NCBI RefSeq assembly: GCF_902170785.1
Contig: NZ_CABHYG010000024.1
Location: forward strand, 62,001-126,000
Length of the DNA stretch: 64,000 nt
Reading direction: 5' to 3'
Origin: Yersinia proxima
GTDB taxonomy: Bacteria > Pseudomonadota > Gammaproteobacteria > Enterobacterales > Enterobacteriaceae
Shown here: positions 1-64,000 of the stretch, piece by piece
Layout: each line of letters opens with the position of its first letter
Position numbering within the stretch: position 1 is the stretch's first letter
Made by a program: the position numbers and the translations under genes
Notes under the pieces: generated by a model
Told to the model about the DNA's origin: nothing
Database searches by the model: none
Seen by the model: the letters and a program-made list of their open reading frames with translations, nothing else

Positions 1-385
1 ATATTTCTTTATCCAGTTCCGTCAATGTACTTTGAGTTTCGCGCAAGCTGCGACTGGCCTGAGCAATAGTATTTTCTTGTTGTTTCAATTGGTCGAGCAA
101 GGCACTACGTTGCTGCTTTTGTTGCTGGACACTTTTTTCTTTTTCAGCGATATCTTGCTGAATAGTTTTCAACTGGGTTTTGTTATCTGCTGTTTTTGCA
201 GCTGGGGCATCAGCAGCATGGCTGGATAATGGCAACAACAATACGCCAGCGCAAAAAACGCTGGCGTACAGTGCTGACCACGGACGACGCATCAATTTAT
301 TCGGCAACGCAGACAAGCGCCTTGTATTGCCGGAGATGGTATCTTCCGTAACCATTGATATAGCAAATGACGCCTTTTCCTTCAT
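1..385 (-). CDS. envC: EnvC murein hydrolase activator, N-terminal part (cut by window edge)
   Basis: Only the start of the gene is in the window; the rest lies beyond position 1. The product is a periplasmic LytM-type factor that activates the amidases AmiA and AmiB at the division septum. The visible part has a hydrophobic export signal (after MRRPW, about positions 292-225) followed by a Gln/Lys/Glu-rich coiled coil with heptad spacing, as in EnvC of enterics; the degenerate peptidase domain is out of view. It follows gpmI on the same strand, the usual order. The start is unclear: in-frame ATGs lie at 385, 355 and 292, none with a strong ribosome site, and 385 is the longest that does not overlap gpmI. 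Confidence 0.85.
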   Translation of the reverse strand, partial: MKEKASFAISMVTEDTISGNTRRLSALPNKLMRRPWSALYASVFCAGVLLLPLSSHAADAPAAKTADNKTQLKTIQQDIAEKEKSVQQQKQQRSALLDQLKQQENTIAQASRSLRETQSTLTELDKEI

Positions 386-394
386 AACGAAGGA

Positions 395-1942
395 TTATTC
401 CACGATGAACAGCGGCTTACCAGTCATCTCTTGCGGGATTTCCATTTCCATCAGTGACAGCATGGTTGGTGCGATATCAGAAAGTTTGCCACCTTCGACT
501 GCTTTCACTTCTTTATTGCCGACATAAATCAGCGGAACAGGCAGGCTGGTATGGGCGGTGTGCGCCTGACCGGTCGCCGGGTCACGCATCTGCTCAGCAT
601 TGCCGTGGTCTGCGGTAATAAGCAATTGGCCATCCACTGCTTTCACGGCGGCAACCACCTGTTCAATGCAATTATCCAGAGTTTCTACTGCTTTTACTGC
701 GGCATCGTAATCACCGGTATGGCCGACCATATCGCCATTCGGGTAGTTACAAATGATCACATCATATTTGCCGCTGGCGATAGCCCCGACCAATTTCTCA
801 GTCAGTTCTGCTGAACTCATTTCTGGTTGCAGATCATAGGTTGCCACTTTTGGTGAGTTAATCAGAATGCGATCTTCACCTTTAAATGGTTCTTCAACGC
901 CGCCGTTATAGAAGAAAGTGACGTGAGCATATTTTTCGGTTTCAGAAATGCGCAACTGTGTTTTGTCATGCTTCATCAGCCACTCACCGAAGGTATTCTC
1001 CAGAGAGGCTGGCGGATAAGCACAGGCAACTTTAATATCTGCCGCATACTCAGTTAGCATCACAAAATCGCCGAAGTTAACCACTTTATCGCGTTTGAAG
1101 CCGTCAAAGTCGGCATTCACAAAGGTGCGGGTGATTTGGCGGGCGCGGTCAGCACGGAAGTTCATGAAAATCAACGCATCACCATCGTTCATGGCCGCAT
1201 CGGGTTCACCTGCGGCTTGAATAACGGTTGGTTTGACGAATTCATCATTTTCATTACGTGCGTAAGCGGCTTGCAAGCCGGCAACCGCGTTATCTGCGGT
1301 GAACTCGCCTTTTGCCTGAGTCAGCAAGTCGTAGGCCAGCTGTACACGATCCCAGCGGTTATCGCGATCCATGGCATAGTAGCGGCCAATGATAGAGGCA
1401 ATGCGGCCTTTACCCAGCGCTGCAAATTTTTCAGTGAATCGTTTCAGTGAAGGCTCAGCACTACGCGGCGGGGTGTCACGTCCATCGAGGAATGCATGTA
1501 GGTAAATTGCTGTGGCACCACGTTTGGCTGCCAGTTCAACCATCGCCAGAATGTGGTCTTCATGACTATGCACACCACCGGCAGATAGCAGGCCCATGAT
1601 ATGGACAGCTTTGCCTGCTTTAACCGCTTTATCCACGGCGGCAGTCAGGGTTGGGTTGGTGAAAAAATCACCGTCTTTGATTTCTTTGTCGAGGCGGGTC
1701 AAATCCTGGTAAACAATACGACCCGCGCCCAGATTGACGTGACCCACTTCGGAGTTACCCATTTGCCCATCTGGTAAACCAACATCCAGACCTGAAGCGG
1801 CAATCAAGGTATGAGGCTGTTGCTGCCATAAACGATCCATAACCGGAGTTTTAGCATTCAGAATGGCATTATCTTGCTGCTCTTCGCGGTGGCCATAGCC
1901 ATCCAGAATTGTCAGAACCAGCGGTTTTTTAGTGCTCGACAT
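395..1942 (-). CDS. gpmI: 2,3-bisphosphoglycerate-independent phosphoglycerate mutase
   Basis: Interconverts 3- and 2-phosphoglycerate in cytosolic glycolysis and gluconeogenesis using two manganese ions and a phosphoserine intermediate. At 515 residues it has the family's normal length. The N-terminal metal motif LTILDGYG (residues 10-17), the catalytic Ser64 in MGNSEVGH, and the C-terminal metal-binding [11 protein letters not shown] are all visible. It lies directly upstream of envC, nine bases apart, so the two are probably co-transcribed. Nothing is odd about it. Confidence 0.97.
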
Positions 1943-2183
1943 TGCATAACCTCTTTCTTATTAGAAAGGCGGTAATTTACTACAAAACCGGTTAAAAATA
2001 GCCCAAAGAGATCAACATTGGTGTGGGGTTTTGCGTAAAAATCACCAAAGGGACGATAAAACTTCCCGAGATTGCTCGCAGTTTCTGCAATAGCACTTGC
2101 ATATTGGCTGTATTTGCCGCAACGCGCAGGTATACTCTGTGACCTTGAATATTATCCCCTAACTAACGGGAGTTTTTACCCCC

Positions 2184-2618
2184 ATGTTGCAAGAAATTAT
2201 GCAATTCATTAGCCAGCATCCGGTGTTGAGCTTGGCTTGGGTGGCGTTGTTCGTCGCCGTCATTTTCACCAGCTTTAAAACGACGCTGTCAAAAGTCAAA
2301 GAGATTACTCGTGGTGAAGCGACGCGCCTGATTAATAAAGAAGATGCGGTGGTGGTCGATATCCGCACTCGTGATGATTACCGCAAGGGTCATATCGCCA
2401 GCTCAATTAATTTGCTGCCAAGTGATATTAAAAACGGCAATCTGGCGGAGTTGGAAAAGCATAAAGCACAGCCTATCATTGTAGTTTGTGCCACAGGGAC
2501 AACCTCCCGTGCTTCTGCTGAGCTGCTGAGCAAAGCTGGTTTTGAGCGGGTGTTTACCTTGAAAGAAGGTATCTCCGGCTGGAGTGGCGAGAATCTGCCA
2601 CTGGCGCGCGGTAAGTAA
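2184..2618 (+). CDS. yibN: Membrane-anchored rhodanese-like protein YibN
   Basis: A 144-residue protein with one N-terminal membrane segment (about residues 13-32) and a single cytoplasmic rhodanese domain. The domain carries a Cys at residue 102 in a CATGTTSR loop, where the catalytic persulfide Cys of active rhodaneses sits, so sulfurtransferase activity is possible; the remembered E. coli protein differs in this loop. It is the first gene of the yibN-grxC-secB-gpsA-cysE series, which fits a role near thiol or export chemistry, but no substrate can be read from sequence. Confidence 0.92.
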
Positions 2619-2667
2619 TATTTATATTCGCTATATCAATAGATTGTAACTTTAACTGAGGTGTACC

Positions 2668-2916
2668 ATGGCGAAAATTGAGATTTATACCAAAGCAACC
2701 TGCCCATTCTGTCACCGTGCTAAAGCGCTACTGAACAGTAAAGGCGCCGCTTTTCATGAAATCGCAATTGATAACGACCCAGCCAAACGTGAAGAGATGA
2801 TTGCTCGCAGCGGGCGGACGACGGTGCCTCAGGTATTTATTGATGGGCAGCATATCGGCGGCTGTGATGATTTACACGCCCTGGATGCGCGCGGTGGGCT
2901 TGACCCGCTGCTTTAA
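2668..2916 (+). CDS. grxC: Glutaredoxin 3
   Basis: Small 82-residue cytosolic glutathione-dependent thiol oxidoreductase that reduces disulfides and glutathione mixed disulfides. The dithiol active site CPFC is at residues 12-15, followed by the cis-proline TVPQVF and the glutathione-binding GGCDDL motif near the C-terminus. Length and motifs match enterobacterial GrxC. It lies 49 bases after yibN and 90 before secB, the conserved enterobacterial order. Confidence 0.96.
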   Translation: MAKIEIYTKATCPFCHRAKALLNSKGAAFHEIAIDNDPAKREEMIARSGRTTVPQVFIDGQHIGGCDDLHALDARGGLDPLL

Positions 2917-3006
2917 CTCGTCAGTGGGCCCCATTAATGTAATGGAAAGAGCCCACGGCGAAAGTGCTGTTTAATAAGGACGTCTAACTTTAGGGTATCT
3001 ATACAC

Positions 3007-3477
3007 ATGTCAGAACAAAACAACACCGAGATGGCTTTCCAGATCCAACGTATCTACACCAAAGATATCTCTTTCGAAGCACCAAATGCTCCGCAGGTTT
3101 TTCAGCAGGATTGGCAGCCAGAAGTTAAACTTGATCTTGATACTGCTTCCAGTCAGCTGGCTGAAGATGTGTATGAAGTAGTACTGCGTGTGACTGTAAC
3201 GGCCTCTTTGGGCGAAGAAACGGCATTCCTGTGTGAAGTACAGCAGGGCGGTATCTTCTCCATCGCAGGTATCGACGGTACTCAGTTGGCACATTGCTTA
3301 GGTGCATACTGCCCGAACATTCTGTTCCCGTATGCGCGTGAATGCATCACCAGTCTGGTTTCTCGCGGTACTTTCCCACAGCTGAATCTGGCACCGGTTA
3401 ACTTTGATGCCCTGTTCATGAACTATCTGCAACAGCAGGCTGAAGGCGAAGGTGCTGAACAACGTCAGGATGCCTGA
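3007..3477 (+). CDS. secB: Protein-export chaperone SecB
   Basis: Tetrameric cytosolic chaperone that holds preproteins unfolded and hands them to SecA at the Sec translocon. The 156-residue product begins [20 protein letters not shown], the typical SecB opening, contains the conserved [10 protein letters not shown] segment, and ends with an acidic, Gln-rich tail. Its stop codon overlaps the start of gpsA in a TGATG junction, indicating translational coupling. Confidence 0.98.
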
Positions 3478-4496
3478 TGAACACCACCCATGCTTCAATG
3501 ACTGTCATCGGTGCCGGATCTTACGGCACCGCATTAGCCATTACGCTAGCGCGTAATGGCCATCAAGTCGTGTTATGGGGTCACGACCCTAAACATATTC
3601 AAACTCTGCAACACGACCGTTGTAACCAGGCCTTCCTGCCCGATGTCCCTTTCCCCGACACCTTGTTATTGGAAACTGACCTGGCACGTGCGCTGGCTGC
3701 CAGTCGTGATGTGCTGGTGGTAGTACCCAGCCATGTCTTCGGGGCGGTATTGAACCAGCTCAAACCACACTTACGCCCAGATGCGCGTATTGTTTGGGCA
3801 ACCAAAGGGCTTGAGGCAGAAACCGGCCGCTTGCTGGCTGATGTCGCGAGGGAAGTGCTGGGAGAGAGCATTCCGCTGGCTGTGGTTTCTGGGCCGACCT
3901 TTGCCAAAGAGCTGGCCGCCGGTTTACCCACTGCAATTGCACTGGCATCGACTGATGTGCAGTTTAGTGAAGACCTGCAACAGCTGTTGCACTGTGGTAA
4001 AAGTTTCCGCGTTTACAGCAATCCTGACTTTATCGGGGTGCAACTTGGTGGCGCGGTTAAAAACGTGATTGCGATTGGTGCCGGGATGTCCGATGGTATT
4101 GGTTTTGGCGCAAATGCGCGAACCGCATTGATAACCCGTGGTTTGGCAGAAATGACGCGTCTTGGTTCTGCATTAGGTGCGGATCCCTCCACCTTTATGG
4201 GCATGGCAGGGCTAGGTGATTTGGTGCTAACCTGCACAGATAACCAATCCCGTAATCGTCGGTTTGGCATCATGCTTGGTCAGGGATTAGGCGTACAAGA
4301 GGCGCAGGATAAAATTGGTCAAGTGGTTGAAGGTTACCGCAATACCAAGGAAGTTCTGGCGCTGGCTCAGCGTAATGGTGTAGAGATGCCAATCACTGAA
4401 CAAATTTATCAGGTGCTGTACAGCCACAAAAATGCGCGTGAAGCGGCACTGACCTTATTGGGTCGGACCAAAAAAGACGAGAAAAGCGGCATTTAG
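3477..4496 (+). CDS. gpsA: Glycerol-3-phosphate dehydrogenase [NAD(P)+]
   Basis: Reduces dihydroxyacetone phosphate to sn-glycerol-3-phosphate, the precursor of phospholipid headgroups, in the cytosol. The Rossmann motif [10 protein letters not shown] lies near residues 12-21; the conserved SGPTFAKE and the KNVIAIGAG lysine segment of the active site follow. At 339 residues it is of normal length. It overlaps secB by one base (TGATG). Between it and cysE lie 122 bases with no evident gene. Confidence 0.97.
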
Positions 4497-4618
4497 TTGT
4501 TCAGCTGAAATAAAATAATAAAGATATACCCACAATCCTTGGTGTTGTTTCAGGAGCTTAGGGTATCAGTCGCTTCGGTCGTTCCCCGAAGTGGCTTGTT
4601 TATGGGCAGGAGTAGGCA

Positions 4619-5440
4619 ATGTCGTCAGAAGAGTTAGAGCTGGTTTGGAGTAGCATTAAATCAGAAGCGAGAGCACTGGCCGAGTGTGAACCCATGCTGG
4701 CAAGTTTTTTTCATGCGACATTATTGAAGCATGAGAATTTAGGCAGTGCACTGAGCTATATTCTGGCGAATAAATTGGCAAATCCTATCATGCCTGCTAT
4801 TGCCATCCGCGAAGTGGTTGAAGATGCCTATCGTGCTGATGCACAAATGATTGTGTCTGCTGCCCGCGATATTTTGGCGGTACGATTGCGCGACCCGGCG
4901 GTTGATAAATATTCCACGCCGTTGCTATACCTGAAAGGTTTCCATGCTTTACAGGCTTACCGTATCGGCCACTGGTTGTGGGCGCAGGATCGTAAAGCAC
5001 TGGCAATTTACCTGCAAAATCAAGTTTCTGTTGCTTTTGGTGTGGATATCCACCCTGCGGCAACCATTGGTTGCGGCATCATGCTAGACCATGCGACTGG
5101 TATTGTGATTGGTGAAACTGCCGTGGTTGAGAATGATGTTTCCATTCTACAATCTGTCACCTTGGGGGGGACCGGTAAAACCAGTGGCGACCGTCATCCG
5201 AAGATCCGTGAAGGTGTGATGATTGGCGCGGGTGCAAAAATTTTGGGAAATATCGAAGTCGGCCGTGGTGCCAAAATTGGTGCGGGGTCAGTGGTATTGC
5301 AGGCTGTACCTCCCCATACGACAGCCGCCGGTGTGCCAGCTCGCATTGTCGGTAAACCAGAGAGTGATAAGCCATCGTTGGATATGGATCAGCACTTCAA
5401 TGGGATGAGCCACGGGTTTGAATACGGCGACGGCATCTAA
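4619..5440 (+). CDS. cysE: Serine O-acetyltransferase
   Basis: Makes O-acetylserine from serine and acetyl-CoA, the committed step of cysteine synthesis. The N-terminal helical domain (about residues 1-140) is followed by a left-handed beta-helix of hexapeptide repeats (DIHPAATIG, GVMIGAGAKILG, GAKIGAGSVVL) with catalytic His in LDHATG. The C-terminal tail ends in GDGI, and in the family a C-terminal Ile enters the CysK active site to form cysteine synthase. An AGGAGTAGG ribosome site precedes the ATG. Confidence 0.97.
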   Translation: MSSEELELVWSSIKSEARALAECEPMLASFFHATLLKHENLGSALSYILANKLANPIMPAIAIREVVEDAYRADAQMIVSAARDILAVRLRDPAVDKYSTPLLYLKGFHALQAYRIGHWLWAQDRKALAIYLQNQVSVAFGVDIHPAATIGCGIMLDHATGIVIGETAVVENDVSILQSVTLGGTGKTSGDRHPKIREGVMIGAGAKILGNIEVGRGAKIGAGSVVLQAVPPHTTAAGVPARIVGKPESDKPSLDMDQHFNGMSHGFEYGDGI

Positions 5441-5441
5441 T

Positions 5442-5654
5442 CCCCTTCGTCCTTGAAGCTGCAGGGGTGTTGGCTACGTTCGTTACTCGGCCCGTCCATG
5501 GGCCTCGCCTCTGCGAGGCCGCTGCAAACAGCGTTCAAATCGGTTCCCGACCGATTTGTCACCCGAATCACTGACTTGTCGTTGATCTTAGATAAATAAG
5601 CTCATCGGGATGAGTTCGTTTGCTGCCTTGCTACAACTCCAATTACTTTGGATA
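5442..5654. repeat. ERIC element with an internal insertion of about 72 bp
   Basis: Aligns by eye, in reverse orientation, with the typical ERIC at 31393-31519: it begins CCTTCGTCCTTGAAG and ends CCAATTACTTTGGATA, with the CTCATCGGGATGAG core. Positions 5489-5560 have no counterpart in the copies at 46615 and 60660 and contain stem-loops (CCTCGC/GCGAGG and AAATCGGT/ACCGATTT). Insertions of about 70 bp at fixed sites are known in Yersinia ERICs. It fills the gap between the convergent cysE and trmL. Confidence 0.8.
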
Positions 5655-5708
5655 GACACCTTTCTATTGAGTTGCCAGCCGACCGCCGACATATTTTGGT
5701 CAAAAAAA

Positions 5709-6212
5709 CTACTCTTTCAGTAACGCCCCCGGATAACCTAATTGCCGCCAGGCTTCGTACACCACTACAGATACGGCATTTGACAGGTTCATGCTGCGGC
5801 TGGCGGCAAGCATTGGAATTCTGATTTTCTGTTGGGCAGGTAATGCATCCAGAACATTGGGTGGTAAGCCGCGGGTTTCTGGGCCAAACAGCAGATAATC
5901 ATTCACCTGATAATTCACTGCGCTGTGGGCCGGTGTTCCTTTGGTCGTCAGGGCAAATAAACGAGCCGGATTTGTGCCAGCAGATTGTGCGCCGTCGAGG
6001 TTTTCACTGTCTAAAAAGGCTTGATAGTCATGGTGGTGCTTAATATTAGCAAACTCATGATAATCAAGACCCGCGCGGCGTAAGCGTTTGTCATCCCAGG
6101 TGAAACCTAAAGGTTTAATCAGATGGAGCTGGCAGCCAGTATTCGCACATAACCGGATAATATTGCCGGTATTCGGCGGGATTTCGGGTTCAAATAAAAC
6201 GATATTAAGCAT
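5709..6212 (-). CDS. trmL: tRNA (cytidine/uridine-34-2'-O)-methyltransferase TrmL
   Basis: SPOUT-family enzyme that 2'-O-methylates the wobble base of the two tRNA-Leu isoacceptors. The start at 6212 gives [17 protein letters not shown], the family's opening; longer in-frame starts upstream add an unrelated leader. The SAM-binding trefoil knot motifs [11 protein letters not shown] and [19 protein letters not shown] are present near the C-terminus. The 167-residue length is normal. It runs convergent to cysE, with an ERIC between them, and divergent from ada. Confidence 0.95.
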
Positions 6213-6385
6213 ATGTCCCCCCAAGAATGAGGGGCGTAGGTTACCAGAAACCCCCTCCCTGTGCAGCGGTTGCCTATTCTTGATGGATGTCGTAAAACAA
6301 AAATTTGAAAGCAAGGAGTGGAGTGTACCTACCGTGGTGTTTTTATAAGCTGATCACCATAGTCAGTATCAATGGGGTATTCATC

Positions 6386-7477
6386 ATGACATCAGTTAGG
6401 GGAATTATAGACAATGCACCGGACCCACGTTGGGTTGCCATTGTTAACCGTGATAAAACCGCCGATGGTCAGTTTGTTTATGCGGTGAAAACCACCGGTG
6501 TATATTGTCGGCCCTCATGCTCGTCCCGTCAGGCTAAAGTAGAAAACATTGAATTCTATGCTGATAATGATGCAGCAGAGCTTGCCGGTTATCGGCCATG
6601 TAAACGTTGCCGGCCTACTCAGTTATCCCAAGCGCAGCAGCACGCAGAGAAAATCAGCCAGGCATGTCGATTAATTGAGCAAGCCGAAACGCCCTTTACA
6701 CTTGATGCATTGGCGGCTGAATTGAATCTCAGTACTTTTCATTTCCACCGGTTATTTAAATCCATTACCGGGCTAACTCCCAAAGCGTATGCCTCCGCGA
6801 CTCGCAATGCGCGCATTCGTCAGCAATTAGCGGGGAAAGGTTCGGTGACAGATGCAATTTTTGAAGCCGGGTATAACTCTAATGGTCGTTTTTACGAGCA
6901 ATCTAATCAGTTATTGGGCATGACGCCGACTCGCTACCGCCAGGGTGGCCGCGATACCACACTGCGTTTTGCTGTTGGGGAAAGCTCTCTCGGCGCAATC
7001 CTGATGGCAAAAAGTGAACTGGGGATATGCGCTATTTTGTTAGGTGATGACCCGGCTCTACTGGTGCAGCAATTGCAGGATAAGTTTCCTCAGGCGGAGT
7101 TGATCGGTGGGGATGCTGAGTTTGAGCAATGGTTCGCGCAGGTGGTAGGGTTGGTCGAGGCTCCGCAGCTTGGGCTGGATTTGCCACTGGATATTCGTGG
7201 TACGGCATTCCAACAGCGGGTTTGGCAAGCATTGCGAGAAATACCGGCTGGAGATACTGCCAGCTATGCTGATATCGCCGCTAAAATTGGCGCACCGAAA
7301 GCGGTACGAGCAGTGGCGGGTGCTTGTGCTGCCAACATGTTAGCTGTTGCTATTCCTTGCCACCGGGTCATTCGCCAGGATGGCGCATTGTCAGGCTATC
7401 GCTGGGGGATTGAGCGCAAGAAGCGGTTACTGGAAAAAGAGCAGCAGGAAGCCTGGGATCAGCCCGATCCGGCATGA
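6386..7477 (+). CDS. ada: Bifunctional methylated-DNA repair protein and transcriptional regulator Ada
   Basis: Repairs methylphosphotriesters and O6-methylguanine in DNA by self-methylation and, once methylated at its N-terminal Cys, activates the adaptive response. Domains in order: zinc domain with CRPSC (Cys41, Cys45) and CKRC, an AraC-type helix-turn-helix (about 85-185), and the methyltransferase domain with PCHR and RAVAGACAANM. The start at 6386 (MTSVRGIIDN) is preceded by GGGGT and fits the family's length (363 residues); an upstream in-frame start would overlap the trmL promoter region. No clear Ada box was found. Confidence 0.94.
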   Translation: MTSVRGIIDNAPDPRWVAIVNRDKTADGQFVYAVKTTGVYCRPSCSSRQAKVENIEFYADNDAAELAGYRPCKRCRPTQLSQAQQHAEKISQACRLIEQAETPFTLDALAAELNLSTFHFHRLFKSITGLTPKAYASATRNARIRQQLAGKGSVTDAIFEAGYNSNGRFYEQSNQLLGMTPTRYRQGGRDTTLRFAVGESSLGAILMAKSELGICAILLGDDPALLVQQLQDKFPQAELIGGDAEFEQWFAQVVGLVEAPQLGLDLPLDIRGTAFQQRVWQALREIPAGDTASYADIAAKIGAPKAVRAVAGACAANMLAVAIPCHRVIRQDGALSGYRWGIERKKRLLEKEQQEAWDQPDPA

Positions 7478-7546
7478 TCGGCTTGTCGAGATGATACCTT
7501 GCGCACTTGGCATTACAGCTAATAAGCCAGGTGCGCAAGAAACGTA

Positions 7547-8923
7547 TTAAACTTTAAGTGGATGCAGTGGCAGCCAGATTATCAGGCGCAGCCCGCCTAA
7601 TGGGCTGTCCTCGGCTCGCACCCAACCGCGATGCTGATTAACCGCCGTTTCCACAATAGCCAATCCCAAACCTGTCCCGCCAGACTCACGATCTCGCGCT
7701 TCATCAGTGCGGTAGAATGGCCGGAATATCTGCTCACGGTCCTCTGGGCTGACACCTGGCCCATCATCATCGACAGTGATAGTTACCCCTTGATTATCCG
7801 AACTGAATGCCACAGCAATGTGATGATGAGAGTAACGCAGTGCATTACGCACGATATTCTCTAGCGCGCTGTCAAGGGCCGCAGGATTGCCAAATAAGGT
7901 CCAAGGCCCCGGAGGGGAAGTCACTTCCAATGTTTTGCCCATTTGGTCGGCTTCGAACTGTGCGTTTTCCAGCACATCAGACCAAAGTTCATTGGCCTTA
8001 ATCGGCTCGCGATGTAACTCGTTTTTATGCTGACTACGGGATAACACCAGTAAATCGTTGATCATGCTATCTAGCCGTTGCGCTTCCATTTCGATGCGCT
8101 CCAGTTCCTTACCTTCACCATGACGGCGGCGCATCAGCGCAGTCGCCAATTGTAGGCGGGTTAGTGGAGTACGCAATTCATGGGAGATATCAGAAATCAG
8201 CCGTTGCTGGGCTACAACCATCCTGTCGAGTGCACTGATCATCTGGTTAAAACTGGCACCGGTGGCCAAAAATTCTTGTGGCCCGGACTCCAGCTCAGGG
8301 TGCTGTTTCAGGTTACCTCGCGCTACATCATCAGCGGCATTTTTCAACTTACGCGCCGGTTTTGCCAGACTCCATGCCAGCCATAGCAGCAGCGGTGCAC
8401 TGATGAGCATGGTGGCAATCAATAACAACAGCGGCCGGTCAAACATCAAATTAATAAAATCTGATTGTGGGCTGCTGGCAGGGCGCAGCAGATAGAGTTG
8501 ATAGTTATCCTCTCCATCGCGAATAGAGAATGGCCCGACCATCTCAACGCGGCCATATTTTTTCTTTTTCGGCTGATCTGAGTTATCTGACTGCCCGATA
8601 AAGTTACGCACCATTTGCATTTCGTGACGCTGAGCCCCGATGACACGGCCCTCGGTGGTCACTAATACTAAATGTTGACCCGGCGGCGCCCACTTTTCGA
8701 TGGCGCGATAAAGCCTGCGCCACCACATGAGATCGTTGGCCGGGTCGCTGGCCAGTTCGGCCTCAATGTGTTGCTCCAGCATCGTTCCCTGACGCTGTTC
8801 GCTATCGAGCAAGGTGGTCATTTGACGTGAATCGAGCTTTGGCACCATCAACACCAGCATTAATACCAGCGCTAAGGTAAACCAGAAAATCGCAAAAATT
8901 CGCGTCGTTAAACTGTTAATCAT
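7547..8923 (-). CDS. cpxA: Envelope-stress sensor histidine kinase CpxA
   Basis: Inner-membrane sensor that phosphorylates CpxR when envelope proteins misfold. Two membrane segments (about residues 10-29 and 164-186) flank a periplasmic sensor domain; HAMP linker, dimerisation domain with phospho-acceptor His248 in ISHELRTPLTR, and the ATPase domain with NIVRNALRYS and GTGLGLAIV follow. At 458 residues it matches the family. Its start overlaps the cpxR stop by four bases (ATGA), so it is translationally coupled. Confidence 0.97.
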   Translation of the reverse strand: MINSLTTRIFAIFWFTLALVLMLVLMVPKLDSRQMTTLLDSEQRQGTMLEQHIEAELASDPANDLMWWRRLYRAIEKWAPPGQHLVLVTTEGRVIGAQRHEMQMVRNFIGQSDNSDQPKKKKYGRVEMVGPFSIRDGEDNYQLYLLRPASSPQSDFINLMFDRPLLLLIATMLISAPLLLWLAWSLAKPARKLKNAADDVARGNLKQHPELESGPQEFLATGASFNQMISALDRMVVAQQRLISDISHELRTPLTRLQLATALMRRRHGEGKELERIEMEAQRLDSMINDLLVLSRSQHKNELHREPIKANELWSDVLENAQFEADQMGKTLEVTSPPGPWTLFGNPAALDSALENIVRNALRYSHHHIAVAFSSDNQGVTITVDDDGPGVSPEDREQIFRPFYRTDEARDRESGGTGLGLAIVETAVNQHRGWVRAEDSPLGGLRLIIWLPLHPLKV

Positions 8924-9618
8924 GTTTCAGAGACCATCAGATACCCGCGTCCGCGCAGGGTTTTAAACCAAGGTAGCCCGTCTTTACGGTCCGGCAATTT
9001 GCGGCGCAGATTTGAAATATGCATATCAATAGCACGATCAAAAGGTGTCAATCGTTTCCCCAGCACTTCCTGGCTGAGGTGTTCGCGTGATACCACTTGG
9101 CCGAGATGCTGGGCCAACAGGTAGAGTAAGGTAAATTCAGTCCCGGTCAGTTCCAGAGACTGCCCTTCAAAGCTGGCTTCTTGACGGCCCGGATTCAATT
9201 GCAGGCAATCAACTTCCAGTGTTGGCGCGCTTTGATCGACATTTTGCTGCTGCTCACTCCAGTTCGAGCGGCGCAAGATAGCCCGAATGCGAGCCACCAG
9301 TTCACGGTCATTAAACGGTTTTGCGAGATAATCATCCGCCCCCAGCTCCAGACCCAGCACCCGATCTAAATCACTACCACGAGCCGTCAGCATAATCACT
9401 GGGGTCTGGTGGTGTTGACGTAACTCTTTCAAGGTTTCGATACCATTTTTGCGTGGCATCATAATATCAAGTAATAACAAGTCGATAGAACTGTCCAGCA
9501 GGTTCAATGCTTGTTCACCATCGTGAGCAACAACAACATTAAAACCTTCCATTTCCAGTAATTCTTTCAATAGCGACGTCAGTTCACGATCATCATCAAC
9601 CAATAGGATTTTATGCAT
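8920..9618 (-). CDS. cpxR: Envelope-stress response regulator CpxR
   Basis: OmpR-type DNA-binding response regulator that controls periplasmic folding factors, including cpxP. Receiver domain with acidic pocket DDD and phospho-acceptor Asp51 in LLLLDIMMP; the C-terminal winged helix carries FDRAIDMHISNLRRKLP. The start at 9618 (MHKILLVDDD) gives the standard 232 residues and has TTGTTTCTCCTC, i.e. a GAGGAG ribosome site on its strand; longer starts would run through the CpxR boxes. It heads the cpxRA operon, divergent from cpxP. Confidence 0.97.
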   Translation of the reverse strand: MHKILLVDDDRELTSLLKELLEMEGFNVVVAHDGEQALNLLDSSIDLLLLDIMMPRKNGIETLKELRQHHQTPVIMLTARGSDLDRVLGLELGADDYLAKPFNDRELVARIRAILRRSNWSEQQQNVDQSAPTLEVDCLQLNPGRQEASFEGQSLELTGTEFTLLYLLAQHLGQVVSREHLSQEVLGKRLTPFDRAIDMHISNLRRKLPDRKDGLPWFKTLRGRGYLMVSET

Positions 9619-9672
9619 AATTGTTTCTCCTCTTGACGCAAAATACGTTATCAATTGCCGGTATTCCATGAC

Positions 9673-9708
9673 TTTACTTAGCTTTACATGCCCTGACCCC
9701 AGTTTTAC
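9673..9708. promoter_or_regulatory. CpxR binding boxes between cpxR and cpxP
   Basis: On the minus strand 9687-9673 reads GTAAAGCTAAGTAAA, an exact match to the GTAAA-N5-GTAAA CpxR consensus. A third GTAAA half-site is at 9708-9704. The position between divergent cpxRA and cpxP fits autoregulation of cpxRA and CpxR activation of cpxP. Confidence 0.85.
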
Positions 9709-9802
9709 ATGCACTGACGCTAGTTTGCAGCCGGGCCGGTAGACTGCTCCTCATTGAATCGCAGAGCAGTAAATCGCTTAGCAGATAGAAACCAGGAGTT
9801 AA

Positions 9803-10303
9803 ATGATGCGCAAAGTAACTAAAGTAGCAACGTTAATCATGGCGTCAATGTTAGTTCTCGGCTCTCAAGCCGCCTTCGCCGGTGATAAGGCTGGGGCCAC
9901 TGATGGCTGGTGCCACGGTGACGGTGCGATGATGAACAAGAAAGACGGTCGCGGTCACCATAACATGTTTGATGGCGTCAATCTGACCGAACAGCAACGC
10001 CAGCAAATGCGTGACCTGATGCGTCAATCTCGCCAAGACCAACCTCGAGTTGATCTCGCTGACCGTGAAGCAATGCACAAGCTGATTACCGCAGACAAAT
10101 TCGACGAAGCTGCTGTGAGAGCGCAGGCCGAGAAAATGTCTAAAGACCAGATTGACCGTCAGGTCGAAATGGCCAAGGTGCGTAACCAAATGTTTAACTT
10201 GCTCACACCAGAGCAAAAAGCTGCCCTGAACCAAAAGCACCAGCAGCGCATTGAGAAAATGCAGCAGGCGCCAGCAGCACAACCCTCTTCTGCCCAGAAG
10301 TAA
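9803..10303 (+). CDS. cpxP: Periplasmic Cpx adaptor/repressor CpxP
   Basis: Small periplasmic protein that inhibits CpxA and delivers misfolded proteins to DegP. A signal peptide of about 26 residues ends in AAFA. The helical body carries the two LTxxQ-type motifs of the CpxP/Spy family (VNLTEQQRQQM and LLTPEQKAAL). The 166-residue length is typical. It is transcribed away from cpxRA with CpxR boxes upstream, is followed by its own terminator, and ends in a Gln/Ala/Pro-rich tail that is likely disordered. Confidence 0.94.
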   Translation: MMRKVTKVATLIMASMLVLGSQAAFAGDKAGATDGWCHGDGAMMNKKDGRGHHNMFDGVNLTEQQRQQMRDLMRQSRQDQPRVDLADREAMHKLITADKFDEAAVRAQAEKMSKDQIDRQVEMAKVRNQMFNLLTPEQKAALNQKHQQRIEKMQQAPAAQPSSAQK

Positions 10304-10357
10304 GTAGTACCCAGTAATACCCTGTTTTCCTTGCCATAGACACCATCCCTGTCTTTC

Positions 10358-10384
10358 GCCCTCCATGATGGAGGGCTTTTTTTT
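10358..10384 (+). terminator. Rho-independent terminator after cpxP
   Basis: GCCCTCC-ATGAT-GGAGGGC stem followed by eight T residues, 55 bases after the cpxP stop. Confidence 0.9.
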
Positions 10385-10434
10385 GTCTCAATTCCGTTAT
10401 ACTAATAACCCCTGAATATTATTCGGAATGAGTT

Positions 10435-11337
10435 ATGGATCCGCAATATGCGCGCCTGGTTAAAGCTGCTGCGCTCAGTGCCACTGTGCTGGCATCAATC
10501 TTACTGATAATTAAAATTTTTGCCTGGTGGCATACCGGATCAGTGAGTTTGTTGGCCGCGTTAGTTGACTCACTGGTGGATCTGGCTGCCTCTTTGACCA
10601 ACCTTTTTGTGGTGCGCTACTCGCTGCAACCAGCTGATGAAGAACACACTTTTGGTCATGGTAAGGCCGAATCACTGGCCGCGCTGGCGCAAAGTATGTT
10701 TATTTCCGGTTCGGCATTATTCCTGTTCCTGACTGGTTTTCAGCATCTGGCCTCACCGGAGCCATTGCAAGACCCAGGCCTTGGTATCTGGGTCACATTA
10801 ATCGCATTATTCAGTACATTGATATTAGTTACTTTTCAGCGCTGGGTGGTACGAAAAACGCAAAGCCAGGCTATTCGAGCTGATATGTTGCACTATCAAT
10901 CTGACGTCATGATGAATGGTGCTATTCTTATTGCATTGGCATTGAGTTGGTATGGGTTTCATCGGGCGGATGCGTTGTTTGCATTGGGGATTGGGGTTTA
11001 TATTCTCTATAGCGCACTGCGTATGGGGTATGAGGCGGTGCAAGCCTTGCTGGATCGCGCATTACCCGATGATGAACGGCAGGAAATTATCAATATTGTG
11101 ACGTCATGGCCGGGGGTGATTGGCGCTCATGATTTACGTACTCGCCAGTCGGGGCCAACACGTTTTATCCAACTCCATCTCGAAATGGAGGATATGCTGC
11201 CGTTGATGGAAGCGCATATTTTGGCGGATCAAGTGGAACGGGCATTATTACATCGGTTCCCAGGTGCCGATATCCTTATCCATCAAGATCCTACTGCGGT
11301 GGTGCCAAAAGAACGTCATGCGCATTGGGAGTTATAA
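10435..11337 (+). CDS. fieF: Cation-efflux pump FieF (ferrous iron and zinc)
   Basis: Inner-membrane cation diffusion facilitator that exports Fe2+ and Zn2+ by proton antiport. The N-terminal two-thirds has six membrane segments with metal-site residues in [12 protein letters not shown] and [11 protein letters not shown]. The C-terminal cytoplasmic metallochaperone-like domain (about residues 210-290) has the dimer-interface [17 protein letters not shown]. At 300 residues it is the family's normal length. It lies between cpxP and pfkA as in E. coli. Confidence 0.95.
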
Positions 11338-11571
11338 TTTATTCATCAGTTATTGCTACATTAACTACAGGTAAACTGTGGTTACATAATGGTTCAATCA
11401 TGAAGAAAATACCGCCAAATGGCATGACTTGAATCAATTCAGCTTGGTCTTTTTGCTATAATATTCAATATTAAGCTCATCAAGCTGATTTTCTGTACTG
11501 TTCGCCTGTGCAAGACATAATCGGCAAATAAAGAATTTTAAAAAATCGCATCTACAAGTTCAGAGGTAGTC

Positions 11572-12555
11572 ATGGTCAAGAAAATCGGTGTACTAACAAG
11601 CGGCGGTGATGCGCCGGGTATGAATGCAGCCATTCGTGGGGTTGTTCGTGCAGCTTTGTCAGCAGGATTGGAAGTTTACGGTATTGAAGATGGCTATCTT
11701 GGCTTGTTTGAGAATCGCATGAGGAAGCTGGACCGCTATAGCGTGTCAGATATGATTAACCGCGGTGGTACTTTCCTCGGTTCAGCGCGTTTCCCAGAGT
11801 TCCGTGATCCGGAAAAACGTAAAGTCGCCTTACAGAACATGAAAGAGCGTGGCATTGATGGCCTGGTGGTTATCGGTGGTGACGGTTCTTATGCTGGTGC
11901 AGACTTGCTGACCAAAGAAGGTGGTATTCACTGTGTCGGTTTACCGGGCACCATTGATAACGATGTGGCTGGTACTGACTACACTATTGGTTTCTTCACT
12001 GCATTGGGTACTGTAGTAGAAGCTATTGACCGCTTACGTGATACTTCTTCTTCACATCAGCGCATTTCCATCGTTGAAGTGATGGGCCGTTATTGTGGCG
12101 ATTTGACACTGGCGGCGGCGATTGCCGGAGGTTGCGAGTTTATCGCGATCCCTGAAGTTGAATTCAAACGTGAAGATTTGGTTGCTGAAATCAAAGCGGG
12201 CATCGAGAAAGGTAAAAAGCACGCTATCGTTGCTATTACCGAAAAACTGGACAATATCGACGAGCTGGCTAAATACATTGAACAAGAAACCGGCCGTGAA
12301 ACTCGTGGCACAGTGTTAGGTCATATCCAGCGCGGTGGTGCTCCGGTTCCTTATGACCGTATTCTGGCTTCCCGCATGGGCGCTTATGCTGTTGACCTGT
12401 TGTTGGAAAATCATGATTACTCACGCGGCGGCTTCTGCGTGGGTGTACAGAACGAGAAAATGGTGCATGAATTAATCTCCGTTTGTATCGCGCCAGAAAA
12501 CAAGAAAAGTAAATTTAAAGAAGATTGGTACGACACGGCGAAAAAACTGTTTTAA
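11572..12555 (+). CDS. pfkA: 6-phosphofructokinase I
   Basis: Phosphorylates fructose-6-phosphate with ATP, the committed glycolytic step; a cytosolic homotetramer activated by ADP and inhibited by PEP. ATP-site motif [15 protein letters not shown] at the N-terminus, GGDGSYAGA, and the catalytic [16 protein letters not shown] are visible. At 327 residues it is slightly longer than the 320-residue E. coli enzyme, mostly from a few extra residues near the C-terminus. A GAGGTAG ribosome site precedes the ATG and a strong terminator follows. Confidence 0.97.
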
Positions 12556-12572
12556 AACAGTTAATAGCCCGA

Positions 12573-12602
12573 AAAAAAAGCCTCCGCTCGCGGGGGCTTT
12601 TT
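12573..12602 (+). terminator. Rho-independent terminator after pfkA
   Basis: A-tract, then an AGCCTCCGC/GCGGGGGCT stem and a run of T, 18 bases after the pfkA stop. Confidence 0.9.
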
Positions 12603-12737
12603 GCATTTAACAGGTTATATATTTCATATTGGTATAATCAAAAATTTTTTATTCTTTAATTGGCAGGAAAGTTTCTGGCACGCTCAGTATCAGGCCAACC
12701 AATTTGGTTAATAACAATAAATCTGGGGAGCGGGTTA

Positions 12738-13727
12738 ATGCGTAAATGGGGTGTAGGTCTTTCATTACTGCTGCTGGCATCAGGTGCCATAGCAAAAGAT
12801 ATTCAATTACTGAATGTGTCATATGATCCGACACGTGAGTTTTATCAACAATATAACCAGGCATTTAGTAAGCACTGGCAAGAGCAAACCGGTGACAAAG
12901 TGACTGTGCGCCAATCACATGGCGGTTCTGGTAAGCAGGCGACCTCGGTGATTAATGGTATTGAAGCTGATGTTGTGACTCTGGCTCTGGCTTATGACGT
13001 CGATGCTATTGCTGAGCGTGGTCGTATTGATAAAGACTGGATTAAGCGCCTGCCGGATAACTCAGCACCTTACACATCAACTATCGTCTTCCTGGTACGT
13101 AAAGGGAACCCAAAACAGATTCATGACTGGTCGGATTTAGTGAAACCGGGCATCTCGGTCATTACACCGAATCCGAAAACTTCTGGCGGTGCGCGCTGGA
13201 ACTATTTGGCAGCATGGGCCTACGCGTTAGAGCACAACAATAACGATCAGGCTAAAGCGCAAGAGTTTGTCAAACAACTGTATAAGAATGTGGAAGTATT
13301 GGACTCTGGTGCACGTGGCGCAACCAATACCTTTGTTGAACGTGGCATTGGAGATGTATTGATTGCCTGGGAAAATGAAGCCCTGCTGGCGGTAAATGAA
13401 GTGGGTAAAGACCAGTTTGATATCATCACGCCAAGTATCTCTATTTTGGCTGAACCGACGGTTTCGGTCGTGGATAAAGTGGTTGATAAACGCGGCACCC
13501 GTGAAGTGGCTGATGCGTATCTGAAATATCTGTATTCACCTGAAGGTCAGACTATCGCCGCGAAGAATTACTATCGCCCACGTGATCCGGCGGTAGCGGC
13601 CAAGTTTGCCAAGGAATTCCCGCAACTGAAGTTAATTACCATTGATGATGTGTTCGGTGGTTGGACAAAAGCCCAGCAGGTGCATTTCGCAACCGGCGGC
13701 GTATTTGACGAAATTAGTAAGCGATAA
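12738..13727 (+). CDS. sbp: Periplasmic sulfate-binding protein
   Basis: Solute-binding component of the sulfate/thiosulfate ABC importer. The start at 12738 ([20 protein letters not shown]) gives a classical signal peptide cut after AIA; an earlier in-frame start would put 26 unrelated residues before it. A GGGGAGCGGG stretch precedes the ATG. The mature protein opens [16 protein letters not shown], the signature of the sulfate-binding family, and contains SHGGSGKQA and [12 protein letters not shown], which line the sulfate site. 329 residues. No cdh follows, unlike E. coli. Confidence 0.95.
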
Positions 13728-13773
13728 AGTAAGAAAATATAAAATAATGATTTGATAGCAGTAGTAGACTCAG

Positions 13774-13809
13774 CGCCCGTAAGTTAATGCTTACGGGCGT
13801 TTTGTTTTA
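13774..13809 (+). terminator. Rho-independent terminator after sbp
   Basis: Ten-base perfect stem CGCCCGTAAG/CTTACGGGCG (13774-13783 with 13790-13799), then TTTTGTTTT. Confidence 0.92.
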
Positions 13810-13875
13810 TCAGCCACGTCCATGCTTTGATTATTTTCACAACTTATCTCTTTCTTCCCGATTTGTTTGGAAGTA

Positions 13876-13906
13876 CTAAAAAAAAACCGGAGCATCTGCC
13901 CCGGTT
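13876..13906 (-). terminator. Rho-independent terminator after tpiA
   Basis: On the minus strand AACCGGGGCA pairs with TGCTCCGGTT around a tiny loop, and is followed by nine T residues; it starts 24 bases beyond the tpiA stop. Confidence 0.88.
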
Positions 13907-13929
13907 CAATAAACAGCTTAAAACCTAAA

Positions 13930-14727
<798 letters not shown>

Positions 14728-14825
14728 TCAATAATAATGACTGCCCGACAGGCAGTTTACCTGTCCAACAGTATAGAGATGATTAGCGGTAATGGCTTTG
14801 CTTTTCGTCATTAATTGCGGCGAGA

Positions 14826-15431
14826 TTATGCTTCAGATAGTGACAGCTTAATCGGTTCAACAGCGAAGGTAAGCCCCTTTTCGCCATTATCTGCCACCAC
14901 ATAGCGAATTGCGCCGACAGGATGGGCGAAGAAAGGTGATCCTTTGCCCTGGGTCAGCAGTTGCTGCACATTACTGATACTTTGTTCGAGTGTGAGTGTG
15001 GGTTCAAACTGACGCATCAGTGCTGCCATATAATTTACCGCGACCAGTCGGGCGGCTTTTTCTTCACTACCTTTGATCGGCAAATAAGTAATTTGTATGG
15101 TTTTTATCTTACCCGTACCCCTTTCTAACGCCGTGGAAGCATAGAGGTTTTCATTAATCTTGCTGGCTGCCCGGGTTAGCGGGGGCGCATCATCTTTTAC
15201 CGTGATGGCGTGAAACTCACTGATTGGCAAGCTGGGGTTGGCGTGATTATACCGCTCACGGAATTTCACCAGAGTTAAATCAAAAGTTGGTGCGCCAGAA
15301 AGTAGATAAGGTGCCGTTGGTTGAGTCTCTTCAGCCTGTTGATAAGTGCCAGCATCGGGGTCGGCATGAGCGCGGCTAACCGTTGCTATTAGCAGCAGTA
15401 TTGTCAGCATTGCGGTTATTTCTTTTCTCAT
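14826..15431 (-). CDS. yiiQ: Exported DUF1454-family protein YiiQ
   Basis: A 201-residue protein with a signal peptide (MLTILLLIATVSRAHA) and an uncharacterised periplasmic DUF1454 domain. Position between tpiA and yiiR is conserved among enterics. The function is not known; the sequence shows no enzymatic motif. Confidence 0.85.
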   Translation of the reverse strand: MRKEITAMLTILLLIATVSRAHADPDAGTYQQAEETQPTAPYLLSGAPTFDLTLVKFRERYNHANPSLPISEFHAITVKDDAPPLTRAASKINENLYASTALERGTGKIKTIQITYLPIKGSEEKAARLVAVNYMAALMRQFEPTLTLEQSISNVQQLLTQGKGSPFFAHPVGAIRYVVADNGEKGLTFAVEPIKLSLSEA

Positions 15432-15589
15432 GGCTACGCCGTTGTTAAGAGTGTGTGGAGGGAATTAAAACGGTAATTGGTGGTGATTGTCAAAATTCAC
15501 TGCAAAGATTATAGGTTAGTTGCGGCGTTGGGTTACTCTATTGTGTATATCAACTTTAGGCTATATCAGTTAAATGGATCGAGTTATTG

Positions 15590-16027
15590 ATGACAATACA
15601 GCAGTGGTGTTTTTCGTTTAAAGGTCGTATCGGGCGGCGTGATTTTTGGATCTGGATTGGCCTATGGCTACTGGCAATGCTGATTATTTTCGCATTAGCA
15701 GGGCAGAATTGGTTGCCAACTCAGACCGCCGCTTTTGCTATCGTATTTTTACTGTGGCCCACGGCGGCAGTGGTGGTTAAACGGCTACATGACCGCAATA
15801 AAGCCGGTTGGTGGGCATTATTGGTGGTACTGGCATGGATGCTGATGGCCGGTAACTGGCAGATGCTCGCGCCTGTCTGGCAATGGGGTGTTGGGCGATT
15901 TATTCCCACACTTATTATGGTCATGATGTTTATCGACTGTGGCGCATTTCTTGGCACTGAGGGGGAAAACCGCTTTGGCCCAGAGGCCGTGCCGGTGAAG
16001 TTTTTGGCTGAAAAAGCACAGCAGTGA
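15590..16027 (+). CDS. yiiR: DUF805-family inner-membrane protein YiiR
   Basis: A 145-residue protein with an N-terminal FKGRIGRRDFWIW motif typical of DUF805 and three to four hydrophobic membrane segments (about residues 17-37, 43-60, 74-92, 102-120), with RLHDRNKAGWW in the cytoplasmic loop. The ATG at 15590 is preferred over the adjoining TTG at 15587. Function unknown. Confidence 0.85.
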   Translation: MTIQQWCFSFKGRIGRRDFWIWIGLWLLAMLIIFALAGQNWLPTQTAAFAIVFLLWPTAAVVVKRLHDRNKAGWWALLVVLAWMLMAGNWQMLAPVWQWGVGRFIPTLIMVMMFIDCGAFLGTEGENRFGPEAVPVKFLAEKAQQ

Positions 16028-16080
16028 ATCAGATTTAATAAAGGAAAAGAGCTATTGCCCCTGAGGTTAATCATAACTCA

Positions 16081-16168
16081 GTGAGTGAAGGGTTTACCGT
16101 ACCTAGGGGCACTTCGACGGCTTACGCCGTTACGACCCCAACGGCACGATTCCCCTTCATTTGACTTT
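16081..16168. repeat. Palindromic intergenic repeat, copy A
   Basis: An 88-base element in the gap between the convergent yiiR and fpr. It matches the copy at 18520-18606 over its length, most strongly in ACGACCCCAACGGCACG. The outer arms GAAGGG/CCCCTTC and the inner GGGGC/GACCCC can fold into a nested hairpin. Confidence 0.7.
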
Positions 16169-16234
16169 GTTAGCTGTCCACGGGCGCTATTGCGCCCTTG
16201 AATATAAGGTACTGAGTCTTACCAGTACCGTTTG

Positions 16235-16981
16235 TTACCAATATTGTTCGCTGGTCATATGCCCTGGTTTACGGCGTAAATGTTTACGCATCCCGCGTTG
16301 TTCTTTCAGTATTTGCTGAGTATCACGTACCATTTGCGGGTTACCGCACAGCATGACGTGGCTATCTTCCGCATCAATTTTCAAGCCGACTGCCGCTTCC
16401 AGTGAGCCATTTTCAATCAGTGCGGGGACTCTGCCGGTCAATGACCCTGGGGATTCTTCACGGCTGACAACCGTCTGGATACGCAATTTGCCGTTATAGC
16501 GCTGCTCGAGCTGTTGCATTAGCGGCAGATAACTAAGGTCGCGGGCAAAGCGAGCTGCATGAACCAGCACCAGATTTTTAAAGCGCTCCAAATCACGCCC
16601 TTCCTGCAAAATAGACAGATACGGGCCAATGGCCGTGCCGGTTGCCAGCATCCATAACGTGTCGCAATCCGGAATTTCTTCCAACACAAAGAAGCCCGCC
16701 GCTTGCTTGGTCACCATCACTTCGCCACCCACTGCCAGTTGGTCAAGTCGTGGGCTGAGTTTCCCCTCTGGCACGGTGACCAGATAGAACTCCAGATTCT
16801 CGTCACTTGGCGCATTGACGTAGGAATAGGCCCGCTGTACCCGCTCGCCGTCAATATCTAAAGCCAGCTTGGCAAATTGACCGGCAGTAAAGGGATCAAT
16901 TGGCGCATTGACCCGAATACTGAACAACGCGTCCGTCCAGTGTTCAATGTGAGTAATTTTGCCGCTAACCCATTCAGCCAT
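16235..16981 (-). CDS. fpr: Ferredoxin (flavodoxin)-NADP+ reductase
   Basis: Soluble FAD enzyme that moves electrons between NADPH and flavodoxin or ferredoxin, supporting Fe-S cluster repair and radical enzymes. FAD-binding RAYSYVNAP lies near residue 51, the NADP-binding GTAIGPYLSIL follows, and the C-terminus ends YW, the family's terminal aromatic that stacks on the flavin. 248 residues. In E. coli it is SoxRS-regulated; no soxbox was recognised here. Confidence 0.95.
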   Translation of the reverse strand: MAEWVSGKITHIEHWTDALFSIRVNAPIDPFTAGQFAKLALDIDGERVQRAYSYVNAPSDENLEFYLVTVPEGKLSPRLDQLAVGGEVMVTKQAAGFFVLEEIPDCDTLWMLATGTAIGPYLSILQEGRDLERFKNLVLVHAARFARDLSYLPLMQQLEQRYNGKLRIQTVVSREESPGSLTGRVPALIENGSLEAAVGLKIDAEDSHVMLCGNPQMVRDTQQILKEQRGMRKHLRRKPGHMTSEQYW

Positions 16982-17227
16982 AATTCTGATTCCCTTTATT
17001 CAAATACTTATCGAAAGGAGTACCTAAAGCGCAGGCGATATTTTAGGTCATTTGGTTGAAAAGTATTATCGATTACGTGTGACACCCTTCGCTCTTGCTG
17101 TAGCCACGAAATATGGACAGTTAACTTTACGACAATGGTGTTTTTATCTGCCAGTTGGCTATTTGGCAATATGTCGTGCTGGCTCGCTAAAAAATCTGAA
17201 TTTGTTAGCTTATGCGCCCAGTAAGTG

Positions 17228-17259
17228 GTGTCGCAAAAATAGTGAGGTGTGTCGCAAAA
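17228..17259. promoter_or_regulatory. Direct repeat upstream of emrD (possible regulator site)
   Basis: GTGTCGCAAAA occurs at 17228-17238 and again at 17249-17259, 21 bases apart (two helical turns), about 60 bases before emrD. The spacing suggests a tandem binding site but no regulator is recognised. The rest of the 337-base gap (16982-17318) shows no gene; fpr and emrD promoters must lie here. Confidence 0.35.
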
Positions 17260-17318
17260 TATGGCTTTCGCTGCCAGGTATATGTGACACGAAGTCCGGC
17301 TAACAATTAGTTAAGATT

Positions 17319-18503
17319 ATGAGAAAAATAGAAAATTTCCACCTGCTGGTGATGTTGATTCTGTTAGTTGCAGTCGGTCAAATGGCACAAACCATTTACG
17401 TTCCTGTTGTCGCGGATATCGCCCGCGACCTCTCGGTGCGTCCCGGCACTGTGCAGCGCGTGATGGCGGCCTATTTATTAACCTATGGCTTCTCGCAACT
17501 GATTTACGGCCCACTATCTGACCGGGTTGGGCGTCGGCCAGTCATATTGGCGGGCATGATGATATTTATGCTGGGTGCATTAGGTGCCTGGTTGGCAAAT
17601 AGCTTGTCTCTGTTGGTCGCGGCCAGTGCTTTGCAAGGTATGGGGACGGGTGTCGCAGGTGTGATGGCACGAACCATGCCGCGAGATTTATATGCTGGCA
17701 CCGCACTGCGTTACGCTAACAGTATGCTGAACATGGGTATTTTAGTCAGCCCGCTCATGGCTCCGGTCATCGGTGGGGTGCTGGCAAGCCTGTTTGGCTG
17801 GCGTGCATGCTATGCTTTCCTGCTTTTTTTATGTGGTGGCGTGGCATTTTGCATGTTCCGTTGGTTGCCAGAAACTCGCCCGGAGCAGACTGAGAAGCGG
17901 CGCATGCTGGCCAGCTTCCGCTTATTATTATCAGACCGCGCCTTTAGCTGTTATTTGGTGATGCTGATTGGAGCATTGGCGGGAATTGCAGTGTTTGAGG
18001 CCAGCGCCGGTGTGTTGATGGGCGGTGTGCTGGGGTTGAGCGGGGTGACGGTCAGTATCTTATTTATCCTGCCCATTCCTGCCGCGTTCTTTGGTGCATG
18101 GTATGCCGGTCGCGATGGTAAAACCTTCCATAACCTGATGTGGCATTCAGTGATCAGTTGTCTGCTGGCGGGCTTGATGATGTGGATACCTGGCTGGTTT
18201 GGCATTATGAATATTTGGACGCTGGTGATACCGGCGGCGCTGTTCTTCTTTGGTGCTGGGATGTTATTCCCGCTTGCCACGACAGGGGCGATGGAGCCAT
18301 TCCCTTATCTGGCCGGTGCGGCGGGGGCTTTGGTCGGCGGGTTACAGAATGTCGGTTCAGGTCTGGCGACCTGGTTATCAGCGATGTTGCCGCAAACCGG
18401 GCAATTCAGCCTGGGGCTGCTGATGTTTGCTATGGCAGTCTTGATTTTGCTGTGCTGGTGGCCGTTATCTCACCGGATGCAACCGCAAGAACATCGGGTT
18501 TAA
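17319..18503 (+). CDS. emrD: Major-facilitator multidrug efflux protein EmrD
   Basis: Inner-membrane proton-driven drug exporter of the DHA1 family, about 12 membrane segments in 394 residues. The MFS signature GPLSDRVGRRPVILAG lies between segments 2 and 3, and MAQTIYVPVVADIAR in segment 1 is EmrD-like. It is located between fpr and glpX, which are closer together in E. coli, where emrD is elsewhere. A palindromic repeat follows its stop. Confidence 0.9.
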   Translation: MRKIENFHLLVMLILLVAVGQMAQTIYVPVVADIARDLSVRPGTVQRVMAAYLLTYGFSQLIYGPLSDRVGRRPVILAGMMIFMLGALGAWLANSLSLLVAASALQGMGTGVAGVMARTMPRDLYAGTALRYANSMLNMGILVSPLMAPVIGGVLASLFGWRACYAFLLFLCGGVAFCMFRWLPETRPEQTEKRRMLASFRLLLSDRAFSCYLVMLIGALAGIAVFEASAGVLMGGVLGLSGVTVSILFILPIPAAFFGAWYAGRDGKTFHNLMWHSVISCLLAGLMMWIPGWFGIMNIWTLVIPAALFFFGAGMLFPLATTGAMEPFPYLAGAAGALVGGLQNVGSGLATWLSAMLPQTGQFSLGLLMFAMAVLILLCWWPLSHRMQPQEHRV

Positions 18504-18519
18504 CTGCGAAGAGATTCTT

Positions 18520-18606
18520 GTGAGCGAAGGGGTTAACGCACCTGGGGCGCTCCGGCGACTGGCGTCGCTACGACCCCAACGGCACGCTTCCCCTTCGTTT
18601 AACTTT
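18520..18606. repeat. Palindromic intergenic repeat, copy B
   Basis: Second copy of the element at 16081-16168, again in the gap between convergent genes (emrD and glpX). Arms GCGAAGGGG/CCCCTTCG and GGGGCG/CGACCCC are nested; shared core ACGACCCCAACGGCACG. It could end transcription from both sides, but it lacks a long T run. Confidence 0.7.
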
Positions 18607-18654
18607 ATCAGCCGCCACCATTTTAATTTTTTGCTAAAGAATTCGTGAGACGAA

Positions 18655-19665
18655 TTACAGCAAGAACTCATGCAGTGCCGGGTCTTTGCGATCAAGGAAA
18701 TGGGTGGAGCGGATACGGCGGATAGTGCGGGATTTACCGCGAATCAGCAGTGTCTCGGTGGTTGCCATGTTCCCTTTGCGATAAATGCCTTCCAGCAGAT
18801 CACCTTTGGTAATGCCGGTGGCAGAGAAAATCACATTATCATTACGGGCCATATCACCCAGTAACAGCACTTTACCTGCCTCAATACCCATTGATTTGCA
18901 GCGCACCAGTTCTTCTTCACCAATGCGACGGTTGTCTTCGTTATCACCTTTTACTTGATGACGAGGTAGCAAACGGCCTTGCATATCACCATCCAGGGCG
19001 CGGATGACCGCCGCAGAAATCACTCCTTCAGGTGCTCCGCCGATGCAGTACATCACATCCACTTCACTTTCTGGCATGCAGGTTAGAATGGAAGCCGCAA
19101 CATCGCCATCGGGGATAGCGAACACTTTGACACCCAGTTGCTGCATTTCGGCGATGATGCCGTCATGGCGCGGTTTAGCGAGCGTAATAACCGTTAAATC
19201 AGTCAATGGTTTATTCAGCTTGATAGCCACATTGCGCAAGTTGAGTTCCAGCGGCAGATTAAGGTCGATAGCGCCTTTCGCTCCGGGGCCAACCACCAGC
19301 TTTTCCATATACATATCCGGCGCATGTAAAAATGTGCCTTTATCTCCCACCGCCAGCACGGCCAGTGCATTAGCCTGACCCATTGCAGTCATACGGGTGC
19401 CTTCAATGGGATCTACCGCGATATCAACCGCATCGCCTTGGCCTGTGCCGACATTTTCGCCGATATACAGCATTGGAGCTTCATCGATTTCACCTTCGCC
19501 GATAACAATCTGCCCATCAATATTGACCTGATTGAGCATAATACGCATGGCCTTTACAGCAGCACCGTCGGCAGCATTTTTATCGCCCCGACCCAGCCAC
19601 TTATAACCTGCCAGCGCGGCAGCTTCGGTGACACGGGAAAACTCGATGGCTAATTCACGTTTCAT
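18655..19665 (-). CDS. glpX: Fructose-1,6-bisphosphatase, class II
   Basis: Dephosphorylates fructose-1,6-bisphosphate in gluconeogenesis; a lithium-sensitive, Mn-dependent cytosolic enzyme. The start at 19665 (MKRELAIEFSRVTE) gives exactly the 336 residues of the family; earlier in-frame starts would add 25 residues. Metal motifs GEGEIDEAPML and AVDPIEGTRMTA are present. It is the last gene of glpFKX, but a terminator-like hairpin (19775-19805) separates it from glpK, so its level is probably lowered or independently set. Confidence 0.95.
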   Translation of the reverse strand: MKRELAIEFSRVTEAAALAGYKWLGRGDKNAADGAAVKAMRIMLNQVNIDGQIVIGEGEIDEAPMLYIGENVGTGQGDAVDIAVDPIEGTRMTAMGQANALAVLAVGDKGTFLHAPDMYMEKLVVGPGAKGAIDLNLPLELNLRNVAIKLNKPLTDLTVITLAKPRHDGIIAEMQQLGVKVFAIPDGDVAASILTCMPESEVDVMYCIGGAPEGVISAAVIRALDGDMQGRLLPRHQVKGDNEDNRRIGEEELVRCKSMGIEAGKVLLLGDMARNDNVIFSATGITKGDLLEGIYRKGNMATTETLLIRGKSRTIRRIRSTHFLDRKDPALHEFLL

Positions 19666-19774
19666 CATTAACCTGTTAATTGAGGTGGTATAGAAGAATG
19701 GAAGCCGGAATTCTACCACCTTTGTGACGTGAAGCCGCAAGAGTGTCTTTTGGTGAGGTGGGATTTTTCATAAT

Positions 19775-19805
19775 AAAAACGCCCCATCGGGGGAGTGATG
19801 GGGCG
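19775..19805 (-). terminator. Terminator or attenuator between glpK and glpX
   Basis: On the minus strand CGCCCCATC pairs with GATGGGGCG around an eight-base loop and is followed by TTTTTATTATG. It lies 41 bases after the glpK stop and about 110 before the glpX start. Confidence 0.82.
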
Positions 19806-19845
19806 TCGATTGCAAAAAACATTTCAGCATAAAACAGGCGAGCCG

Positions 19846-21438
<1,593 letters not shown>

Positions 21439-21445
21439 CTATTAT

Positions 21446-22294
21446 TTACGCTTTGCGTTCTGTGGTCGTAACCGTGGTTTCTTCATCGTCAGCGACACAT
21501 ACATCGCATGGCAAATGGCGACCAATCAGGGCGCGATAACCGAATGCACCGACCAATGCGCCAACGATAGGCCCAAAGATTGGCACCAGGAAGTAAGGAA
21601 TATCACGACCGCCAGTGAAGGCGATTTCGCCCCAGCCTGCAAAATAAGCAAATAGCTTTGGACCAAAATCACGAGCAGGGTTTAATGCGAACCCAGTCAG
21701 TGGCCCCATCGAACCGCCAATAACGGCAATCAAAATACCAATCAGCAGTGGCGCCAATGGGCCGCGTGGAATGCCGTTGCCATCATCAGTTAGCGCCAGG
21801 ATCAGACACATCAAAATAGCGGTAATGACGGTTTCAACCAGGAAAGCCTGGAAAACAGAAATGTGCGGATTTGGATAAGTAGAGAAAATACCGGCCAGAT
21901 TCAGACTCTCAACACTGCCACGTGCTATCTGATGAGTTTGTTCAAAATCGATAAACAGATTGTAGTAGAGGCCGAACACTAAGGCCGCGGCACAAAATGC
22001 CCCGGCAATCTGCGCCAAAATGTAGGGAATCACTTTGCGGCGATCGAAGCAGGCAAATAACCACAATGCAATGGTAACTGCCGGATTAAGATGAGCGCCT
22101 GAAATGGCAGCGGTTAAATAGATGGCCATGGCAACACCCAGGCCCCAGATAATACTAATTTCCCACTGCCCAAAACTGGCCCCAGCCAACTTTAATGCAG
22201 CGACACAGCCCACACCAAAAAAGATGAGTAGAGCAGTACCGAGAAACTCCGCGATACATTGGCCCTTCAAGGTCGAACTAGCGGTTTGGCTCAT
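21446..22294 (-). CDS. glpF: Glycerol uptake facilitator GlpF
   Basis: Aquaglyceroporin of the inner membrane that lets glycerol diffuse into the cell. Six membrane segments plus two half-helices carrying the NPA boxes HLNPAVT and ALNPARDFGPK. 282 residues, normal length, with an acidic C-terminal tail containing DVCVADDEETT. It is the first gene of glpFKX; a GlpR-like palindrome lies about 80 bases upstream. Confidence 0.96.
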   Translation of the reverse strand: MSQTASSTLKGQCIAEFLGTALLIFFGVGCVAALKLAGASFGQWEISIIWGLGVAMAIYLTAAISGAHLNPAVTIALWLFACFDRRKVIPYILAQIAGAFCAAALVFGLYYNLFIDFEQTHQIARGSVESLNLAGIFSTYPNPHISVFQAFLVETVITAILMCLILALTDDGNGIPRGPLAPLLIGILIAVIGGSMGPLTGFALNPARDFGPKLFAYFAGWGEIAFTGGRDIPYFLVPIFGPIVGALVGAFGYRALIGRHLPCDVCVADDEETTVTTTERKA

Positions 22295-22375
22295 AGTAGA
22301 TGTCCTAGAGACAGAGATTTATAGGGTATTTCTTATTTTTACCCTTCGAATTATAAAAGGGGTGATGTAAATTTA

Positions 22376-22385
22376 TCGTTAACGA
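22376..22385. promoter_or_regulatory. Possible GlpR operator upstream of glpF
   Basis: Perfect palindrome TCGTTAACGA, matching the CG-W-TA-W-CG core of the GlpR consensus, 81 bases before glpF. Flanks match weakly. The remainder of the 592-base gap 22295-22886 shows no convincing gene: a 79-codon frame at 22481 lacks a ribosome site and family features. GCTTTACAAG occurs twice near 22650-22675. Confidence 0.4.
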
Positions 22386-22886
22386 GCACAAACGAGAAAT
22401 AGCGAAATCAAAATGTGTGTGGTACGTCATAAAAATGAGCGATTTCGCGTTATTCACGGCCGTTAAGGGACTTTAAAAGTGTGATCAGACCAGTGCTTTC
22501 TTCCTCAGTTGTTAAAGCCGTGTATAACTTTACAGGATTGGTCATCGGGATTTTTCAGTTTTTACTGATGGCTCTTGGCATGAAATTGCAACAGAGTGTG
22601 GTTTGTACCGGCATGGCGCTAGACAGGGGGGGGCTGGCTACATACAATCGCTTTACAAGGGCGGCGCTTTACAAGACCATCGTTTATCAAGCTGCGTCAC
22701 TTGGGCGATGGGACGTCTAAAATAGAGTGCTTGTTGCACTTGTTTGATGGATATATAGCGCGATAAATAAGTATTCACAGCAGTTTCATTTATCGATAGT
22801 TGCTCCCGCTTATGTGGCAACTGAAGTTAACAATGATGACTGCGATCAAGAGATGTACGCCTTGCGACTCATAAGGGGACCGAAGA

Positions 22887-23126
22887 ATGTCATTTGAAGT
22901 ATTTGAGAAATTGGAAGTTAAAGTTCAGCAGGCGATTGATACCATCACTTTGTTACAGATGGAAATTGAAGAGCTGAAAGAGAAAAATAACACCCTGTCC
23001 CAAGAAGTTCAGGAAGCGGCTGGTGGTCGTGAAGCGCTAGTGCGCGAAAATGAGCAACTGAAACAAGAACAGCATGTGTGGCAGGATCGTCTGCGGGCAC
23101 TGTTGGGAAAGATGGAAGAAGTCTGA
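22887..23126 (+). CDS. zapB: Cell division protein ZapB
   Basis: A 79-residue protein, almost entirely one coiled coil, that binds ZapA and helps organise the Z-ring and link it to the chromosome terminus. [20 protein letters not shown] opens the family. AAGGGGACCGAAG precedes the ATG as ribosome site. It lies alone between glpF and rraA, in the conserved position. Confidence 0.95.
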
Positions 23127-23201
23127 GTGCCAGTTGGCTTAAAGTATCACCAACACGTTGTTAAAAGCCGCTAGTCATGTCGCCATTCCTGATCGGAAAG
23201 G

Positions 23202-23228
23202 CAAAAAGGGCGATATCAATATCGCCCT
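23202..23228 (-). terminator. Rho-independent terminator after rraA
   Basis: AGGGCGATAT/ATATCGCCCT perfect ten-base stem (23207-23228); on the minus strand followed by TTTTTGCC. It also lies 80 bases past zapB and could stop leftward and rightward transcription, though its right side lacks T residues. Confidence 0.82.
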
Positions 23229-23262
23229 ATCTAATGATTATTATCTGTGAATCAGAGGGATA

Positions 23263-24811
<1,549 letters not shown>

Positions 24812-24883
24812 GTTCTGCTTCATTGTATAGGAGTCTGGTCCGCCCATATCGGCGAGTTAAAAACTTCAAAGCGATCATACGAT

Positions 24884-24918
24884 AAAAATAAGAGTGGGAG
24901 GCAGCGCCTCCCACTCTT
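24884..24918 (-). terminator. Strong terminator after hslU
   Basis: Thirteen-base perfect stem AAGAGTGGGAGGC/GCCTCCCACTCTT with a three-base loop (24890-24918); on the minus strand it is followed by ATTTTTATC. It separates hslVU from menA. Confidence 0.92.
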
Positions 24919-24961
24919 AATTTGGCGAACCATTTTATCCAGCAAAGGCTTATAAAGCGAA

Positions 24962-26293
24962 TTATAGGATAAAACGACTCAGATCTTCATCTGCAACCAA
25001 CTCATCCAGGTGCTTACCGACATATGCCGCATCAATAGTTATGGATTGACCATTACTCTCGCTGGCGTCATAAGAGATATCTTCCATTAGACGTTCCAGC
25101 ACAGTATGCAAACGGCGTGCGCCGATATTTTCGGTGCGCTCATTAACCTGCCATGCCGCCTCAGCAATTTTACGGATACCTTCACGGGTAAACTCAACAG
25201 TCACCCCTTCAGTTGCCATCAGCGCTTTATACTGCTCAGTTAGTGAAGCACTCGGTTCGGTCAGAATGCGCTCAAAATCATCTGTTGTCAGGGCCTGCAA
25301 TTCTACCCGAATTGGCAAACGACCTTGCAATTCAGGGATGAGGTCTGACGGACTGGAGACCTGGAATGCACCGGAGGCAATAAACAGGATATGGTCAGTT
25401 TTCACCATGCCGTGTTTAGTTGATACGGTGCAACCTTCCACCAATGGCAGCAAGTCACGCTGCACACCTTCGCGAGACACATCTGGGCCTGACGTTTGAC
25501 CACGTTTACAGATTTTATCGATTTCGTCGATAAATACGATCCCGTGCTGCTCGACCGCATCAATCGCCTGCTGTTTCAGCTCTTCTGGATTAACCAGTTT
25601 CGCCGCTTCTTCCTCAATCAGCAGTTTAAATGCTTCTTTGATTTTGATTTTGCGCGGTTTTTGTTTTTGCCCAGCGATATTCTGGAACATGGATTGTAAC
25701 TGATTAGTCATCTCTTCCATGCCCGGAGGAGCCATGATTTCGACGCCGACCGGTGCAGCCGCCAGATCGATTTCAATCTCTTTATCATCCAACTGACCTT
25801 CGCGCAGCTTCTTACGGAAGGCTTGACGTGTCGGCGATGGCTCTTGGGTCTCTTCCGGCTGGCCCCAGTTATTCTTGGCCGGCGGGATTAACACATCCAG
25901 AATACGTTCTTCGGCTAACTCTTCAGCCCGATAACGCATTTTTTCAATGGATTGATGACGAACCATTTTCACTGCTGCATCGGTCAGATCGCGGATAATA
26001 GAGTCCACTTCTTTACCAACATAGCCAACTTCGGTGAATTTGGTCGCTTCTACTTTGATGAAAGGTGCATTGGCCAGTTTTGCCAGACGGCGGGCAATTT
26101 CAGTTTTACCCACACCGGTTGGGCCGATCATCAGAATGTTTTTAGGGGTAACTTCATGGCGCAGCTCTTCGCTAAGCTGCATCCGACGCCAGCGGTTACG
26201 CAGGGCAATAGCTACTGCACGTTTAGCTTTATCCTGGCCGATAATATAGCTATCAAGTTCGCTGACGATTTCGCGTGGGGTCATTTCAGACAT
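24962..26293 (-). CDS. hslU: HslU ATPase subunit of the HslUV protease
   Basis: AAA+ unfoldase that feeds substrates to the HslV peptidase. Walker [13 protein letters not shown] near residue 57, an inserted I-domain (about 110-240) and Walker [12 protein letters not shown] follow; the C-terminus ends DLSRFIL, which docks into HslV. 443 residues, normal. It lies 36 bases after hslV, in the heat-shock hslVU operon. Confidence 0.97.
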
Positions 26294-26329
26294 GTCACTC
26301 TATCCTTACGCTCTGTATGTTAATAACGT

Positions 26330-26854
26330 CTAGTACGTTAATTCTTCAATGGTTTGGAAGCGGTTGGTATAGATACAGATATCCCCCGCAATGCTCAGAG
26401 ATTTCTCAACGATATCTCGTGCACCCAATTCGGTATTTTCTAGCAGCGCGCGCGCAGCAGACTGGGCATAAGGCCCGCCTGAGCCGATAGCAATCAGGTC
26501 ATCTTCTGGCTGAACCACATCGCCGTTACCGGTAATGATGAGTGATGCCGTTTCGTCCGCGACTGCCAACAATGCCTCGAGTTTGCGTAACATGCGATCG
26601 GTGCGCCAATCTTTGGCTAACTCAACGGCAGCTTTAGTCAGGTGGCCCTGATGCATCTCCAGTTTGCGCTCAAATAGCTCAAACAGGGTAAAGGCATCAG
26701 CAGTACCGCCAGCAAAACCAGCAATGACTTTATTGTTATAAAGGCGGCGTACTTTTTTAGCATTGCCTTTCATTACGGTATTACCCAGAGTGACCTGGCC
26801 ATCACCACCGATAACGACATGACCATTACGGCGTACACTTACAATTGTTGTCAC
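26330..26854 (-). CDS. hslV: HslV peptidase subunit of the HslUV protease
   Basis: Bacterial proteasome-like threonine peptidase. The start is a GTG at 26854, giving [11 protein letters not shown]; removal of the first residue leaves the catalytic N-terminal Thr. A GAGGGT ribosome site lies six bases upstream. The longer in-frame ATG at 26890 would bury the catalytic Thr and is rejected. [16 protein letters not shown] and NEL-type structural motifs match. 174 residues. Confidence 0.96.
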
Positions 26855-26953
26855 GAGCGGACCCTCGTTGCAGACTGAATGAGTCCCCATACTGAATTCA
26901 GAAAAACAGTATGGGGTATATTGAGATTATAAATGGGGGAGGATTATGGCTTT

Positions 26954-27820
26954 TCAACCCCCAACAGCGAGGGGAATGCATCCTGATTGACCTGCGCCTT
27001 TCAAACGCTGTAAGGCTTTATCGGCCGCAGCCTTGGTGCTGTAAGGGCCGAGTACCACGCGATTCCAGCCACCGCCGGCGGTAATGCGGCTTTCGATGCC
27101 TTCGAATGCCAATTGGGCGCGAATAGATTCAGCCTGATCAGCGGCTTTGAATGAACCACATTGCACCATCCAGCGTTGTGCTTTTTCTTTCTCTTTTTCC
27201 GGCTTCGGCGGTGTTGCTGCCTGTGCGACCGGCGCAGTAGGTTGCTGTGTGCGCGGTGGCGTGACCTGCGGCTGTACTTGTACCTGTGGTGCCGGTATTG
27301 GCTGCGTCGTCGTCTGACGTGGCTGCGTTAAGGGTTGCTGCTGCATATTGGTGACCGGTGGTTTGATGGTCACTGCTGAACGTGGCACCGGCATCCCTTG
27401 GTTATACGGTACTTCTGAAAGCTGCGTCGGTTGCTGGCGCATATCCGCTTGCATCTGCTCAAGCAATTGGCGCTGCTCATTGGTCAGTTGTGTCTGAGAG
27501 TTGACTTCGCCACCAGCAGAGGGTTCAGTTGGTGTTGGCACACCAATTTGACGATTTTCCAACTCCTTAATATAACGCCAACGCTCTTCCGGTTTTGGCG
27601 GCAAGCCATTTCCGGTGCGCGGGTCATGGCTAGGCAGTAGCGGAAGCTCACCCGGTTTATTGTGGGTGATGAAATAAAGTCCACCAACAAATACCACTAA
27701 TAGCGCGACGGCCAGTGCCATCACGGTTTTGGATACTGCTGGAGCACTGCGTTTTTTCCGGCTGGTGCTTTTGCGCCGCGCTCCTGAGCGCCCTCGGCTT
27801 ACATAATCTCTTTGTGCCAC
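26954..27820 (-). CDS. ftsN: Cell division protein FtsN
   Basis: Late divisome protein that triggers septal peptidoglycan synthesis. GTG start at 27820 (MAQRDYVSRG, as in E. coli). A basic cytoplasmic tail, one membrane segment (about residues 33-52), a Pro/Gln-rich periplasmic linker with PQVQVQPQ repeats, and a C-terminal SPOR domain (about 212-288; WMVQCGSFKAADQAESIRAQL-type motif) binding denuded glycan are visible. 288 residues, a little shorter than E. coli's 319 in the linker. Confidence 0.94.
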   Translation of the reverse strand: MAQRDYVSRGRSGARRKSTSRKKRSAPAVSKTVMALAVALLVVFVGGLYFITHNKPGELPLLPSHDPRTGNGLPPKPEERWRYIKELENRQIGVPTPTEPSAGGEVNSQTQLTNEQRQLLEQMQADMRQQPTQLSEVPYNQGMPVPRSAVTIKPPVTNMQQQPLTQPRQTTTQPIPAPQVQVQPQVTPPRTQQPTAPVAQAATPPKPEKEKEKAQRWMVQCGSFKAADQAESIRAQLAFEGIESRITAGGGWNRVVLGPYSTKAAADKALQRLKGAGQSGCIPLAVGG

Positions 27821-27885
27821 TATCGTTTCGCTGCGTCGTGATGATGGAATAAGTCCGTCATGTTACTGAACCCTTGAATATTTGC

Positions 27886-28914
27886 CTAGCGTTTAGGCGC
27901 AGCAGTACTTTCCCTGATGATTAATTCGGTGTCTAACAAGCGGGAGCCACTTTGTACTGAATGCCCTTGTAACTGTTCAAGCAATAGTAGCATGGCTTGC
28001 TGACCAATTTGATAGCGTGGTTGTGCCACGGTGGTCAAGGGGGGATCGCAATACTGTGACAGTTTCAGGTCGTCGAAGCCGACCACTGAGATATCCTGCG
28101 GGACACGTAGCCCCATTCTCTTGGCCTGCCACATCGCCCCTATTGCCATGACATCATTGTGACAAAATATTGCTGTAGGGGGGTGAGGTAGCCCCATTAG
28201 AGTGGCAAAGGTTTCCGCTCCAGCCTCATAACTAAAATCACCGCGAATAATATAGTCACTGTCTATCGTAATACCATTACGGCGGAGCGCCTGGATATAA
28301 CCCTGTAGCCGATATTGGCATAGAGGAAAATTCTCCGGCCCGGCAACACAGGCAATACGTTTGTGACCTAACTCATGCAGATAATTAACGGCTTCATAAG
28401 CGGCGGTCAGGTTATCGATATGTACGGTGGGCAGTTCCAGTTCTGGTGCAAACTCATTTGCCATCACCATCGGCGGTAAATTGCGTTGTTCTTCCTTGCT
28501 GGCATCAAACGGCAGGTTAGAGCCTAGCAGCAACATGCCATCAATTTGTTTGGTGATGATGAGATTAACAAAAGTTCGCTCTTGCTGGGTTTGTTGTGCG
28601 CAATCACCAATTAAGATCAGATAACCTTGTTGGGCTGCGGCATGTTCAATGCCCTGGATGATGTCAGCAAAAAAGGGGTCGCTGATATCTGGAACGATAA
28701 CCAGAATAGTGCGCGACTCATTACGTTTAATATTGCGAGACAAAGCGTGAGGAGAGTAACCGACAGCCAGAACAGCTTGCTCCACTTTTTGCCGAGTCAC
28801 TGTTGAAACCTTTTCCGGGTTCATCAATGCGCGCGATACCGTCGCAGTTGAAACACCTGCCATTTCGGCAACGTCTTTCATGGTGGCCATGGTGAATTCT
28901 TTCTTATGTTCCAA
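27886..28914 (-). CDS. cytR: LacI-family repressor CytR
   Basis: Represses nucleoside uptake and catabolism genes together with CRP, and is released by cytidine. N-terminal helix-turn-helix MKDVAEMAGVSTATVSRALM, then the periplasmic-binding-like effector domain. The frame begins with TTG at 28914, which gives 342 residues, aligns end-to-end with E. coli CytR and has a GGAG site eight bases upstream; an ATG at 28890 is the alternative. It lies upstream of ftsN on the same strand. Confidence 0.92.
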   Translation of the reverse strand: MEHKKEFTMATMKDVAEMAGVSTATVSRALMNPEKVSTVTRQKVEQAVLAVGYSPHALSRNIKRNESRTILVIVPDISDPFFADIIQGIEHAAAQQGYLILIGDCAQQTQQERTFVNLIITKQIDGMLLLGSNLPFDASKEEQRNLPPMVMANEFAPELELPTVHIDNLTAAYEAVNYLHELGHKRIACVAGPENFPLCQYRLQGYIQALRRNGITIDSDYIIRGDFSYEAGAETFATLMGLPHPPTAIFCHNDVMAIGAMWQAKRMGLRVPQDISVVGFDDLKLSQYCDPPLTTVAQPRYQIGQQAMLLLLEQLQGHSVQSGSRLLDTELIIRESTAAPKR

Positions 28915-29144
28915 CGCCTTTCTCCTTGCTCTGGCTCCGAGCCAGCACTCATGCTTAATGCAGGCTTTCCGTCATTCTATACAGATAGTGAGGGCAATTT
29001 GTTACCTAATTTGCATTAAAAGTGTGATGGAAGTGGAGTTTTTCGCACTAGCTCGCATAAAGCAGTGTAAACGATTGCTTTGTGATGCAGTTCTACGGCA
29101 AAAATTATTGGCGTTACAGCTAATATCGTGGTGGCATCAGCCGC

Positions 29145-31349
<2,205 letters not shown>

Positions 31350-31392
31350 TCATCCTGATAACTAAAGTTGGTCTAAATAAATACAATTGGCC

Positions 31393-31519
31393 TATACCCA
31401 AAATAATTCGAGTTGCAGGAAGGCGGCCAGCGAGAAAATCCCGATGAGCTTACATAAGTAAGTGACTCGGGTTATTGAGCACAGCCAACGCACATGCAAC
31501 TTGAAGTATGACGGGTATA
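31393..31519. repeat. ERIC element, typical length
   Basis: A 127-base imperfect palindrome with ends TATACCC and GGGTATA and the classical core GAGCTTACATAAGTAAGTGA of enterobacterial repetitive intergenic consensus. It lies between priA and rpmE. It shows the parts shared with the longer copies at 5442 and 60660. Confidence 0.9.
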
Positions 31520-31773
31520 AATAAAGATTGAACAGTTTACACCGCATGCTACACAATGTGCGGATTCGATTGCGCGGCTTGGTCAAATTCTGTATTATTC
31601 GCCGCCTTTGATATAATTCGATATCAAATTCTGCTAACAACCGTTGTTTATTTTATCAGCGATTGTTCGTTAGCAATCAACTATTCGTTAACGATAAATT
31701 CTTATTTATCAATCGTGTGGTGTCTGGCGGAGTAGGGCTGGATAGCGACACGGCCTAAATATAGAGGTTTTCC

Positions 31774-31989
31774 ATGAAAAAAGGTATCCACCCTAAATAC
31801 GATTTAGTTACTGCTTCTTGCTCTTGCGGTAACGTTATCAAGATCAACTCTACTGTTGGTCATGACCTGAATCTGGACGTGTGCGGCGAATGCCACCCGT
31901 TCTACACTGGCAAGCAGCGTGATGTTGCGACCGGTGGCCGTGTTGACCGCTTTAACAAGCGTTTCAGCGTGCCGGGTGCTAAGAAGTAA
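31774..31989 (+). CDS. rpmE: 50S ribosomal protein L31 (zinc-binding form)
   Basis: Small ribosomal protein of the 50S central protuberance. The four zinc ligands Cys16, Cys18, Cys37, Cys40 are intact (CSCG and CGECHPF), marking the zinc-bound form used when zinc is sufficient. 71 residues, normal; an AGAGG ribosome site precedes the ATG. A bidirectional terminator follows. Confidence 0.97.
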
Positions 31990-32006
31990 TTATTGCCCGT
32001 CAGACG

Positions 32007-32033
32007 AAAAAAAGGCCTCCAGGGGCCTTTTTT
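32007..32033. terminator. Bidirectional terminator between rpmE and metJ
   Basis: A-tract, AAGGCC/GGCCTT stem, T-tract in both directions; it lies 18 bases past rpmE and 46 past the metJ stop on the other strand. Confidence 0.88.
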
Positions 32034-32078
32034 CATTTCTACTCTCAGATCCAGATTGGACCGGACGGTAGCTGGAAA

Positions 32079-32396
32079 TCAATATTCCCAGGTATCGGGA
32101 TCAACACCCAATTCACGCATTAAAATCTTCGCGGCTTCCGGGATTTCATCACTGCGTTCTTTGCGCAGATCTTCGTCATTCGGTAGCGGCTGACCGGTAA
32201 ATGCATGCAAAAAAGCCTCACACAACAACTCACTGTTGGTGGCATGGCGCAGGTTATTCACCTGACGGCGAGTCCGTTCATCGGTGAGGATTTTTAAAAC
32301 CTTCAGCGGAATGGATACCGTAATCTTTTTGACTTGCTCGCTTTTCTTACCGTGTTCAGCGTAAGGGCTGACATACTCGCCGTTCCACTCAGCCAT
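32079..32396 (-). CDS. metJ: Methionine repressor MetJ
   Basis: Ribbon-helix-helix repressor that with S-adenosylmethionine binds tandem 8-bp Met boxes. The 105-residue sequence [20 protein letters not shown] with DNA-contacting [13 protein letters not shown] beta-ribbon is nearly the enterobacterial consensus. It is divergent from metB, with Met boxes in the shared gap. Confidence 0.97.
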
Positions 32397-32687
32397 GGGA
32401 CACCTTAAATTTGTCGGAAAAATACAAAGTTCTGAAAACCGGCTAATTATGCCCGATCTTCGCTGTTCTCACTAAATAAATGTCAATTTTACTAGACTAA
32501 TGTCACTGAAATAACCTTTTTTGCTATTTATTGATAGCTATTACCTTTCTATGCCATCTTTGTGGTTAAACAAATTCATGGTTAAACAAGGCACCACTGA
32601 AACCTGACTGACATCATAAGGATATCTAAAACCTCTATAATTTTAGCGGTTATTATCCCATTGCTCAATCTATACGCAAAGAAGTTT

Positions 32688-32727
32688 AGATGTCCAGATG
32701 TATTGACGTCCGTAATTTGTGCGTCTA
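32688..32727. promoter_or_regulatory. Tandem Met boxes between metJ and metB
   Basis: Five consecutive 8-mers related to AGACGTCT: AGATGTCC, AGATGTAT, TGACGTCC, GTAATTTG, TGCGTCTA. They fit MetJ control of metBL and metJ itself. The rest of the gap (32397-32771) holds AT-rich promoter DNA with no gene. Confidence 0.85.
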
Positions 32728-32771
32728 CTCTGGCGTAACATTTTCTCGATATCCGGTTGGTGGAAATCCAT

Positions 32772-33932
32772 ATGACGCGTAAACAGGCAACCATAGCAGT
32801 GCGTAGCGGGTTGAACGATGACGAGCAATACGGCTGTGTTGTCCCCCCGATTCACCTCTCCAGTACTTATAATTTTATCGATTTTAATCAGCCACGTGCC
32901 CATGACTATTCACGTCGCGGCAACCCGACACGCGATGTGGTACAGCGGGCATTGGCTGAGCTGGAAGGGGGTGCTGGTGCGGTAATGACCAGCAGCGGGA
33001 TGTCGGCGATTCATTTGGTCTGCACCACCTTCCTTAAACCCGGCGATCTGCTGGTTGCTCCGCATGACTGTTACGGGGGTAGCTATCGTCTGTTTGACAG
33101 CTTAAGCAAGCGCGGCGCGTATCGGGTGCTGTTTGTTGACCAGGGCGATGACGTGGCATTGAGTCAGGCATTGGCTGAAAAACCCAAGCTGGTTTTGATT
33201 GAAACCCCGAGTAACCCGCTGTTGCGAGTGGTGGATATTGCCGCTATCTGTAAAGCCGCTCATGCCGTCGGTGCATTAACGGTTTGCGATAACACCTTCC
33301 TCAGCCCGGCGCTACAGCAGCCACTTGCTCTGGGGGCGGATCTGGTGGTGCATTCCTGTACCAAATATCTGAATGGTCATTCTGATGTGGTGGCGGGCGC
33401 GGTCATTGCCAAAGATCCTGAGTTGGCTGTCGAACTGGCGTGGTGGGCGAATAATATCGGCGTGACCGGTGCGGCATTTGACAGCTACTTGTTATTACGT
33501 GGGTTACGCACGCTGTCACCGCGTATGGCTCAACAGCAGCGTAACGCAGATGAAATTGTCCGCTATTTAGAGCAACAGCCTTTAGTGAAAAAGCTGTATC
33601 ATCCTTCTCTGCCACAACATCCCGGCCACGAAATTGCTCGCCGTCAGCAGTCAGGTTTTGGTGCGATGCTCAGTTTTGAGCTTGATGGTGATGAGCAGGT
33701 ATTGCGTCGTTTCCTCTCTGCCCTTGAATTATTTACCCTGGCAGAGTCTTTGGGAGGCGTTGAAAGCCTGATTTCCCATGCCGCGACCATGACCCATGCC
33801 GGTATGGCGCCAGAAGCGCGCACGGCCGCCGGTATTACTGATAGTTTATTGCGAATTTCCGTGGGTATCGAAGACAGCGAAGATTTGATTGCCGATTTGG
33901 AAAATGCTTTCCAGTTGGCGAGACCGAGGTAA
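32772..33932 (+). CDS. metB: Cystathionine gamma-synthase
   Basis: PLP enzyme that joins O-succinylhomoserine and cysteine to cystathionine in methionine synthesis. Start 32772 ([13 protein letters not shown]) gives the 386 residues of the E. coli enzyme. The PLP lysine is in [14 protein letters not shown]; the SSTYNF and [10 protein letters not shown] motifs of the Cys/Met transsulfuration family are present. It is followed two bases later by metL, the usual metBL operon. Confidence 0.96.
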
Positions 33933-33934
33933 GT

Positions 33935-36370
33935 ATGAATGCAACAGCGGTAGCAGCGGCGGTGACCGGCCGTCAACTGCATAAATTTGGTGGTAGTAGT
34001 CTTGCGGATGTGAAGTGTTACCTGCGGGTGGCCAATATTATGGCCAACTACAGTCATCCCGGCGACCTTATGGTGGTGTCTGCGGCGGGTAGCACCACTA
34101 ACCAGCTGATTAGCTGGTTGAAACTCAGTCAAACTGACCGGCTTTCTGCTCATCAGGTGCAGCAAAACTTGCGTCGTTACCAACATGACCTGATTAGTGG
34201 TTTATTGTCACCAGAAATGGCTGAGCCGTTAATTAGTGAATTTATTCATGATTTGGAACGGCTGGCTGGCCTGTTGGACAACAAAGTCGATGATGCAATC
34301 TATGCCGAAGTGGTTGGTCATGGTGAGATTTGGTCGGCCCGACTGATGTCTGCGGTATTGAACAAACTCGATATGGATGCCGACTGGCTCGATGCTCGCA
34401 GTTTCCTGCGTGCTGAACGCGCGGCACAGCCACAAATCGATGAAGGTCGTTCATATCCGTTGTTGCAGCAATTAATGGCACAACACCCACACCAACGTCT
34501 GGTGGTGACGGGGTTTATTTCGCGCAATAACGCCGGTGAAACAGTGTTGTTGGGGCGTAACGGCAGTGACTACTCGGCCACTCAGGTCGGGGCGCTGGCA
34601 GGGGTCGAACGTGTTACCATCTGGAGTGATGTGGCGGGGGTATACAGTGCTGACCCGCGCAAAGTTAAAGATGCCTGTTTGTTACCTTTACTGCGGCTGG
34701 ATGAAGCCAGTGAACTGGCTCGGTTGGCAGCGCCGGTACTGCATACCCGCACCCTACAGCCGGTTTCCGGCAGCGATATTGATTTACAACTGCGCTGTAG
34801 CTATCAGCCAGAACAGGGTTCAACCCGTATTGAGCGGGTGCTGGCTTCAGGGTCAGGTGCCAAAATTGTCACCAGCCATGATGATGTCTGCCTGATCGAA
34901 TTACAGATTGCCGGCCACCATGATTTCTCGCTGGCACAGAAAGAGATTGATTTGCTGCTCAAACGCGCGCAAATCAAGCCGCTGGCTACCGGTATTCATC
35001 CTGATCGTAATCTATTGCAACTTTGCTATACCTCCGAAGTGGTTAACAGCGCATTAAGAGTGCTGGAGGATGCCACGCTGCCGGGGAAATTATCCCTGCG
35101 CGAGGGGTTGGCTCTGGTCGCTTTGGTCGGCGCTGGGGTTTGCAAGAACCCTTTGCATAGCCACCGTTTCTATCAACAACTGAAAGATCAGCCAGTTGAG
35201 TTTATTTGGCAGGCGGAAGACGGCATCAGTATGGTTGCGGTGTTGCGTCTCGGGCCGACTGAGCACTTGATTCAGGGCTTACACCAATCACTGTTCCGCG
35301 CCGAGAAGCGCATTGGTTTGATGCTGTTTGGTAAAGGTAATATCGGTGCTCGCTGGTTGGAGCTATTTGCCCGTGAGCAGAAGAATATCTCAGCTCGCAG
35401 TGGTTTTGAGTTCGTGCTAGCCGGTGTGGTAGATAGCCGCCGTAGTTTGTTGAGTTATGACGGGCTGGATGCGAGTCGGACACTGGCATTTTATGATGAT
35501 GAGGCCAAAGAGCAGGATGAAGAATCCTTGTTCTTGTGGATGCGTGCACACCCATTTGATGATTTGGTGGTGTTGGATGTGACCGCCAGTGAGTCACTTG
35601 CCGAGCAGTATCTGGATTTCGCCAGCTATGGTTTCCATGTTATCAGCGCCAATAAATTAGCCGGAGCCTCCAGCAGCAATAATTACCGCCAAATCCGTGA
35701 TGCTTTTGCCAAAACCGGCCGCCACTGGTTGTATAACGCCACGGTGGGCGCGGGGTTACCGGTGAACCATACCGTGCGCGATTTACGTGATAGCGGTGAC
35801 AGTATTCTGGCGATCAGCGGTATTTTCTCGGGCACTCTGTCTTGGTTATTCCTGCAGTTTGATGGCACCGTGCCCTTTACCGAGCTGGTGGATCAAGCCT
35901 GGCAACAGGGCTTGACCGAACCCGATCCGCGTGTCGATCTCTCCGGGCAAGACGTGATGCGTAAGCTGGTGATTTTAGCTCGTGAAGCCGGTTACGACAT
36001 TGAACCGAATCAGGTGCGGGTGGAATCGCTGGTGCCAGCCGGTGCCGATGTTGGATCGGTGGATCAATTCTTTGAGAATGGCGAGGCATTGAATCAGCAA
36101 ATGATTCAGCGCTTAGAAGCCGCTAATGAAATGGGTCTGGTGCTCCGCTACGTCGCGCGCTTTGATGCCAATGGTAAGGCGCGAGTGGGCGTTGAGGCAG
36201 TACGTGCTGATCATCCATTGGCTTCCTTGTTGCCGTGCGATAACGTTTTTGCCATCGAGAGCCGTTGGTATCGCGATAACCCATTGGTTATTCGTGGCCC
36301 AGGGGCCGGGCGTGATGTCACCGCCGGTGCCATTCAGTCTGATTTAAACCGGCTAGCCCAGTTGTTGTAA
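33935..36370 (+). CDS. metL: Bifunctional aspartokinase II / homoserine dehydrogenase II
   Basis: Catalyses the first and third steps from aspartate to homoserine for methionine. The N-terminal aspartokinase domain (KFGGSSLADVKCYL) is followed by ACT-like segments and the C-terminal NAD(P) domain (FGKGNIGARWLELF) with SANKLAGAS and YNATVGAGLPV substrate motifs. 811 residues. In the family this isozyme is repressed by methionine but not feedback-inhibited. A weak hairpin follows. Confidence 0.96.
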   Translation: MNATAVAAAVTGRQLHKFGGSSLADVKCYLRVANIMANYSHPGDLMVVSAAGSTTNQLISWLKLSQTDRLSAHQVQQNLRRYQHDLISGLLSPEMAEPLISEFIHDLERLAGLLDNKVDDAIYAEVVGHGEIWSARLMSAVLNKLDMDADWLDARSFLRAERAAQPQIDEGRSYPLLQQLMAQHPHQRLVVTGFISRNNAGETVLLGRNGSDYSATQVGALAGVERVTIWSDVAGVYSADPRKVKDACLLPLLRLDEASELARLAAPVLHTRTLQPVSGSDIDLQLRCSYQPEQGSTRIERVLASGSGAKIVTSHDDVCLIELQIAGHHDFSLAQKEIDLLLKRAQIKPLATGIHPDRNLLQLCYTSEVVNSALRVLEDATLPGKLSLREGLALVALVGAGVCKNPLHSHRFYQQLKDQPVEFIWQAEDGISMVAVLRLGPTEHLIQGLHQSLFRAEKRIGLMLFGKGNIGARWLELFAREQKNISARSGFEFVLAGVVDSRRSLLSYDGLDASRTLAFYDDEAKEQDEESLFLWMRAHPFDDLVVLDVTASESLAEQYLDFASYGFHVISANKLAGASSSNNYRQIRDAFAKTGRHWLYNATVGAGLPVNHTVRDLRDSGDSILAISGIFSGTLSWLFLQFDGTVPFTELVDQAWQQGLTEPDPRVDLSGQDVMRKLVILAREAGYDIEPNQVRVESLVPAGADVGSVDQFFENGEALNQQMIQRLEAANEMGLVLRYVARFDANGKARVGVEAVRADHPLASLLPCDNVFAIESRWYRDNPLVIRGPGAGRDVTAGAIQSDLNRLAQLL

Positions 36371-36400
36371 CGAACGCGATATTAACCTGAAATAAACAGA

Positions 36401-36423
36401 CGCCCGAAGCAATTAATCGGGCG
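36401..36423 (+). terminator. Hairpin after metL
   Basis: CGCCCGA/TCGGGCG seven-base stem 31 bases after metL and between the convergent metL and the kinase-like gene; the following T run is weak. Confidence 0.6.
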
Positions 36424-36436
36424 CTTGTTGACTTTG

Positions 36437-37630
36437 TTATTTGAACAATAACATATCGGACAAATAAACATCATTTCTTAGTATGGCATGCTTATCTGGG
36501 GCAGATAATAATAAGTTTACCGTGTGTCTGTCTTGGGATTTGACATGCTGGTCAACCCATTTGGTTAGATGTACTTTATTTATCGCACTCATTTTTTGAG
36601 GATTTCTGGCCCAGGTAGGCGATATAATTGTATTTCTCAGTCCCTTTGATTTAGAGGTTGCAGCGATGAATGTGAGTAAAAAAGCATATTCATCAGCTGA
36701 TTTTAAGTATTTCACTACATCTTTGTTATTTGAAAGTTCAGAGTGTTTATCATAAATATTATGTAGTAAATCAGAAGTAATATAATGCTTTGTATATATA
36801 CATGGCTCACCATATATTTTGAATTTTACTGTTGAGTGGTTGCTGTGAGTATCTTTTGATATTCTGTCTTCAACATCAATAAAATTAATCTGTTTACCAT
36901 CATAGGTAGTATTTTCTGGTTTGATATCTCTTAGATAACCGTTTTGTTTATGTAGTGTCTTTAAGTCATTGACGGCATTCTTAAACGCCTCGCAAGGGAT
37001 TATGTTTCCACACTTTATATATTTTGAAACACAAATTCCGGCATTGGCAGCAATGATCAGCTTTGTGCTAACGGCCAGCCCAGTCTTAATACTACGTATA
37101 TTGTTTATATCATTGAAGTTATTATCTGTTTCAAACCGATCACTTATATCGACTGGTTCCAGCGCGACAAAACGGTGATCTTTTCTGGTAAGTGTTTTAA
37201 AACTGCCGTTTTCCACACCAACAGATATCTCATTAGGTTTATATACGATAGGATGGTCTTTATTTCTACTGTGGTAGTATTCTCTATTATAAATGGATTT
37301 ATCATTGCCTTTATAGGTTGTTTTTATAAATCCTTTATTGGTGTAAAGGCCATTTTCCTCCATGTTCTCCAATTTTTTCAAATGAACTCTAAAATAGTGT
37401 TTAATTTTATTTGCTGAAATGACCTCTTTGCTATTGATATTACTATCTTTATCTAAATGTTTTTGCGGCACATTCAATTCAAAATTGTTTTTTTCACAAA
37501 TTTTAGTTATTGTTTTAGATAAAATTAACGGGTTTTTCTGGAATTTTCCTTGTATTTTATTTTGTTGGACGATCGCCGGTAGATGTTTTGCAAGTCTATT
37601 ATAGAACTGAATACGCTCTCTAACGTTCAT
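36437..37630 (-). CDS. Putative protein kinase, effector-like
   Basis: A 397-residue protein of clearly AT-rich coding DNA, unlike the flanking met genes. Residues 232-252 carry the catalytic-loop pattern YLRDIKPEN (Asp235, Lys237, Asn240) followed after a short loop by NFIDVED, with Asp252 where the DFG aspartate stands, as in eukaryotic-type Ser/Thr kinases; the usual His of HRD is replaced by Leu. The N-terminal 100 residues have no signal peptide and are Lys/Asn-rich; a possible nucleotide-lysine is in IVYKP (residue 131). No full kinase glycine loop is seen. It resembles type III effector kinases in style, but family assignment is inference. GGGAG precedes the ATG; divergent from metF. 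Confidence 0.75.
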   Translation of the reverse strand: MNVRERIQFYNRLAKHLPAIVQQNKIQGKFQKNPLILSKTITKICEKNNFELNVPQKHLDKDSNINSKEVISANKIKHYFRVHLKKLENMEENGLYTNKGFIKTTYKGNDKSIYNREYYHSRNKDHPIVYKPNEISVGVENGSFKTLTRKDHRFVALEPVDISDRFETDNNFNDINNIRSIKTGLAVSTKLIIAANAGICVSKYIKCGNIIPCEAFKNAVNDLKTLHKQNGYLRDIKPENTTYDGKQINFIDVEDRISKDTHSNHSTVKFKIYGEPCIYTKHYITSDLLHNIYDKHSELSNNKDVVKYLKSADEYAFLLTFIAATSKSKGLRNTIISPTWARNPQKMSAINKVHLTKWVDQHVKSQDRHTVNLLLSAPDKHAILRNDVYLSDMLLFK

Positions 37631-37896
37631 AATAACTCCCTTTAAATATATCTAATAATTCACAACAGTATTCCAGCATGACATATAGGCAATATTCGTG
37701 AATATAATAAAACGAGGATTGAATGAACAATTAATAGCAATAAAAGAGAAACCCAAAGATAATAAATTGATAAATAAGAAATTTTATTAAAAGGAACTGC
37801 ACATGAATCTCCCTCATGTTGTAGGTGAATACTCATCATCACGCCAGACTTATTTAACAGTTGACTCTTTAACCAACTTCGTTCATCTTGCTATTT

Positions 37897-37920
37897 AGAC
37901 GTCTAAACGTATAGACGCTT
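37897..37920. promoter_or_regulatory. Met boxes upstream of metF
   Basis: Three adjacent 8-mers, AGACGTCT, AAACGTAT and AGACGCTT, about 60 bases before metF; the first is the exact MetJ consensus. The gap to the kinase-like gene (37631-37981) otherwise shows only AT-rich DNA. Confidence 0.88.
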
Positions 37921-37975
37921 ATAAAATGACAGATAACATAAGTCGTCAAAATGATGACAATAGGCAATGGGGTAA

Positions 37976-38866
<891 letters not shown>

Positions 38867-38973
38867 TTAAAATGATTAAAGTAGTTAGCAGTATTATAAG
38901 TCCTGTCGTTAATTTTTAATTTAATGATTAGAGTTTGCTTTACTCCCCCCCTTGAAGGCCAGCAAGTTACGGG

Positions 38974-39006
38974 CCGCTATCTGCAAAGTAATGATAAAGA
39001 TAGCGG
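38974..39006 (+). terminator. Probable hairpin terminator after metF
   Basis: Perfect nine-base stem CCGCTATCT/AGATAGCGG (38974-38982 with 38998-39006), with further pairing GCCAG/CTGGC outside, then TTTGTGT. The T run is short. It lies about 110 bases after metF; the 324-base gap 38867-39190 holds no gene. Confidence 0.55.
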
Positions 39007-39190
39007 TTTGTGTCTGGCTTTTCTATACAAAGACTCCCCCGCTGCCGTTATTAAAAAACCTTAAATCCATAGAGTGAGTGAATCGTTTTATTAAAGTTTT
39101 GTTTGAGTCTGCCTCTTATAATCGCGGTAACTAGAAAATTATTTATAGCTGCCTGCTTCTTGCGGGAAGCTCTTAACAGGAACTTTATCG

Positions 39191-40399
39191 ATGAATATAA
39201 GTAGCACAAGTAAAAGCAGCGGACTGATCAATACCGCTAAACTGCCAGATAAAGAGGCGTTAATTAAACAAGAAAACAGGTTGGGTGCTTGCATAAAGAG
39301 TGTCACACATGCGATAGCAACTCTTACAAAAGAAATTAGCACCTCGCAGAGTGATATTAAGAAGAATAACTCTTTTTTGACAAGTCTGAAGGGTATTGCA
39401 AACAAACATGGTAATGATGCCAACATCCGCTTTAAAAACGATCATTTTAAGTTTGGGCAGGGAAGCAATTTTCTGAAAAACTTGATAAATGGCGGCCGTT
39501 ACAAACTTGAACAACAAGCGGCAGCTAGCAAATTGGAGGTGAAGGGAAGTGCAGTTTCTGCTGGCATCGGCATGTCAGCTCTTTCACAATTAATTGGTAA
39601 CAAGACTGAAAGTGTGGCTTCTTCCCAGACTAAGAGAACAGATAATCAAACCAAACTTAGTCAGTTGACGACGGAGAAGGCAGATATCGGTAAGCAAATA
39701 GATGCTATTGAGACAGCTGAAGTCAATGCGGAAAAACTAGCTAAAGAACATAAAGAGCTCCGTAATAATTTTTCTATGGTTTATCAGAGTAATGAAGGTT
39801 GCGGAGCTATTAATGCCGAAGCTCGCTATCAGTTTGGTAGTGCGAACCAGCCTGTAAAACTAAATGGAAACAAAGTAATAGCTGAGTATGTAAAAACACA
39901 CGGTGATAGCATCTTCAGTGGGGGGAATGCACCGATCAAATCGGCCATACAGTTCCATTGCTCTAATTTATCCACGCTGGTCAAGGACGTTGCTAAGGCT
40001 TGGTATACCCCAACTGACACCAAGACTACATCTCACCGTGGGCAGGGAATGACTCAAGATGGGATTAATAAGTTAATTACTCAATTCAAGAATGATAGTG
40101 CGGGATCTGTATATAAATTGGGACAGTTCTTCTCCACTTCAAAAGATGTGGGTGTTGCTAAGGATTTCGCTGACCGAACCGGGGATAGCGTCAAGATCAT
40201 GTTCGAAGTTAAAGGTAATAGTGGTAGGGGAATAGTGGTATCAAATGGGTTGAAGTTTGAAAATAACGAACGTGAAGTACTGTATTCTCCATTGGCCTGT
40301 TTTGCTGTCACTAATATTAAGGGGAACGACTCCAAAGGCTATACCATTAAGCTCAACGAAGTTGGGCAAGATACTAAGGCTAAGTTGTTGCCGTACTGA
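39191..40399 (+). CDS. Putative arginine-specific mono-ADP-ribosyltransferase toxin (ExoS-like catalytic domain)
   Basis: A 402-residue protein with no signal peptide and a Ser/Thr/Asn-rich start typical of type III secretion substrates. Residues 20-60 and 140-190 look helical or coiled coil. The C-terminal domain (about 205-395) has the R-S-E triad order of ADP-ribosyltransferases: Arg283 in SHRGQGM, STS at 315-317 in GQFFSTSKDVGVAKDF, and Glu360-x-Glu362 in NEREVLY, closely resembling the layout of Pseudomonas ExoS (RG...STS...NEKEILY). The ExE pattern predicts arginine modification. No GAP-type Arg finger is evident in the N-terminal half. AGGAA ribosome site; AT-richer than the neighbours, which suggests acquisition. 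Target and delivery route are not known. Confidence 0.82.
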   Translation: MNISSTSKSSGLINTAKLPDKEALIKQENRLGACIKSVTHAIATLTKEISTSQSDIKKNNSFLTSLKGIANKHGNDANIRFKNDHFKFGQGSNFLKNLINGGRYKLEQQAAASKLEVKGSAVSAGIGMSALSQLIGNKTESVASSQTKRTDNQTKLSQLTTEKADIGKQIDAIETAEVNAEKLAKEHKELRNNFSMVYQSNEGCGAINAEARYQFGSANQPVKLNGNKVIAEYVKTHGDSIFSGGNAPIKSAIQFHCSNLSTLVKDVAKAWYTPTDTKTTSHRGQGMTQDGINKLITQFKNDSAGSVYKLGQFFSTSKDVGVAKDFADRTGDSVKIMFEVKGNSGRGIVVSNGLKFENNEREVLYSPLACFAVTNIKGNDSKGYTIKLNEVGQDTKAKLLPY

Positions 40400-40431
40400 T
40401 TTCTTATTACATTGTTTTATTATAAAAAGGC

Positions 40432-40453
40432 AAAACGGGCACTCGGCCCGTTT
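40432..40453. terminator. Bidirectional terminator between the ADP-ribosyltransferase gene and ppc
   Basis: AAACGGGC/GCCCGTTT stem with a five-base loop; T residues on both sides (TTTCTGTCTTTTT to the right, TTTTGCCTTTTTAT on the minus strand). Confidence 0.85.
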
Positions 40454-40481
40454 CTGTCTTTTTATATCGTGCGATTGGCGA

Positions 40482-43121
40482 CTAGCCGGTATTGCGCATC
40501 CCTGCTGCTACCCCAGCAATGGTCACCATCAATGCTTGCTCAACACGGGCATCTGCGGCATTTTCTTGCTGGCGCGAACGGTGCAACAGCTCCGCTTGCA
40601 ACACGTTTAGTGGGTCGGTATAGACATTACGCAGTGCAATCGACTCAGCAATCCACGGCAAATCCGCCATCAAGTGATCATCGTTGGCAATGGCCAGCAC
40701 CACTTTAATATCAGATGCCAGTTGGTCGCGTAATTGCTGGCCTAACGGCCACAATGATTTATCCACCAGACGCTGATCGTAATATTCAGCCAGCCACAAA
40801 TCGGCTTTGGCAAACACCATTTCCAGCATACCGATACGGGTTGAGAAGAACGGCCAGTCACGACACATGGTGGCTAATACTTCTTTCTTACCGGCATCGA
40901 TGGCTTTCTGCAAACCGGCACCGGCACCCAGCCAGGCGGGTAACATCAGGCGGTTTTGGGTCCAGGCAAAGATCCACGGAATAGCACGCAGGCTTTCTAC
41001 CCCGCCATTCGGACGGCGTTTGGCTGGGCGTGAACCCAATGGCAGCTTGCCCAATTCCAGTTCAGGGGTGGCGGCGCGGAAGTAAGGAACGAACTGTGGA
41101 TTCTCACGAACATAGCCGCGATACATCTCACAAGAGGCATCAGACAGAATATCCATCACCTCATTCCACTCTTTCTTCGGTTCCGGCGGCGGTAACAAAT
41201 TGGCTTCCAGCACCGCACTGGCATACAGGGCCAGACTGCTGATGGTGACTTCCGGCAGACCAAACTTAAAGCGAATCATCTCACCTTGTTCGGTGACGCG
41301 TAAGCCGCCTTTCAGGCTGCCCGGAGGCTGAGAAAGCAGCGCGGCGTGTGCAGGAGCACCACCACGGCCGATAGAACCGCCGCGACCATGGAACAGTGTC
41401 AGGGAGATACCGGCTTTCTCACAGGTTTTGATTAATGCATCCTGCGCGCGATATTGCGCCCAGGACGCCGCCATCACACCGGCATCTTTCGCTGAGTCAG
41501 AATAGCCAATCATCACCATCTGCTTGCCTTGGATCAGGCCGCGATACCAGTCGATATTCAGTAGCTGGGTCATCACGTCATCGGCATTGTTCAGGTCATC
41601 GAGCGTTTCGAACAATGGCGCGACTGGCAGAGTGAATGGGCAACCGGCTTCTTTCAGCAGCAAATGCACCGCCAGCACATCCGATGGCACTTTTGCCATG
41701 GAAATCACATAAGCGGCGATAGAACCTTGCGGCGCTTCGGCAATCACCCGACAGGTTTCCAGCACTTCTTGGGTATCGGCACTGGGTTCCCATTTCAGCG
41801 GAACCAGTGGGCGCTTGGAATTCAGTTCGCGGATCAGGAAGGCTTGTTTGTCCGCTTCAGACCAGCTTTCATAATCACCGAGGCCCAGATAGCGGGTCAG
41901 TTCAGCAATAGCATCGGTATGACGGGTGCTTTCCTGACGCACATCGATACGCACCAATGGCACACCAAAGCAGCGCACACGGCGCAAGGTATCGAGTAAC
42001 TGGCCGTTGGCGATAATCTCCATGCCACAGGCTTTCAGGGATTGATAACAGGCGTATAGCGGATCCCACAGTTGGTCATTGCTGACCAGTAAATCCGTTG
42101 GCGGTAATACGCGCTCGCCCTTCAGGCGTGCTTCCAGATAAGCCTGAGTATTGGTCAACTGAGTGCGCACGCGCTTCATCAGCTCACGATAAGGTTCGAG
42201 CACCTCTTCGCCGCCTGCCAATTCACGCAGTTCCGGCGTACATTCCGACATGGAAAGCTCTGACACCAATACCTGAATATCACGTAGGAACAAATCGGTC
42301 GCTTTCCAGCGGCTCAGTAATAGCACATGGCGGGTAATTTCAGCGGTGACATTCGGGTTACCGTCACGGTCGCCACCCATCCATGAAGTGAAGCGGATCG
42401 GCACCGCTTCTACCGGCAAGCGGTAATCGAGAGAGTTTTGCAACTGCTCGTTAAATTCACGCAGGAAAGCTGGCACACCTTCCCATAAGCTGTTTTCAAC
42501 CACCGCAAAGCCCCATTTGGCTTCATCAACCGGGGAGGGGCGAATTTTACGAATTTCATCAGTATGCCATGATTGTGCGACTAATTGCCGCAAACGACGC
42601 ATGATCTTGTTGCGTTCGTAATCGGCTAAATCATTGTGATCCAACTGGCTCAGGCAGGTATTCACTTCGACCAGTTTATGAATCAGGGTACGGCGGGTAA
42701 TTTCGGTTGGGTGAGCGGTCAATACCAGTTCAATGGATAACTCATCAACCGCGCTGCGCATGTCTTGCTCGCTCAGCTTTTTGTCTTTTAAGCGGGTGAA
42801 TAGTTGGGCCAGAGCTTCCGGGTTACTTGCGGCTTCGCCATGCGGTGAAATGCTGTGATATTGCTCTGCCGTATTCGTCAAATTGAGGAATTGGCTAAAA
42901 GCACGGGCGACCGGCAGCAGTTCGTCGTTGGATAAATTTTGCAGCGTTGTCAGCAGTTCCTGACGGCTCGCTTCATTACCGGCACGCGAAGATTTGGATA
43001 ATTTACGGATGGTTTCTACTTTTTCAAGGATGTGTTCACCGAGCGCTTCCTTGATGGTGTCCCCGAGTAGCGTACCGAGCATACTGACGTTACTTCGCAT
43101 TGCGGAATATTGTTCGTTCAT
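40482..43121 (-). CDS. ppc: Phosphoenolpyruvate carboxylase
   Basis: Adds bicarbonate to PEP to make oxaloacetate, refilling the TCA cycle. The start at 43121 ([16 protein letters not shown]) gives 879 residues, matching the family; an upstream in-frame extension of 33 residues is not homologous. Active-site [13 protein letters not shown] with catalytic His, the [13 protein letters not shown] loop and the C-terminal MRNTG, in which the final Gly is a family signature, are all visible. Confidence 0.97.
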
Positions 43122-43347
43122 ATGATTTCTTTTAGTACCCTTCGTAACTTGATGAGTATGTAAATTAATTTCACCCAAGACGCTGAGATGGAAAAATCCA
43201 CTCGCCACATTCAATTCCATACCCCAATTGACACTATTTTCAGCAAAAAAACATCATTTTTGGGGATATTTCTGAAATTTAATTACCAGAGGCAGGTTAT
43301 CAGTCTTTCTAATGGGCAAAATTGATCACCTACCCCATAAGAGGTAA

Positions 43348-44514
43348 CTATTGCTGACAGAAATGATCGACTAATTGACCAATCAGCTCACGCGTTGGCT
43401 CGATAAAGGCCATGTCGATAAATTCATCCGGCTGATGGGCTTGATTGATGGAGCCTGGCCCCAGCACCAATGTCGGGCAGATTTGCTGAATAAACGGGGC
43501 TTCGGTGCAGTAGTTCACCACCGCCGTGCGCTCACCCAGTAATTTCTCGATAACCCCGACCATATGATGATCTGTCGGACATTCATAGCCCGGAATTGGT
43601 GGATGCAGTTGGTCAATACTCAAGCGACCCGGCCAGCGCGCACTAACAGGAGCCAGTGCTTCGGTCATCAATTCATCCAGATCACTTAATGTCAGCCCCG
43701 GCAACGGGCGGATATCCATATGTAATTCACAGCAAGCACAGATACGGTTCGCAGCATCACCGCCATTAATATGACCGAAATTCATTGTCGGATAAGGGAT
43801 GGCAAATGCCGGGTTGTTATAACGCTCTTGCAAAGTGGTACGCAGCTTCATTAGTTCGGTAATAGATTCATGCATCAAATCAATAGCATTCACGCCACGC
43901 GCCGGATCACTGGAATGGCCGGACTGACCGGTAATACGAATCGCATTGGAAATATGGCCTTTGTGCGCGCGCACCGGTTGCAGTGATGTTGGCTCACCGA
44001 TAATGGCAAAGTCAGGGCGTAATTGGGTGGAAGCGGCAAAATAGCGTGCGCCCGCCATGGTAGTTTCTTCATCAGCGGTTGCGAGGATATACAGCGGCTT
44101 ACTCAATGTGCTGGCATCGATATCACGCACCGCATCAAGAATAAAGGCAAAGAAGCCTTTCATGTCGGCAGTACCCAGACCATACAATTTATTGTCATGT
44201 TCGGTCAGCGTGAAAGGGTCGCGTGTCCAACGGCCTTCATCGTAAGGTACGGTATCGGTATGACCGGCCAATAGTAGCCCTCCATTGCCCTCACCGCTGT
44301 TTTTTTCACCAATAGAGGCAAGTAGGTTAAATTTGTGGCGTGTATCCGGTACTGGCTGGATTTCGACGCGAAAACCCAGATCAGCAAACCATCCGGCCAA
44401 CAAGTTGATTAACGCCTCATTGCTTTGATCGAGGGCGCTATCGGTTGCGCTGATCGATGGCGTTGCGATTAGCGCCCGATACAGCTCAATAAATGGAGGT
44501 AATTTCATCTTCAC
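43348..44514 (-). CDS. argE: Acetylornithine deacetylase
   Basis: Removes the acetyl group from N-acetylornithine in arginine synthesis. M20-type zinc/cobalt metallohydrolase: metal His in AGHTDTVP, Asp in GTADMKG, and catalytic ATADEETT are visible. GTG at 44514 gives [15 protein letters not shown], aligned in length with the E. coli protein; ATG at 44508 is the alternative. Divergent from argCBH with ARG boxes between. Confidence 0.95.
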
Positions 44515-44537
44515 TGTTGACAGCCTTTGGTTAGGGT

Positions 44538-44576
44538 AGTATCAATATTCATGCATTAATTATGAATAAAAATACA
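44538..44576. promoter_or_regulatory. Probable ARG boxes between argE and argC
   Basis: TGAATAAAAATACA (44563-44576) matches 13 of 14 positions of the TGAAT-N4-ATTCA consensus; AGTATCAATATTCA (44538-44551) has a perfect right half. Spacing is slightly wider than the usual pair. They fit ArgR control of argE and argCBH. Confidence 0.6.
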
Positions 44577-44757
44577 TTAAGCCTGAACGTAAGGGAACCT
44601 AAAAACACCCTTAAATTTACGAAAATGTCAATGCTCAATCACGTGGGGGAACAGTAAAACCTTGCTGAGAACCCAAATGTCGGTTTTGACTACTTATGTC
44701 TTTATACCGAATAACATTTTTATACCCAAAGCACGAAGGGCAAGGTGAACTGAACCC

Positions 44758-45762
44758 ATGTTGAATACGCTAATTGTTGGTGCCAGCGGCTATGCCGGAG
44801 CGGAGCTTACCGCTTACCTTAATCGTCACCCACATATGAACATAACCGGTTTAACGGTTTCAGCGCAAAGTGCAGATGCAGGAAAATTACTTTCTGATCT
44901 GCATCCGCAACTAAAAGGCATTATTGATCTTCCGCTACAACCCTTGGTGGATGTGGCTCAAGCGGCAAAAGGTGTGGATGTTGTCTTCCTCGCTACCGCT
45001 CATGAGGTCAGCCATGATTTAGCGCCACAATTTCTGGCAGCGGGTTGTGTGGTATTCGATCTCTCCGGTGCATTCCGCGTCCAGGATACGGCGTTTTATA
45101 GTCAATATTACGGTTTTGAGCATCAACATGCCGATTGGCTGGATAAAGCAGTTTATGGATTAGCTGAATGGCAGGCTGAACAAATTAAACAGGCTCAATT
45201 GATCGCAGTACCAGGTTGTTATCCAACCGCATCCCAACTAGCGCTTAAGCCGTTGGTTGATGGTGATTTGCTCAATGATGCGCAATGGCCAGTGATTAAC
45301 GCCGTCAGCGGAGTCAGTGGCGCAGGGCGTAAAGCCAGTATTGGCAACAGTTTCTGTGAAGTGAGTTTGCAACCCTATGGTTTGTTTAATCATCGTCATC
45401 AGCCGGAAATTGTCGCCCACCTTGGTACGCCAGTGATTTTTACCCCACACTTGGGGAATTTCGCCCGCGGTATTTTGGCGACCATTACCTGCCGTCTGAA
45501 TGCGGGTGTGACAGCACAAGATATCGCTGAGGCATACCATAATGCCTATCAGGATAAGCCATTAGTGCGGCTCTATAAGCAAGGCGTACCGGCGCTAAAA
45601 GCGGTGGTGGGTCTACCTTTCTGTGATATCGGTTTCTCTGTGCAGGGTGAACATTTAATTATTGTCGCGACAGAAGATAACCTGCTCAAAGGCGCGGCGG
45701 CCCAGGCGGTGCAATGCATGAATATACGTTTTGGCTTTGCGGAAACCCAATCTCTGTTGTGA
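44758..45762 (+). CDS. argC: N-acetyl-gamma-glutamyl-phosphate reductase
   Basis: NADPH-dependent third step of arginine synthesis. Rossmann motif [11 protein letters not shown] at the N-terminus and catalytic Cys in [11 protein letters not shown]. 334 residues, normal. First gene of argCBH; 75 bases before argB. Confidence 0.96.
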
Positions 45763-45837
45763 GCAATAAAACGCTAAGCAGCAGAGGTTATAACCGAGCC
45801 GGAACTGACATTTTTTTCAATTATATCGAGGCGAAAC

Positions 45838-46614
45838 ATGATAAACCCGTTGGTCATTAAATTAGGTGGCGTGTTGCTCGACAGCGAAGAAGCGCTGGAA
45901 CGCCTGTTTACTGCATTGGTGACCTATCGTGAGAAGCATGAGCGCCCGCTTGTGATTATGCACGGTGGTGGTTGTCTGGTTGATGATCTGATGAAAAAAC
46001 TCGCGTTGCCGGTGGTGAAGAAAAACGGCCTGCGTGTGACACCAGCAGATCAAATTGACATTATTACTGGTGCATTGGCGGGTACTGCCAACAAAACATT
46101 GCTGGCCTGGGCGGTGAAACATGACATCAATGCTGTTGGCTTATGTTTGGGTGATGGTAACACCGTGTCGGTCACCCCGCTGGATGCAGCACTTGGTCAT
46201 GTGGGCAAAGCCGAAGCTGGCTCACCGGCTTTAGTACAAACCTTACTGGCCGCAAATTACATGCCTATCATCAGCTCTATTGGTATTACTAAAGAGGGCA
46301 GCCTGATGAATGTAAATGCCGATCAGGCCGCGACGGCTTTGGCCGCGACATTGGGAGCCGATTTAATTTTGCTGTCCGATGTTAGCGGGATTTTAGATGG
46401 TAAAGGCCAGCGCATTGCTGAAATGACCGCACAGAAAGCCGAGCAACTGATCGCGCAGGGCATCATCACTGACGGCATGGTGGTTAAAGTGAATGCGGCG
46501 CTGGATGCGGCTCGTTCATTGGGCCGTCCGGTGGATATCGCCAGTTGGCGTCATGCAGATCAGTTACCGGCGCTGTTTAACGGAGTGCCAATTGGCACGC
46601 GTATTTTGGCCTAA
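45838..46614 (+). CDS. argB: N-acetylglutamate kinase
   Basis: Phosphorylates N-acetylglutamate, the second step of arginine synthesis. Amino-acid-kinase fold: [25 protein letters not shown], and the catalytic [17 protein letters not shown] are visible. 258 residues, the E. coli-type short form that is not arginine-inhibited. An ERIC element begins right after its stop codon, between it and argH. Confidence 0.96.
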
Positions 46615-46740
46615 ATACCCTTCTTATTTGAAGTTGCAGCGGTGTTAGCGGCTCTTACTCACCCGAATCACTGACTTGAGTCAGCTCAACGGGATTCGTG
46701 CGTTTGCTGCCTTGCTGCCACTCCAACTACTTTGGGTATA
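46615..46740. repeat. ERIC element inside the arg operon (argB-argH gap)
   Basis: A copy of near-standard length in reverse orientation, starting one base after the argB stop (ACCCTTCTTATTTGAAG) and ending CTTTGGGTATA. It has a diverged core (CTCAACGGGATTCG). Its position within argCBH means it is transcribed and would form a hairpin in the operon mRNA. Confidence 0.82.
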
Positions 46741-46777
46741 TTATGAGTTTTTATTCTGAAATTAGGGAAGAAAGATT

Positions 46778-48151
46778 ATGGCATTGTGGGGCGGACGGTT
46801 CAGTCAGGCGGCAGATCAGCGTTTTAAGCAATTTAACGATTCCCTGCGGTTTGATTACCGACTGGCAGAGCAGGATATTATAGGTTCTGTTGCCTGGTCG
46901 AAAGCACTGGTCACGGTCGGCGTTTTAACGGCGGCAGAACAGCAACAACTTGAGCAGGCGCTCTCTGTTTTATTAGAGGAAGTTCAGGCCGATCCACAGG
47001 CTATTTTGAACAGTGATGCGGAAGATATTCACAGTTGGGTAGAAACCAAACTGATCGATAAAGTCGGTGATTTAGGCAAAAAACTGCATACCGGGCGCAG
47101 CCGTAACGACCAGGTGGCAACTGATCTGAAGTTGTGGTGCAAATTTCAGATAACCGAATTGGAAACCGCCGTGCAGCAATTGCAACAAGCGCTGGTTATC
47201 ACTGCCGAAGCCAATCAGGATGCTGTGATGCCGGGTTATACCCATTTGCAGCGTGCTCAACCTGTGACCTTTGCACACTGGTGTCTGGCCTATGCTGAAA
47301 TGCTGGCTCGTGATGAAAGCCGCCTGCAAGATACCTTGAAACGCCTGGATGTCAGCCCGTTAGGCAGTGGCGCTTTAGCTGGAACGGCCTACGCTATCGA
47401 TCGCGAACAACTGGCGGGTTGGTTAGGTTTTGCTTCGGCGACTCGTAATAGTCTGGACAGCGTTTCTGACCGTGACCATGTGTTGGAATTACTGTCTGAT
47501 GCCAGTATTGGTATGGTGCATTTGTCCCGTTTTGCTGAAGATCTGATTTTTTTCAACAGCGGCGAAGCTGCTTTCGTTGATTTATCGGATCGTGTTACGT
47601 CTGGCTCTTCCCTGATGCCGCAAAAGAAAAATCCAGATGCGCTGGAATTAATCCGTGGGAAATGTGGTCGGGTGCAGGGTGCATTGACTGGGATGATGAT
47701 GACGCTCAAAGGCCTGCCTCTGGCTTATAACAAAGACATGCAAGAAGACAAAGAAGGGCTGTTTGATGCGCTCGATACCTGGCTTGACTGCTTGCATATG
47801 GCGGCGCTGGTATTGGATGGCATTCAGGTGAAACGCCCGCGTTGCAAAGAAGCGGCTGAGCAAGGTTATGCCAATGCGACTGAGTTAGCTGATTATCTGG
47901 TTGCCAAAGGAGTGCCATTCCGTGAGGCACACCATATTGTTGGTGAAGCGGTGGTTGAGGCTATTCGTCAGGGGAAAGCATTAGAGGCTTTATCACTAAG
48001 TGACTTGCAAAAATTCAGTGCAGTGATTGGCGATGATGTTTATCCGATTCTGGCATTGCAATCTTGTTTAGATAAGCGAGTTGCTAAAGGCGGCGTGTCA
48101 CCCCAACAAGTCGCATCGGCCATTGCTGAGGCTAAAGCGCGTTTATTTTAA
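46778..48151 (+). CDS. argH: Argininosuccinate lyase
   Basis: Splits argininosuccinate to arginine and fumarate, the last arginine step. Fumarase-superfamily lyase with [24 protein letters not shown], and the signature [12 protein letters not shown] with catalytic Ser. 457 residues, normal. Ribosome site GGGAAGAAAG. Followed by a strong terminator, which closes the operon before the has locus. Confidence 0.97.
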
Positions 48152-48178
48152 TTCGCAGAGTATTGGTTAATGTTGCAG

Positions 48179-48205
48179 CGGGCCACAATTAATGTGGCCC
48201 GTTTT
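48179..48205 (+). terminator. Rho-independent terminator after argH
   Basis: Nine-base perfect stem CGGGCCACA/TGTGGCCCG (48179-48187 with 48193-48201) then TTTT. Confidence 0.92.
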
Positions 48206-48375
48206 GCGTTATAAATGCTTAAATATATTTTATTCGTTACTGGTTTTATTTATAAATCTTTAATCCACGTAACAGCTATCGCTATTTATCCATTATTTAT
48301 TTCTTCTACTAAATCAATATCATCAGTAACCTGCCATTTTATTCTTAATAGACAGTTGAGTTTATAACCACAAAT

Positions 48376-48394
48376 GATTATGATAATCATTATC
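48376..48394. promoter_or_regulatory. Fur box upstream of hasR
   Basis: GATTATGATAATCATTATC matches 18 of 19 positions of the canonical Fur consensus. It lies 322 bases before hasR, so either the mRNA has a long leader or a promoter nearer to hasR exists. It fits iron repression of the has locus. Confidence 0.88.
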
Positions 48395-48500
48395 AAATAA
48401 TGGCGATATAGTAAAACCTCTACTAGCATTAAAAAAATAAATGAATATTACTTAGGTGAAATAATAGTAGATCTTACTGAAAAATATTATTGAATCCTCT

Positions 48501-48520
48501 AATAAAGTAACTACTTTATT
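48501..48520. promoter_or_regulatory. Perfect dyad in the hasR leader
   Basis: AATAAAGTA and TACTTTATT are perfect nine-base inverted arms separated by two bases, followed by a short T run. With a two-base loop it is an unlikely terminator; a repressor or activator operator is more plausible. The remainder of the gap 48206-48715 is very AT-rich and has no gene. Confidence 0.5.
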
Positions 48521-48715
48521 TTTAAATTTAATGCCCCATTTATTTGATGACGTAACTTATTTAGCCCATGCAATAAAATATCATTTTAGTCACCGGATAT
48601 TTTTTATTATTTGGCGGTAATCCTATGGCTAAATTTCATAGTGAATACCATTTAAACAATGGCTAATAATTAATTGACGTATTGCTTTTATACTAATAAG
48701 GATGAAATCTTATAA

Positions 48716-51187
48716 ATGGATAATATAGTAAGAGATAAAAGAATAACAATAAATACGATAAATAGAGTTACATTCGGTATATTCTTGGCGTTAGCCACTC
48801 AGGGCTATTCAGAGAGAATCAATGCTGAAACCACCGTAATACCCGCCAATGAACATGACATAGTATTAGATGAGCTAAAAGTTGAGGGAACCAGTAACGC
48901 TCATGAGGGGGACTGGGTTTACGATGAGCTCCGTTCTGTTAGTGAAATTTCTCGCGAACAGCTCGATAGTCGACCAGCTCGCCATGCGGCGGATATATTG
49001 GAACAAACCTCCGGTGTCTATTCCAGCGTTAGTCAACAAGACCCTGCACTTTCAGTGAATATTCGTGGCATTCAGGATTATGGCCGCATCAATATGAATA
49101 TTGATGGCATGCGGCAAAACTTTATGAAAAGTGGTCACGGTCAGCGCCATGGTGTGATGTATATCGATCCGGAAATATTGGATAATGTGGTGATTGAAAA
49201 GGGGGTTACCAGCGGTATTGGCGGCGCGGGGGTAATAGGAGGTATTGCAACGTTCAATACAATTAATGCCAGTAACTTTCTTGAACTGGGGAAAGAAATT
49301 GGCGGCCAAATCCGCGTTCTTACCGGTGATAATGGCACAAATTTTATTGGCAGCGCCGTGCAGGCATTGGGGAATAAATATGGCGATATATTAATTGCTA
49401 TCAGCGAGCGCAATTTAAGCGATTATTGGCCGGGTAATAAAGGAACTTTGGGAGATATTCGATTTGGCACCGCCACAGAGAAGTTTAATTATGATATTAA
49501 GAATAATAAAGTGCCGTTCACCAATTATAGAATGCAGTCGCATCTGGCCAAGTTGGGCTGGAATCTACCCGCCGATCAACGATTGACATTTAGTTATCTA
49601 CAAACACAAATACATAGTCCTAATACTGGTTTTATGACTAACGTAAAAGAAGGCCCAGGAAAAGGAAGGCATGGCTGGATAAGCAGCAGTGTGAGTGATG
49701 TGCTGAATCGCAATATTGGGCTGGATTATAGCCTCAATCCCGGGCATATCGCCTGGCTGGGTATGACGGCAAAAATCTATTACGTTGATACCGATGATAA
49801 AACAGATACTCATAATGCCAATATTGTTTTCCGTGATAAATTTTGGACTCAAACCCGCTTAAGTACCCGTGGTTTACAACTGCAAAATACTAGTTTTTTT
49901 AGCCTTGCCGACTACCATCAATTCCGTCTCAACTATGGTCTTGAGTGGTTTAGTGACCGCTCCACCGGCAACTCAACGCATGCATCAATGCTTGGCATCA
50001 CCCCGCCCGGCAAGCGCACCATTACCAGCACCTTTGCCCAGCTTAACTACAACTATCATGATTGGCTGCGGCTGGAAGGCGGGCTGCGTTATGATCAATT
50101 TCGCTTACAGGGCAATACCTGGATGTACAGCAAAAATTTCCTCGGAGACTATACCCGTGAAAATCCCTGCCACAAAAAGAGACATGAGCAACATCTTGAA
50201 ATGAGAAAACGATGCTCATTTAACTGGCCGTTGAAAATGACCTGGGATATAGATCGCCGTGAACAACAACTGTCACCCACAGCAGCTCTCGGCATCAAAC
50301 CCGGCGTGCAGTGGCTGGAGTTTTTTGGTAATTACGGCAAATCCTGGCGGCCACCGGCAATTACTGAGGTGCTGGCCACGGGGAGCGCACATGGTCATGG
50401 TTGGATCTTACCCAATCCTGTGTTGGCAGCAGAGCATTCCAAAGCCTGGGAAGCTGGCATGAATATTCAACACAGCCATCTGTTTATTGCAGAAGATCGC
50501 TTAGTCGCCAAGCTGGCCTACTTTGATACTCGCGTTACTGATTATATCAATCTTGAGCTATCCAAGACTAAACCACTGCATGGCGGCGGGAGCTTTACCA
50601 ATGCGACTTATATTAATAATTTACTTGTTACTCGTTTTCGAGGCCTGGAATATCAATTAAGTTATGATATGGGGTTGTTTTATACCAGTTTAAATTATAC
50701 CAGAATGATTGGTGTAAATACTTTTTGTTCAAAAAGGGCCTGGCTAGGCGGTGTAAAGAATATAGCAAGTAATGGAAACTACTCTATTGATAGAGATGAT
50801 ATAAATAATAGAGTTGATTGCCTTGAAGCAAAGAACTTATTTGGTTCCTCTGCCTATTTACCGGGTGATCGCGGTAGCTTAACTTTAGGTGGAAGACTTT
50901 TTGATAAAAAGCTGGATCTCGGCACCGTTATTCGTTATAACAAAGGACACCAAGATAAATCAGTTATCAATAACAAAGGCCATGCTAATACCGCTTATGT
51001 TGCTGATTGGCCCAAGTATACCATATTTGATGTTTATGCCAGTTATAAGGTAACTAATAATTTAACTTTGCGTAGTTCAATCGAAAATATAACTAACCGC
51101 GCTTATCTTATTAGTTATGGTGATTCACTTTCTTTCGCGCCAAATCGTGGAAGAACTATTCAGGGTGGTTTTGAATATAAATTTTAG
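48716..51187 (+). CDS. hasR: TonB-dependent hemophore/heme receptor HasR
   Basis: Outer-membrane receptor that takes heme from HasA and imports it with TonB or HasB energy. An export signal (about residues 15-38), a TonB box around DIVLDELKV (48-56), plug domain (about 60-190; LEQTSGVYSSVSQQDP, VNIRGIQDYGRINMNIDG) and a 22-strand barrel ending in GGFEYKF are visible. The plug carries KSGHGQRHG (His141, His145), the place of the heme-ligand His in Serratia HasR; GSAHGHGW in an outer loop may supply the other. 823 residues. No N-terminal signalling domain, in keeping with the absence of hasI/hasS. Ribosome-site spacing (AAGGAT) is long. Confidence 0.93.
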   Translation: MDNIVRDKRITINTINRVTFGIFLALATQGYSERINAETTVIPANEHDIVLDELKVEGTSNAHEGDWVYDELRSVSEISREQLDSRPARHAADILEQTSGVYSSVSQQDPALSVNIRGIQDYGRINMNIDGMRQNFMKSGHGQRHGVMYIDPEILDNVVIEKGVTSGIGGAGVIGGIATFNTINASNFLELGKEIGGQIRVLTGDNGTNFIGSAVQALGNKYGDILIAISERNLSDYWPGNKGTLGDIRFGTATEKFNYDIKNNKVPFTNYRMQSHLAKLGWNLPADQRLTFSYLQTQIHSPNTGFMTNVKEGPGKGRHGWISSSVSDVLNRNIGLDYSLNPGHIAWLGMTAKIYYVDTDDKTDTHNANIVFRDKFWTQTRLSTRGLQLQNTSFFSLADYHQFRLNYGLEWFSDRSTGNSTHASMLGITPPGKRTITSTFAQLNYNYHDWLRLEGGLRYDQFRLQGNTWMYSKNFLGDYTRENPCHKKRHEQHLEMRKRCSFNWPLKMTWDIDRREQQLSPTAALGIKPGVQWLEFFGNYGKSWRPPAITEVLATGSAHGHGWILPNPVLAAEHSKAWEAGMNIQHSHLFIAEDRLVAKLAYFDTRVTDYINLELSKTKPLHGGGSFTNATYINNLLVTRFRGLEYQLSYDMGLFYTSLNYTRMIGVNTFCSKRAWLGGVKNIASNGNYSIDRDDINNRVDCLEAKNLFGSSAYLPGDRGSLTLGGRLFDKKLDLGTVIRYNKGHQDKSVINNKGHANTAYVADWPKYTIFDVYASYKVTNNLTLRSSIENITNRAYLISYGDSLSFAPNRGRTIQGGFEYKF

Positions 51188-51227
51188 TTATTAAAATAAA
51201 GAGACTAAATATTTAATTTAAAATATT

Positions 51228-51276
51228 CAGATGGAATAATAATTTCATCTGTAGTCACGTGACTCAATGATGAGTC
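51228..51276 (+). promoter_or_regulatory. Paired stem-loops between hasR and the first hasA
   Basis: CAGATG/CATCTG (51228-51251) is followed at once by a perfect 12-base palindrome AGTCACGTGACT (51253-51264) and GACTCA/TGAGTC (51261-51276). There is no T run. They may be an RNA processing or stability element that raises hasA over hasR, or a DNA-binding dyad. Confidence 0.45.
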
Positions 51277-51309
51277 ATATTATTGTTGTTAACGATAAGG
51301 AAATTTATT

Positions 51310-51921
51310 ATGACAGTAACTATCAAATATCAAAGTCAATTCAGTAATGATACTCTAACTTCTTATACTAAACAGTGGGCCACGGCTCATGGTGATATAA
51401 AAGATACCCAAGCCGAGGGTTATTCCAAGGACTTTGGGCAATTTGCCGGTGGTACTATGTTTGATGGTACTCAATATTCAGTTGGCAGCTCGCACAGTGG
51501 TGTTAGTACTGCGATGATTGTTGAAGGAAATCTGGAGTACACCTTTATGCCTCAGCATACGTTCTACGGTAAAATAGACAGTCTGGAGTTGGGTGAGAAC
51601 TTGAGCGATAATGCCAATGGCATTGGTAAACGGCTTGACAAACTGCAATTGAAGATGTCCGATTTAGATATTACCGGTGGATTTGACCCTAGTAAGAATA
51701 TGGCAGAGAACCATCAAGGGGATATGCATAAATCCATATATGGACTTATGCGAGGTAATGCCGATCCACTGTTGGAAGTACTCACCGCTAAAGGCATTGA
51801 TGTTAATACCCCACTGAAAGATATGGCTATCGCCAGCCAATTCGAAGTTATGGTATCAGATATGCCAATGATTGATACCGTTGGTGTAGTTGAAAGCAGT
51901 GATATGTTATTAGCTGCTTAA
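51310..51921 (+). CDS. hasA: Canonical heme acquisition hemophore HasA
   Basis: Secreted heme-binding protein that carries heme to HasR. 203 residues without N-terminal signal; opens MTVTIKYQSQF and ends SDMLLAA, the C-terminal type I export signal. The heme strand EYTFMPQHTFYG holds Tyr77 and His83, matching the Tyr75/His pair of Serratia and Yersinia pestis HasA; GTQYSVGSSHSG and ENHQGDMHKSIYG also match Y. pestis as remembered. The other face has Gln34 near the place of Serratia His32, as in Y. pestis where no His is present. Start at 51310 after AAGGAAA; an in-frame start at 51283 is not supported. First of five tandem copies. Confidence 0.92.
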   Translation: MTVTIKYQSQFSNDTLTSYTKQWATAHGDIKDTQAEGYSKDFGQFAGGTMFDGTQYSVGSSHSGVSTAMIVEGNLEYTFMPQHTFYGKIDSLELGENLSDNANGIGKRLDKLQLKMSDLDITGGFDPSKNMAENHQGDMHKSIYGLMRGNADPLLEVLTAKGIDVNTPLKDMAIASQFEVMVSDMPMIDTVGVVESSDMLLAA

Positions 51922-51992
51922 GTAAGACTTCCGGAAAAGGATTTTCTGGTCGGATCTAGCTGTTGTGCAATAAGTGTTAGTGTAGTTGTAAT

Positions 51993-52060
51993 AATAAGTG
52001 TAATAAGTGTAATAAGTGTAATAAGTGTAATAAGTGTAATAAGTGTAATAAGTGTAAGTG
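51993..52060 (+). repeat. Tandem repeat of seven 9-bp units between hasA copies 1 and 2
   Basis: Seven perfect AATAAGTGT units (51993-52055) plus a partial eighth. It lies in the 204-base gap after the canonical hasA. The number is likely variable between strains by slippage. It is not in a gene; a reverse-strand frame of Tyr/Thr repeats is a by-product. Confidence 0.9.
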
Positions 52061-52064
52061 CGCC

Positions 52065-52100
52065 ACCACCGTACTTTGCTATATTGGGTGCGGCGGTGGT
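52065..52100 (+). terminator. Hairpin between hasA copies 1 and 2 (possible attenuator)
   Basis: ACCACCG (52065-52071) pairs with CGGTGGT (52094-52100); a 22-base loop and a weak TTCATATTTTA tail. It could partly stop transcription so that the canonical hasA is made in excess over the downstream genes. Confidence 0.45.
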
Positions 52101-52125
52101 TCATATTTTATAAAAGGATTTAAAT

Positions 52126-52806
52126 ATGACAATTACTATTAAATATCAGGAAGAATTTAAATACGAAACTATTTCCTCTTATACTTATTGGTGGGCCAAT
52201 GACTTTGGTGACGTAGTTTCGGAATCGAGTGAAAAAAAACATCACATATACTCGGCTGGGCCAACTCTTCCCACTGTTGGTGTGAAATATGCAATTGAAA
52301 GCACTTCCCCTCAAAGTAAAGCTGCAATAGTGATGGAATCTAAGGGAATGCATGCGGCGACGGTACTTAAAGCTAATGGAATCAAGGAATCAATGCAACC
52401 CATCTTAATTCCTGGTGAGTGTGAGGGTTTGCAGTTTGGCAATTATTTAATCCCTATTCCAGATGCTGATTTAAATTCTCCTCAATATCATCAACTTCAA
52501 CTCCAACAAGTACAATTGGAATTCAGTGGGCTAGCTATTTCAGATGACATTGATATTTCGATGGTTGAGGTTATTTTTGCGATGTTTGTCAACAATGAAT
52601 ATCCAAGCAATATGGAACTTGGTGTATACGGTCTGCTGAGAGGAAATAATGCTCATATATTGGAAATTCTTCAATCCCAAGGAGTTGACGTCAATACACC
52701 GCTCAAAGATTTAGCAATTGCCAGTCAGTTTGATGTTGTTACTAATATTCCAGTGATTGATACAGTGGGTGCAACAGATGAAAGCAGTATATTATTAGCT
52801 GCTTAA
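52126..52806 (+). CDS. HasA-like secreted protein, divergent copy 2
   Basis: 226 residues. The N-terminus MTITIKYQEEF and the motif ETISSY..W match HasA, and GVDVNTPLKDLAIASQF, IPVIDTVG and the terminal SSILLAA export signal match the other copies. The middle (about 70-130) has no counterpart to the YT....HT heme strand: AAIVMESKGMHAATVL stands in its place, with a longer loop. So heme ligation by the standard Tyr is not possible here. Ribosome site AAAAGGAT. Its last 141 bases are nearly the same as those of copy 3. Confidence 0.85.
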   Translation: MTITIKYQEEFKYETISSYTYWWANDFGDVVSESSEKKHHIYSAGPTLPTVGVKYAIESTSPQSKAAIVMESKGMHAATVLKANGIKESMQPILIPGECEGLQFGNYLIPIPDADLNSPQYHQLQLQQVQLEFSGLAISDDIDISMVEVIFAMFVNNEYPSNMELGVYGLLRGNNAHILEILQSQGVDVNTPLKDLAIASQFDVVTNIPVIDTVGATDESSILLAA

Positions 52807-52863
52807 GTTGTTCCTTGGTGTAATTATGAATCATAGATTAATCATTAACAAAAGGGTGTTGTT

Positions 52864-53490
52864 ATGACTGTAACTATAAAATATAGTAAATTAATTAAAG
52901 ATGAAACAATCTTAACCTATACTCAACAGTGGGCCACTGCTTATGGAGACTTGACTCATGCATTTAATATTGAGGAACTATATGGTTTCTCTAGAGGCAC
53001 AGACATCAGTAATAATAAAATCGCCATTGCTGGATTTCAAAGCCCTTATGAGAATGAAGCAATAATTATTGGAGGGACTTTAATGGGTGAAGATGGACGA
53101 ATGTCTAGTGAGAATTATATCCAATATCTTGAATTTGGTGATTTATTAATTCCTCATACTGATAATACTGCAATGCAGCTTGAGCAAGTACAGTTGAAGA
53201 TAGATGGTTTAAATATTAAAAATGACTTTTATAATTCAGTATGTTCATTGTCTCGTACCATGAGTGCCGTACCAGAAAGGCCTTACGAAGGTGGCGAGGA
53301 TCAAGGTACGTACAATTTATTGAGAGGTAATCCCATCCCAATGTTGAAAATTCTTCAATCCCAAGGAGTTGACGTCAATACACCGCTCAAAGATTTAGCA
53401 ATTGCCAGCCAGTTTGATGTTATTACCAATATTCCAGTGATTGATACAGTGGGTACAACAGATGAAAGCGGATTATTATTAGTTGCTTAA
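52864..53490 (+). CDS. HasA-like secreted protein, divergent copy 3
   Basis: 208 residues. Opens MTVTIKYSKLI with ETILTYTQQWATAYGD; ends SGLLLVA. The heme-strand region reads AIIIGGTLMGEDGRMSSE, without the Tyr or His ligands. The C-terminal third is close to copy 2 (about eight differences in 141 bases), which suggests recent duplication or gene conversion. It lies 57 bases after copy 2. Function unknown; export by HasDE is inferred from the C-terminal tail. Confidence 0.85.
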   Translation: MTVTIKYSKLIKDETILTYTQQWATAYGDLTHAFNIEELYGFSRGTDISNNKIAIAGFQSPYENEAIIIGGTLMGEDGRMSSENYIQYLEFGDLLIPHTDNTAMQLEQVQLKIDGLNIKNDFYNSVCSLSRTMSAVPERPYEGGEDQGTYNLLRGNPIPMLKILQSQGVDVNTPLKDLAIASQFDVITNIPVIDTVGTTDESGLLLVA

Positions 53491-53534
53491 TTTTACTGAT
53501 TCTAATATTAACCTTAAATTAAAAGGATATTAAT

Positions 53535-54176
53535 ATGACAATAACGATTAAGTATCATGAAAATATAGCCAATGAAACTATCTCTTCATACAGCCAACAG
53601 TGGGCTACTAATTTTGGCAACATGCTATGGACGACTGGGGTTGATTATACTTTCAATGCTTCTGCTTATCCCATACCTCCTGCTGATAGCATAAAATATG
53701 TAGCAGCAAGTACTCACCATAATCAGGTAGAGAGTAATGCCGCGATAGTGATAGCACTTAAAAAAGTTGCAGATGATCCATCTATTGACGTCAACGTCAG
53801 CCTGGAGTTTGGTGAAGCCTTAGTTCCTATTATCAATGACGGTATGAAAAAACAACCACATCAGCTTCTTTTACAGCAAGTGCAATTAGATATAAGTGGG
53901 TTAGATATTCGGGTTGATGTTGAAAGCTCAATGCCCACCTTGGATTACGCCTTATGGCAAGATATTTACTATCAGGGAGGTAAGGACTTGGGAGTCTATA
54001 ATTTGTTGAAAGGTAACACGGATCCACTGTTGGATATTCTTAAAGCTCAAGGTATTGACGTCAATACACCACTCAAAGACTTAACAATTGCCAGCCAGTT
54101 TGATGTTATTACCGGTACACCAGTGATTGATGCGGTGGGTACAGCTAATAACACGGAAATATTATTAGCTGCTTAA
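53535..54176 (+). CDS. HasA-like secreted protein, divergent copy 4
   Basis: 213 residues. Opens MTITIKYHENIANETISSYS and ends EILLAA with the family's IDVNTPLKDLTIASQF. The heme strand is replaced by AAIVIALKKVADDPSI, with no Tyr or His at the ligand positions, although THHNQVE carries two adjacent His upstream. QVQLDISGLDI matches the corresponding strand in copies 2 and 3, so copies 2-4 form a subgroup. Ribosome site AAAAGGATATT. Confidence 0.85.
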   Translation: MTITIKYHENIANETISSYSQQWATNFGNMLWTTGVDYTFNASAYPIPPADSIKYVAASTHHNQVESNAAIVIALKKVADDPSIDVNVSLEFGEALVPIINDGMKKQPHQLLLQQVQLDISGLDIRVDVESSMPTLDYALWQDIYYQGGKDLGVYNLLKGNTDPLLDILKAQGIDVNTPLKDLTIASQFDVITGTPVIDAVGTANNTEILLAA

Positions 54177-54234
54177 ATTCTTCTCTGACCTGGCGCTGAA
54201 CTACATCTTAGTCATAAGTTAAAAGGATATTATT

Positions 54235-54831
54235 ATGACGGTAACTATCAGATTTAATGAAAGTATAAAAGATGAAACCATTCACTCATATACCCAAAAA
54301 TGGATAGATGACTTTAATCTTCCCACCGAAGATGGGCGTAACTTTTCTGGTTTTCATGGTCTTAAAAATACTATGATTAGGCAGTTCGAACAATTTTCGG
54401 TCATTAATACATCGGGAGATAAAGCCACAATAATTTTGAGTGGGGAGATAAGATTTAATTTATTTAACAAGACTCTCTACGGCAAAGTGGAAAGTTTAGA
54501 GTTAGGTAAGAAAGGGATTATTCAAAATGGAGAAAATAACATTATAATTGAAAAGCATTTAGTGGAGCCTCAACTGATATTTAATAATTTAAATATCATT
54601 GGTGAGTATGATTATTCGGAGAATGCAACCGAAAACCAGAAGAATGATCTGCATCAGATAGGGTTTAATTTAAAGAAAGGAAATGCAGATATATTCTTGG
54701 AGATATTAAAAACGCAAGGTATTGATGTCAATACACCACTTAAAGATATGGCGATTTCCAGCCAATTAAACATGCCAGTCATTGACACAATAGGCGCGAC
54801 TGTTGGCAATGATATATTGTTGGTTGCTTAA
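54235..54831 (+). CDS. HasA-like secreted protein, divergent copy 5
   Basis: 198 residues. Opens MTVTIRFNESIKDETIHSYT and ends NDILLVA. Of the four divergent copies it keeps the heme strand best: GEIRFNLFNKTLYGKVESLELG-like, where Phe74 stands in place of the ligand Tyr and Lys79 about where the His stood. It is closer to copy 1 in the ENQKNDLHQIGFNL segment (copy 1 ENHQGDMHKSIYGL). Possible meaning: descended from the canonical copy with ligands lost. Very AT-rich; 58 bases after copy 4. Confidence 0.85.
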   Translation: MTVTIRFNESIKDETIHSYTQKWIDDFNLPTEDGRNFSGFHGLKNTMIRQFEQFSVINTSGDKATIILSGEIRFNLFNKTLYGKVESLELGKKGIIQNGENNIIIEKHLVEPQLIFNNLNIIGEYDYSENATENQKNDLHQIGFNLKKGNADIFLEILKTQGIDVNTPLKDMAISSQLNMPVIDTIGATVGNDILLVA

Positions 54832-55006
54832 ATATACTGGAGGATTGTTTCGGATGGATAAATGATGCCATCACAATACATTTCTATATTTACTACTTTG
54901 GTGGTTATTATGGAAATTAACTTACCCATGAATTTATATATTCTGACAAATAAACTATTTATATAAAAATTGGTTGCCCGTGATTTTACGATAAAATATT
55001 ATCAGA

Positions 55007-56827
55007 ATGGAAATGGATGCCATGAAGTCACAAAAAATTGCCGACCTTTCTTCAGATTCGCTGACAATTCTTTCTGTTCTGGCCGGCCACAAGAAGAGCT
55101 TGTGGGGGATCGGACTTTTTACAGCAGTGATTAATCTTTTAATGTTGGCTCCTGCTATTTATATGTTGCAAGTTTATGACCGTGTTCTGGCATCAGCTAA
55201 TACCATGACTTTGTTGATGCTCACTATTCTTGTTCTGGGAATATTTGTCTTTATTGGCTTACTTGAGTGGATTCGCAGCGCGATAGTCATTCGGCTCGGA
55301 ACGCGTATTGATATGCAACTTAATCAACGGGTTTTTAATGCCGCCTTTGCGTCCCAGCTTATGGGGCATACCACTCCAGCCGCCCAAGCGCTGAATGACC
55401 TCACCTCTTTACGGCAGTTTGCGACCGGTAATGCCCTGTTTGCCTTTTTTGATGCCCCCTGGTTCCCACTTTATTTACTGGTTATTTTTGTGCTCCATCC
55501 CTGGCTAGGTGTATTAGCGGCATCTGGGGCTTGTGTACTGATTTTTTTGGCCTGGCTTAACCAGTGGGTGTGTAAAAAGCCATTGAAAGAAGCATCCACC
55601 GTCACCTCACAAGCAACACAACAGGCGAATGCAAACTTGCGTAATGCAGATGCAATTGAAGCGATGGGGATGCTAGATGCATTACGCGAACGTTGGTTAG
55701 CACAGCATTCACGTTTCCTTTATCAGCAAAATGTAGCCAGTGATAAAAGCAGTCAGGTCACTGCGGCATCCAAATCCAGTCGTCAGGCTTTGCAATCAAT
55801 GATGTTAGGGCTGGGGGCATTACTGGTCATTGATGGTGCAATTACGGCTGGTGTCATGATTGCCGGCTCCATCTTAATCGGACGAGTATTGGGGCCTATT
55901 GATCAATTGATTGCCGTCTGGAAACAATGGAGCCATGCACGATTATCTTATTTGCGCCTCGTCCATTTATTGGCTGAGCATCCACCTGTACCAACAGGTA
56001 TGGCGCTCTCCCCCCCCACAGGAAAGCTCAATGTGACGCAACTGACGGTGTGTAAGCCGGGTACACATATTCCCATTTTATATTCCATTGATTTTGAATT
56101 GCAGGCTGGTGATGTTTTGGGTGTTTTAGGAGCATCGGGCAGTGGCAAATCGACTTTAGCAAAACTATTGGTGGCATGTAAACCGGCCTTTAGCGGCTCG
56201 GTGCGGCTGGATAGCGCAAATATTTCTCAATGGGATAAAACTCACCTGGGTCAATTTATTGGCTACTTGCCGCAAGACATTCAGCTATTTCGCGGTTCGA
56301 TTGCGGAAAACATTGCACGCTTTGGCACCATAGATACCGCAAAAGTAGTTGCGGCAGCTCAAATGGCGGGGGTACACGATTTAATCCTACATTTACCGCA
56401 GGGCTATGACACTCAGCTTGGCGACGGGGGGGAGGAACTATCCGGCGGTCAGCGTCAGCGTATTGCTTTGGCGCGGGCAATGTATGGTGTGCCACGACTT
56501 ATTGTGTTGGATGAACCCAATGCCAGTCTGGATAAGGATGGCGAAAAAGCCTTATTGGCAAGCATAGCCCAACTCAAACAGCAGGGTTGTACCATTGTGA
56601 TGATCACCCATAAGCCAGAATTATTATCAGGTAGCGATTTCTTGTTGTTACTCAATAAGGGGCGGATGGAGTTGTTCGATCGTACTTCGATGGTTCTACA
56701 GCAGATAAAGGGCACAGATAAACCGGTGGTCAATGCCGAAATCAAAACACCGGGCAACCAAAAATCTTGGGGTGGCGGTATGTCATATGCTGTCGTTCCT
56801 GCTCGCGCAGCATCACAAAAATCATAA
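55007..56827 (+). CDS. hasD: Type I secretion ABC transporter HasD
   Basis: Inner-membrane ABC exporter that powers HasA secretion through HasE and an outer-membrane TolC-like channel. 606 residues: about six membrane segments in the N-terminal 300, then the ATPase domain with GASGSGKS (375-382), LSGGQRQRIALARAM signature, Walker B LIVLDEP and ITHK. No C39 peptidase domain. The 175-base gap 54832-55006 after the last hasA-like gene contains AT-rich DNA. In-frame ATGs at 55007, 55013 and 55022 are alternatives. Its stop TAATG overlaps the first ATG of the next duplicated leader. Confidence 0.93.
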   Translation: MEMDAMKSQKIADLSSDSLTILSVLAGHKKSLWGIGLFTAVINLLMLAPAIYMLQVYDRVLASANTMTLLMLTILVLGIFVFIGLLEWIRSAIVIRLGTRIDMQLNQRVFNAAFASQLMGHTTPAAQALNDLTSLRQFATGNALFAFFDAPWFPLYLLVIFVLHPWLGVLAASGACVLIFLAWLNQWVCKKPLKEASTVTSQATQQANANLRNADAIEAMGMLDALRERWLAQHSRFLYQQNVASDKSSQVTAASKSSRQALQSMMLGLGALLVIDGAITAGVMIAGSILIGRVLGPIDQLIAVWKQWSHARLSYLRLVHLLAEHPPVPTGMALSPPTGKLNVTQLTVCKPGTHIPILYSIDFELQAGDVLGVLGASGSGKSTLAKLLVACKPAFSGSVRLDSANISQWDKTHLGQFIGYLPQDIQLFRGSIAENIARFGTIDTAKVVAAAQMAGVHDLILHLPQGYDTQLGDGGEELSGGQRQRIALARAMYGVPRLIVLDEPNASLDKDGEKALLASIAQLKQQGCTIVMITHKPELLSGSDFLLLLNKGRMELFDRTSMVLQQIKGTDKPVVNAEIKTPGNQKSWGGGMSYAVVPARAASQKS

Positions 56828-56864
56828 TGTTAACTATATATCCACATGTTAACTATATATCCAC
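56827..56864 (+). repeat. Two 19-bp tandem copies at the hasD-hasE junction
   Basis: ATGTTAACTATATATCCAC occurs at 56827-56845 and immediately again at 56846-56864. Because 19 is not a multiple of three, the ATG of each copy opens a different frame; only the second is in frame with hasE. Confidence 0.92.
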
Positions 56865-56881
56865 GGATGGAGTCATCACTA

Positions 56882-58210
56882 ATGTTACCTAAATCTGACC
56901 ATTCTTCGGCTAATAATTTAAGTCAACATCCACCACTACAAACCAATAGCGGGAGATATCTTGGCTTGGGTGCATTATTGGTTTGTGGCGGCTTTATCGG
57001 TTCTTTGTTGTGGGCGGGGCTGGCTCCTTTGGATAAAGGTATTGCGGTAATGGGGCATATTGTTGTGGCAGAGAACCGTAAGTTGGTTCAACCGCTGCAA
57101 GGAGGGCGTATCCAGCAATTACATGTTTCTGAAGGCGATGACGTCACGCAAGGACAATTACTTATCACTCTGGATGATACTGCGCTACTTAGTCATCGCG
57201 ATAATTTACAAAATCAGTATTTGGGTGCGCTTGCTCAGGAGTCTCGTCTCACGGCCGAGCAACATGAATTACCGACAATCACCTTCTCTCCTGCATTGCT
57301 TCAACATCCAGCACAAGCTGTAGTTGAGCGTAATACAGTGTTGCAGCAGCAACTATTTCTCCATCGTCGCCAGGCACAGTTGAGCGAAATTGCGCGATTA
57401 TCAGCACAAATTACCCGTCACGAAAGTCGGTTGGATGGATTACAAGTGGCACGTAGCCATAACCAGCGCCAATTTGACCTATTCCAGCGGCAATTGCAGG
57501 GGGTTCAGTTATTGGCAAAAAATGGTCATGTTGCTCAAAGCCAACTGTTAGAGATGGAGCGTCAGGCGATTTCATTGAGTGCAAATATAGAAAAGAATAC
57601 CAGTGAGATTTTGGAGCTTCACAAGCAAATTAGCGAAACAGAGCAGCATATCTTACAACGCCGTGAGCAGTATAAAAGTGAGAATCGCGAACAACTGGCC
57701 AAAGCACAGCAAAACACCCAAGAGTTAGAGCAGCGTTTGAGTGTCGCGGAATACGAATTAGATAACACGCGAATTTATGCACCGGTCAGTGGCACGGTTA
57801 TCGCGCTCGCGCTACATACTGTGGGGGAGATGGTCAGCACCGGGCAAACATTGATGGAATTGGTTCCCAGTGGGCAACCACTCCTGGCCGAGGCTCAGCT
57901 TCCGGTTTCCTTAATTGACAAGGTGATAGTCGGGCTACCGGTGGATCTGAATTTCTCGGCTTTTAATCAAAGCAACACTCCGCGCTTACAAGGTTCGGTA
58001 TTACACGTAGGTGCGGATCGAATACAGCATCAGCACACTTTAGAGCCTTATTATCCTTTAACTGTCGCCATTGATACCACGCAAACCGAGCTGGAAATTC
58101 GGCCCGGTATGTCGGTTGATATTTTTATCCGTACTGGGGAGCGCTCATTACTTAATTATCTGTTTAAACCCTTAACAGATCGTCTGTACGTCGCTTTTGC
58201 TGAAGAGTGA
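56882..58210 (+). CDS. hasE: Type I secretion membrane-fusion protein HasE
   Basis: Periplasmic adaptor of the HlyD family that links HasD with the outer-membrane channel. Short cytoplasmic tail, one membrane segment (about residues 26-46), lipoyl-like half motifs VQPLQGGRIQQLHVSEGDDV, a long coiled coil (about 110-300), and a beta-barrel domain with APVSGTVIALALHTVGEMV. Start chosen at 56882 (MLPKSDHSS), nine bases after GGAG; in-frame ATGs at 56846 and 56867 are weaker. 442 residues. Follows hasD. Confidence 0.92.
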   Translation: MLPKSDHSSANNLSQHPPLQTNSGRYLGLGALLVCGGFIGSLLWAGLAPLDKGIAVMGHIVVAENRKLVQPLQGGRIQQLHVSEGDDVTQGQLLITLDDTALLSHRDNLQNQYLGALAQESRLTAEQHELPTITFSPALLQHPAQAVVERNTVLQQQLFLHRRQAQLSEIARLSAQITRHESRLDGLQVARSHNQRQFDLFQRQLQGVQLLAKNGHVAQSQLLEMERQAISLSANIEKNTSEILELHKQISETEQHILQRREQYKSENREQLAKAQQNTQELEQRLSVAEYELDNTRIYAPVSGTVIALALHTVGEMVSTGQTLMELVPSGQPLLAEAQLPVSLIDKVIVGLPVDLNFSAFNQSNTPRLQGSVLHVGADRIQHQHTLEPYYPLTVAIDTTQTELEIRPGMSVDIFIRTGERSLLNYLFKPLTDRLYVAFAEE

Positions 58211-58256
58211 TTTTGGAGGTAACTAACTGATAATAATTGATATAGTGATTTAATTG

Positions 58257-59069
58257 ATGAATATACAGCAAACTAATCGCAGTATTATGCTTTGGTGGGG
58301 CAGTGCGTTCTTAACAAGTAGTATCCATGTTTATTTAATATGGATGATGAGTAACCCATTCTTGCCTCCGACAGATATCGATGTCACGCCTGTGGCGATT
58401 ATGCTCGCGTTGTCGGCAGAACCGGAGTTTACTCCGAATTTGCAGCAAGACCCGGTGGTGGGTATCAGTCAGGACTTCAACGAGCCAACAGCAGAGCCGT
58501 TGGAAGATCAGTCAGAGGAGGTGAGTCATATACTGACTGCGCCTGAGCATACTGATGCTTCATTGGTTGTTGAAAAAAAAGTGGAAGTTCCCCCCAAAAA
58601 ACGGCCACAACAAAAAATCAGCGCGCCGCGCCGCCCTGTCAGTAAACCGGTAACTGAAAACGCTGATAATCCTTCTACACCTGCCGTCGTCATCAGTACG
58701 CCCTTGTCTGGCGAAAGTCATCAAGTTGCAGCAGCGGCGAATAGCCATTCTTTGCAAAGTCAAAAGAGCAAAATGAATTGGAAAAGCCGCTTACAAGGGC
58801 ATCTGGCAGGATTTAAACGTTATCCCCCGATAGCCAGAAAACAGCACCAGCAAGGGACAGCAATTATTCGTTTTGTGGTCAATAAAGAGGGATATGTACT
58901 ATCGACGATGCTGATTAAGAGCAGTGGGGCCGCTGCTTTAGATCAAGAAGCATTGGCAGTGATTAAACGCGCTCAACCCTTACCATTGCCACCTGCCGAG
59001 CTGTTATCAAATGGGCAAGTCTCATTGGCTATGCCTGTTGATTTTGATCTTAAGAATAAAAAACGATGA
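58257..59069 (+). CDS. hasB: HasB, TonB-like energiser dedicated to HasR
   Basis: TonB paralog spanning the inner membrane and periplasm to drive HasR. One N-terminal membrane anchor (about residues 11-30), a Pro/Glu/Lys-rich linker (PPKKRPQQKISAPRRP) and a C-terminal TonB domain beginning FKRYPPIARKQHQQG and containing VNKEGYVLS and VKR-AQPLPLPP type segments. 270 residues. ATG at 58257 is preferred to the adjoining TTG; no clear ribosome site is adjacent, a GGAGG lies about 38 bases upstream. Last gene of the has operon. Confidence 0.9.
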   Translation: MNIQQTNRSIMLWWGSAFLTSSIHVYLIWMMSNPFLPPTDIDVTPVAIMLALSAEPEFTPNLQQDPVVGISQDFNEPTAEPLEDQSEEVSHILTAPEHTDASLVVEKKVEVPPKKRPQQKISAPRRPVSKPVTENADNPSTPAVVISTPLSGESHQVAAAANSHSLQSQKSKMNWKSRLQGHLAGFKRYPPIARKQHQQGTAIIRFVVNKEGYVLSTMLIKSSGAAALDQEALAVIKRAQPLPLPPAELLSNGQVSLAMPVDFDLKNKKR

Positions 59070-59110
59070 ATAGCGCAATATTCTCGGGGCAGTACGGATA
59101 ACTAAAGGAT

Positions 59111-59134
59111 AAAAAACCGGGCGTAAAGCCCGGC
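59111..59134 (-). terminator. Terminator after the flavoprotein disulfide reductase gene
   Basis: On the minus strand GCCGGGC-TTTAC-GCCCGG(TTTTTT): six-base stem CCGGGC/GCCCGG and a run of T. It lies 31 bases past that gene's stop, and also sits after hasB on the other strand. Confidence 0.85.
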
Positions 59135-59164
59135 TGAATTATTGTTAAAAGATTAGCCGCAATA

Positions 59165-60613
59165 TTATTCACCAGGGCAGCGCAGGCAGCGTTCGGCCTC
59201 GTCAGTACCTAGTTTCAATTTAGACTGCAAATCACGCAATGCTGTACGCAAACCTTCCTCAATCACGGGGTGGTAGAATGGCATATCCAGCATCTGGTTT
59301 ATGGTCATTTGCTGTTGATGTGCCCAGGCCAGCAGATGGGCAATATGTTCAGCACTTGGCCCCATCATCTCGGCACCCAGGAAACGACCTGTTCCCTGTT
59401 CGCCATAAACTCGCAAGATACCTTTGTTTTTCAGCATGACCCGTGAGCGGCCTTGATTCTCAAAAGAGACTTCACCAATTTCAAAGCAACCGCATGCACT
59501 GAATTTTTGCGACAATTCACGAAACGTAGAACCAACCATCGCGATTTGTGGGTCAGAGAACACCACGGAGATTGGGCTGCGGCGCAAACCTGGCACCACT
59601 TCAGGGAACCCACCGGCGTTTACTCCCGCGATACGAGCCTGATCACTGGCTTCATGCAGTAAAGGTAATTGGTTGCTGGCATCACCAGCAATAAAGATAT
59701 GCGGCACGCTAGTCTGCATTGTCAGCCGGTCAGCTGGCGGAACACCACGATCGTCAAGCACCAGTGAGGTATTTTCCAAACCCAGTTTATCGACATTCGG
59801 GCGGCGGCCTGTGGCAGCTAAAACATAATCCACCATGATTTCTTGTGGTGAACCGGCTTCATCCAGATAGCGGATAAAGACTTTATCCCCTTCGCGCTGC
59901 ATCACTTCAACTTTCACATCTGGGTTGAGATAGAACTCTTCACCCAAGGTTTTTGCTGCGTAATTACGCACAATACTGTCTGTTAGCGGGCCGACACCAC
60001 CACCCACGCCGAACATTTTGACTTGGACACCAAGTCGATGCAGTGCCTGGCCAAGTTCCAGCCCGATAACCCCTGGCCCGAAAACGGCGACCGATTCGGG
60101 TAAATCGTCCCAGTTGAATACGTCGTCGTTGACGATAAGCCGATCACCCAACTCATTCCAGGCGGCAGGCCAGCTTGGGCGAGAGCCAGTAGCAATGACA
60201 ATGCGCTGTGCAACAATACGAGTGTGATCATCAACTTGTAGTGTGTTGTCATCAATAAAACGGGCATAACCCTGAATTTTGTCATTAGCCGGAATGTTAT
60301 CGACACCTTCCAGCACAAAACCCACAAAGCGGTCGCGCTCGCGTTTTACGCGATCCATAACTTCGCGGCCATTAATCAGAATGTTGCCTTGCGGGTGGAT
60401 ACCAAAACCAGGGGCTTTTTCAATCTGATGTACAGCTTCAGCTGCCGCAATCAGCAGTTTGGATGGCATGCAACCGACGCGGGCACAGGTAGTGCCGTAC
60501 TCGCCACCTTCAATCATTACTACATTGGGGGTCGCCAGTTTGGCGGCGCGATAAGCGCCAAGCCCGGCAGTGCCGCCGCCAATCACGGCGACATCAACGT
60601 TTAAGGTTTTCAT
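59165..60613 (-). CDS. Flavoprotein disulfide reductase (dihydrolipoamide dehydrogenase-like)
   Basis: 482-residue class I pyridine nucleotide-disulfide oxidoreductase. FAD motif VIGGGTAGLGAY, redox CARVGC (Cys43, Cys48), the second nucleotide motif VFGPGVIGLELG, and the C-terminal FYHPVIEEGL His-Glu pair are visible. It ends in DEAERCLRCPGE, a Cys pair typical of this subfamily, which is not the Lpd of the pyruvate dehydrogenase complex. Start 60613 (MKTLNVDVAV). A terminator-like TTCG hairpin is only 18 bases upstream. Located beside a hybrid peroxiredoxin and oxyR, a role in thiol or peroxide defence is inferred. Confidence 0.88.
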   Translation of the reverse strand: MKTLNVDVAVIGGGTAGLGAYRAAKLATPNVVMIEGGEYGTTCARVGCMPSKLLIAAAEAVHQIEKAPGFGIHPQGNILINGREVMDRVKRERDRFVGFVLEGVDNIPANDKIQGYARFIDDNTLQVDDHTRIVAQRIVIATGSRPSWPAAWNELGDRLIVNDDVFNWDDLPESVAVFGPGVIGLELGQALHRLGVQVKMFGVGGGVGPLTDSIVRNYAAKTLGEEFYLNPDVKVEVMQREGDKVFIRYLDEAGSPQEIMVDYVLAATGRRPNVDKLGLENTSLVLDDRGVPPADRLTMQTSVPHIFIAGDASNQLPLLHEASDQARIAGVNAGGFPEVVPGLRRSPISVVFSDPQIAMVGSTFRELSQKFSACGCFEIGEVSFENQGRSRVMLKNKGILRVYGEQGTGRFLGAEMMGPSAEHIAHLLAWAHQQQMTINQMLDMPFYHPVIEEGLRTALRDLQSKLKLGTDEAERCLRCPGE

Positions 60614-60630
60614 GTCTGCTCCATAACAGG

Positions 60631-60655
60631 AAAAAAGGGTAGGCCGAAGCCTACC
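60631..60655 (-). terminator. TTCG-tetraloop terminator just upstream of the flavoprotein gene
   Basis: On the minus strand GGTAGGC-TTCG-GCCTACC is followed by CTTTTTT. It is between the hybrid peroxiredoxin gene and the flavoprotein gene, with its T run ending only 18 bases before the latter's ATG. Confidence 0.88.
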
Positions 60656-60659
60656 AAGC

Positions 60660-60802
60660 ATACCCTTCGTATTTGAAGTCGCAGGGTTGTTAGCTACGTT
60701 TCCGCACCCGAATTACTTACTGGTCTTGACCTTAAAAAATAAGTAAGCTCATCGGGATGAGTTCACTTGCTGCCTAGCTGCAACTCCAATGACTTTGGGT
60801 AT
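60660..60802. repeat. ERIC element, slightly longer copy
   Basis: Reverse-orientation ERIC (ATACCCTTCGTATTTGAAG...ACTTTGGGTATT) of about 143 bases, longer by an inserted CTTGACC-rich stretch near the centre. It lies between the hybrid peroxiredoxin and flavoprotein genes. Confidence 0.85.
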
Positions 60803-60830
60803 TCACTATATCTTCATTCTATTAATATTA

Positions 60831-61562
60831 TTAAGCAGATAAGTAATTTTCTAAATCATCACTACCACCAATGTGGCGGCCACCGATAAACACTTGTGGC
60901 ACTGTCCCACGGCCAGTAACAGCGCGTAGACTGACGGTGGTGGCATCTTTACCCAGCACGATTTCTTCATACTGAATACCGCGATCTTGCAGCATCTGTT
61001 TGGCTTTGGCGCAGAATGGGCAGCCCGGTTTGGTAAAGACAGAAACTGATTCCTGCACTTTAAAATCAGGAGCCAAATATTTCAGCATGGTGTCAGCGTC
61101 AGACACTTCAAACGGGTCGCCTGGTTTGTTCGGCTCGACAAACATTTTCTCAACCACGCCGTTACGTACCAGCATGGAATAACGCCATGAACGTGGCCCG
61201 AAGCCCAGATCCGCTTTCTCAACCAGCATATTCATACCTTTGGTGAATTCGCCGTTGCCATCAGGAATGAAAGTGATATTTTCTGCATTCTGATCGGCTT
61301 TCCAGGCATTCATCACGAAAGTATCATTGACCGATACACACAGAATGCTATCAACACCGTGCTGTTTAAACACACCGGCCAGTTCGTTATAACGCGGCAG
61401 ATGGCTGGAAGAACAAGTCGGGGTAAAGGCACCCGGTAGTGAAAATACGATGACAGTTTTATTGTTAAACAACTCATCGGTAGTTACATCAACCCACTGG
61501 TCGCCCTGACGGGTATGGAAAGTGACTTGTGGGATTTTTTTACCTTCTTGGCTAGTAAACAT
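60831..61562 (-). CDS. Hybrid peroxiredoxin-glutaredoxin (Prx5 type)
   Basis: A 243-residue fusion that reduces hydrogen peroxide with glutathione through its own glutaredoxin domain. Peroxiredoxin-5 domain at 1-165 with peroxidatic Cys50 in [14 protein letters not shown]; glutaredoxin domain from about 172 with CPFC (Cys181, Cys184), TVPQVFIGG and GGSDDL. The same fusion is known from Haemophilus, Vibrio and others. It is divergent from oxyR, which suggests OxyR regulation. Confidence 0.92.
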
Positions 61563-61655
61563 CTGTAACTCCTTAATTAGAAAATAAAATATCTAAATTT
61601 TTCTGGGTATCTCTTCGTTGGGACACATTATTCATTTTATCACTTGATAGTTCTA

Positions 61656-61692
61656 ATCACTGATTGCTATCTTATCTATCGTTAATGGCTAT
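61656..61692. promoter_or_regulatory. Probable OxyR binding site
   Basis: ATCACTGATTGCTAT and ATCGTTAATGGCTAT (61656-61670 and 61678-61692), separated by seven bases, fit ATAG-N7-CTAT-N7-ATAG-N7-CTAT with both right halves perfect. It is in the gap between the hybrid peroxiredoxin gene and oxyR. Confidence 0.6.
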
Positions 61693-61709
61693 CATAAAGC
61701 GGAGCACCG

Positions 61710-62642
61710 ATGAATATTCGTGATTTAGAATACCTAGTGGCGCTGGCTGAGTTCAGGCATTTCCGGCGCGCAGCCGACTCTTGTCATGTCAGTCAACCCA
61801 CATTAAGTGGCCAGATTCGTAAACTGGAAGATGAACTGGGCGTGATGTTGTTAGAGCGCACCAGTCGTAAGGTGCTGTTCACACAGGCAGGTTTATTGCT
61901 GGTGGAACAAGCCAGAACAGTATTGCGAGAAGTGAAAGTGCTTAAAGAGATGGCCAGTTTGCAGGGTGAGAGTATGTCTGGTCCACTGCATATTGGTCTT
62001 ATTCCTACTGTTGGGCCTTATTTGTTGCCACAAATCATACCGATGTTGCATCAAACCTTCCCAAAATTGGAAATGTATCTACACGAAGCGCAAACCCAAA
62101 ACCTTCTGGCACAGTTGGATAGCGGTAAACTCGATTGCGCTATTCTGGCTCTGGTTAAAGAAACTGAAGCCTTTATTGAAGTTCCACTCTTCGATGAGCC
62201 GATGCAATTGGCGATTTATGCTGATCATCCATGGGCTGATCGTGACAAAGTGCAGATGCATGAGCTGGCGGGCGAGAAATTGCTGATGCTGGAAGATGGT
62301 CACTGTTTGCGTGATCAGGCGATGGGTTTTTGCTTCCAGGCGGGCGCTGATGAAGACACTCATTTCCGTGCTACCAGCTTGGAAACACTGCGCAACATGG
62401 TTGCAGCGGGTAGCGGAATTACGCTATTGCCATCACTGGCAGTACCGAATGAAAGAAAGCGTGATGGTGTTTGTTATCTGGAATGCTACAAGCCAGTACC
62501 CAAGCGCACCATTGCGTTAGTGTATCGCCCCGGCTCCCCATTGCGTGGCCGCTATGAGCAACTTGCCGAGGCAATACGTGAACACATGCAACCGCGCATG
62601 AATCCAGATGTTATAAACCAAAAGTTAGAACAAGCGGTTTAA
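61710..62642 (+). CDS. oxyR: Hydrogen-peroxide-sensing regulator OxyR
   Basis: LysR-type activator of peroxide defence. N-terminal winged helix ([39 protein letters not shown]) and an effector domain with sensing Cys199 and Cys208 in [17 protein letters not shown], exactly as in E. coli. 310 residues. Its 3' end overlaps that of the convergent sthA by 18 bases. Confidence 0.97.
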
Positions 62643-64000
62643 TCCATTGAGTGCTGCCACTCGGTAGGCTTCCGCCATAGTTGGATAGTTGAAGGTAGTA
62701 TTAACGAAGTATTCGATAGTATTGCCTTCTCCTTTTTGTTCCATGATGGCCTGTCCGATGTGGATAATTTCAGCCGCACGTTCACCAAAGCAATGAATAC
62801 CGAGGATCTGCTTAGTCTCCCGATGGAACAGGATTTTTAAACTGCCAGTATCCATGCCAACAATTTGCGCCCGTGCGAGATGTTTAAATTGCGCACGACC
62901 CACCTCGTAGGGGACTTTCATCGCCGTCAGATCTTGCTCTGTTTTACCCACTGAACTGATTTCCGGAATAGTATAAATTCCGGTTGGAATATCTTCGATC
63001 AGGTGAGTATTCGCTTCGCCTTTGATCATTGCCTGTGCTGCAATTCGCCCTTGGTCATAAGCCGCAGAGGCAAGACTTGGGTAGCCAATCACATCCCCAA
63101 CTGCATACACATGGGGAAGTGCTGTCTGATACATGCTGTTGACCTTCAACAAGCCACGGCTATCCGCTTCCAGTCCAATTTTCTCTAAGCCTAAGCCACT
63201 GGTATTACCGGTGCGCCCATTGGCATACAGCAAGCAATCCGCTTTGACCTTTTTACCTGACTTCAGATGGACAATCACTCCATCAACTGTCCCTTCAATT
63301 TGCTCAAACTCTTCGTTGTGGCGGATAACCACGCCGTTATTCCAGAAATGGTATGAGAGGGCATCTGACATTTCCTGATCGAGGAAAGCCAGCAGGCGGT
63401 CGCGGGTATTGATTAAATCAACTTTGACACTCAAGCCACGGAAAATTGAAGCGTATTCACAGCCAATAACTCCGGCACCATAGATAATGACGTGTTGGGG
63501 CTCATGGCTGAGCTGTAAAATAGTATCGCTGTCGTAAATGCGTTCGTGGGTAAAATCAACATTTGCCGGGCGATAGGGGCGTGAGCCAGTCGCAATCACG
63601 ATATTCTCGGCTCGCAATGTATCGCTAGTACCATCTGCATAACGCACGTTGATGGTATTGGCATCAATAAAACTAGCATCGCCGGAGAACATTTGGCAGT
63701 GATTACGATCATAAAAGCCTTGTCGCATACGGGTTTGCTGGTTAATAACACGGTCCGCATGGTTTAAAATATCAGAAAAAGAAGAACTGATAGTTCGGGC
63801 ATTGTCGCTGTAGAGTGGGTTTTGATTGAACTCGATAATACGGCTAACGGCGTGGCGCAAGGCTTTGGAAGGGATAGTGCCCCAATGGGTGCAACCACCG
63901 CCCACATTACTGTACCGTTCAATCACGGCAACGCGGGCACCTTGCTTGACCAACCCCATAGCGGCGCCTTCACCGCCAGGACCCGAGCCAATAACAATGG
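62625..64000 (-). CDS. sthA: Soluble pyridine nucleotide transhydrogenase, C-terminal most part (start beyond window)
   Basis: Flavoprotein that transfers hydride from NADPH to NAD+. Reading leftward, the frame is open to the window end: the leader [20 protein letters not shown] runs through 64000, so the true start lies outside. The nucleotide motif [26 protein letters not shown] (Thr in place of the first redox Cys, as usual in SthA) and [19 protein letters not shown] are visible. Convergent with oxyR, as in E. coli. Confidence 0.95.

Follow-up and report, generated by a model that had tools for sequence, protein, structure and literature searches.

Tandem HasA-like genes in the has locus of Yersinia proxima: a canonical hemophore gene followed by four constrained paralogs without Tyr75

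HasA is the textbook hemophore and is usually encoded by one gene per locus. The has locus of Yersinia proxima carries five HasA-family genes in tandem between hasR and hasD (51310-54831 of the window, by which we mean the whole analyzed stretch of 64,000 nucleotides, positions 62,001 to 126,000 of contig NZ_CABHYG010000024.1), which raises the question whether all of them are hemophores. We consider it probable, at roughly 60%, that the extra copies form a HasA-fold family, probably Fur-controlled and probably exported by HasDE, whose ligand is something else than classically bound heme.

The gene order hasR, hasD, hasE and hasB is that of a has operon, with five hasA genes instead of one (Table 1). 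The tandem arrangement given in a preliminary description of this DNA was confirmed, as all five products score above the Pfam HasA cut-off (PF06438, 26.3 bits) and far above chance level with matches spanning the whole protein, and the reading frames, described there as intact, are free of internal stops. A search of the Y. proxima genome yielded no HasA gene beyond these five. The single receptor also stood up to analysis: the genome holds one clear HasR, the remaining matches being at most 31% identical, and the HasR of the window shares 61-84% identity with 11 further HasR proteins of Yersinia. None of the five copies had an NCBIfam match at an E value of 0.01, so that this library does not supply a finer name.

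Table 1. Features of the Y. proxima has locus (window coordinates).
Feature	Position	Strand	Remarks
Fur-box-like operator upstream of hasR	48376..48394	+	1 mismatch to 19-base Fur consensus
hasR, TonB-dependent heme/hemophore receptor	48716..51187	+	PF00593/PF07715; TIGR01785 548 bits
Copy 1, canonical hasA, class C1	51310..51921	+	PF06438 216.4 bits
Tandem repeat of the 9-base unit TAATAAGTG (7.3 units) in the gap between copies 1 and 2	51992..52057	+	
Strong hairpin after copy 1	52054..52116	+	-25.1 kcal/mol; z -4.09; 0/200 shuffles as stable
Copy 2, hasA paralog class P2	52126..52806	+	PF06438 74.5 bits; Ala at Tyr75 column
Copy 3, hasA paralog class P3	52864..53490	+	PF06438 63.7 bits; Gly at Tyr75 column
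Copy 4, hasA paralog class P4	53535..54176	+	PF06438 63.2 bits; heme loop shortened, without Tyr75
Copy 5, hasA paralog class P5	54235..54831	+	PF06438 84.4 bits; Tyr75 to Phe, Lys at His83 column
hasD, type I secretion ABC exporter	55007..56827	+	TIGR01842 PrtD 732.7 bits
hasE, HlyD-family adaptor	56846..58210	+	TIGR01843 358.2 bits
hasB, TonB-like protein	58257..59069	+	PF03544 55.8 bits

Among the motifs ascribed to the whole set, the opening MT[VI]TI[KR] and the C-terminal ending LL[AV]A are indeed present in 5/5 copies, whereas the others proved less uniform. The ETI segment occurs in copies 2-5 but reads DTL in copy 1, copies 1, 4 and 5 carry IDVNTPLKD unaltered and copies 2 and 3 the variant VDVNTPLKD, and the ribosome site AAAAGGA is exact at copies 2, 4 and 5, with AAAAGGG at copy 3 and AAGGAA at copy 1. 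Copy 1 matches HasA 4xzd over its full length with 227.9 bits; the best HasA homology scores of copies 2-5 are 67-95 bits, and copies 2-4 contain extra head residues relative to HasA. A HasA fold, on which the preliminary description had staked its family assignment, is predicted for copy 3, the one copy modelled. The LL[AV]A endings together with the class mean tail identities to copy 1 of the same genome (0.47-0.64) point, at the sequence level, to a C-terminal export tail in all copies, and the 3' tail of copy 3 is nearly identical to that of copy 2. With class mean pI values of 4.3-4.9 the copies are acidic, as is HasA.

The idea of five equivalent hemophores did not survive a comparison of the heme-ligand columns. 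Copy 1 keeps Tyr75 (codon 51538-51540, Tyr77 in its own numbering) as well as the His83 column (residue 83 in its own numbering), and Tyr75 is found in the first copies of 25/25 Yersinia genomes. In an alignment that is approximate in this loop, the Tyr75 column reads A, G, gap and F in copies 2, 3, 4 and 5, respectively; none of these four paralogs has a His at the His83 column, and the loops of copies 2-4 are unlike that of copy 1. Across Yersinia, 4 of the 42 extra copies retain Tyr75 (one of class P5, three of class P8). As copies 2-5 have lost the residue that grips heme, they probably catch something else.

It could be argued that the extra copies are further hemophores, which hold heme or another porphyrin through a different residue, or with no more than the hydrophobic pocket, and widen the range of heme sources. 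According to the titles of structure entries, the HasA mutants Y75A, Y75H, H83A and H32A as well as HasA holding synthetic metal complexes have solved structures, with the HasA fold retained, so that loss of Tyr75 is no proof of a loss of heme binding. The four extra copies with Tyr75 are in line with this explanation, as are the two adjacent invariant histidines of P4 (class consensus THHNQ; positions 61 and 62 of the three listed members) and the His at the His83 column in 3/3 P6 copies; in P5 a His lies one residue ahead of this column in 3/4 copies, and other head histidines are retained in P4 and P6. On the other hand, Y. pestis-type HasA is described in parts of PMC9627568 as depending on Tyr75 alone, and His32 as a fallback is present in 0/25 canonical Yersinia copies. 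Furthermore, the ligand loop ranks last in conservation in P4 and P6 and falls within the bottom three segments in P2, P3 and P7, a ranking in which buried and exposed residues are pooled and length-variable loops appear less conserved because gaps are scored as mismatches. It is not among the least conserved segments in C1 or P5, and the Tyr75 loop of P6 is close to C1 of the same genomes (0.67 vs. 0.73). Taken together, we regard additional hemophores as unlikely.

The segments most diverged from copy 1 include the Tyr75 loop (class means 0.00-0.29; mean identity 0.01 in P2, 0.03 in P3 and 0.00 in P4), strand 45-58 (0.06-0.31), loop 31-44 and hairpin 99-106, with an uncertain loop alignment between such distant copies. 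Strand 45-58 is taken here to belong to the HasA beta-face. In Serratia HasA, loop A2, which is the Tyr75 loop, and the beta-face touch HasR, as described in parts of PMC6981324. The suggestion that all copies may meet the same receptor is therefore unsupported, because the segments contacting HasR in Serratia are among those that differ most from copy 1. The same divergence makes it quite improbable that the extra copies are cargo-free proteins directed to HasR, which compete with or regulate HasA docking or shield the receptor, even if the single clear HasR and the acidic character of the copies, set against the positive charge described for the long loops of HasR (PMC6981324, in part), would fit such a role.

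Judged from pairwise counts, some of them at high dS, the median dN/dS is 0.16-0.36 across every paralog class, with the lowest value in P4 (0.16, 6 pairs). Most classes are common to several species, and no internal stops were found in the 67 Yersinia HasA profile matches. Given this purifying selection, redundant duplicates with a short-lived dosage role that are now decaying are the least credible explanation and very improbable, despite a copy number of 1-5 among Yersinia species and two single-copy genomes inside a multi-copy group. The 452-453-base gap of these two genomes gave no convincing match to remnants of lost copies. Some exchange of tails is indicated by four pairs with a synonymous identity of at least 0.92, on which this process rests. 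It does not seem to be general, since tail similarity within genomes (0.61, 74 pairs) is barely above that between genomes (0.56, 1438 pairs); head and tail disagree in class in 33/67 copies, a figure that is inflated because the tail is short.

For regulation, sites were scored against a 19-base sequence that we take to be the Fur consensus. For a site like that upstream of hasR, 0.03 chance matches are expected in the window, and a Fur-like site with at most 3 mismatches precedes hasR in 21/25 fetched Yersinia regions. The four exceptions are Y. proxima itself, where the fetched region is short and the site lies in the window, two regions in which upstream DNA is scarce or missing, and one whose hasR is disrupted. 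The 150 bases before each hasA copy contain no Fur-like site (at least 5 mismatches), and sigma-70-like sites are at chance level between 48100 and 59300 (35 observed vs. 32.9 expected), so that separate promoters for the copies were rejected. The hairpin after copy 1 is possibly an attenuator. Across the 25 genomes, folding energies of the gap behind the first hasA range from -32 to -105 kcal/mol, as raw values without shuffle control, and no known structured RNA reached the gathering score between 45000 and 61000.

Two to five hasA-like genes are present in 19/25 Yersinia genomes (67 genes in all). A single HasA was found in 10/10 other Enterobacteriaceae genomes carrying HasA and in 62/63 genomes of a Pseudomonas genus sample, and the second Pseudomonas copy has Ser at the Tyr75 column. 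In a wide class sample of 369 genomes HasA was confined to the genome of the window, and this sample therefore says little. Thus, the earlier statement that known has loci have one hasA applies as a rule outside Yersinia but not within the genus, and the locus is not singular. Searches of open-licence papers gave no earlier description of multiple hasA genes in Yersinia; most subscription journals are outside this coverage.

Copy 1 would be the working hemophore, probably under Fur control jointly with hasR, which is exported by HasDE, binds heme via Tyr75 as in the Y. pestis type and hands it over to HasR. Copies 2-5 would be old paralogs that kept the HasA scaffold and the export tail, gave up heme coordination by Tyr75 and altered the loops touching HasR. 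We assume that they are made under the iron signal of copy 1, leave the cell through the same HasDE machine and have an extracellular role in binding something else. In P2 and P4 constraint appears to have moved away from the heme loop and onto the beta-sheet. This suggests a protein as partner; raised strand conservation as in P4 is limited to strands 64-74 and 107-116 in P5 and to 107-116 in P3, and is not seen in P7. This partner may be a protein that carries heme, or products of its breakdown, in an animal or soil environment. Of the neofunctionalised family initially proposed, the derivation from HasA, the place in the has locus, the open frames and the constraint are retained and a changed function is most likely, but the family is widespread and its members are not equivalent. 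More tentatively, in most of the Yersinia species examined the has operon might be a modular export cassette, in which a conserved scaffold and a conserved, partly recombining C-terminal tail address proteins to HasDE while heads were repeatedly repurposed into iron-regulated extracellular binders without the Tyr75 hold on heme, with a similar separate change in at least one Pseudomonas.

HasA-fold paralogs without Tyr75 that are under selection beside a canonical copy offer a direct test of what else the HasA scaffold binds, and the tandem set allows one to ask whether HasDE has several substrates and whether helper proteins take part in heme piracy. For annotation, naming every Yersinia PF06438 match "hemophore" or "hasA" would probably mislabel most extra copies, and surveys of "hasA" alleles may combine different genes.

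Compared with the HasA of Y. pestis/pseudotuberculosis (PDB 4jer, 4xzd), copy 1 is alike over its full length, including the Tyr75 and His83 columns and the missing His32. Copies 2-5 are homologous to it, with the same fold predicted for copy 3, but differ in the missing Tyr75, in the changed HasR-contact segments and, in copies 2-4, in the extra head residues. The Serratia marcescens has operon, whose order is presumably hasR-A-D-E-B, has receptor, exporter, adaptor and TonB-like protein in the same order as the window, whereas the four Serratia has loci fetched contain one hasA each instead of five. The HmuY family of Porphyromonas/Tannerella is an unrelated protein, and its members presumably do not form a tandem set in one operon. 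It is likewise a heme-scavenger family in which heme-binding properties vary from member to member, as described in parts of PMC12106395 and PMC6200708, but its members are described as heme binders.

The has locus is complete in the window and all of its five hasA-like genes are open, each with a HasA profile match that spans the entire protein (5/5). A search of this genome detected one clear hasR gene and no further HasA gene beyond the five. As a Fur-like site is located upstream of hasR and none was found before the inner hasA-like genes, a single iron-controlled unit is the simplest reading of the sequence. Between copies 1 and 2 lie a 9-base repeat, possibly a length-variable site, and just after it a strong hairpin.

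Features of the has locus and adjoining non-coding elements (window positions)
Feature	Position	Strand	Remark
hasR	48716-51187	+	complete in window
Adjoining hairpins	51225-51300		between hasR and copy 1; -23.4 kcal/mol, z -3.84
Five hasA-like genes	51310-54831	+	between hasR and hasD
9-base tandem repeat TAATAAGTG	51992-52057	+	perfect, 7.3 copies; between copies 1 and 2, just 5' of hairpin
hasD	55007-56827	+
hasE	56846-58210	+
hasB	58257-59069	+

HasA was present in 25/25 Yersinia genomes searched, including this one, and 19 of the 25 carry two to five hasA-like copies, 67 copies overall. Assembly alone does not explain the high counts, since G007, G016 and G019, with four or five copies each, consist of one to three contigs. 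Among the named loci, five copies were found in Y. artesiana and Y. aldovae, four in Y. thracica, three in Y. pekkanenii and Y. vastinensis, two each in Y. aleksiciae, Y. alsatica, Y. frederiksenii and Y. rohdei, and one in Y. similis, Y. ruckeri, Y. nurmii and Y. massiliensis. Two single-copy loci (L048 of G014, whose protein is identical to that of Y. massiliensis L064, and L049 of G015) leave about 452 bases between hasA and hasD, compared with 147-255 bases after the first copy in the remaining genomes, and no hasA remnants were recognisable in this gap. In another Yersinia locus (L045, G011) hasR is broken into two shorter open frames of 617 and 247 residues, although both hasA-like genes are open.

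In the family sample 16/392 genomes contain HasA, six of them Yersinia and the other ten with a single copy each. The 66 named loci from outside Yersinia include 16 with a HasR relative and no HasA match in the fetched stretch (L080, L081, L083-L090, L093, L095, L103, L125, L134, L138; Providencia and Acinetobacter among them), some of which may represent hemophore-free heme receptors or contig ends. Two HasA matches were found in only one of the 66, Pseudomonas sp. GD04091 (L123), which is also the sole two-copy case in the sample of its genus (HasA in 63/398 genomes, single copy in 62/63). Its second gene (13111-13704) lies directly 3' of hasA and encodes Asn, Ser and Phe at the His32, Tyr75 and His83 columns, so that all three ligand columns are altered.

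Serratia HasA binds heme by His32 and Tyr75, and Tyr75 is the sole heme ligand in Y. pestis HasA, according to PMC9627568. In Yersinia, Tyr occupies the Tyr75 column in 25/25 first copies versus 4/42 extra copies (1/4 of class P5, 3/4 of P8; Fisher test p = 1.4e-14, shared descent ignored). His83 is present in 24/25 first copies and His at column 32 in 0/25. Copies 2, 3 and 4 slightly favour the HasA Y75A mutant structure 4y1q over the Tyr-containing 4xzd (73.3/71.9, 67.0/66.1 and 68.1/67.9 bits), whereas copies 1 and 5 show the reverse (223.8/227.9 and 92.7/94.9 bits), with small score gaps for all five copies.

A tree of the 67 Yersinia copies and eight outsiders sets the canonical first copies (C1), which form no single clade, apart from the extra classes P2-P9, and unites the 36 copies of P2-P7 in one group (support 82/90). 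The window carries C1 and P2-P5. Since both branches of the deepest split within the multi-copy group contain P2-P5 in a midpoint-rooted HasD+HasE tree (supports 81/81, 87/97), these classes probably predate the species sharing them; a transfer of the has locus between species is a possible alternative. The copy order is C1-P2-P3-P4-P5 in the window and C1-P2-P4-P3-P5 in G001 and G004, and the P3 copy of the window clusters with those of G018, G019 and G023, not with that of G004.

The last 123 bases of copies 2 and 3 are 0.93 identical versus 0.50 in the head, and identical codons at agreeing residues reach 0.94 and 0.56, respectively. Three further inter-class pairs behave alike (tail 0.92-0.93, head 0.54-0.67), compared with means of 0.55 and 0.49 over 1792 inter-class pairs; two of the four high-tail pairs combine a canonical first copy with a P3 copy. 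Because tails are only slightly more alike within genomes (0.61, 74 pairs) than between genomes (0.56, 1438 pairs), C-terminal tail exchange took place in some cases and not everywhere.

Median pairwise dN/dS is 0.22 in C1 and 0.28, 0.28, 0.16, 0.22, 0.21, 0.26 and 0.36 in P2 to P8 (P9 0.29, one pair only), values that indicate purifying selection on the extra copies. Identity of the Tyr75 loop (loop A2) between a paralog class and copy 1 of the same genome is 0.00-0.29, compared with 0.64 among first copies, and loop 31-44, strand 45-58 and hairpin 99-106 diverge nearly as much. When the classes were realigned separately, with gaps counted as mismatches so that length-variable loops score lower, the Tyr75 loop ranked last of all windows in P4 and P6 and within the bottom three in P2, P3 and P7, a pattern absent from C1 and P5. 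In P4, conservation of three strands (0.94, 0.92, 1.00) exceeds that of the C1 copies from its four genomes (0.69, 0.64, 0.55), with a trend in the same sense for P2 (0.79, 0.86, 0.80 versus 0.71, 0.77, 0.57). Speaking against this picture, the P6 loop is only slightly below C1 of the same genomes (0.67 versus 0.73), and there is no general rise in strand conservation in P3 and P7.

At the level of sequence and structure prediction, these data demonstrate homology, the fold of one paralog (copy 3), ligand loss, constraint and retained tails. All five proteins would be exported by HasDE and the genes expressed under iron limitation; the paralogs would lack classical heme binding and may serve a different partner. 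Contact of the paralogs with HasR is doubtful: in the Serratia complex, loop A2 and the beta-face touch HasR (PMC6981324), and the segments altered most include the Tyr75 loop and strand 45-58. For copies 2-5 the term HasA-fold paralogs is more fitting than hemophores.

Published work describes a haemophore gene cluster that is restricted to certain groups of Y. enterocolitica (PMC5320568) and differences in hasA presence and alleles among isolates (PMC12193566); the passages on these points mention no genome with several copies. In the open-licence literature searched, neither multiple hasA genes in a Yersinia genome nor HasA paralogs lacking the heme ligand were found to be described.
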